DNA of 34,213 nt from Candidatus Sulfotelmatobacter sp. (GTDB taxonomy: Bacteria; Eisenbacteria; RBG-16-71-46): positions 1-34,213 of the forward strand of contig DATKAB010000076.1 of assembly GCA_035498555.1 (NCBI GenBank), written 5' to 3'. Below the pieces are notes generated by a model that did not search any database, had not been told where the DNA came from, and worked only from the letters and a program-made list of their open reading frames with translations. The position numbers and the translations under genes are program-made. This document shows positions 1 through 34,213 of the stretch, piece by piece; the stretch's first letter is position 1, and every line of letters starts with the position of its first letter.

Positions 1-903
1 GCGGAGATCATCGGCACGCCGGCCCCGGGCGCCGACGTCGAGATGATCAACCTGTTCGTGGATCTGTTCGAAGCCTGGGGCTTCCGCGATCTGGTGGTGG
101 CGATGAACAGCGTCGGCACGCCGGCCTCGCGCCGCGCCTACGGCGACCAGCTGCGCGCGTGGCTCCAGCCGGTGAGCGATCGGCTCGGCCCGGATTCGCA
201 GCGCCGGCTCGAAGAGAATCCCCTGCGGGTGCTCGACACCAAGGATCCGCGCGACCACGAGGCGATGAAGTCGCTGTCGGCGCCCATGCCGCGCATGCTC
301 GATTCTCTCGACGCCGAGTCCGCCGCGCACTGGCAGGCGGTGCTCGCCGGGCTCGACGCCTCGGGCATCCGCCACGAACTGGACCATGGGCTGGTGCGCG
401 GTCTCGACTACTACACGCGCACTGCGTTCGAGGTGCACGATCGCTCGCTCGGGGCGCAGAGCGCGCTGGGCGGAGGCGGCCGCTACGATGGGCTGATCGA
501 ATCCCTGGGGGGCCCAAGCACGCCGGGCGTCGGCTTTTCGATCGGACTCGATCGCGTGGTGCTGGTGCTCGAGCAGCGCGGATTCACGCCGCCGGAAACC
601 GAACGCTCGGTGTACGTGGTGGCGATGGATGCGACGCGCTCGGCGGCGGCCTCGCTGGTACGCGAGCTGCGCCGAGAGTTCGCGGTGGACGCCGATCTCG
701 AAGCGCGCGCGATCGGCGCGCAGATGAAGGCCGCCGACAAGAGCGGTGCGCGGCTGGCCATTATCCTCGGCGAAGACGAAGGGAAGCGCGGCGAAGTGAC
801 TTTGAGGGATCTGGCCGCGGGAACGCAGGAAGTGGTGAAGCGCGAGCGGCTGATCGAAGCGCTGCGCGCGCGACTCAAACCGGAGAACGCGGAAACGACA
901 TGA
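1..903 (+). CDS. hisS: Histidyl-tRNA synthetase, 3' part (5' end outside window)
   Basis: This is a class II aminoacyl-tRNA synthetase that charges tRNA-His in the cytoplasm. The visible 300 residues include the HisRS-specific block GLDYYTRTAFEV, the glycine-rich GGGGRYDGL loop and the motif 3 sequence GVGFSIGLDRVVL with its ATP-binding arginine. An alpha/beta anticodon-binding domain follows, from about SVYVVAMDA to the end. The frame is open from base 1, so the catalytic N-terminal part with motifs 1 and 2 lies upstream and the true start is not visible. The stop overlaps the aspS start by 4 nt (ATGA), and the hisS-aspS order is common in bacteria. Nothing looks broken. Confidence 0.96.
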   Translation, partial: AEIIGTPAPGADVEMINLFVDLFEAWGFRDLVVAMNSVGTPASRRAYGDQLRAWLQPVSDRLGPDSQRRLEENPLRVLDTKDPRDHEAMKSLSAPMPRMLDSLDAESAAHWQAVLAGLDASGIRHELDHGLVRGLDYYTRTAFEVHDRSLGAQSALGGGGRYDGLIESLGGPSTPGVGFSIGLDRVVLVLEQRGFTPPETERSVYVVAMDATRSAAASLVRELRREFAVDADLEARAIGAQMKAADKSGARLAIILGEDEGKRGEVTLRDLAAGTQEVVKRERLIEALRARLKPENAETT

Positions 904-2714
904 CCGAGACGAAGCCTGCGGCGGAACTCGAGCTCGAAGGGATCGGCGACTGGCGCCGCACTCACACCTGCGGCGCGCTGCGCCGCACCGACGCCCACGG
1001 CGCCGCCATTCTGATGGGCTGGGTGCACCGCATGCGCGACCATGGCGGGGTGCTGTTCGTCGACCTGCGCGATCGCTACGGGCTCAGCCAGATCGTGTTC
1101 CACCCCGAGACCGGCGGCCGCGCGCTGCTCGACCGCGCCTCGCGGCTCGGCAACGAGTGGGTGATCGCGGTGCGTGGACCGGTGAGCCTGCGCCCCGCCG
1201 AGTCGGTCAACAAGGAGCTGCCGACCGGGGAGGTCGAGCTCGACGTGCGCGAGCTGAAGGTGCTGTCCTCGGCTGATCCGCTGCCGTTCCAGGTCAACGA
1301 AGAGCACATGCTGGCGAACGAGGACCTGCGGCTCCGCTACCGCTTCCTCGATCTCCGCCGGCCCGAGCTGGCCGAGGTGATGGCGCTGCGCCATCGCGCC
1401 GCCCAGACCGCGAGGAGCTACCTCTCGAGCCAGAGTTTCCTCGAGGTCGAAACCCCGATGCTGGTGAAACCCACCCCCGAAGGCGCGCGCGACTACGTGG
1501 TGCCGAGCCGGGTCCACCTCGGCAAGTTCTACGCGCTGCCGCAGAGCCCGCAGCTCTACAAGCAGACGCTGATGATCTCGGGCTTCGATCGCTACTTCCA
1601 GCTCGCGCGCTGCCTGCGCGACGAGGATCTGCGCGCCGACCGTCAGCCCGAGCACACCCAGATCGACCTCGAGATGAGCTTCGTCACCGAGGAGGACGTG
1701 TTCGCCGCGGTCGAAGGCCTGTTCGCGGCGCTGTGGAAGGAATGCCTGGGCGTCACGCTCCAGCGGCCGTTTCCGCGCCTCACCTTCCACGAATCGATGC
1801 TGCGCTTTGGCAGTGACAAGCCCGATCTGCGCTTCGGCCTCGAATTCACCGACACCACTTCCATTCATGCCCGCTCGCCGCGCAACGTGATCGCCAACGG
1901 CGCCAAGGCGAAAGACGGAGTGGGCGTGGCGATGACGATCCCGGGCGGCGCCGAGATCTCGGGCACCCAGCTGCGCAAGTTCGAAGACGTGGTGAAGGAA
2001 GCCGGCGCCGGAGGCCTGAGTTTCTTCAAGGTGGTGGAGAGCGAGCGCGAGAAGCAGCAGGTGATCTTCCCCGGCGCGCTGCTCGACGAGTTCTACGCCG
2101 CGACGCGCGCCCGGACCGGCGACGCGGTGGTGTTCACCAGCGGGCCGTGGGAGCAGACCTTGAAGGCGCTGGGTGTCCTGCGCACGCAGCTCGGCCAGCC
2201 GCTCTTGAAAGGGCGCGAGCGCGAGTGGCAGTTCTGCTGGGTGCGCGAGTTCCCGCTGTTCGAGTGGAACCCCGACCGCAAGGGCTGGGAGGCGCGGCAT
2301 CACATGTTCACCATGCCGAACCCCGAGCACCTCGATCGGCTCGAAACCGATCCGGCCGCGGTCCACGCGCAGCTCTACGACCTGGTGTTGAACGGCAACG
2401 AGCTGGGCTCGGGCTCGATCCGCATCCATCGCCCCGACATCCAGCAGCGGGTGATGAAGGTGGTTGGCTTCTCGCCCGAGCAAATGCAGGACAAGTTCGG
2501 CTTCCTGATCGACGCCTATCGCTACGCGTCGCCGCCCCACGGTGGGATCGGCATCGGCCTCGACCGCATCGTCATGCTGATGGCCGGCCGCGACTCGATT
2601 CGCGACACCATCGCGTTCCCGAAGAGCGCGAGTGCCGCGAGTCTGATGGATGGTTCGCCGGCGGAAGTGGAAGACACCACGCTCAAGGAGCTGGGAATCC
2701 GGCTCCAGTCATGA
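900..2714 (+). CDS. aspS: Aspartyl-tRNA synthetase, bacterial type with GAD insertion (604 aa)
   Basis: Class II synthetase that attaches aspartate to tRNA-Asp. The order is an N-terminal OB-fold anticodon domain (about residues 15-125), the catalytic core, a GAD insertion around residues 300-430, and the C-terminal core. The hallmark blocks are present: YALPQSPQLYKQ, motif 2 as RYFQLARCLRDEDLRADRQP, and motif 3 as GIGIGLDRIVML. Length is close to the bacterial norm of about 590. The ATG at 900 overlaps the hisS stop, so translation is probably coupled. The OB fold reads RMRDHGG with His48. In characterised enzymes a His here goes with non-discriminating AspRS, which also make Asp-tRNA-Asn for GatCAB. 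Strict specificity is therefore uncertain. Confidence 0.97.
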   Translation: MTETKPAAELELEGIGDWRRTHTCGALRRTDAHGAAILMGWVHRMRDHGGVLFVDLRDRYGLSQIVFHPETGGRALLDRASRLGNEWVIAVRGPVSLRPAESVNKELPTGEVELDVRELKVLSSADPLPFQVNEEHMLANEDLRLRYRFLDLRRPELAEVMALRHRAAQTARSYLSSQSFLEVETPMLVKPTPEGARDYVVPSRVHLGKFYALPQSPQLYKQTLMISGFDRYFQLARCLRDEDLRADRQPEHTQIDLEMSFVTEEDVFAAVEGLFAALWKECLGVTLQRPFPRLTFHESMLRFGSDKPDLRFGLEFTDTTSIHARSPRNVIANGAKAKDGVGVAMTIPGGAEISGTQLRKFEDVVKEAGAGGLSFFKVVESEREKQQVIFPGALLDEFYAATRARTGDAVVFTSGPWEQTLKALGVLRTQLGQPLLKGREREWQFCWVREFPLFEWNPDRKGWEARHHMFTMPNPEHLDRLETDPAAVHAQLYDLVLNGNELGSGSIRIHRPDIQQRVMKVVGFSPEQMQDKFGFLIDAYRYASPPHGGIGIGLDRIVMLMAGRDSIRDTIAFPKSASAASLMDGSPAEVEDTTLKELGIRLQS

Positions 2715-3817
2715 AAGCCGTCACCGTTAGCCCGGCCGCCCGCGTGATCACGGTGCGCGATCATCCCGAACCCAAACTGCGCTCGCCGATCGACGTGCTG
2801 ATGCGTACGCTCGACGTCGGGATCTGCGGCACCGACTACGAGATCGGCTCGTTTACCTACGGCACGCCGCCGGCGGGCGACGACTATCTGGTGATCGGGC
2901 ACGAAGCGTTCGGGCGCGTGATCGAGGTGGGCTCGGCGGTGGCGCGCATCAAGGCCGGCGACTTCGTGGTGCCGATGGTGCGCCGCCCCTGCCCGCACGA
3001 ATCGTGCGCGCCATGTCGTGCCGGTCGCCAGGACTTCTGCGTCACCGGCGACTTCACCGAACGCGGCATCAAGGGCGCGCACGGCTACATGACCGAGCGG
3101 GTGGTGGATCACGAGCGCTACTTCCTGCCGGTGCCGCCGGGCCTGCGCGAAGCCGGGGTGCTGATCGAGCCGCTCACGATTGCCGAGAAGGCGCTCGAGC
3201 AGGCACGGGCGGTCGAGACTCGACTGCCCGAGGCGGCGCGACATTCGCATGCGCAGCCGAAGAACGCCGTGGTGCTGGGCGCGGGTCCGGTCGGGTTGCT
3301 GGGCGCAATGTTGCTCACCATCTTGGGCTACCGGGTCTGCGTCTACTCCAAGTCGCTCTCCGACGTAGCGCGTGCTTCGATTCTTCAGGACCTCGGCGCC
3401 ACCCCGATCCCCGCCGAGACGCATTCGGTTGAGCACCTGGCCGAGGCGGCGGGCGACATCGATCTGGTCTACGAGGCGGTGGGCGCGGCGCCACTGTCCT
3501 TCGAGGTCATCAAGTTCCTCGGCGTGAACGGTGCGTTCGTGTTCACCGGCGTTCCAGGGCGGAAGGCGCCGGTGCGCCTCGACACCGACCGGATCATGCG
3601 CCACCTGGTGCTGCGCAACCAGGTGCTGCTCGGCAGCGTCAACGCCGGACGCGGCTCCTACGAGAACGCGATCAAGGACCTCGCCACCTTCATGCAGCGC
3701 TGGCCCGACGCGGTACGCGCGATGATCACCTCCCGCTCGGACCTCGACTCGGCGCCCGATCTCATCGCGCACCGCGCCGCCGGCATCAAGAGCGTGGTGA
3801 GCCCGCAGGCGCGCTGA
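2711..3817 (+). CDS. Zinc-dependent glucose 1-dehydrogenase-like oxidoreductase (MDR family, 368 aa)
   Basis: Medium-chain, zinc-containing NAD(P)-dependent alcohol dehydrogenase. Catalytic zinc ligands are visible as Cys39 (GICGTDYE) and His64-Glu65 (GHEAFG). Four cysteines in PCPHESCAPCRAGRQDFC form the structural-zinc lobe. A Rossmann motif, VVLGAGPVGLLG, follows. The blocks VRRPCP..C..C..GRQDFC and GIKGAHGYMTE resemble the glucose 1-dehydrogenases of Sulfolobus and Thermoplasma, which oxidise glucose or related aldoses to lactones. Another sugar or polyol cannot be excluded. The ATG at 2711 overlaps the aspS stop (ATGA), so it looks co-transcribed with the two synthetase genes, an unusual partner. 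It ends before a convergent hairpin. Confidence 0.85.
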   Translation: MKAVTVSPAARVITVRDHPEPKLRSPIDVLMRTLDVGICGTDYEIGSFTYGTPPAGDDYLVIGHEAFGRVIEVGSAVARIKAGDFVVPMVRRPCPHESCAPCRAGRQDFCVTGDFTERGIKGAHGYMTERVVDHERYFLPVPPGLREAGVLIEPLTIAEKALEQARAVETRLPEAARHSHAQPKNAVVLGAGPVGLLGAMLLTILGYRVCVYSKSLSDVARASILQDLGATPIPAETHSVEHLAEAAGDIDLVYEAVGAAPLSFEVIKFLGVNGAFVFTGVPGRKAPVRLDTDRIMRHLVLRNQVLLGSVNAGRGSYENAIKDLATFMQRWPDAVRAMITSRSDLDSAPDLIAHRAAGIKSVVSPQAR

Positions 3818-3825
3818 CGGCCGCA

Positions 3826-3844
3826 GGCGCCGGGGAGCGGCGCC
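3826..3844. terminator. Short GC hairpin between convergent genes
   Basis: GGCGCC at 3826-3831 pairs with GGCGCC at 3839-3844 across a 7-nt loop, in the 37-nt gap between the glucose-dehydrogenase-like gene and the converging barrel gene. There is no T-tract on either strand, so it is only a possible bidirectional terminator. Confidence 0.35.
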
Positions 3845-3854
3845 CTCCGGGCCG

Positions 3855-6143
3855 CTACATCTCCCAGAGGTAGCTGAGCTTGGTGAAGACGCTGCTGCGC
3901 GCCGGCTGGAGCTTCTGCCCATCGACGCTGCTCTCGAGCAGCGAGCCGTAGCCGAGATAGACCACCGTGCCCGGCCGCACGTAGTAGCTGAACAGCACGT
4001 CGGGCGTCACCACCTGAGACTTGCTGGTCTCGAGATCCCTCGAGTCGAACTGCCGCACCGAAACCATCTGGGTGATGGTGCGCACCGCCAGCTCCTTGGT
4101 GAACTGGTAGGAGACTCGCACGCGCGGGATGAACTGTTCCGCGTAACGGCTGTTGTTTTGTTCGCGCCACACCGTGCTGGCCTGCACCTCGACCGAGCCG
4201 TCGAGCTGCGAGCTGAAACGCAGGTTGGCGCCGGCGTCCACTCGATAGTCGTGCCCGCGCGCCGCTTCCGAGAACACCACCTGATCGCCCCACACGTAGG
4301 TGACGAACGGCCGCACGCCACGCCAGCCGTCGGTGCCGGCATACACCGCGTGGCGGTAGAGGTCGGGAAAGGTGGCGTCGCCGATCCGGTAGTAGCGTTT
4401 GTTGTTCTCGGTGCCGAAGTAGGAGGCGCGCGGCAGATCGGCCTCGAAGATGAAGGAGAGCACATCGTCCTGGAGCGTCGTCCCCGCGTAGTTGTCGTAG
4501 CGGTCGTAGAACAGCATCGGGCGGATGTCGCTGTACCAGCCGCCGTCCCTGCCGAGGATGTGGGGGACGATGCCGGCCGCCTGGTGAAACACGTCGGTGC
4601 GGGTGATGAAGCCCATGTCGGCGGCGAAGTCGGGCGAGGTCCCGTCGGCGCCGAGCTGCAGCGTGAGGTGCTTGGTATCGCGCGAGAGCCTGCCATACCA
4701 CGCCTTCCCCGAGCGCATCTGGCCGGCGCGTGGGGCAATCGAGGGATCCAGCGCCGCCAGCTGCGCCGAATCGAGCTTCGCGATGCCGCTCGAGAAGTTC
4801 TGGTCGCGGCTCTGGCTTCCCACGCCCTGCCAGTCGAGCGTGTACTTCTGCGCCCACTTGAGGCGCCCGTCGAGACCCAAGCCGCGGTTGTACCGATCGC
4901 CCTGGGTGCGATCTCCCGCCAGCAGGCCGACGTAGGAATTCCTGAACACGTCCTGCCGCAGCCGGACGATGTTGTAGCGGGCGTTCTCGCCGAGATAGGG
5001 ATTCGCGAAGTTGGGGAGGGTCTCGATTCCGTCGCCGGCCGAGCGATCGTCCGCGCTCAGCACGCCCATCGAAGTGCGCCCCACCTTGCCCGTCAGCTTG
5101 ACGCCGTAGCGTGGATCGGCGATGCGCCGCGTGTACACGAGATCGACCGGCGTGGTGAAGATGTCCGCGCCCTCGAGAAAGAAGGGGCGCTTCTCGGGGA
5201 ACAAAGTGGCGTAGCGGGCGTTCACGTCCACCACGCCGGCGTCGGCCTCGACCTGGCTGAAATCGGGCGAGACCGTGACGTCGGCGACCAGATTGGTGGT
5301 GAGCCCGTACTTCACGCCCACGCCGAAGCGGCCGGTCGGGTCGCCGTAGGTCATCTGTTCGCCGTCACGCACCGCGGTGGCGGTCGCGGTCTGCTCGGGG
5401 ATCACCTGCAGATTGCGCCCGGGACGCACGCCGTTCAGGTCTTCCAGCGCCCCGAGCTGCGTGAAATAGCTGTTGATGTTGCGCGTCACCGGCGCCCAGT
5501 AGGTGTGAGTGCCCGAGCGCTTGATGTCGCGGATCGCCTGAAAACCGAAGGTGACCCGATCCCCGGGCATGAACCGCAGCGTCTTGAAAGGCACCGCCAT
5601 TTCGACTTCGTAGCCGCGATCGGTCATGCGACCGCGCGACGTGTACTGGAAGTCGGGCGCCATGTCGGTGTTCTGCCCTTCCTGGTCCACGCCGTCCATC
5701 TGGATGCCATTCGGGCTGGAGCACAGGAAGAACGCCTTCTGCTTGTCGTTGTAGGCGTCGATCGAGACGCCGACCCAGTCGCCCTGACCGATCTGATCGC
5801 GTGGCACCACCGGCGCCTGCACCTGCCTGGGGTCGTCCAACGCGCGAAAGCCGATGTAGAGATTCTGATCGTCGTACATGACGTAGGCGACGGTGCCGAG
5901 CGTGTCGCGCACGCCTTCGACCGGGCGGATGTTGGTGAACGAATCGAGCACCGCCGCCATCGCCCACACCGAATCGTCGAGCGCACCGTCGAGCTTCGGG
6001 CCCTGCTCGACGTGCGGGGGCGAGAGGCGAATCTGCCGCGCGGCTCCCGAAAAATGCTGCCCATAGTCCGCACGCGCCGCGCCCGAGATCAGCAGCAGGA
6101 GCGCGACGAGAGAGTTGGGCCAGGTCTTGAGGCGGAGGGGCAA
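3855..6143 (-). CDS. CBM9-like / DUF5916 outer-membrane beta-barrel protein (762 aa)
   Basis: Exported protein with a Sec signal peptide (positively charged start, LVALLLLISG core, likely cut after AARA at residue 25). A carbohydrate-binding-module-9-like domain spans about residues 40-225 (PKLDGALDDSVWAMA, LYIGFRALDD, YEVEMAVPFKTLRF). A long DUF5916 region rich in alternating barrel strands runs to the end, with the family block SQVEADAGVVDVNARYATLF followed by PEKRPFFLEGADIF. The likely role is an outer-membrane protein that binds or passes a glycan or other ligand; the substrate is unknown. The start is TTG at 6143, supported by a GAGGA ribosome site 5 nt upstream. The next in-frame Met falls after the signal peptide. 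The gene is divergent from the GH63 glucosidase, which suggests carbohydrate use. Confidence 0.85.
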   Translation of the reverse strand: MPLRLKTWPNSLVALLLLISGAARADYGQHFSGAARQIRLSPPHVEQGPKLDGALDDSVWAMAAVLDSFTNIRPVEGVRDTLGTVAYVMYDDQNLYIGFRALDDPRQVQAPVVPRDQIGQGDWVGVSIDAYNDKQKAFFLCSSPNGIQMDGVDQEGQNTDMAPDFQYTSRGRMTDRGYEVEMAVPFKTLRFMPGDRVTFGFQAIRDIKRSGTHTYWAPVTRNINSYFTQLGALEDLNGVRPGRNLQVIPEQTATATAVRDGEQMTYGDPTGRFGVGVKYGLTTNLVADVTVSPDFSQVEADAGVVDVNARYATLFPEKRPFFLEGADIFTTPVDLVYTRRIADPRYGVKLTGKVGRTSMGVLSADDRSAGDGIETLPNFANPYLGENARYNIVRLRQDVFRNSYVGLLAGDRTQGDRYNRGLGLDGRLKWAQKYTLDWQGVGSQSRDQNFSSGIAKLDSAQLAALDPSIAPRAGQMRSGKAWYGRLSRDTKHLTLQLGADGTSPDFAADMGFITRTDVFHQAAGIVPHILGRDGGWYSDIRPMLFYDRYDNYAGTTLQDDVLSFIFEADLPRASYFGTENNKRYYRIGDATFPDLYRHAVYAGTDGWRGVRPFVTYVWGDQVVFSEAARGHDYRVDAGANLRFSSQLDGSVEVQASTVWREQNNSRYAEQFIPRVRVSYQFTKELAVRTITQMVSVRQFDSRDLETSKSQVVTPDVLFSYYVRPGTVVYLGYGSLLESSVDGQKLQPARSSVFTKLSYLWEM

Positions 6144-6370
6144 GACGGTCCTCGGGGCGGGAGTTCCGGGCCGGCGGCGCGCGGGGTGCCCGCGCGAGCC
6201 GAATTCAAACTAGCCCAATGGATGGCAGAACCGTTTCAAGAGTTCGACAGGTCGCCCGTGCGCGGCGTTTGCGCGTCACCAGCGCGGAGGAATGCGCCCG
6301 GCTGGCGTGACCCCGGGGTCCGTGGTCAAATGAGCGCGACGACGACGCACATCCGGGGGAACGCTCGATC
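6144..6370. other. Divergent intergenic region
   Basis: This 227-nt spacer separates the DUF5916 barrel gene from the glucosidase gene. I see no convincing open frame. An imperfect dyad pairs TTCAAAC (6204-6210) with GTTTCAA (6233-6239) and could be an operator or part of divergent promoters. TTGAAA on the minus strand resembles a -35 box, but no good -10 lies at the right distance. Confidence 0.3.
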
Positions 6371-9115
6371 GTGCCCGATGCCGAGAAGGTGAGGCTCGAA
6401 GAGGAGGCCCGGCGCTCGAAGAACTGGAAGCGCTGGGGTCCGTATCTCTCCGAGCGCCAGTGGGGCACGGTGCGCGAGGACTATTCCGAGGGCGGGGACA
6501 GCTGGGCGTACTTTCCTCACGACCACGCCCGCAGCCGCGCCTACCGCTGGGGCGAAGACGGGTTGCTCGGTGTCACCGATCGCGAGTGCCGGCTCTGCTT
6601 CGCGCTGGCGCTGTGGAACGGGCGCGATCCCATCCTCAAGGAACGCCTGTTCGGCCTGAGCGGACCCGAAGGCAATCACGGCGAGGACGTGAAGGAGTGC
6701 TACTACTACCTCGACGCGACGCCGACCTACTCCTACTTCAAGGCCCTCTACAAGTATCCGCAGGCCGAATTCCCCTACGCGCGCCTGCGCGACGAGAATC
6801 ACAAGCGCACGCGGCAGGATCCGGAGTTCGAATTGAGGGACACCGGACTGTTCGACGAAAACCGCTACTTCGACGTCTTGGCCGAGTACGCCAAGGCCGG
6901 CCCGGACGATCTGCTGATCCGCATCACTGCCGCGAATCGCGGGCCCGAAGCGGCCACTCTGCACCTGGTGCCGACGTTGTGGTTTCGCAACACCTGGAGC
7001 TGGGGGAGGACCGGCGAGGACTACGGCCCGCGGCCCGATCTGCGCCGCCTCGATGACAGCACGGTGGTGGCTCGGCACGAGACGCTCGGCGAGTACCAGC
7101 TGCGCGCCGGACCGGGGCCGTTCGCGCGTGCGCCCGCGCTGATCTTCACCGAGAACGAGACCAACGCGCAGCGGCTGTTCGGCGTCCAGAATCGAACGCC
7201 CTTCACCAAGGACGCGTTCCACGACTACATCGCGAGCGGCCGCTCGGGCGCGGTGAATCCGCAGCGCGCCGGCACCAAGGCCGGCGTCTACTACCGCCTC
7301 GAGATTCCCGCCGGCGGTGAAATGACGGTGCGTCTGCGCCTCGCTCCGGGCGCGAGCGCGCCCGCCGAGGCGTTCGGCGCCGGATTCGACGGCACCTTCA
7401 CTCAGCGGATCCGCGAGGCCGACGAGTTCTATCTGGGGCGGCTCCCTTCCACTGCCTCGGCCGACGAGCGTCGCGTGGTCCGGCAGGCCTACGCCGGCCT
7501 GCTGTGGTCACGACAGTTCTACTACTACGTCGTGAAGGACTGGCTGGAGGGCGATCCCGCGCAGCCGCCACCGCCGGTGGCGCGCTGGAAGGGGCGCAAC
7601 TACGACTGGCCGCATCTCCACAATCGCGACGTGATCTCGATGCCGGACAAGTGGGAGTACCCGTGGTACGCGGCCTGGGACGAAGCGTTCCACATGATCC
7701 CGTTCGCGCAGATCGATCCCGAGTTCGCGAAGCAGCAGCTCGTGCTGTTCCTGCGCGAGTGGTACATGCACCCCAACGGGCAGCTGCCCGCCTACGAATA
7801 CAACTTCGGCGACGTGAATCCTCCGGTGCACGCCTGGGCGGTCTGGCGCGTCTACAAGATGACCGGACCGCGCGGCCAGCGGGATCGGCTGTTCCTCGAG
7901 CGCTGCTTCCAGAAGCTGACGCTCAACTTCACCTGGTGGGTGAACCGCAAGGACATGGAGGGCCACCATCTGTTCGGCGGCGGTTTCCTCGGCCTCGACA
8001 ACATCGGCGTGTTCGACCGCTCGAAGCCGCTGCCCGGCGGCGGCACCCTCGAGCAGGCCGACGGCACCGCGTGGATGGCGTTCTTCTGCGCCACCATGCT
8101 GTCGATCGCGCTCGAGCTGGCCAGTGAGGACCAGGCCTACGAGGACATCGCTTCCACGTTCTTCGAGCACTTCATCGCCATCACCGACGCGATGAACACG
8201 CTCGGCGGCACCGGGTTGTGGGACGAGGAAGACGGCTTCTACTACGACCAGCTGCGCATGGGCGACCGGCGCGTGCCGCTGCGGGTGCGGTCGATGGTGG
8301 GGGTGGTTCCGCTGTTCGCCGCGGGAATCCTCGAAGAGAACGTGATCCGGCGGTTGCCGGGGTTCGCCAAACGGATGCGCTGGTTCCTCGAGAATCGCGG
8401 CGATCTCGCGCAGCACATCGCCTACATGGAACAGCATCGTCACGGCGACCAGGCCCACCGGCTGCTCGCGATTCCCTCGAAGGAGCGCCTGCAGCGCGTC
8501 CTGAGGCGCTTGCTCGACGAGAACGAGTTCCTCTCACCCTACGGGCTCCGCTCGCTCTCCAAGTTCCACGAGCAGAACCCGTTCATGCTCACCGTGGACG
8601 GCGAACAGTACGAGGTGCGCTACACCCCGGCCGAAGCCGACACCGCCCTGTTCGGCGGCAATTCCAACTGGCGCGGGCCGGTGTGGCTCCCCTCGAACTA
8701 CCTGCTGATCGAATCCCTCGAGCGCTACCACCATTTCTACGGCGACGAGTTCCAGGTCGAGTGCCCGACCGGCTCCGGTCGCTGGATGAGCCTGTCCGAG
8801 GTGGCGCGCGAGCTGGGCGAGCGGCTGACGAGGCTCTTCCTTCGCGACGACTTCGGACGCCGGCCCGCACACGGCGACGAGAAGCGCTACCAGTCCGATC
8901 CCGCCTGGCGCGATCTGGTGCTGTTCTACGAATACTTCCACGGCGACAACGGCCGCGGCGTGGGCGCCAGCCATCAGACCGGCTGGACCGCGCTGGTGGC
9001 GCACCTGGTCGAGGACCGCGCCCGCGCGCGGCTCGGCGAGCAGATGCTGCACAGCGGCGTGATGCCGCGGGAATCCTCCGGCCCGGCCGCCGGAGCCGCC
9101 CCTCCGGGCCGGTGA
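6371..9115 (+). CDS. GH63-type (MGH1-like) glucosidase (914 aa)
   Basis: Glycoside hydrolase of the inverting GH63/MGH1-like (alpha/alpha)6-barrel group, expected to release glucose or a related sugar from alpha-linked oligosaccharides. No signal peptide is seen, so it should be cytoplasmic. The N-terminal block KNWKRWGPYLSERQWGTVRE is typical of bacterial proteins in this group. The barrel contains YAAWDEAFHM, where Asp437 is the likely general acid, and NWRGPVWLPSNYLL from residue 766. A late FYEYFHGDNGRG carries Glu854, a candidate base. The catalytic assignments are inferred by analogy. The start is GTG, with GGGGGA about 10 nt upstream; the nearby ATGs are out of frame. The stop lies 2 nt from the converging DUF4097 gene. 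Confidence 0.85.
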   Translation: MPDAEKVRLEEEARRSKNWKRWGPYLSERQWGTVREDYSEGGDSWAYFPHDHARSRAYRWGEDGLLGVTDRECRLCFALALWNGRDPILKERLFGLSGPEGNHGEDVKECYYYLDATPTYSYFKALYKYPQAEFPYARLRDENHKRTRQDPEFELRDTGLFDENRYFDVLAEYAKAGPDDLLIRITAANRGPEAATLHLVPTLWFRNTWSWGRTGEDYGPRPDLRRLDDSTVVARHETLGEYQLRAGPGPFARAPALIFTENETNAQRLFGVQNRTPFTKDAFHDYIASGRSGAVNPQRAGTKAGVYYRLEIPAGGEMTVRLRLAPGASAPAEAFGAGFDGTFTQRIREADEFYLGRLPSTASADERRVVRQAYAGLLWSRQFYYYVVKDWLEGDPAQPPPPVARWKGRNYDWPHLHNRDVISMPDKWEYPWYAAWDEAFHMIPFAQIDPEFAKQQLVLFLREWYMHPNGQLPAYEYNFGDVNPPVHAWAVWRVYKMTGPRGQRDRLFLERCFQKLTLNFTWWVNRKDMEGHHLFGGGFLGLDNIGVFDRSKPLPGGGTLEQADGTAWMAFFCATMLSIALELASEDQAYEDIASTFFEHFIAITDAMNTLGGTGLWDEEDGFYYDQLRMGDRRVPLRVRSMVGVVPLFAAGILEENVIRRLPGFAKRMRWFLENRGDLAQHIAYMEQHRHGDQAHRLLAIPSKERLQRVLRRLLDENEFLSPYGLRSLSKFHEQNPFMLTVDGEQYEVRYTPAEADTALFGGNSNWRGPVWLPSNYLLIESLERYHHFYGDEFQVECPTGSGRWMSLSEVARELGERLTRLFLRDDFGRRPAHGDEKRYQSDPAWRDLVLFYEYFHGDNGRGVGASHQTGWTALVAHLVEDRARARLGEQMLHSGVMPRESSGPAAGAAPPGR

Positions 9116-9117
9116 GG

Positions 9118-10254
9118 CTACTTGGTCTGCGATGCCATCAGGCGCAGGCTGCCGGACCCCGTCTCCACGATCACGCGCGCCGAGCCGTCGCCGAGCTTGC
9201 CGCGATAGCTGCCGTCCCGTAGCTGCTGGATCTGCACCGGCAGATCGGTGTGGAAATCGCCGCTGCCGGTCTCGAACGAGATGTCGGCGCCGAGGCCCGA
9301 GGGCACGCGCAGCGTCACGCTGCCCGACCCGGTGTCCACGCCGATCTTCTCCGCCGCGGCGAGCAAACCGATGTCCACCGAGCCGCTGCCGGTGTCGACG
9401 CGCAGCAGCCGGGTCTTGACGCCGCTCGCTTCGACGCCACCCGAGCCGGTGTCGAGGTCGAGCCCCTGCACCGCCACGTCGCTGGCGCGAATGCGACCCG
9501 AGCCCGTGTCGATCTTGGCCTTCTCGCCCTTCATGCCGCTCAGCTCCACGTCGCCCGAGCCGGTGTCCACGTCGAGCTCGCCCTGCGCGTCACTGAGCGT
9601 CACGTCACCCGAGCCGGTGTCGACCTTGAGCTTGCCGCGCGTTCCGCTTCCCGTGACGTCGCCGGCTCCCGTGTCGAGCAGCAGCTCGCCGTCGACGTTC
9701 TTCACGTTGACGTCGCCGGCCGCGAGGTGCAGCTTGAGCTGCTGATTGCGCGGAACCTGGATTTCGAGATCCGCGTGCGCGTCGAGGCCGCTGCCGTGAG
9801 AGCTGATCCGCACCCGGTGTCCGCTCATGCTCCAGTGGTCGTGTCCCTCGTGAAAGGTGCCATCGTCCCGCACTTGCACTTCGGTGTTGAAGTCATGCCC
9901 CATCGCCGGGTAGATCACGCGGTCGGAAGGAAAGATCACCCGCAGGGTCTGCGCGCCCTCGATCTCGCCGGTCGCGACCTTGAGCTGTCCCGAGTCGCCG
10001 CCGCCGCGCGTCACCAGCACCACCACCGCCGTGCCGTTTCCCGCCGTGAGCCTGGCCTGTCCGGCCAGGTCGTAGATGCGCACCTCGCTGCCGGTGACGG
10101 AGAAGCGCTCGGGGGAGCCGGGGCTCGCGGCCGCCAGCGTGTTGACCAACGAATTGGCGGCCAGCGCCAGGCCGAGCAGGCCGAGCGCGATGAGCAGGGC
10201 ATTGACCAGGGCGTGCGCCCGCCGCGCGGGCGGGTTCAGAGAGACGCTGGGCAT
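9118..10254 (-). CDS. DUF4097 beta-strand repeat protein with nine DTGSG repeats (378 aa)
   Basis: Membrane-anchored or exported protein of the DUF4097 (putative adhesin) family. One hydrophobic helix (about residues 18-37) follows an Arg-containing N-terminus. A spacer domain runs to about residue 190. A right-handed beta-helix-like region follows, with nine copies of a 18-21 residue unit starting DTGAG, DTGSG or ETGSG from residue 194 on. No enzymatic motif is seen and the molecular role is unknown; the fold suggests a cell-surface or periplasmic scaffold. I place the start at the ATG at 10254, because GAGGAG lies 7 nt upstream. A GTG 13 codons further up has no ribosome site. It is divergent from the ECF sigma operon, whose last gene is also DUF4097. 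Confidence 0.82.
   Translation of the reverse strand: MPSVSLNPPARRAHALVNALLIALGLLGLALAANSLVNTLAAASPGSPERFSVTGSEVRIYDLAGQARLTAGNGTAVVVLVTRGGGDSGQLKVATGEIEGAQTLRVIFPSDRVIYPAMGHDFNTEVQVRDDGTFHEGHDHWSMSGHRVRISSHGSGLDAHADLEIQVPRNQQLKLHLAAGDVNVKNVDGELLLDTGAGDVTGSGTRGKLKVDTGSGDVTLSDAQGELDVDTGSGDVELSGMKGEKAKIDTGSGRIRASDVAVQGLDLDTGSGGVEASGVKTRLLRVDTGSGSVDIGLLAAAEKIGVDTGSGSVTLRVPSGLGADISFETGSGDFHTDLPVQIQQLRDGSYRGKLGDGSARVIVETGSGSLRLMASQTK
9140..9675 (-). repeat. Nine in-frame DTGSG-type coding repeats
   Basis: Within the minus-strand DUF4097 gene the motif (D/E)TG(S/A)G recurs nine times. The first seven units are 18, 18, 19, 19, 19, 20 and 21 residues long. On the plus strand this shows as repeated CCCGAGCCGGTGTC-like stretches. 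Such near-identical units can vary in number by recombination. Boundaries are approximate. Confidence 0.8.
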
Positions 10255-10505
10255 GACGGGGCTCCTCGGAGGGGCGATCGGGCGATGGAACACAGCAGTC
10301 CCTACGTCGGACCCCGGGCTCCAGGTTGCGCGACGTCGATTTCGACTACTGAACTCGGTGAATCGTTGGAAAGAAGTGCTGAAATCGGGCAGCTGGGGCG
10401 GGAGATGGCCGGGGCGCTGCCGGTGGAAACCCGGTCCCGGACTTCAACCTTCCGGAGGGACCGGCCGTCTCAACGGGAGCAATGGCAACGCTTGCCCTGA
10501 GGGTC
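10255..10505. other. Divergent control region of the two DUF4097/ECF transcription units
   Basis: About 250 nt separate the minus-strand DUF4097 start from the ECF sigma gene. No open frame is convincing apart from a possible earlier sigma start at 10482. GGAAAC at 10425-10430 resembles an ECF -35 element, but I cannot find a clear -10 partner. Autoregulation is plausible from context only. Confidence 0.3.
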
Positions 10506-11057
10506 ATGAATCCCGAGTTCACCAAGGATCCGGCCCCCGCGGGCGCCGATGCCGAAGACGTCAGCCGGGCCCAGGCCGGTGATCGCCGGGCCTTCGAGCG
10601 ACTCTACCGGCGCCACGTGGCGCGGGTGCATGGCCTGGCCGGTCGCATGTTGAGCTACGACGAGGCCGCGGAGGTGACGCAGGACGTGTTCGTGAGAGCG
10701 TGGGAGAAGCTCGGGACGTTTCGCGGCGAGGCCGCGTTCGGCACCTGGCTGCATCGGCTGGCGGTCAACGTGATGCTCAGCCGCCGCCAGTGGCACGGCC
10801 AGCGGCGCGAGCGGTTCCTGCCCGACGACGAGGCGCTCGATCAGCTCCCGACGCCGGTGGGCTCGAAAGAGTTCGGCATCGATCTCGAGGGCGCGATCGC
10901 CCGGCTGCCCGAGGGTGCGCGCGCCATCTTCCTGCTCCACGACGTCGAGGGCTACCGTCACGATGAAATCGCCGAGTTTCTCGAAGTCACGACCGGCACG
11001 ACCAAGGCGCAGCTTCACCGCGCGCGCATGCTGTTGAGAGGACACCTGAGGGCATGA
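10506..11057 (+). CDS. ECF-type RNA polymerase sigma-70 factor (183 aa)
   Basis: Extracytoplasmic-function sigma factor that directs RNA polymerase to a stress or envelope regulon. Region 2 spans about residues 29-95 (FERLYRRHVARVHGLAGRM, TQDVFVRAWEKLGTF, GTWLHRLAVNV). Region 4 spans about residues 126-180 (ARLPEGARAIFLLHDVEGY, then HDEIAEFLEV and a helix-turn-helix). Both conserved regions are present with only a short linker, so it is a minimal ECF. The start could be the ATG at 10506 (GAGG 3 nt upstream) or the one at 10482 (GGGAG 2 nt upstream); both ribosome sites are poorly spaced. Its stop overlaps the anti-sigma start by 4 nt, which is typical of a sigma/anti-sigma pair. Confidence 0.93.
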   Translation: MNPEFTKDPAPAGADAEDVSRAQAGDRRAFERLYRRHVARVHGLAGRMLSYDEAAEVTQDVFVRAWEKLGTFRGEAAFGTWLHRLAVNVMLSRRQWHGQRRERFLPDDEALDQLPTPVGSKEFGIDLEGAIARLPEGARAIFLLHDVEGYRHDEIAEFLEVTTGTTKAQLHRARMLLRGHLRA

Positions 11058-11872
11058 ACTCGAATCGCACCGAGCACTGGACCGATCGCCTGTCCGAGTA
11101 CCTGGATGGCGAGCTGGCCCGCGGGGAGCGCGATGCCTGCGACGCCCATCTCGCCGCCTGCGCCGAGTGCTCGGCGGTGCTGGAGGAGTTGCGCGTCGTG
11201 GCGGCCCGGGCGGGCGCGCTGCCGCAGCTGCCGCCCGAGCGCGACCTGTGGCCGGCGATCGAGCCGCGCTTGAAGGGCCGCCTGCTCGGGCTGCCCTCCG
11301 CCGGGCGGTGGGCGGGGCGATTCTCTCAGCGCTTCAGCCTGAGCGGCGCCCAGCTGGTGGCGGCGGCCGCGGTGCTGGTCGTGGTGAGCGGCGGCCTCGC
11401 CTGGATGATCGGGCAGCGCAATTGGGGAGCGCCGTCCCGTGGCGCGAACGGCCCGGTGGCGGTGGCGCCCGGAACCGGCGTGACGCCCGGCGGCGCGGCG
11501 ACGCCGCTCCCGGCTCCCGGCACCCCCGACAGCTCGCCCGTGACGCCTTCAAGCGGCGCCGGCCCCGCCCGGCGGCTCTCCGGCTCCGATGCCGGCGTCT
11601 CGCCGGCCGCGGTCGCCGATTTCGGAGTGGCGCGCTACGACGCCACCATCAACGAGCTGCAGGGCGCGCTCCAGGCGAGCCGCTCACGGCTCGATCCGCA
11701 CACCGTGCAGATCGTTGAGCAGAACCTGGCGTTGATCGACAAGGCCATCGCGGAAGCGCGCGCCGCGCTGGCCGCCGATCCCGCCAGCCCCTATCTCAAC
11801 GCCCATCTCGCGAGTACCATGCGCCGGAAAGTCGCTCTGCTCAAGCGCGTGAACTCGCTGGCGCAGATCTAG
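11054..11872 (+). CDS. Zinc-finger anti-sigma factor with periplasmic helical domain (272 aa)
   Basis: Membrane-bound inhibitor expected to hold the upstream ECF sigma factor until a signal arrives. The N-terminal ZAS/zf-HC2 domain shows His32-x3-Cys36-x2-Cys39 (CDAHLAACAECS). One transmembrane helix follows at about residues 101-119. A flexible Pro/Gly/Ala/Thr-rich linker covers about 125-175. The C-terminal region, about 180-272, is predicted helical (YDATINELQGALQASRSRL and after) and would lie outside the cytoplasmic membrane. That domain could sense the signal; its ligand is unknown. The gene overlaps the sigma gene by 4 nt and is followed 18 nt later by a DUF4097 gene. Confidence 0.9.
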   Translation: MNSNRTEHWTDRLSEYLDGELARGERDACDAHLAACAECSAVLEELRVVAARAGALPQLPPERDLWPAIEPRLKGRLLGLPSAGRWAGRFSQRFSLSGAQLVAAAAVLVVVSGGLAWMIGQRNWGAPSRGANGPVAVAPGTGVTPGGAATPLPAPGTPDSSPVTPSSGAGPARRLSGSDAGVSPAAVADFGVARYDATINELQGALQASRSRLDPHTVQIVEQNLALIDKAIAEARAALAADPASPYLNAHLASTMRRKVALLKRVNSLAQI

Positions 11873-11890
11873 AACGAGGGGACGCAACTC

Positions 11891-12859
11891 ATGAATCCGA
11901 TGGTTCTGGCGGTCGTGATGTCGGTAGCCATGGGGGCTCATTCCGATACCACGATCAACGTCACCCAGGGTGCGCGCCTCACCCTCGAGAACTATGCCGG
12001 CAGCATCGACGTGCAGACCTGGACCAAGAATGCGGTGCGTGTCGAGGTGGACCACAACCGGCACTCCGAGCTGACGCTCGACCGCGATGGGGACGACATC
12101 CAAATCGAGCTGGAGAGCGACCGCGGCGTGTCGGGAAGCGCCGACTACCGGCTCACGGTTCCCGCCTGGATCGCCCTCAAGCTGAGCGGCGTCTACTGCG
12201 ACATCTCGGCGAAGGGGCTGAAGGGCAAGCTCGAGGCCGAGACCGTGCAGGGCGACGTCGAGGTGACCGGCGGCGACGGCTACGTCTCGCTCACCTCGGT
12301 GCAGGGGCACGTGACCGTGGCCGGGGCGAGCGGCAAGCTCGAGCTGAGTTCGGTCAACGAGGGCGTGGACGTGACCAACGTGAAGGGCGACCTCTCGGTG
12401 GAGTCGGTGAATGGTGCGATCACCATGAGCAAGGTCCAGCTCAATTCGCTCGAGGCCTCGACCGTCAACGGCACCATCACCTACGACGGCACCTTCGCCA
12501 AGACCGGGCGCTACGAGATGAGCACCCACAACGGCAACGTCTACGTGGCCATTCCCGCCGACGCCAGCCTCAACATCGAGGTCGCGACCTACGGCGGCTC
12601 GTTCGAGAGCACCTTCACGCTCCCCAAGACCACCGACGAGAAACACCACAAGCGCTTCAGCCTGCAGCTCGGCAGCGGCGGCGCCGACCTGGATCTCGAG
12701 TCGTTCCAGGGCTCGATCCTGCTCCATCGCCCGGGCGAGAAGGTTGGCGAGTCGGACGAGGACAATCCGAAGAACGGCCACGAGAAGATCAAGGTGAAGA
12801 GCAAGCCCGACAAGGGGAGCGACGAGGGCAGCTCCGACGACGACGACGACGGCAACTGA
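11891..12859 (+). CDS. DUF4097 family exported beta-repeat protein with acidic tail (322 aa)
   Basis: Second DUF4097 protein of the locus. The first 18 residues are hydrophobic and end AMGAHS, a weak Sec-like signal that lacks the usual basic residues. About residues 25-265 hold short alternating strands (LTVPAWIALKLSGVYCDISA, ETVQGDVEVTGGDGYVSL, SVNGAITM, STVNGTITYDG) typical of the family's beta-helix. The C-terminus is charged, ending GSSDDDDDGN. Function is unknown; a scaffold or envelope surface role is the usual suggestion. The ATG has GAGGGGA about 9 nt upstream. It is the third gene of the sigma/anti-sigma operon, so it is probably a target or partner of that system. It lacks the DTGSG motif of the divergent paralogue. 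Confidence 0.82.
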   Translation: MNPMVLAVVMSVAMGAHSDTTINVTQGARLTLENYAGSIDVQTWTKNAVRVEVDHNRHSELTLDRDGDDIQIELESDRGVSGSADYRLTVPAWIALKLSGVYCDISAKGLKGKLEAETVQGDVEVTGGDGYVSLTSVQGHVTVAGASGKLELSSVNEGVDVTNVKGDLSVESVNGAITMSKVQLNSLEASTVNGTITYDGTFAKTGRYEMSTHNGNVYVAIPADASLNIEVATYGGSFESTFTLPKTTDEKHHKRFSLQLGSGGADLDLESFQGSILLHRPGEKVGESDEDNPKNGHEKIKVKSKPDKGSDEGSSDDDDDGN

Positions 12860-12887
12860 GCGGGTCGATCCCCTTCGCTGAGGTCCC

Positions 12888-12918
12888 CCAGCCGTGGCGC
12901 AACCCGGGCCACGGCTGG
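12888..12918 (+). terminator. Hairpin after the ECF operon
   Basis: A perfect 11-bp stem, CCAGCCGTGGC (12888-12898) with GCCACGGCTGG (12908-12918), closes a 9-nt loop 28 nt after the DUF4097 stop. No T-run follows, so termination strength is uncertain. Confidence 0.55.
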
Positions 12919-12930
12919 TGCGTCTCAACC

Positions 12931-13068
12931 GTCGTGCTCCGAAGATTGCGGTTGGCGGAGGGCTGACGGTTGCGCCCCAACCTTCTGGCCTGATTTTCGC
13001 TCAGAGTCGCCGGAACCTGTGGAACGGCTTGGGCTTCTGCCGGGCAACCGCAATCTTCGGAGCACGAC
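12931..13068. repeat. 24-bp perfect inverted repeat bounding a 138-bp element
   Basis: Bases 12931-12954 are the exact reverse complement of 13045-13068, separated by 90 nt. The arms begin GTCGTGCTCC. Weaker complementarity continues about 11 nt outside them. The interior holds a small GGTTG/CAACC hairpin (12968-12982) and further GCGGTTG-like copies. There is no open frame inside and no obvious target-site duplication. It could be a small non-autonomous mobile element, or a structured RNA joining the 3' end of one operon to the leader of the TPR gene, whose ribosome site starts 12 nt after the right arm. Confidence 0.8.
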
Positions 13069-13093
13069 CTTTGGAGCGCGGAGGATCCTCGCC

Positions 13094-14197
13094 ATGATCC
13101 GCCTGCCACACCCCGGACCCCTTCCCGTCCTGATCGCCGCTCTCACCCTCGCTCGCGTGGCGATCGCGCCCGCCGCCGACGCGACGCCGCCACGCTCCGC
13201 CCGCGCGCTCATCGATCATCAGCACTGGAAGCAGGCGCGCGCGCTCCTCGAAGCCGAGCAGAAGGAGAGGCCGCGGGACCCCACGGTGCTGACCGGCCTG
13301 TGCCAGGTGCGGCTCGCGTTCCACGACCTCGACGCCGCCCAGAAGCTGGGCGAACAGGCGATCGCGATCGCCCCCAACGATGCCGAGGCGCACGAAGCCC
13401 TGTCCGAGGTGTTCGGCGAGCGCGCGAGCAACGCCAGCATGTTCAAGGTGATGGGGCTGGCCGGCAGGTTCCGCAAGGAGGCCGAGACCGCCCTCCATCT
13501 CGATCCCAAACAGATCGACGCGAGGCTCGGTCTGATGGAGTTCCACGTTCGAGCTCCGGGGATCGCCGGCGGAGACAAGAAGAAGGCGCTGCGCTACGCC
13601 CAGGAAGTCGGCGAGATCGATGCCTCCAAGGGCGAGCTCGCCCTGGCCCGCTACTGCCAGGAAACGGGTGACACGAATGCGGTCGAAGCCCACTACCGCA
13701 GCGCCATCGAGAAGGATCCGAACGATGTCGAGGCTCGCGTCGCCCTGGCGAGCTGGTGTACGGCGCCGTGGCGGCAGAAATGGGACGAGGCCGAGAAGAA
13801 CGCCCGCGCCGCCAGCGAAGCCGAGCCGGACCGCGCCATTCCCTACCTGCTGCTCGCCAGCATTTACGCTCACCAACAACGCTGGTCCGACCTCGACGCC
13901 GTATTGAGTGCGGCGGACGCCGCCTGTCCTGACGACCGCAATCCCTGGTACCAGAGCGGGCGCATCCTGCTCCTCGACGGCACCGATCTTCCGCGCGCCG
14001 AGAAGAGTTTTCGCCGCTTCCTCGAGATCGAGCCCGAGCCGAACGGGCCCACGCTCGCCCACGGACGCTGGCGGCTTGCACTGGTGCTCGAGAAGGAGGG
14101 GAAGAGGAGCGAAGCGGTCGCCGAGCTGGAGGAAGCGCTCAAGCTCAAGCCCGATCTCGATCCCGCGAAGAAGGACCTGAAGCGGATGAAGGGCTGA
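13094..14197 (+). CDS. Exported tetratricopeptide-repeat protein (367 aa)
   Basis: TPR solenoid protein expected to mediate protein-protein contacts in the periplasm. A signal peptide is likely (IRLPHPGPLPVLIAALTLA, ending about APAADA, residue 30). Helical TPR-like pairs follow. Clear ones are HWKQARALLEAEQKERPRDP, AAQKLGEQAIAIAPNDAEAH, NAVEAHYRSAIEKDPNDVEA and RSEAVAELEEALKLKPDLDP. There is no catalytic domain. I choose the ATG at 13094 because GGAGGA lies 8 nt upstream and it gives a good signal peptide; an upstream in-frame ATG at 13019 falls inside the inverted-repeat element. It stands alone between the ECF operon and the exporter operon. Confidence 0.8.
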   Translation: MIRLPHPGPLPVLIAALTLARVAIAPAADATPPRSARALIDHQHWKQARALLEAEQKERPRDPTVLTGLCQVRLAFHDLDAAQKLGEQAIAIAPNDAEAHEALSEVFGERASNASMFKVMGLAGRFRKEAETALHLDPKQIDARLGLMEFHVRAPGIAGGDKKKALRYAQEVGEIDASKGELALARYCQETGDTNAVEAHYRSAIEKDPNDVEARVALASWCTAPWRQKWDEAEKNARAASEAEPDRAIPYLLLASIYAHQQRWSDLDAVLSAADAACPDDRNPWYQSGRILLLDGTDLPRAEKSFRRFLEIEPEPNGPTLAHGRWRLALVLEKEGKRSEAVAELEEALKLKPDLDPAKKDLKRMKG

Positions 14198-14226
14198 CGC
14201 GCACCGGGGACGAGCGGTCGCGCGCG

Positions 14227-14282
14227 TGTCCGGTTCCGGGACGCGCGAATCCCGCGATCGGACACTCGGGCGACATCGCGGG
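14227..14282 (+). other. Two mutually exclusive hairpins upstream of the exporter operon
   Basis: TGTCCG (14227-14232) can pair with CGGACA (14259-14264), enclosing a CGGGA/TCCCG stem. Alternatively CCCGCGAT (14251-14258) can pair with ATCGCGGG (14275-14282). The second uses bases of the first, as in attenuators. There is no T-run. GC-rich DNA often forms such stems by chance. The rest of the 14198-14399 gap holds no convincing gene. Confidence 0.3.
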
Positions 14283-14399
14283 TGTGCGCCGCGCTCGCAA
14301 GTGCATGATTTCTCGATTCGCGCGCGCGACGGCGACTGGTACGGAACTTCCAGTGCAACCCCGCTTGGAAACCACCCGTCTATCGCGCACGGAGGAAGC

Positions 14400-15641
14400 A
14401 TGGACATTCCACGACAAGTGAAGCGGCGTCCGCGCACCCTGATCTGGGGAAGCGTGGCCGCGGTGCTCGCGCTCATGACGTTTGGAATGACCCAGCTCAA
14501 GCCGGCGGCCCCGACCCTGGAGCGCAACACCGTGCTGATCGACACCGTTCATCGTGGCGAGATGGTCCGCGACGTTCGCGCCACCGGCTCGCTGGTGCCC
14601 GAGGACCAGCGACTGGTCTCGGCGCTCACCGCCGGGCGCGTCGAGCGGGTGCTGGTGCGACCGGGCGCTCAGGTCCAGCCCACCACGCTGCTGCTCGAGA
14701 TGAGCAACCCCGACGTCCAGCTCGAGGCGCTCGACGCCGAGCGCCAGCTCAAGCTCGCCGAGGCCGATCTGGCCGGCCAGAAGGCCTCGCTCGAGAGCCA
14801 GCGGCTCGCCGAGGAGTCGGCGGTCGCCTCGGTCAAGCTCGAGGTGCGCGACGCCGAGCGCGACGTCAAGGTGGCCGAGCGGCTGTCGAGCGAGGGCCTC
14901 AACTCCGAAATGGACGTCGAGAAGGCGCGTGACCGCGCCGACGACGCGCGCACCCGCTATCAGGCCGAGCAGCGGCGGCTGGACGTGCTCTCTCAATCGC
15001 TGGACGCGCAGCTCGATCTGCGCAAGTCCGAGGTCGAGCGCCTCGAGGCCATCGCCCGCTTCCAGAACCAGCGCGTGGCCTCGATGGAGGTGCGCGCGGG
15101 TGCCGCCGGGGTGCTCCAGGAACTGTCGCTCCAGCCGGGCGCCTGGGTGAACCCGGGTCAGCTGATGGCGCGGGTGGCGGGCCAGGACCGCCTGAAGGCG
15201 GTGGTCCAGGTGCCCGAGATCCAGGCGCGCGATCTCACGCTCGGCCTGAAGGCCGTAATCGACACCCACAACGGCACCGTGAACGGGCACGTCTCGCGCG
15301 TGGATCCCTCGGTGCAGAGCGGCACGGTGGCGGTGGATCTCGCCATCGACGGCGAGCTGCCCAGGGGCTCGCGGCCCGATCTCAGCGTCGAGGCCGTGAT
15401 CGAGATCGAGCGGCTCGAGAACGTGCTTTACGTGGGCCGCCCGGCCGACGGATCGAGCGAGGCGACCGTCCCGCTCTACCGGCTCGAGCCCGACGGGCAT
15501 CTCGCGGTGCGGGTGCCGGTCAAGCTCGGCCGCGGTTCGGCCAACAATGTGGAAGTCGTGCAGGGATTGAACGAGGGCGATCAGGTCATCCTGTCGGAGA
15601 TGTCCCGATGGGCGAACAACGATCGCGTGAGGGTGAGATGA
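14400..15641 (+). CDS. Periplasmic adaptor (HlyD/MacA-like membrane fusion protein, 413 aa)
   Basis: Adaptor subunit of a tripartite efflux or export pump, linking an inner-membrane ABC permease to an outer-membrane channel. An N-terminal membrane anchor lies at about residues 14-31. The first lipoyl half is about 70-100 (GRVERVLVRPGAQV). A long alpha-helical hairpin covers about 105-225 (Glu/Arg/Ala/Lys-rich coiled coil). The second lipoyl half is about 228-265 (AGAAGVLQELSLQPGAWV), followed by beta-barrel and membrane-proximal domains. The ATG has GGAGGAA just upstream. Its stop overlaps an ATG (15638) of the ATPase frame. No TolC-like channel gene is in the window, so the outer-membrane partner must be encoded elsewhere. 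Confidence 0.9.
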   Translation: MDIPRQVKRRPRTLIWGSVAAVLALMTFGMTQLKPAAPTLERNTVLIDTVHRGEMVRDVRATGSLVPEDQRLVSALTAGRVERVLVRPGAQVQPTTLLLEMSNPDVQLEALDAERQLKLAEADLAGQKASLESQRLAEESAVASVKLEVRDAERDVKVAERLSSEGLNSEMDVEKARDRADDARTRYQAEQRRLDVLSQSLDAQLDLRKSEVERLEAIARFQNQRVASMEVRAGAAGVLQELSLQPGAWVNPGQLMARVAGQDRLKAVVQVPEIQARDLTLGLKAVIDTHNGTVNGHVSRVDPSVQSGTVAVDLAIDGELPRGSRPDLSVEAVIEIERLENVLYVGRPADGSSEATVPLYRLEPDGHLAVRVPVKLGRGSANNVEVVQGLNEGDQVILSEMSRWANNDRVRVR

Positions 15642-15673
15642 ACGAACGTCCCGCGAGCGGGAAGGAGAAACCG

Positions 15674-16420
<747 letters not shown>

Positions 16421-16423
16421 GGC

Positions 16424-18841
16424 GTGGACGTTCTGCTCCAGGACCTGAAGTTCGCGTTCCGCTCGCTGCGTCGCTCGCCCGGCTACACGGCGATCGTGGT
16501 GGCGGTGATGGCGCTCGGCATCGGACTCAACACGATGGTGTTCAGCATGGTCTACGGCGTGCTCTACCGGCCGATGCCGCTGCCCGAATCGCAGCGTCTG
16601 GTGGCCATGGAGAACTGGAATCCCCGCCGGCACGACGACATGAACGTCGCGTTCCTGCAGCTCCGCGAGATGCGCAACCGGTTGAAGACCGTCGAGCACG
16701 TCGGCGCGTGGTGGGACATGAACGCGTTCGTCACGATCGGCAAGGAGCCCGAGCGCTTCTACGGCACGACCATGACTTACGACCTGTTCGACGCGCTCGG
16801 CGTGCAGCCGGTGGTCGGGCACGGCTTCACCGCGACCGAGGAGGAACTCGGCAAGAACTGGGCAAACGTGGTGATCAGCTACCGCATCTGGAAGACGCGC
16901 TACGGCGGCGACTCCAACGTGCTCGGCAAGACGCTGCGTCTCAACGGCCGCACGCGCACCATCGTCGGCGTGATGCCCGAGGGCTTCCTGTGGCCCGAGA
17001 ACCAGGACTTCTGGATCCCGATGGGCTTCGATCCCAAGGACGAGACGTGGGATTCGTTCGAGCTGCAGGTCGCCGGACGACTCAAGGCCGGCGTCACGCC
17101 CGATCAAGCGAGCGCCGAGATGAACGCGTTGAACGGCGAGCTGCGGCGCGATCACCCCAAGGAGTACGACGGCATCGACGCACGCGTCCTGCCCTACAAG
17201 AAGCGGCTGGTCGATGACATCCGGCCGATGATGATGCTGCTCCAGGCCGCGGTGGCGTTCGTGCTGCTGATTGCCTGCGCCAACGTTGCCAACCTGATGC
17301 TGGCGCGCTCCGCGGCGCGGCGCCGCGAGATCAGCCTGCGCATGGCGCTGGGCGCCTCGCGCGCGCGCATCGTCCGCCAGCTGCTCACCGAGAGCGTGGC
17401 CGTGGCCGCCGGCGGCGCGGCGGTGGGCGTGCTGCTCGCGCACTGGGGGCAGCGGATGTGGATGGCGATGATTCCGATGGAGCTGCCGATGTGGCTCAAA
17501 TTCCAGATCGACTCGCCGGTGCTGCTGTTCACCGTGGGCGTCTCGGTGTTCGCCGGCATCCTGTTCGGATTCGCGCCCGCCTTCCATGCCACCGACACGC
17601 GGCTGAACGAGGCGCTGCGCGAAGGCAGCGCGCAGGCCGGCTCGTCGCGGGGGGGCAATCGCCTGCGTTCGTCGCTGGTGGTCGCCGAGGTGGCGCTGTC
17701 GCTGGTGCTGTTGGTGGGCGCGGGGCTCATGATTCGCAGCTTCATGAAGCGCTACGAGCTCGAAGGCAAGCTGCGGGTCGACGGCGTGCTGACCGGCTCG
17801 GTGTTGCTCCCATTTGCCACCTATCCCGAGCCGCAGCAGCGCATCCAGTTCTTCCACTCGCTCACGCAGCAGATCGCTGCGCTGCCCGGCGTCGAGGCGG
17901 TGAGCGCCACCAACACGCTTCCGCTGGGACGCAACCGCTGGGGGCGCATGGTGCTGCTGGAGGGCGCGAAGAATCAGGACGCGCTCCACGGGACGCTCGT
18001 GAACTACTCGATGGTCTTCCCCGGCTACTTCAAGCTGATCGGCGTGCCGCAGATCTCGGGCCGCGACTTCAACCCGTTCGACACCGACAAGTCGCAGCGC
18101 GTCATGATCGTGAACCAGTCGATGGCCAGGAAGCTCTGGCCGGGGCAGGATCCGATCGGCCGGCACCTCAAGTTCGCGGGCGATCCCGACTCGCTCGGCT
18201 GGGCGACCGTGATTGGCGTGGTCGGCGACGTCATGCAGAACGTCGAATCCCAGGACCAGCGCATCGAGCAGGCCTACGTGCCGCACGATCAGGATCCCTA
18301 CCAGATGATGTCGATGCTGGTGCGTTCGCACTCCGAGCCGGCCTCGCTGGCCGCCAAGATCCGGGGCATTCTCCAGTCGCGCGATCCCGATCAGGTGCTG
18401 GTGGACGTGCGCACGCTGCATGAGCACGTGCGCTTCTCGATGTGGATGAACCGCCTGTTCAGCACGCTGTTCGGCGTGTTCGCGATGCTGGCGCTGGTGA
18501 TTGCCGGCGTGGGCCTGTACGGCGTCATGGCCTATTCGGTGGGGCAGCGCACTCAGGAGATCGGCATTCGCATGGCGCTGGGCGCGGAGCCGGCTTCGGT
18601 GGTGCGCATGGTGACGATCCAGGCGCTCAAGCTGACCGGGCTCGGCATCGCGATCGGGCTGGCCGCGGCGTTCGGAGTGACTCGGGTGATGGCCGCGCAG
18701 CTCTTCAACGTGTCACCGACCGATCCACCGACGTTCAGCGTGGTGTGCGTGCTGCTGGTGCTCTCGGGCGTGATGGCGGCGTGGCTTCCCGCGATGCGGG
18801 CGTCGCGCGTCAATCCCGTGGTGGCGCTGCGCTACGAATAG
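16424..18841 (+). CDS. ADOP-type ABC permease (MacB-PCD / FtsX duplicated, 805 aa)
   Basis: Inner-membrane permease of the acidobacterial duplicated orphan permease group. It starts LLQDLKFAFRSLRRSPGYTA, the usual ADOP opening, then has a first membrane helix at about 21-41 and a periplasmic MacB core domain. An FtsX block follows (AVAFVLLIACANVANLMLAR, then SLRMALGASRARIVRQLLTE). The whole is duplicated: a second helix at LVVAEVALSLVLLVGAG, a second periplasmic core and a second FtsX block (AMLALVIAGVGLYGVMAYSV, IGIRMALGAEPASVVRMV). The length is what the family expects. The start is GTG at 16424, right after the ATPase stop. With the adaptor and ATPase it makes a complete inner-membrane exporter; the cargo cannot be read from sequence. 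Confidence 0.9.
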   Translation: MDVLLQDLKFAFRSLRRSPGYTAIVVAVMALGIGLNTMVFSMVYGVLYRPMPLPESQRLVAMENWNPRRHDDMNVAFLQLREMRNRLKTVEHVGAWWDMNAFVTIGKEPERFYGTTMTYDLFDALGVQPVVGHGFTATEEELGKNWANVVISYRIWKTRYGGDSNVLGKTLRLNGRTRTIVGVMPEGFLWPENQDFWIPMGFDPKDETWDSFELQVAGRLKAGVTPDQASAEMNALNGELRRDHPKEYDGIDARVLPYKKRLVDDIRPMMMLLQAAVAFVLLIACANVANLMLARSAARRREISLRMALGASRARIVRQLLTESVAVAAGGAAVGVLLAHWGQRMWMAMIPMELPMWLKFQIDSPVLLFTVGVSVFAGILFGFAPAFHATDTRLNEALREGSAQAGSSRGGNRLRSSLVVAEVALSLVLLVGAGLMIRSFMKRYELEGKLRVDGVLTGSVLLPFATYPEPQQRIQFFHSLTQQIAALPGVEAVSATNTLPLGRNRWGRMVLLEGAKNQDALHGTLVNYSMVFPGYFKLIGVPQISGRDFNPFDTDKSQRVMIVNQSMARKLWPGQDPIGRHLKFAGDPDSLGWATVIGVVGDVMQNVESQDQRIEQAYVPHDQDPYQMMSMLVRSHSEPASLAAKIRGILQSRDPDQVLVDVRTLHEHVRFSMWMNRLFSTLFGVFAMLALVIAGVGLYGVMAYSVGQRTQEIGIRMALGAEPASVVRMVTIQALKLTGLGIAIGLAAAFGVTRVMAAQLFNVSPTDPPTFSVVCVLLVLSGVMAAWLPAMRASRVNPVVALRYE

Positions 18842-18845
18842 AAGC

Positions 18846-18874
18846 GGAGGGAGGCGGAATTCAGCCCTCCCTCC
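18846..18874 (+). terminator. First of two hairpins after the exporter operon
   Basis: GGAGGGAGG (18846-18854) pairs with CCTCCCTCC (18866-18874) across an 11-nt loop, 4 nt past the permease stop. No T-tract follows. Confidence 0.5.
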
Positions 18875-18877
18875 ATC

Positions 18878-18912
18878 GCGCGCGGCCGGAGCGCATGGGC
18901 CCGGCCGCGCGC
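18878..18912 (+). terminator. Second hairpin after the exporter operon (12-bp GC stem)
   Basis: GCGCGCGGCCGG (18878-18889) pairs perfectly with CCGGCCGCGCGC (18901-18912) over an 11-nt loop. It starts 3 nt after the first hairpin. Together they probably limit read-through into the regulator gene. Confidence 0.55.
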
Positions 18913-18973
18913 CCGTGCTAGTCTGCCGCCCGCTCCAGCCGAGCGGACGCAATCACGTGTCACGCGAGGCCGG

Positions 18974-20338
<1,365 letters not shown>

Positions 20339-20356
20339 TCCTATCCTCCGCCCGCG

Positions 20357-21700
20357 ATGCGCCCACGCCGGCGTCCGAGACTCTCCTACGAATCCCGCGT
20401 CTCCCTGATCGCGCTCGCCGCCGGGCTCCCGGCGGTCCTGCTCGCGGCCTGGACCCTGGCGAAGCCGCAATTCGATTCGCTGCAGCGCTGGACCTTCGGC
20501 CTGTTCGTGTTCGGCGCCTGGCTCGGCGGCGCCTGGCTGGTGCGCGAGCGAGTCGCCCGCCCGTTCCAGACCCTCTCCAATCTGCTGGGTGCGCTTCGCG
20601 ACGGCGATTTCTCGATTCGCGCACACGGCGCCGATCTCGGCACCTCGGTGGGCCTTGCGCTGTGGGAAGTGAACGCGCTCGCCGACGCCCTGCGGCGACG
20701 CCGCCTCGACGTCACCGAGGCCACTGCGCTGCTCCAGCACGTGATGGACTCGATCGACGTCGCCCTGTTCGCTTTCGACGACCACGACCGCCTGAGCCTG
20801 GTCAATCGCGAGGGCGAGCGGATGCTCGGGCAGCCGCCCGAGCGCTCGCTCGGCGCCACCGCCGCGGAGCTTGGCCTGGGCCCGGTGCTGAACGGCGAGA
20901 CGCCGCGACTCGTGGATCTCAGGCTGCCGGGCGCCACCGGTCGGTGGGAGCTGCGCCGCGGACCCTTCCGTCAGGGCGGGCTTCCGCACCAGCTGGTGGT
21001 GCTCTCGGACCTGACGCGCGCGCTGCGTGAAGAGGAACGGCAGGCGTGGCAGCGCCTGGTCCGCGTGCTGAGCCACGAGATCAACAATTCGCTCACCCCC
21101 ATCCAGTCGCTGGCGGGAACGCTGCGGTCGCTGCTCGAGCGCGACGCGGATCCGCGCGGCTCGGCCGATCTCGGTCATGGACTGGACGTCATCGAGACGC
21201 GCGCCCGCTCGCTCGCGCGCTTCATGAACTCCTACGCCCGGCTCGCCCGGCTGCCGCAGCCGCGCCTGGCCCGCCTCGACGTGGCGACGTGGGTCCAGCG
21301 TGCGGCGGCGCTCGAGGATCGCCTGGCGGTGCGCGTGGAGGCGAGCCCGGCGGCGACGGTCGTCGCCGACGCCGATCAGCTCGAGCAGCTCCTCATCAAC
21401 CTCTTGCGCAACGCCGTCGACGCCGCACTCGCGACCGGCGGAGGAGTGCGGGTGCGCTGGAGCGTGGAGGGTGAAGCCCTCCTGCTCGAGATCGAGGACG
21501 ACGGGCCGGGGCTCGCGGAGACCGCCAATCTGTTCGTTCCGTTCTTCACCACCAAGCCGGGCGGCAGCGGCATCGGGCTCGCGCTCAGCCGCCAGATCGC
21601 GGAGGCGCACGGGGGCACCGTCACGCTCGAGAATCGGGAGGAGTCGCGCGGATGCGTCGCGCGCGTTCGGCTGCCGAGGGCGTTGCCCGGCGCCGCGTAG
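20357..21700 (+). CDS. NtrY-like sensor histidine kinase (447 aa)
   Basis: Membrane sensor kinase, the likely partner of the upstream NtrC-type regulator. Two transmembrane helices at about 15-33 and 44-62 leave almost no periplasmic loop, so the signal is probably sensed in the membrane or cytoplasm. A HAMP-like linker and a PAS domain (about 123-220) follow. The dimerisation domain has LSHEINNSLTPIQ with His240, the NtrY/NtrB pattern. The ATPase domain has the N-box LLINLLRNAVDAA (Asn352), G1 EDDGPGL and G2 GGSGIGLALS. All catalytic motifs are intact. No Shine-Dalgarno is seen before the ATG. It ends in front of a strong bidirectional hairpin. Confidence 0.93.
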   Translation: MRPRRRPRLSYESRVSLIALAAGLPAVLLAAWTLAKPQFDSLQRWTFGLFVFGAWLGGAWLVRERVARPFQTLSNLLGALRDGDFSIRAHGADLGTSVGLALWEVNALADALRRRRLDVTEATALLQHVMDSIDVALFAFDDHDRLSLVNREGERMLGQPPERSLGATAAELGLGPVLNGETPRLVDLRLPGATGRWELRRGPFRQGGLPHQLVVLSDLTRALREEERQAWQRLVRVLSHEINNSLTPIQSLAGTLRSLLERDADPRGSADLGHGLDVIETRARSLARFMNSYARLARLPQPRLARLDVATWVQRAAALEDRLAVRVEASPAATVVADADQLEQLLINLLRNAVDAALATGGGVRVRWSVEGEALLLEIEDDGPGLAETANLFVPFFTTKPGGSGIGLALSRQIAEAHGGTVTLENREESRGCVARVRLPRALPGAA

Positions 21701-21717
21701 GCCGCGGCAACGCTCGA

Positions 21718-21739
21718 GGGCGGCCGTTGCCGGCCGCCC
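21718..21739. terminator. Bidirectional hairpin between converging kinase and lipoprotein genes
   Basis: GGGCGGCCG (21718-21726) pairs perfectly with CGGCCGCCC (21731-21739) around a TTGC loop in the 63-nt gap between two converging stops. This is a compact 9-bp GC stem and a likely shared terminator. Confidence 0.6.
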
Positions 21740-21763
21740 CCGCCTCACTGCCGTGCGCTCGAG

Positions 21764-22684
21764 CTACTCGTAGTAGGGATGCGGCGGCGCCCCCACGAAG
21801 CAGTGGAGGATCCAGGCCATCGAGTCGTAGGGCAGCGCGTCGTCGAACAGGGTTCCGTGCGACAGCGCGTTGATCGCGAAGTAGCGATAGCCCAGCACCG
21901 CGTTCAGGTGGATCGTGAACGAGTAAGTGCCGTCGCCGTTGCTGCGGAAGCGTTCACGATGATCGGTCCAGTAGGCGAGCACGACGTCGTCGGTGCGCGG
22001 CGTGGTGGCGGTCAGCACGATGCTGTCGCCGGGCGCGAACTGGAAGCAGTGCACCATCTGGAAGAGTTGGAGCGGGTCGGTCACGGTGGTGTCGACGCCG
22101 GTGGCCTGCACGCGGACGCTGGTGATGCTGGTGCTGCCGTTCTGAGTGCTGGCCTGGATGCCCGAGGCCGCCACCACGCGCCAGACGTTCGCCTCACCCG
22201 GCAGCACGAAGCGGCGGAGCCGCAGGTGACGCAGCCAGATGTCGTCGATCGGCTTGTGGACGATGTTGGCGCTGTCGAGCACCGTGGAATCGCTGCTCGA
22301 GGCCTTGAGGATGTTGAAGGTGCCGAGGATCCGGCGCGTCACCAGCACGTCGGCCTGGCGCGGGCGTCCGACCGAATCGGTGTCGCTGAAAACGAAGGTG
22401 AGACGCGGCACGGCGCTGACGATCGTGCGCCAGAAGAACCTGGGCGAGATCGCGGCCTCGAGCGACGAAGTGTTGCCGCGCGACGTGGTCGCGCTCGCCG
22501 GCGTCGAGCTCGGGTCGGTGTAGAGCCCGTCGTCGAGCAGATCGGGCGAATGGGTCAGCGAGCTGGTGACATTGGTCTGCTCGCTGGAGCCGGAGCTGGT
22601 CGGTGCGGCGACTTTGCCGCTGCAGCCAGCCAGCGCCGCGATCAGCAGCGCGGCCGGAGCGAATCGGAGCGAACGGGTGTTCAC
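21764..22684 (-). CDS. Lipoprotein of unknown function (306 aa)
   Basis: I do not recognise the family. From the GTG at 22684 the protein starts MNTRSLRFAPAALLIAALAG followed by Cys21, a textbook lipoprotein signal (basic residues, hydrophobic core, lipobox LAGC). A Ser/Thr-rich tether of about 50 residues follows, then a globular region rich in strands to the end. Late parts read VLAYWTDHRERFRSNGDGTY and FTIHLNAVLGYRYFAINAL. A GTG start fits best: GAGGGGG lies about 8 nt upstream and the lipobox is then ideally placed. The ATG at 22699, five codons up, has no ribosome site. It is probably lipid-anchored in the envelope. A sigma54-like motif lies about 85 nt upstream. Confidence 0.75.
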   Translation of the reverse strand: MNTRSLRFAPAALLIAALAGCSGKVAAPTSSGSSEQTNVTSSLTHSPDLLDDGLYTDPSSTPASATTSRGNTSSLEAAISPRFFWRTIVSAVPRLTFVFSDTDSVGRPRQADVLVTRRILGTFNILKASSSDSTVLDSANIVHKPIDDIWLRHLRLRRFVLPGEANVWRVVAASGIQASTQNGSTSITSVRVQATGVDTTVTDPLQLFQMVHCFQFAPGDSIVLTATTPRTDDVVLAYWTDHRERFRSNGDGTYSFTIHLNAVLGYRYFAINALSHGTLFDDALPYDSMAWILHCFVGAPPHPYYE

Positions 22685-22768
22685 GACGGTCCCCCTCATG
22701 GGCCTGTGCTTGTAACCGATCGCGGCCGGCACGCGCCGCGACCGAGGGTAGGGGTCGCGGCAGGGAAT

Positions 22769-22784
22769 CGCAGGCCGCGTGCCA
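22769..22784 (-). promoter_or_regulatory. Sigma54-like -24/-12 promoter for the lipoprotein gene
   Basis: Read on the minus strand this is TGGCACGCGGCCTGCG. It matches the -24 half TGGCACG completely, and has GG and GC separated by the required 10 nt. The -12 half is CTGC instead of TTGC. Transcription would start near 22758, about 74 nt before the GTG. Two sigma54 activators are encoded within 8 kb. Confidence 0.5.
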
Positions 22785-22879
22785 CCGGCGAGCCGTCGTT
22801 CGGCGTGCGAAATGGCTGCCACAACTGGCGCAAGCTTGCAGGTCGCATGGCTCAACCGTGCGCATCGCTCAGCGCCGCT

Positions 22880-22895
22880 CCGGGAGCGCTTCCGG
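22880..22895. promoter_or_regulatory. Imperfect palindrome, possible enhancer-binding site
   Basis: CCGGGAGCGCTTCCGG is palindromic except at one symmetric pair. It lies about 120-135 nt upstream of the predicted lipoprotein transcription start, the range where NtrC-type activators usually bind. The perfect palindrome GCAAGCTTGC at 22830-22839 is a second candidate. Binding is inferred from position only. Confidence 0.3.
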
Positions 22896-22958
22896 CGAAT
22901 GTCCCGTGCGGGTCAGCCGGGTTGTCCCGGCGGGAACGCCCGGCGGTCACCCGAGCGA

Positions 22959-22987
22959 TTGGAGGGGGCTCGAGCCTCTGTTATAAC
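22959..22987 (+). promoter_or_regulatory. Candidate sigma70-type promoter, apparently leaderless, for liuB
   Basis: TTGGAG (22959-22964), a 17-nt spacer and TATAAC (22982-22987) are well matched to housekeeping boxes. The -10 ends 11 nt before the liuB ATG. No Shine-Dalgarno lies in between, so the mRNA probably has almost no leader. Confidence 0.5.
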
Positions 22988-22998
22988 TGCGGGCCTTC

Positions 22999-24606
22999 AT
23001 GGAACTCCTCGAGTCCCATCTCGACACGGCCGGCGACGAGTTCAAGACCAACCAGGCGCACCATCGCGCGCTCGCCGACGAACTGCGGCGCCACCTCGAA
23101 GCGGTGAAACAGGGCGGCGGCGCGGAGCTGGTGAAGCGGCACACGTCGCGCGGCAAGCTCTTCGTTCGCGAGCGCGTCGAACGGCTGCTCGATCCCGGCA
23201 CGGCGTTCCTCGAGCTCTCGCCGCTCGCGGCGCGCGGCCTCTACAACGACGAAGCGCCGGCGGCCGGCGTCATCACCGGGATCGGCCGGGTGCGCGGCCG
23301 CGCGACGATGGTGGTGGCCAACGACGCCACGGTGAAGGGCGGCACCTACTTCCCGATGACGGTGAAGAAACACCTGCGCGCCCAGGAGATCGCGCTCGAG
23401 AATCGCCTGCCGTGCGTCTACCTGGTGGATTCGGGCGGCGCCTTCCTGCCGCTGCAGGCCGATGTCTTTCCCGATCGCGATCACTTCGGTCGGATCTTCT
23501 ACAACCAGGCGCGCATGTCGGCGCTGCGCATCCCCCAGGTGGCGGCGGTGCTCGGCTCGTGCACTGCGGGCGGCGCCTACGTGCCGGCCATGAGCGACGA
23601 GGCGGTGATCGTCCGGAACCAGGGCACGATCTTCCTGGGTGGCCCGCCGCTGGTGCGAGCCGCCACCGGCGAGGAGGTGACCGCCGAGGAGCTGGGCGGC
23701 GGCGACGTGCACACGCGCATCTCGGGCGTCGCCGATCACCTGGCCGAAGACGACGCGCATGCGATCGAGCTGGTGCGCGACATCCTGTCGCACCTCGGCG
23801 CCCCGCCGGCTTGCCCGGTGGCGCTCGAGAGTCCCGAACCGCCCGCCTACGACCCGCAGGAAATCTACGGCATCCTGCCGCGCGACCTGCGCCAGCCCTA
23901 CGACGTGCGCGAGCTGATCGCGCGGCTGGTGGACGGCTCGCGCTTCCACGAATTCAAGGCGCGGTATGGCACCACGCTGGTCACGGGGTTCGCGCACCTG
24001 AACGGGGTGCCGATTGGCATCCTTGCCAATCAGGGCGTGCTGTTCAGCGACAGCTCGCTCAAGGCCACCCACTTCATCGAGCTGGCCGCGCAGCGTCGCA
24101 TTCCGCTGCTCTTCCTCCAGAACATCAGCGGCTACATCGTCGGCAAGCAGGCCGAGCACGGCGGTATCGCCAAGGACGGAGCCAAGATGGTGCACGCGGT
24201 CGCCAACGCGCAGGTCCCGAAGTTCACCTTGATCATCGGCGGCAGCTTCGGTGCCGGGAACTACGGCATGTCCGGCCGCGCGTACCAGCCGCGCTTCCTG
24301 TTCATGTGGCCCAACAGCCGGATCAGCGTGATGGGGGGCGAGCAGGCCGCATCGGTGCTGGCCCAGGTGAAGCGCGCGCAGCTCGAATCGGCGGGCAAGA
24401 CCCTGAGCGCGGCGGACGAGCGCGAATTCAAGCAGCCGATCCTCGACACCTACGAGCGGGAGGGAAGCCCCTACTATTCGACGGCGCGCCTGTGGGACGA
24501 CGGCGTGATCGATCCCGCCGAGACCCGCACCGTGCTGTCGCTGGCGCTGGCCGCTTCGCTCAACGCGCCGATCCCGGAGATGAGCTTCGGCGTGTTCAGG
24601 ATGTAG
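22999..24606 (+). CDS. liuB: Methylcrotonyl-CoA carboxylase beta (carboxyltransferase) subunit (535 aa)
   Basis: Carboxyltransferase subunit that moves the carboxyl group from biotin to 3-methylcrotonyl-CoA in leucine breakdown. It has two crotonase-like halves. Family blocks include [77 protein letters not shown] and [20 protein letters not shown] in the first half. The second half has [40 protein letters not shown] and [16 protein letters not shown]. The length equals typical MCC beta. The motif GGGDVH and the NISGYIVG loop separate it from propionyl-CoA carboxylase. The alpha partner chains lie at 31981-34001. The ATG at 22999 has no ribosome site. Confidence 0.93.
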
Positions 24607-24729
24607 CAGGGGCCGCTCGGGCTCCTCGTTGTAACGCCCGCCCGTCACTTTCCTCAAAGCACAAGCCCGCCGCGACCCGGTTCTCCCCGCGCGCGGCGAC
24701 AACTCATTGCCCTGCAGCGCGCCTCCCGC

Positions 24730-24745
24730 CGGCACGTCGCTTGAT
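24730..24745 (+). promoter_or_regulatory. Weak sigma54-like motif upstream of the small barrel gene
   Basis: CGGCACGTCGCTTGAT keeps GG, the ten-base spacing and TTG. It has C for the first T and, more seriously, A for the C of the -12 GC. The start would be near 24756, 35 nt before the ATG. It is a weaker match than those for the lipoprotein and DUF5670 genes. Confidence 0.25.
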
Positions 24746-24790
24746 CATACGCGTCAGTGCTCCCATCCGGCCGGTGAACGGAGGCTTGAC

Positions 24791-25366
24791 ATGAACCGCC
24801 CGCGAAGTTCCCTCGCACGAATGATCCTGTGGAGGCTGGCCGCCGGACTGACCCTCTTCCTCGCGTCGTTGTGGGTCGGCGTGGAGCTCGCCCGGGCGGG
24901 CGAGATCGTCCCCGCGATTGGCGTCTCGCGAACGCTCGACGGAGACGAACCGAGCCGCACGTTCGCGAGCCTCGCCATTCGCGGCGATCTGCTGCCCTTG
25001 CTGCAGGCCGAAGTCGGGGTGGGCTATCACAGCGAGGACGTCCTCGATCAAGAGCTCGAAGTTCGGATGTGGCCGGTGACGGCCTCGCTCTGGCTCACGC
25101 CGCTTCCGGCCCTCTACGCCGGCGGCGGCGTTGGCTGGTACCACACCACCTTTGACTACGCCTCCGGGGTTCCGCTCTCCGACGAGACGCGCGAGAACTA
25201 CGGCGTTCATCTCGGCGGCGGGCTCAAGGTGCCCCTGGGCGGGGCGGCGGCCGTGGACCTGGGCGGGCGCTACGTGATGCTGCGTCCTCAGGAGAGTCCG
25301 CTCATCCCGCAGCACTTCGATCCGGATTTCTGGACGACGACGCTGGGGCTGGCGATCCGCTTCTAG
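24791..25366 (+). CDS. Small outer-membrane beta-barrel protein (191 aa)
   Basis: Exported protein with a long signal peptide (MNRPRSSLARMILWRLAAG, hydrophobic LTLFLASLWVGVELA, likely cut after ARA at residue 36). The mature part is about 155 residues of alternating strands (FASLAIRGDLLPLLQAEVGV, LYAGGGVGWYHTTFDY, YGVHLGGGLKVPLG) and ends GLAIRF. A terminal Phe is the signature recognised by the BAM machinery. It resembles OmpA/OmpW-like 8-stranded barrels (PF13505 type). Pore or structural function cannot be told. GGAGG lies 6 nt before the ATG. Its stop overlaps that of the converging hybrid kinase (CTAG at 25363-25366). Confidence 0.82.
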   Translation: MNRPRSSLARMILWRLAAGLTLFLASLWVGVELARAGEIVPAIGVSRTLDGDEPSRTFASLAIRGDLLPLLQAEVGVGYHSEDVLDQELEVRMWPVTASLWLTPLPALYAGGGVGWYHTTFDYASGVPLSDETRENYGVHLGGGLKVPLGGAAAVDLGGRYVMLRPQESPLIPQHFDPDFWTTTLGLAIRF

Positions 25367-27468
25367 GTTTCGCTCTCGATCAGACGTTTGAGCGTCGGCG
25401 GGTGGACGGGCTTGGTCAGGTGGTGATCGAAGCCCGCGTCCACCGCCCGGCGGCGATCCTCGCTCTGGCCGAAGCCGGTGAGCGCGATCAGGGTCATGCC
25501 GGGCGCGGGGCTTTCGCGCCGCAATCGCTCCGCGACTTCGTAGCCGTCCATGCCGGGGAGCCCGATGTCGAGCAGCACCACCTCGGGCCGCGAGGCTTCG
25601 GCGCGAGCCACCGCTTCCCGTCCATCGTGGGCGAGCTGCACGTCGTGCCCCCACAGCCTCAGCAGATCGGCCAGGGTCTCGGCCGAGTCGCGATTGTCGT
25701 CCACCACCAGCACGCGGCGCGCCACCCGGGCGTCGTCGTGCCGCGCGGCTTCGACGCTCACCACGCGCGGCGGCTCGATCCGCGGCAGGCGCAGCGTGAA
25801 CGTGCTGCCCTTGCCGATCCCGGGGCTCGAGGCGCGAATGCTGCCGCCGTGCATCTCGACCAGGCGCGAGACCAGCGACAACCCGATCCCGAGTCCGCCG
25901 TGGCCGCGCGTGATCGACGGGTCCACCTGCGTGAACGGATCGAAAATCCGCTCCAGCATGTCCGCGGGGATGCCCGCGCCGGTGTCGATCACCCGCACCA
26001 GCGCGTCGCGGCCATCCTGGGACAGCGCCAGCGTGATGCGTCCGCCAGCGGGCGTGTACTTGATGGCGTTGTTGAGGAGATTGGCGACGATCTGCGCGAG
26101 GCGGATGCGATCGCCGTCCACCCAGACGGTCGAGCCGGGGAGCGACAGCGCCAGCTCGACGCGCTGCGCATTCGCCCGCGAACGGAAGTCCTCGACCGCC
26201 TCGCCCAGGATCTCGGTGAGGCTCACCGGCTCGCGGTGAAGCGTGATCTTGCCCTGATTGATGCGCGAGACGTCGAGCAGGTCGTCCACCAGCCGGGTCA
26301 TGTTGTCCACCTGGCGCTTCATCATCGCGTGAGTCAGGCGGACATCGGTGGGCATCTCGGGTGCCCGTGATTCGAGCACGTACAGCGCGTTGCTGAGCGG
26401 CGCGAGCGGATTGCGCAGCTCGTGCCCGAGCACGCCGAGGAATTCGTCCTTGCGCTCGTGCATCACGGTGAGCGAGCCCATGCGCTCGCGCAGCGTTTTC
26501 TCATAGCGCACGATGCTCTGGCCGACCGGCAGCGCGGTCAGTCCGCCGATCAGGATGCCGGCGATCAACAGCACCAGCACCGCGATCATGCTGGCGCGGA
26601 TCGAGTAGCGCGCTCCCTGCGCGGCCTCGGCCAGGTCGGTGCGCGTGACGCCGTGAATGCCCTGGTCCACCACGTGCTCGAGCTGATTGGCGAGCGCGGC
26701 GTAGCGGGCGAGCGCGATGCGGAGCCGATCACGATCGTCGAGGCAGTCGTGGGCCGCGGCGACCTGGTCCGCGAAGGCGGCCCGGAAGCGCTGGAAGCCC
26801 GGGCGCTCGCTCTCGGAGAGCCGGAGGTCGCCGAGGTCGGCCAGCGCGCGGCGCGTGTCTTCGGCCAGCGCGCCGACGCGTGCCCGCTCATCGGGGTCGT
26901 GGGTCGCCCGGTAGAGTCCGACCGCGGCCGCCACGCCATTGAGGTTCGCCGCCAGCTGATTGGCGAGCGCCTGCTTGCGCGGCCCGTTCCTGTGAGTGTC
27001 GAGCTTCGCCAGGACGTCGCGATTGAGGATCAAGCGGGTGCCTGCGGTCGCCCGTCCAAAGCGCGCGATGCCGGCGCGCTCGATGTCGCTCAACGCCATG
27101 AGCGAGTCGCCCACCAGATGGATCTCGTCCTGGCGTGCCTGGATCTCGCGGCCGAGCTCGAGCGTGGCGCGCGACTGCGCCACCTGCTCGTAGTGCTGGA
27201 TCATGCGATCGAGCACCACGCGATTGGCGGCGATCTTGGCGCGGTGAGAGGTCTCGCCGTCGCCGACGTAGGCCAGCAGCGCCGCGCGCGAGCCGCTCAC
27301 GTTGAGCGCCATCTCGTAGGCAATGGCGCTGGCCGGCTCCTGCACCGCCATGATCGTCGAGAGGGCCCGCTCGATCGAGGCGAGGCGGTGAGCGACGAAC
27401 AGACCGATGCCGACCAGGAACAGCATCAGGAGGCCGAAACCGAGCCAGAGTTTGCCCGCAGTGCTCAT
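25363..27468 (-). CDS. Hybrid sensor histidine kinase with C-terminal receiver (701 aa)
   Basis: Membrane sensor with phosphorelay output. Helix 1 (about 8-28) and helix 2 (about 293-313) bracket about 265 residues of extracytoplasmic helical sensor, similar to four-helix-bundle chemoreceptor-type domains. The dimerisation domain has VLGHELRNPLAPLSN with His349. The ATPase has the N-box IVANLLNNAIKYTPAG, G1 VIDTGAGIP and G2 GHGGLGIGLSLV. A receiver follows from about 584, with acidic pocket VVDDN and acceptor Asp634 (VVLLDIGLPGMDG). No Hpt domain is fused, so phosphate should leave through a separate phosphotransferase. The divergent neighbour at 27578 is a candidate. A TATACT box lies 9 nt before the ATG. 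Confidence 0.93.
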   Translation of the reverse strand: MSTAGKLWLGFGLLMLFLVGIGLFVAHRLASIERALSTIMAVQEPASAIAYEMALNVSGSRAALLAYVGDGETSHRAKIAANRVVLDRMIQHYEQVAQSRATLELGREIQARQDEIHLVGDSLMALSDIERAGIARFGRATAGTRLILNRDVLAKLDTHRNGPRKQALANQLAANLNGVAAAVGLYRATHDPDERARVGALAEDTRRALADLGDLRLSESERPGFQRFRAAFADQVAAAHDCLDDRDRLRIALARYAALANQLEHVVDQGIHGVTRTDLAEAAQGARYSIRASMIAVLVLLIAGILIGGLTALPVGQSIVRYEKTLRERMGSLTVMHERKDEFLGVLGHELRNPLAPLSNALYVLESRAPEMPTDVRLTHAMMKRQVDNMTRLVDDLLDVSRINQGKITLHREPVSLTEILGEAVEDFRSRANAQRVELALSLPGSTVWVDGDRIRLAQIVANLLNNAIKYTPAGGRITLALSQDGRDALVRVIDTGAGIPADMLERIFDPFTQVDPSITRGHGGLGIGLSLVSRLVEMHGGSIRASSPGIGKGSTFTLRLPRIEPPRVVSVEAARHDDARVARRVLVVDDNRDSAETLADLLRLWGHDVQLAHDGREAVARAEASRPEVVLLDIGLPGMDGYEVAERLRRESPAPGMTLIALTGFGQSEDRRRAVDAGFDHHLTKPVHPPTLKRLIESET

Positions 27469-27477
27469 GAGCGCGGC

Positions 27478-27483
27478 AGTATA
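27478..27483 (-). promoter_or_regulatory. TATACT -10 box just before the hybrid kinase start
   Basis: On the minus strand TATACT ends 9 nt before the ATG, with no Shine-Dalgarno. No good -35 lies 16-18 nt upstream. This is the same layout as two other genes here and suggests a leaderless message. Confidence 0.35.
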
Positions 27484-27577
27484 GCGTGGTCGTGGCGGGC
27501 GGCGGCGCGCTTGCGGTCGCGGCGGGCGCGCGGCAGGATGAGCGGGCCGCTCACGCCCTTGAGTGACGGGAGGAAGG

Positions 27578-28216
27578 TTGGCTGACGAGAGTCTCCGCCG
27601 GGCCTGCTATCTGGCGGCGCTATCACGGCTCCAGCGCGGTCTCGCGCACGATGCCCGCTCGCACCTCGGCAGCATCGCGCTCCAGTTCGAGCTGATCGGC
27701 GAGCTGCTCGAGCGCGAGAGCCCGCCGGGCGAGGGGCTCGCGCGTCGCCTGAAGCCGGCGGTCGAGCGCGGGCGCGCCGGGCTCGAGCGCGCGCGCCGCG
27801 ACTTCGAGCTGGCGATCGGCACGCTGGCGCCGCCGGCCGGCGAGGTGCTCGATCTCGGCGCCTGTCTCGCCGAGCTCGAGGCGCTGATCGCGGCCGGCGC
27901 GGCCGACCGCCCGGTCCGCTGGCCGGCCGAGCCGGGGGCCTCGCCGGCGCTGCGCGTCGCGCACCCGGCGATCGCGCGCGAGGCGCTTTCGATCGCGGCC
28001 ATCGAGATGACCTTCGCGAATCCGCCGGGCGGGCCGCTCGAGGTGTCGCTGGATTCGAGCCGGGCCCAGGCGCGCGTGAGCTTCGCTGGCGCGATGCCCC
28101 CGCACGACGCGCGCTGGCGGCGAGCGGTCGAGGAATCGCTGGCCTCGCTGGGCGGATCGGTGCGCGACGGCGAGGCGCGGCTGGAACTGGTATTCCCGCT
28201 GCTTCCCATGGACTGA
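27578..28216 (+). CDS. Degenerate histidine-kinase-like protein, possible phosphotransferase (212 aa)
   Basis: No confident family match. The first part is helical with LAHDARSHLGSIALQFELIG, which resembles a kinase dimerisation helix around His24 (compare H-D/E-x-R/N-x-x-L). A second amphipathic helix follows at about 50-80. The remaining 110 residues look like a shrunken ATPase fold ending LGGSVRDGEARLELVFPLLP, but N-box, G1 and G2 motifs are absent. This layout recalls ChpT/Spo0B-type phosphotransferases. Start choice: TTG at 27578 has GGGAGGAAGG directly upstream, while the GTG at 27563 has none. It lies 7 nt before an NtrC-type regulator and is divergent from a hybrid kinase, so a phosphorelay link is plausible. 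Confidence 0.6.
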   Translation: MADESLRRACYLAALSRLQRGLAHDARSHLGSIALQFELIGELLERESPPGEGLARRLKPAVERGRAGLERARRDFELAIGTLAPPAGEVLDLGACLAELEALIAAGAADRPVRWPAEPGASPALRVAHPAIAREALSIAAIEMTFANPPGGPLEVSLDSSRAQARVSFAGAMPPHDARWRRAVEESLASLGGSVRDGEARLELVFPLLPMD

Positions 28217-28223
28217 GGCCGCC

Positions 28224-29618
28224 ATGCCCCTCGCCCTGATCGTTGAAGACGACGCCGATGCACTGGCCACGCTTGCCGAGCTGGTGGAGCTCGAAGGCTT
28301 CGAGATCGCGAGAGCCGCCAGTCTGCGCGAGGCGCTCCAGCGGCTCGCCGAGCGATCACCCGACGTCGTGATCACCGATCTCATGCTTCCCGACGGCAGC
28401 GGGCTCGAGCTGCTCGACCACGAGTATCCGGCGGCTCGACCGCAGATCGTGCTGGTCACCGGCAACGCCTCGAAGGATTCCGCGATCGAGGCGGTGAGAA
28501 AGGGCGCCAAGGACTATCTGGAGAAGTCGAAGGACGAGGGCCGGCTCAAGGTGGTGCTCGCCAACGTGCGCCGCGAGCTGGCCGACCAGCGCGAGATCCG
28601 CCAGCTGCGCGGCGCGCTGCGCGAGCACGGTCAGTTCCATCAACTGATCGGGGCTTCGGCGGCGATGCAGCGCGTCTACGACCTGATCGAGCGTGTGGCC
28701 CCGACTCAGGCGGCGGTGCTGATCACCGGCGAGAGCGGTACCGGCAAGGAACTGGTGGCCCTGACCGTTCACGAGCTGAGCCCGCGACGCGAGGCCGAGT
28801 TCGTCGCCGTCAATTGCAGCGCGGTGCCGGCCAATCTGTTCGAGAGCGAGCTGTTCGGCCACGAGCGCGGCAGCTTCACCGGCGCGACCCAGCAGCACCG
28901 CGGGCTGTTCGAGCGCGCCTCGGGAGGGACGCTGTTCCTCGACGAGATCACCGAGATGCCGATCGAGCTCCAGCCCAAGCTGCTGCGCGCGCTCGAATCG
29001 GGCGAAGTGACGAGAATTGGCGCCGAGCAACCTCTGCGCGTGGATGTGCGGGTGATCGCCGCGTCCAACCGCCCGCCCGAGGCCGCGATCCGCGACGGGC
29101 GGCTGCGCGAGGATCTCTTCTATCGGCTGAACGTCTTTCCCATCGAGCTGCCTCCGCTGCGCGATCGCGGAGACGATGCGCGGTTGCTCGCCGAGCACTT
29201 TCTCGCCGAGATCAATCGCGCCGAGGGATCGAACAAGCGCCTCGCAGCGGGCATTCGGGAGCGGCTCACCGCGCACGCGTGGCCGGGCAACGTGCGGGAG
29301 TTGAAGAACGCGCTGCACCGCGCGTACATCCTGTCGCGGGCCGATGTGGACCTGGAGCTCAGCCGCCCGAGCATCGCCGGAACGCCCCCGGCCCCGGGCG
29401 GTGATGGCGCGGCGTCGGCCGGCATTCCGGTCGGCCTCACGCTCGAGGAGATCGAGCGCCGCATGATCGTCGCCACCCTCGAGCACACCGGGGGCGACAA
29501 GCGCGAGGCCGCCCGGATGCTCGGCATCAGTCTCAAGACTCTCTACAACCGCCTCAATGTCTATGCGGCCGCCGAGCGCGGCGCGCCGGCCGCGCCCCCC
29601 GAGGCCCCCGGCGCCTGA
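28224..29618 (+). CDS. Sigma54-dependent NtrC-family response regulator, GSFTGA variant (464 aa)
   Basis: Second sigma54 activator of the window. The receiver has Asp9-Asp10, acceptor Asp52 ([13 protein letters not shown]) and Lys101. The AAA+ domain has Walker A GESGTGKE (169-176), GSFTGA (216-221), Walker B LFLDEI with Asp240-Glu241, then [16 protein letters not shown] and [21 protein letters not shown] Fis-type helix-turn-helix ends [20 protein letters not shown]. The sigma54 loop has Ser for the common Ala, a tolerated variant. A GAGG overlapping the previous stop region sits 5 nt before the ATG. It probably forms an operon with the degenerate kinase-like gene. Likely inputs are that protein and the hybrid kinase. 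Confidence 0.95.
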
Positions 29619-29640
29619 AGCCGTCGCTGTAGCCGGTACA

Positions 29641-29655
29641 AACGGGAACCCCGTT
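29641..29655. promoter_or_regulatory. Dyad after the second NtrC gene: terminator or activator site
   Basis: AACGGG-AAC-CCCGTT is a perfect 6-bp dyad, with GGAAC-CCC-GTTCC nested in it. It is 22 nt past the regulator stop. It also sits about 95-110 nt upstream of the start predicted from the sigma54-like motif at 29724. It could be a weak terminator or an enhancer site. Confidence 0.3.
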
Positions 29656-29723
29656 CCTACATCGCCGCCGGGCACCCGCGGCTCCGCGCCGTGAATTCCA
29701 GTCACTTGCGCGCTCCGGCGGGC

Positions 29724-29739
29724 TGGCATGGCCACTGCA
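29724..29739 (+). promoter_or_regulatory. Sigma54-like -24/-12 promoter upstream of the DUF5670 gene
   Basis: TGGCATGGCCACTGCA keeps GG and GC with exactly 10 nt between. It differs from TGGCACG-N4-TTGCA only at two less critical positions. Transcription would start near 29750, giving a leader of about 130 nt. The gene immediately upstream encodes a sigma54 activator. Confidence 0.5.
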
Positions 29740-29816
29740 GGAGCGAGCCGCGGCGCTTCGGCCGGCCGGCGATATCGAGGGGATAAGCCAGACCGACGAA
29801 GCTCCACGAACGGGGA

Positions 29817-29856
29817 TCCGGGACCGATGCCAACGGCGAGCGGCGGAGGTCCCGGA
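29817..29856 (+). other. Leader hairpin before the DUF5670 gene
   Basis: TCCGGGAC (29817-29824) pairs with GTCCCGGA (29849-29856) around a 24-nt loop. The stem ends 9 nt before the GGAGG ribosome site (29866-29870), so it could affect translation. The rest of 29619-29878 holds no convincing gene. Confidence 0.4.
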
Positions 29857-29878
29857 GAACCACCCGGAGGTGAGAGAG

Positions 29879-30037
29879 ATGTGGAGATTGATCGGGCTCC
29901 TCCTCCTCGTCACGTGGCTGATGGGGCTCGCCACCGGCTATGTCCTCGGGGGCTGGATCCACCTGTTTGCAGCGCTGGCGCTCGTGCTGCTCTTCACCCC
30001 GGGGCTGCATCGCCCGCGCGAGCGCCATACCAGCTAG
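29879..30037 (+). CDS. Small two-helix membrane protein, lmo0937/DUF5670 family (52 aa)
   Basis: A short gene easily missed by length cut-offs. The protein reads MWRLIGLLLLVTWLMGLATG, then YVLGGWIHLFAALALVLLF and a basic tail ending RPRERHTS. This W-x-LG-L-x-T-x-Y-x-x-GG-x-IH pattern is that of the lmo0937/DUF5670 family of about 50-residue membrane proteins. Two helices are expected, with the GG-x-IH turn between them. Their function is unknown; they are often linked with stress conditions. GGAGG lies 8 nt before the ATG. A sigma54-like promoter and a leader hairpin stand upstream and a very strong hairpin follows, so it looks like its own transcription unit. Confidence 0.85.
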   Translation: MWRLIGLLLLVTWLMGLATGYVLGGWIHLFAALALVLLFTPGLHRPRERHTS

Positions 30038-30044
30038 AGAGTCC

Positions 30045-30109
30045 GGGGGCGCAGAGGAAGACGGGAATCACGGCGGCGGAGTGATGGGATTCCCGTGCCC
30101 TGCGCCCCC
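30045..30109 (+). terminator. Long two-part hairpin after the DUF5670 gene
   Basis: GGGGGCGCAG (30045-30054) pairs with CTGCGCCCCC (30100-30109). Inside it, ACGGGAATC (30061-30069) pairs with GATTCCCGT (30088-30096). The structure starts 7 nt after the stop. Only two T residues follow, but the stem is the strongest in the window. Confidence 0.65.
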
Positions 30110-30125
30110 TTAGCGCCCGAACGGT

Positions 30126-31073
30126 ATGCTGGCCACCCAGCATGCCGACCCCGCCGCGCCGCGCCCGAACCCTCCCGAATCGCCGCGCACCGGCGGCACG
30201 CTCGTGAGCGTCGCCGCCCTCGCGCTGGTGCTCCTCTCGGCCTTCCTTCACGCCGCCTGGAACCTGTGGGCCAAGCAGATCGGCGGCGACACCCGCGCCG
30301 CCACCCTGATGGGCGTGCTGGAAGCGATCAGCGTGATCGCCTTCGCTCCGGCGGCCCTGCTGGTGGCGCACGCCGCGCATCTCACGCTCGACGGCCGCGC
30401 CCTCGCCTGGATCGCCGGCAGCGGGTTCCTGCACGTCGCCTACTTCCTGCTGCTGCTGCGCGGCTATCGGGTGAGCGAGTTGTCGGTGGTCTACCCGGTG
30501 GCGCGCGGCACCGGACCGCTGCTGGCGGCGATTGGCGCCGCGCTCTGGCTCGGCGAGCGCCCGACTCTGCTGTCGGTGGGCGGCGCCCTGCTGATCGCTC
30601 TCGGCATCGTGATTCTCACGCTCCACCCGGGAGAGCCTCGCTCCGGGCGGGTGCGGGCCGGCGTCATCCTGGGTGCGCTGGTCGGGGTCACGATCGGCGC
30701 CTACACGCTGTGGGACGGCGCCGCGGTCTCTAAGCTCGCGCTGCCGCCCATCCTCTACTACTGGGGCGGCGAGCTGTGCCGGGCGCTGGTGTTCGCGCCG
30801 TTCGTGGTTGCCGACCGAGCCGGGGCGCGCCTGCTGTGGCGGGAGCATCGTCTGCGGGTGCTCGGGATCGCCCTGGCGAGCCCGATCGCGTACATCCTGG
30901 TGCTGGTCGCCATGTCGCGCGCCCGCGTGAGCCATGTCGCGCCGGTGCGCGAACTGAGCATCCTGTTCGGCGCCTGGTTCGGCGCGCGCGTGCTGGGCGA
31001 GGGCGATCGCGCGCGCCGGCGCTGGGCGGCACTCGCGTTCGTGGCCGGCGTGCTGGCGCTGGCGTCTGCGTGA
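30126..31073 (+). CDS. EamA/DMT-superfamily transporter (315 aa)
   Basis: Inner-membrane transporter of the drug/metabolite superfamily, with about ten helices in two EamA repeats. The first repeat runs from LALVLLSAFLHAAWNLWAKQ to about residue 160 (SELSVVYPVARGTGPLLAAI, GGALLIALGIVILTL). The second follows from RAGVILGALVGVTIGAYTLW, with VSHVAPVRELSILFGAWFGA near the end. The substrate is unknown; relatives export amino acids or metabolites. The start is uncertain. The ATG at 30126 has no ribosome site and gives a 25-residue Pro-rich extension; a GTG at 30204 would begin just before helix 1. It stands between the DUF5670 terminator and the liuC promoter. Confidence 0.85.
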   Translation: MLATQHADPAAPRPNPPESPRTGGTLVSVAALALVLLSAFLHAAWNLWAKQIGGDTRAATLMGVLEAISVIAFAPAALLVAHAAHLTLDGRALAWIAGSGFLHVAYFLLLLRGYRVSELSVVYPVARGTGPLLAAIGAALWLGERPTLLSVGGALLIALGIVILTLHPGEPRSGRVRAGVILGALVGVTIGAYTLWDGAAVSKLALPPILYYWGGELCRALVFAPFVVADRAGARLLWREHRLRVLGIALASPIAYILVLVAMSRARVSHVAPVRELSILFGAWFGARVLGEGDRARRRWAALAFVAGVLALASA

Positions 31074-31100
31074 GGCGCCCGGCCCGAACGCCGCGCTCAC

Positions 31101-31129
31101 TTGCCCGGCGCGATCGCTTCGCGTTCAAT
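31101..31129 (+). promoter_or_regulatory. Possible sigma70-type promoter for the liuC operon
   Basis: TTGCCC (31101-31106), a 17-nt spacer and TTCAAT (31124-31129) lie 42 nt before the liuC ATG. The match is moderate. Confidence 0.3.
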
Positions 31130-31171
31130 CCGCCTGGCATTCGCGAATCGCTGCCCCCTCGAGGAGGAGTC

Positions 31172-31948
31172 ATGGCGCTGGTCGAGGTCGAGCGCACCGG
31201 GAAAGTGGCCCGGCTGTGGCTCAATCGCCCCGAAGTGCACAACGCGCTCTCGCCCGAGCTGTGCGCCGCGCTCGATCAGGCGCTTCACGAGCTCGGGCAC
31301 GACGACGCGGTGCGCGTGATCGTGCTGGGCGGGCGCGGGCCCTCGTTTTGCGCGGGCGCCGACCTCGCGGCGATGAAGGCCTCGGCCGCCGCGAGCTTCG
31401 ACTTCAATCTCGCCGAGGCTCAAAAGCTGGGCGGCATGTTCGCGGCGCTCGCCGACTGCCCGAAGCCGCTGGTGGCGCGGATCCACGGCTCGGTGTTCGG
31501 CGGTGGCGTGGGTCTGGCCTGTGCGTGCGACGTGAGCGTCGCGAGCGAGGACGCGCGATTCGGGCTGACCGAGGTGCGGCTCGGCATTCTGCCCGCGCTG
31601 ATCTCGCCCTACGTGATCCGGCGGCTCGGCGACGCGCGGGCGCGCGAGCTGATGCTGACCGGCGAGCGCTTCGATGCGCGGACCGCGCTCGAGTACCGGA
31701 TGATCCAGCGCCTGGTCCCGGCCGGCGAGCTCGACGCGGCGGTCGAGGAACGCGTGAGCGAGCTGCTGAAGGGCGCGCCGCACGCGCAGGCTCGTATCAA
31801 GATGCTGCTCGAGCTGTGGGCGGATTCGACCTGGGAGGAGTACCGCGCCGCCCTGCCGCGCGCGCTCGCCGAGGTGCGCTCCGGCGACGAGGCGCGCGAC
31901 GGTCTCGCCTCGTTCTTCGAGAAGCGCAAGCCGGGCTGGCTCGACTGA
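31172..31948 (+). CDS. liuC: Methylglutaconyl-CoA hydratase-type enoyl-CoA hydratase (258 aa)
   Basis: Crotonase-fold hydratase, assigned to conversion of 3-methylglutaconyl-CoA to HMG-CoA in leucine breakdown, the step right after MCC. The CoA pocket is FCAGADL (59-65), the oxyanion loop is GGGVGLAC (from 110) and the catalytic Glu134 is in TEVRLG. The stretch GILPALISPYVIRRLG resembles LiuC/AtuE-type enzymes. In this subgroup the second Glu of classical enoyl-CoA hydratase (GGGCEL) is replaced by Gly (GGGVGL), as seen here. GAGGAGGAG precedes the ATG. It is followed 32 nt later by the biotin carboxylase, supporting the leucine-pathway assignment. Confidence 0.85.
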   Translation: MALVEVERTGKVARLWLNRPEVHNALSPELCAALDQALHELGHDDAVRVIVLGGRGPSFCAGADLAAMKASAAASFDFNLAEAQKLGGMFAALADCPKPLVARIHGSVFGGGVGLACACDVSVASEDARFGLTEVRLGILPALISPYVIRRLGDARARELMLTGERFDARTALEYRMIQRLVPAGELDAAVEERVSELLKGAPHAQARIKMLLELWADSTWEEYRAALPRALAEVRSGDEARDGLASFFEKRKPGWLD

Positions 31949-31980
31949 GCGATGCCAATCACGGGAGGCGGAGGGGGCTC

Positions 31981-33498
31981 ATGTTTCGCCGCGTGCTGAT
32001 CGCCAATCGCGGCGAGATCGCCTGCCGCATCGCCACCACGCTCCGCGAGATGGGGATCGCTCCGATCGCGGTGTGCTCGGCCGCCGATCGCGACGCGATG
32101 CACGTTCGCTGCGCCGACGAGCGCGTCGAGCTCGGGCCCGCCGAGGCGCGGGATTCCTACCTCAACATTCCGGCGCTGCTCGAGGCCGCCCGCCGCACGG
32201 GCGCCGAGGCCATTCATCCCGGTTACGGCTTCCTGTCCGAGAACGCCGGGTTCGCGAGCGCGGTGGAATCCGCCGGACTCATCTTCATCGGGCCGAGTCC
32301 CGAGTCGATCCGAGCGATGGGCGACAAGCGCGCCGCGCGAGACCTGGCGGTCGAGGCCGGCGTTCCGGTCGTGCCCGGCGCGACCGGCGCCGATGTCGCG
32401 GCCCTTTGCGCCGCGGCGAAAGGCATGGGCTTCCCGGTCATGGTGAAGGCGGCGATGGGCGGGGGTGGCAAGGGCATGCGCGCGGTGAGCGAGGAGGGGG
32501 CGCTGGTCGAGGCGCTGGAGAGCGCCCAGCGCCTGGCGGCCTCGGCGTTCGGCGATCCTTCGGTCTACCTCGAGAAGCGCCTCGAGCACGCCCGGCACAT
32601 CGAGGTGCAGGTGCTGGGCGACGGTCAGGGCGAGGCGATCCACTTCTTCGAGCGCGAATGCTCGCTCCAGCGCCGCCATCAGAAAGTGATCGAGGAGACG
32701 CCCTCTCCGGCCATCGACGAGACGCGCCGCGAGCGCCTGGTGTTCGCGGCGGTGGCGCTCGCGAAACGCGCGCGCTATCGCGGCGCCGGAACCGTCGAAT
32801 TCCTGGTCGCGCCCGACGGCGCGTTCTATTTCCTCGAGATGAACACGCGACTCCAGGTCGAGCATCCGGTGACCGAACTCGCCACCGGCCACGATCTGGT
32901 GCGCGCGCAGGTGGTCGTGGCGGCGACCGGGAAGCTCCCGATTCCGCAGCCGGCAGTGCGCCGGCACGGGCACGCCATCGAGGCGCGCGTCTACGCGGAG
33001 GACGCGGCGCGCGAATTCCTGCCTCAGGCCGGGCGCGCGCTGCGCGTCCGCTGGCCGCGCGCGCCGTTCGTCCGCGTCGATGCCGGGGTGGAATCCGGCG
33101 ACACCGTCAGCGTTCACTACGATCCCCTGCTGGCGAAGATCATCGCTTACGCCGAGACTCGGGAACGCGCCCTCGGCCGGCTGGCCAGCGCGCTCGACGA
33201 CGCGCGCGTGCACGGCGTCGTCACCAATCTGCCGTTCCTGCGCGCGCTCGCCCGCTCGCCGGCGGTGGCGGGCGCGAAATTCGACACCGAGTGGATCGAG
33301 CGTGAATTCCTCGCCGACTTCGAGGCGGTGGTGCGCGCGCCGGCGCCCGAGCTGGCGCTGGCGGCCGCCGCCATCGCCGAGGCCGCCGGCCGTGGCGCTC
33401 CCACGGGGGTTGGGGCGCGTACGGGCGCAGCCGCCCCGCGTGCCGCCGATGCGTTCGAGAGCGCGGGGCGCTGGCGGCAGCGCGGGCTCGAGCGATGA
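31981..33498 (+). CDS. liuD: Biotin carboxylase subunit of methylcrotonyl-CoA carboxylase (split alpha, N-terminal chain, 505 aa)
   Basis: ATP-grasp enzyme that carboxylates biotin with bicarbonate and ATP. The N-terminal fold begins FRRVLIANRGEIACRIATTL and continues to HPGYGFLSEN. The ATP-binding glycine loop is GGGGKGM (160-166). RRHQKVIEE (from 231) and EMNTRLQVEHPVTE (286-299) carry the catalytic residues. The carboxylase ends near residue 450. The last 50 residues are Ala-rich and end GRWRQRGLER, like the beginning of the BT domain of one-chain MCC alpha. Normal MCC alpha is about 650-700 residues and includes the biotin carrier; here that part is a separate overlapping gene (ATGA). GGAGG lies 6 nt before the ATG. 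Confidence 0.9.
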   Translation: MFRRVLIANRGEIACRIATTLREMGIAPIAVCSAADRDAMHVRCADERVELGPAEARDSYLNIPALLEAARRTGAEAIHPGYGFLSENAGFASAVESAGLIFIGPSPESIRAMGDKRAARDLAVEAGVPVVPGATGADVAALCAAAKGMGFPVMVKAAMGGGGKGMRAVSEEGALVEALESAQRLAASAFGDPSVYLEKRLEHARHIEVQVLGDGQGEAIHFFERECSLQRRHQKVIEETPSPAIDETRRERLVFAAVALAKRARYRGAGTVEFLVAPDGAFYFLEMNTRLQVEHPVTELATGHDLVRAQVVVAATGKLPIPQPAVRRHGHAIEARVYAEDAAREFLPQAGRALRVRWPRAPFVRVDAGVESGDTVSVHYDPLLAKIIAYAETRERALGRLASALDDARVHGVVTNLPFLRALARSPAVAGAKFDTEWIEREFLADFEAVVRAPAPELALAAAAIAEAAGRGAPTGVGARTGAAAPRAADAFESAGRWRQRGLER

Positions 33499-34001
33499 AG
33501 AGCGCGTGGCGGGACGGCGACCGGGTGCGCGAGGTGGTGCTCGAATCGCTGGGAAACGATCGCTATCGGGTGCGAGTGGACGACGAGGTCGAGCTGGAGG
33601 TCGCCGCCGAGTGGCTCGAGGACGATCGACTTCGGCTCGTCACCGGCGCGGGCGCGGTGGTGGCCGAGGTCACGGCCGCCGGCGATCGCCGATTCGTGCG
33701 GCTCGGCGCGCTCGACTTCGTGCTGGAGCGCCAGGCAAACGTCGCCCGCGCGCGAGGCGGTCGCGGCGCCGCCGGCACGGCCGGCGGGCTGGAAGCGCCG
33801 ATGCCGGGCGTGATCACCCGCGTCATGGTCACGGCCGGCGACGCGGTGCGAAAGGGTCAGCCGTTGGTGGCGCTCGAAGCCATGAAGATGGAGCATCTGA
33901 TCCGCGCGCCGCGCGACGGCGTGGTGGCGTCGGTCGCCGCCACTCCCGGGACGCTGGTGAGTGGCGGCGCGACCCTGGTGGAGCTGTCCGCTGGCCCCTA
34001 G
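33495..34001 (+). CDS. Biotin carboxyl carrier subunit (split MCC alpha, C-terminal chain, 168 aa)
   Basis: Carries the biotin that shuttles carboxyl groups between the biotin carboxylase and LiuB. Residues 1-80 look like the beta-strand part of a BT (carboxylase-bridging) domain (RYRVRVDDEVELEVAAEWLE, FVRLGALDFVLERQ). A Gly/Ala/Arg-rich hinge lies at about 83-98. The biotinyl domain follows from APMPGVITRVMVTAGDAVRK, with the biotin site EAMKM at Lys131. The ATG overlaps the carboxylase stop by 4 nt. Together the two chains equal one ordinary MCC alpha, so they should assemble with LiuB. The frame differs from that of the upstream gene, so this is a real split or, less likely, a sequencing indel. 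Confidence 0.9.
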   Translation: MKSAWRDGDRVREVVLESLGNDRYRVRVDDEVELEVAAEWLEDDRLRLVTGAGAVVAEVTAAGDRRFVRLGALDFVLERQANVARARGGRGAAGTAGGLEAPMPGVITRVMVTAGDAVRKGQPLVALEAMKMEHLIRAPRDGVVASVAATPGTLVSGGATLVELSAGP

Positions 34002-34065
34002 GATTGTGCGGCGCAGAATGTTGACGGCCGGATCGTCGCACGGTCGATCTGCTGTCGGTTTTCCG

Positions 34066-34212
34066 CTAGACCGCCAGGCTGAGCGAGTGCCGTCGGGCAT
34101 TCGGGATCCGGCTGGTTGGTATCCTCCTCCAGTAGTAGTCGTCCCAGGGGTAAGGCAACCCCACACGCTCCGGGAACAGCCTCGCTTTCAGAATCTCGCG
34201 GACACTGAGTGG
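34066..34212 (-). CDS. 3' end of an unidentified minus-strand gene
   Basis: On the minus strand a frame is open from the window edge to a TAG at 34066-34068. Its last 48 residues include LSVREILKARLFPERVGLPY, then PWDDYYWRRIP and a basic end RRHSLSLAV. The aromatic, charged composition looks like a real protein C-terminus rather than a GC-rich shadow. I do not recognise it. Codons such as AGG AGG ATA, TTG and CCT differ from the strongly GC-ending codons of the neighbours, which hints at a different origin. It converges on the biotin-carrier gene with a 64-nt gap. Confidence 0.45.
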   Translation of the reverse strand, partial: PLSVREILKARLFPERVGLPYPWDDYYWRRIPTSRIPNARRHSLSLAV

Positions 34213-34213
34213 G

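Follow-up and report, generated by a model that had tools for sequence, protein, structure and literature searches.

In the PrsK/PrsR-RpoN systems, which control PEP-CTERM genes (Haft 2006, PMC1569441; Aquincola pepA, PMC9850573), an activator motif ending in TTTACA is followed by a spacer of approximately 63 nt and then by a sigma-54 site. ChpT and PhyT of the Alphaproteobacteria (PMC9981736, PMC5898713) are kinase-derived proteins in which a phospho-acceptor histidine hands phosphate to a regulator. Proteins of the DUF5670/lmo0937 type are widespread across phyla and have no known function. Listeria lmo0937 is stress-regulated, with a sigma-B effect of about 54-fold (PMC2813243; also PMC7690807), and is also listed as PrfA-regulated (PMC2679221). 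DUF5670 is unmentioned in the open literature searched, and lmo0937 is mentioned in few papers there, those consulted being Listeria expression and sRNA studies.

Here we describe a locus of a Candidatus Eisenbacteria genome in which a small gene of this type follows an NtrC-type regulator gene. The window, by which we mean the whole 34,213-nucleotide stretch that was analysed, places the small gene behind a palindrome and a predicted sigma-54 promoter. It is very probable that the neighbouring regulator, when phosphorylated, binds the palindrome and activates sigma-54 transcription of the small gene as a single-gene unit.

The small gene and its signalling neighbours

The open reading frame (29879-30037, plus strand) starts with ATG at 29879 and its stop ends at 30037, giving 52 codons as the first-pass annotation of this DNA had reported. 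A GGAGG ribosome binding site is placed at 29866-29870 on the same strand. The product, MWRLIGLLLLVTWLMGLATGYVLGGWIHLFAALALVLLFTPGLHRPRERHTS, is a hydrophobic small membrane protein and a borderline member of the DUF5670 (lmo0937-like) group. It scores 22.6 bits (E 1.2e-4) against Pfam DUF5670 (PF18919), just under the cut-off of 23.5, and 19.3 bits against NCBIfam lmo0937_fam_TM (NF033488), for which the equivalog cut-off is 30. Since both scores fall below the cut-offs the protein is best regarded as a divergent relative of DUF5670 and not a clean member. The DUF5670 core W-x2-G ... GG-x-I-H ... A is present, with W13, G16, G24, G25, H28 and A34 invariant across 24 sequences, this one included. 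The C-terminus is TPGLHRPRERHTS and the usual IRVIQGRR-type tail is absent. Hydrophobicity extends to about residue 41, and the structure model consists of a single long helix, residues 2-39, with a mean pLDDT of 87 and a pTM of just 0.40. A search for close relatives using the small protein alone returned no matches.

The adjacent upstream gene (28224-29618, plus strand) encodes a response regulator of the NtrC type, with a receiver, an AAA+ sigma-54 interaction domain and a Fis-type HTH (Pfam Response_reg 76, Sigma54_activat 234 and HTH_8 56 bits). Its sequence contains GSFTGA and a further stretch of ten residues (not shown). With this complete domain set the neighbour is the sigma-54 activator that had been suggested. 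The PrsR model (TIGR02915) scores 353.7 against a cut-off of 502.6, and assignment of the regulator as PrsR, NtrC or AtoC was rejected because the equivalog cut-offs are missed. The 20 tested Eisenbacteria regulators group together with one from Vicinamibacteria (L071) in a clade with 99/96 support. L071 was the one Acidobacteriota regulator of this clade placed in the tree; the others give scores of 460-522 bits when compared with the regulator of the window.

Divergent from the regulator operon is a hybrid histidine kinase (25363-27468, minus strand) with HisKA, HATPase_c and C-terminal receiver domains in Pfam, the candidate sensor. A kinase of similar length (705 aa) occupies the same place in the nearest relative. 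The gene at 27578-28216 (plus strand; the longest ORF starts at GTG 27563) codes for a histidine-kinase-like protein, a candidate phosphotransfer protein, for which a Pfam search found no match and no ATPase domain. It aligns with kinase-like proteins encoded at the same place in relatives, and a histidine at residue 24 is invariant. One such relative displays HisKA at 48.9 bits with HATPase_c sub-threshold, and an HPTransfase match in a relative (E 0.002) is below the cut-off. Elsewhere among the orthologous loci the slot is filled either by a kinase of full length or by a kinase together with a single-domain regulator. Loss of the ATPase is graded, the domain being recognisable in some loci and degenerate in the window, and these proteins may represent a series from kinase to phosphotransferase. 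The retention of H24, the lack of a recognisable ATPase and the adjoining hybrid kinase with its receiver suggest a relay from hybrid kinase to histidine protein to regulator.

Promoter, palindrome and transcript hairpins

The predicted sigma-54 promoter, TGGCATGGCCACTGCA (29724-29739, plus strand), fits the pattern TGGCAYRNNNNYTGCW exactly, with the -24 GG and -12 GC correctly spaced. Counting 12 nt past the -12 C places the predicted transcription start at 29750. The score of 16.7 is the highest among the regions upstream of 26 window gene calls, the next being 12.2; as the matrix is approximate, written from a consensus, and the gene calls are home-made, individual sigma-54 scores and gene starts are rough. 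A sigma-54-like promoter starting near 29750 had been proposed at first pass, and both the exact consensus and the position agree with that proposal. An rpoN gene is found in the window genome, and no sigma-70-type promoters were found near the small gene. We infer that the small gene is sigma-54 dependent.

The pattern TGGCAYRNNNNYTGCW occurs at eight sites in the 3.8-Mb window genome (219 contigs) compared to ten for the reversed control, so the consensus hexamers carry little weight by themselves. Three of the eight (window, C81 and C203) immediately follow a co-oriented NtrC-type gene. That at C81 is the expected PilR-type/pilin promoter, an internal positive control: a PilR-like NtrC regulator gene is followed by TGGCATGCGCTCTGCA (G000:C81:52515-52530; L035, L135) and then by two tandem type IV pilin-like genes, and the locus reads as a PilR-RpoN-pilA unit in Eisenbacteria. 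At C203 (G000:C203:6039-6054; L040) the order is an NtrC-type gene, the sigma-54 site TGGCACACGGGCTGCA and a gene for a single-domain response regulator.

A 13-bp palindrome, TGTAGCCGGTACA (29628-29640), occupies part of the gap that separates the regulator stop (29618) from the promoter, with 83 bp between it and the -24 box. We propose this as the regulator binding site (UAS) on the grounds of its rarity in the genome and its retention before the sigma-54 sites of relatives. The first-pass annotation had a dyad at about -100, probably AACGGGAACCCCGTT (29641-29655); that element is not conserved, and the conserved dyad is TGTAGCCGGTACA, which had been overlooked. The 3.8-Mb genome has two copies of TGTA-N5-TACA, against eight of a control pattern, and the composite of palindrome and sigma-54 site occurs only at the small gene. 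The other copy (G000:C93:51594-51606; L198) precedes a polysaccharide-deacetylase-like gene by approximately 100 bp but has no sigma-54 site and is probably a chance occurrence. A second half-site, TACA (29658-29661, plus strand), follows the first at 21 bp, two turns. TACA recurs at +29 to +31 in six of 15 aligned sites, a number reached in none of 1000 shuffles. For activators of the NtrC type a pair of sites separated by two helical turns is usual.

The leader carries a hairpin (29817-29856, plus strand) with nine perfect pairs (29817-29825 with 29848-29856) and a loop of 22 nt, which ends 9 nt before GGAGG. An 8-bp hairpin had been described in this position; the stem is there, one pair longer, but its significance is modest and no conservation was seen. 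Is post-transcriptional control through the leader a main regulatory layer, as the first-pass title would suggest? A 9-bp stem adjoining the ribosome site, with a folding z of -2.5, would be in keeping with that, but an equally long stem arises in nine of 300 shuffles, an Rfam scan of the window gave no match, the leaders of relatives are different and mostly shorter, and in the predicted fold GGAGG lies outside any strong stem. We consider it highly improbable that such control is a main layer.

Beyond the stop codon are nested hairpins that lack a U run (30045-30109, plus strand), a possible transcript end, with stems at 30045-30054/30100-30109 and, within, 30061-30069/30088-30096. Only one of 300 shuffles equalled it. 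No U-run terminators were found near the small gene. The two-part closing hairpin noted earlier is indeed strong yet ordinary in this genome; two other genes of the window are followed by longer stems. The description of the unit as heavily controlled holds only in part, the leader stem being barely above chance and unshared by relatives and the 3' hairpin being of a common type.

Recurrence of the arrangement in relatives

The nearest regulator ortholog (L166, genome G007) shares 64% identity. It is followed by TGTAGGGCCTACA at the place of the palindrome and by TGGCATGGACACTGCG, whose offset from the end of the regulator is +107, compared to +106 in the window. When the two spacers are aligned, GCTGGCATGGNCACTGC stands out as a conserved island, the remainder having diverged. 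The gene behind this promoter is lipoprotein-like, not DUF5670. G007 does have an exact palindrome and a sigma-54 site scoring 15.2 before a DUF5670 gene, on a contig other than that of the regulator ortholog.

Two further Eisenbacteria loci (L121 and L126) place regulator orthologs beside DUF5670 genes with sigma-54 sites, the promoter of L126 being weak (score 7.8). In genomes G038 and G046 the distance between DUF5670 gene and regulator ortholog is 2.3-2.7 kb, and the DUF5670 gene forms part of a series of LigD-, DUF892-, YtxH- and YflT-type genes. We note that in one Eisenbacteria family (L121, L126, L167 and L168) the regulator ortholog is surrounded by DNA repair genes of the LigD type and stress genes of the DUF892, YtxH and YflT types. 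Sigma-54 scores of at least 12 were obtained for six of 15 Eisenbacteria DUF5670 genes, window included, as opposed to 25 of the 411 neighbouring genes (Fisher p = 3e-4); two DUF5670 genes scored later have no sigma-54 site, making the fraction 6/17. With up to two palindrome mismatches permitted, the regions around 20 Eisenbacteria regulator loci contain 15 composites, where block shuffles give 0-5 (mean 1.2).

Different genes take up the position after the regulator, namely DUF5670 in the window and in L203, a lipoprotein-like gene in L166 and an outer-membrane-like gene in L171 and L172. The remaining composites of regulator-bearing genomes are found in front of a lipoprotein/OmpA pair in G008 and of a hypothetical stress-like gene in G045. 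The theme common to these targets is the envelope, with which a general role proposed for sigma-54 (PMC3162934) agrees.

The variety of targets raises the question of whether the regulator drives the promoter with something else as its key target, be it the leader RNA, an EamA-type transporter gene reached by read-through (30126) or the operon itself through feedback, in which case the small protein would be incidental. In relatives the same promoter position does lead to a lipoprotein-like or outer-membrane-like gene, and the leader is long with a 9-bp hairpin. However, the nested hairpin separates the small gene from EamA, DUF5670 recurs as a target in unrelated contexts, and the leader hairpin exceeds chance only slightly. 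We judge this quite unlikely and retain the small gene as the target of the regulator.

The pairing extends to Acidobacteriota. Of 80 DUF5670 loci, drawn from a wide range of phyla, only L071 (Vicinamibacteria) shows the palindrome upstream, and there the neighbour is a divergent kinase-regulator operon with a regulator orthologous to that of the window; in this 6.8-Mb genome the composite is unique and located at the DUF5670 gene. Three more DUF5670 neighbours, with sigma-54 scores of 17.1-18.8, came from a search of 193 Vicinamibacteria-class genomes that started instead from the regulator and from which 13 further loci were retrieved. L202 has DUF5670 divergent from the regulator, with TGTAGAGTGTACA. 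L203 reproduces the order of the window exactly, with regulator, half palindrome TGTAG, TGGCACGGCTCTTGCT and DUF5670. In L207 DUF5670 is again divergent from the regulator and there is no clear palindrome. Six composites are present at 14 Acidobacteriota regulator loci, against 0-1 (about 0.4) in shuffles. The check proposed at first pass, whether DUF5670 genes sit beside NtrC-type regulators in other genomes, thus has a positive answer in two other Eisenbacteria and four Acidobacteriota genomes.

Universal sigma-54 control of DUF5670 was rejected, since a site is missing from most of these genes: eight of 80 score at least 12, against two on the other strand. Over all 47 genomes there are seven composites compared to nine for the control; a split made post hoc gives six against one in the 17 regulator-bearing genomes and one against eight elsewhere. 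A strict composite scan of the 193 Vicinamibacteria-class genomes adds little, because the control (14) exceeds the matches (five), a regulator ortholog is present in two of the four genomes with matches and one match lacks a credible sigma-54 site.

Two other loci are recorded here. An Acidobacteria contig (L054) has strong sigma-54 sites at 3982, 6708, 555 (minus) and 5963 (plus), with scores of 18.8, 18.5, 15.1 and 14.0. They precede stress-type genes (YtxH/DUF883-like, lipoprotein-like and DUF5670) near a more distant NtrC-type regulator, and may constitute a sigma-54 stress island. In Sulfuricurvum (L046, position 8672, minus) TGTAAACTCTACA is followed 96 bp further on by TGGAACGTATCTTGCT, possibly a similar promoter in Campylobacterota.

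Could the promoter-like site and the palindrome be coincidental, with the small gene transcribed from a different promoter or as part of the regulator operon? The excess of control over consensus sites in the window genome and a gap of merely 260 bp between regulator and small gene are compatible with this. Set against them are a palindrome-promoter pair unique in the genome, a block conserved in the nearest relative, the recurrence with DUF5670 in two phyla and a region in which no sigma-70-type promoter was found, and coincidence seems a very poor explanation. The recurrence of the regulator-DUF5670 pairing in distant bacteria makes the small protein a likely output of the sensor system. The earlier proposal that it is an effector of the neighbouring signalling system is supported by this recurrence together with the conserved palindrome that links regulator and promoter.

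An output need not be a stress effector. Small membrane proteins that are induced by a regulator and feed back on its kinase are known elsewhere, as with MgrB on PhoQ, and such precedents count towards the small protein being a membrane feedback partner of the sensor kinase. The genes for sensor, regulator and small protein also occur together in the window, L071 and L207. However, the proximal target of the regulator is not DUF5670 in L166, L171 or L172. As these targets differ, and the DUF5670 target of G007 is on another contig, DUF5670 is not a fixed partner of the regulator. We regard a feedback role as unlikely, though less so than the other alternatives considered. Most likely the small protein is an inner-membrane component of an envelope stress or general stress response; this proposal draws on the envelope theme of the targets and the requirement of Listeria lmo0937 for sigma-B.

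The proposed circuit and known systems

In the circuit that we favour the adjacent hybrid kinase would pass phosphate, probably via the kinase-like protein, to the regulator. The phosphorylated regulator would then occupy TGTAG-N3-CTACA and the second half-site two turns away, a binding site about 75-100 bp before the -24 box, from where its AAA+ domain would contact sigma-54 polymerase and switch on the small gene. The same regulator clade is predicted to drive other envelope genes in relatives, with a DUF5670-type protein as a recurrent target in two phyla.

A broader and more tentative reading, which we rate at somewhat under even, is of a cassette common to the two phyla. It would comprise a kinase, a phosphotransfer-type protein or full kinase, an NtrC-type regulator, TGTAG-N3-CTACA and a sigma-54 promoter, with one exchangeable slot, adjacent to it, for an envelope effector and with DUF5670 as a recurrent, possibly ancestral, occupant. 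If true, this would be the first defined circuit for a widespread family of small membrane proteins. The regulator, site and promoter offer a testable handle, as the signal of the sensor would tell the purpose of the small protein. In addition, with TGTAG-N3-CTACA the remaining targets of the regulator can be read from genome sequence in little-studied phyla, for which experimental work is scarce.

How does the locus compare with the systems already described? It shares the small-protein family with Listeria lmo0937, but control is by sigma-B there and probably by a sigma-54 activator here. Compared with ChpT and PhyT, the role of the window kinase-like protein is deduced from a degenerate sequence, and the protein would feed a sigma-54 activator. 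As in PilR-RpoN-pilA, which is also represented in the window genome, an envelope gene with a sigma-54 promoter comes after an NtrC-type regulator, although regulator clade and target differ from those of L135. On sequence grounds the locus would be a single-gene unit under an enhancer-dependent sigma-54 promoter, with the PrsR/PEP-CTERM arrangement (PMC1569441) as its closest counterpart. Both combine a regulator of the NtrC type with transcription units of one gene, long upstream regions, a sigma-54 site and envelope-directed products; the window differs in that its target is a small membrane protein and not a PEP-CTERM protein, its spacer is 73-100 bp and its regulator belongs to another clade.
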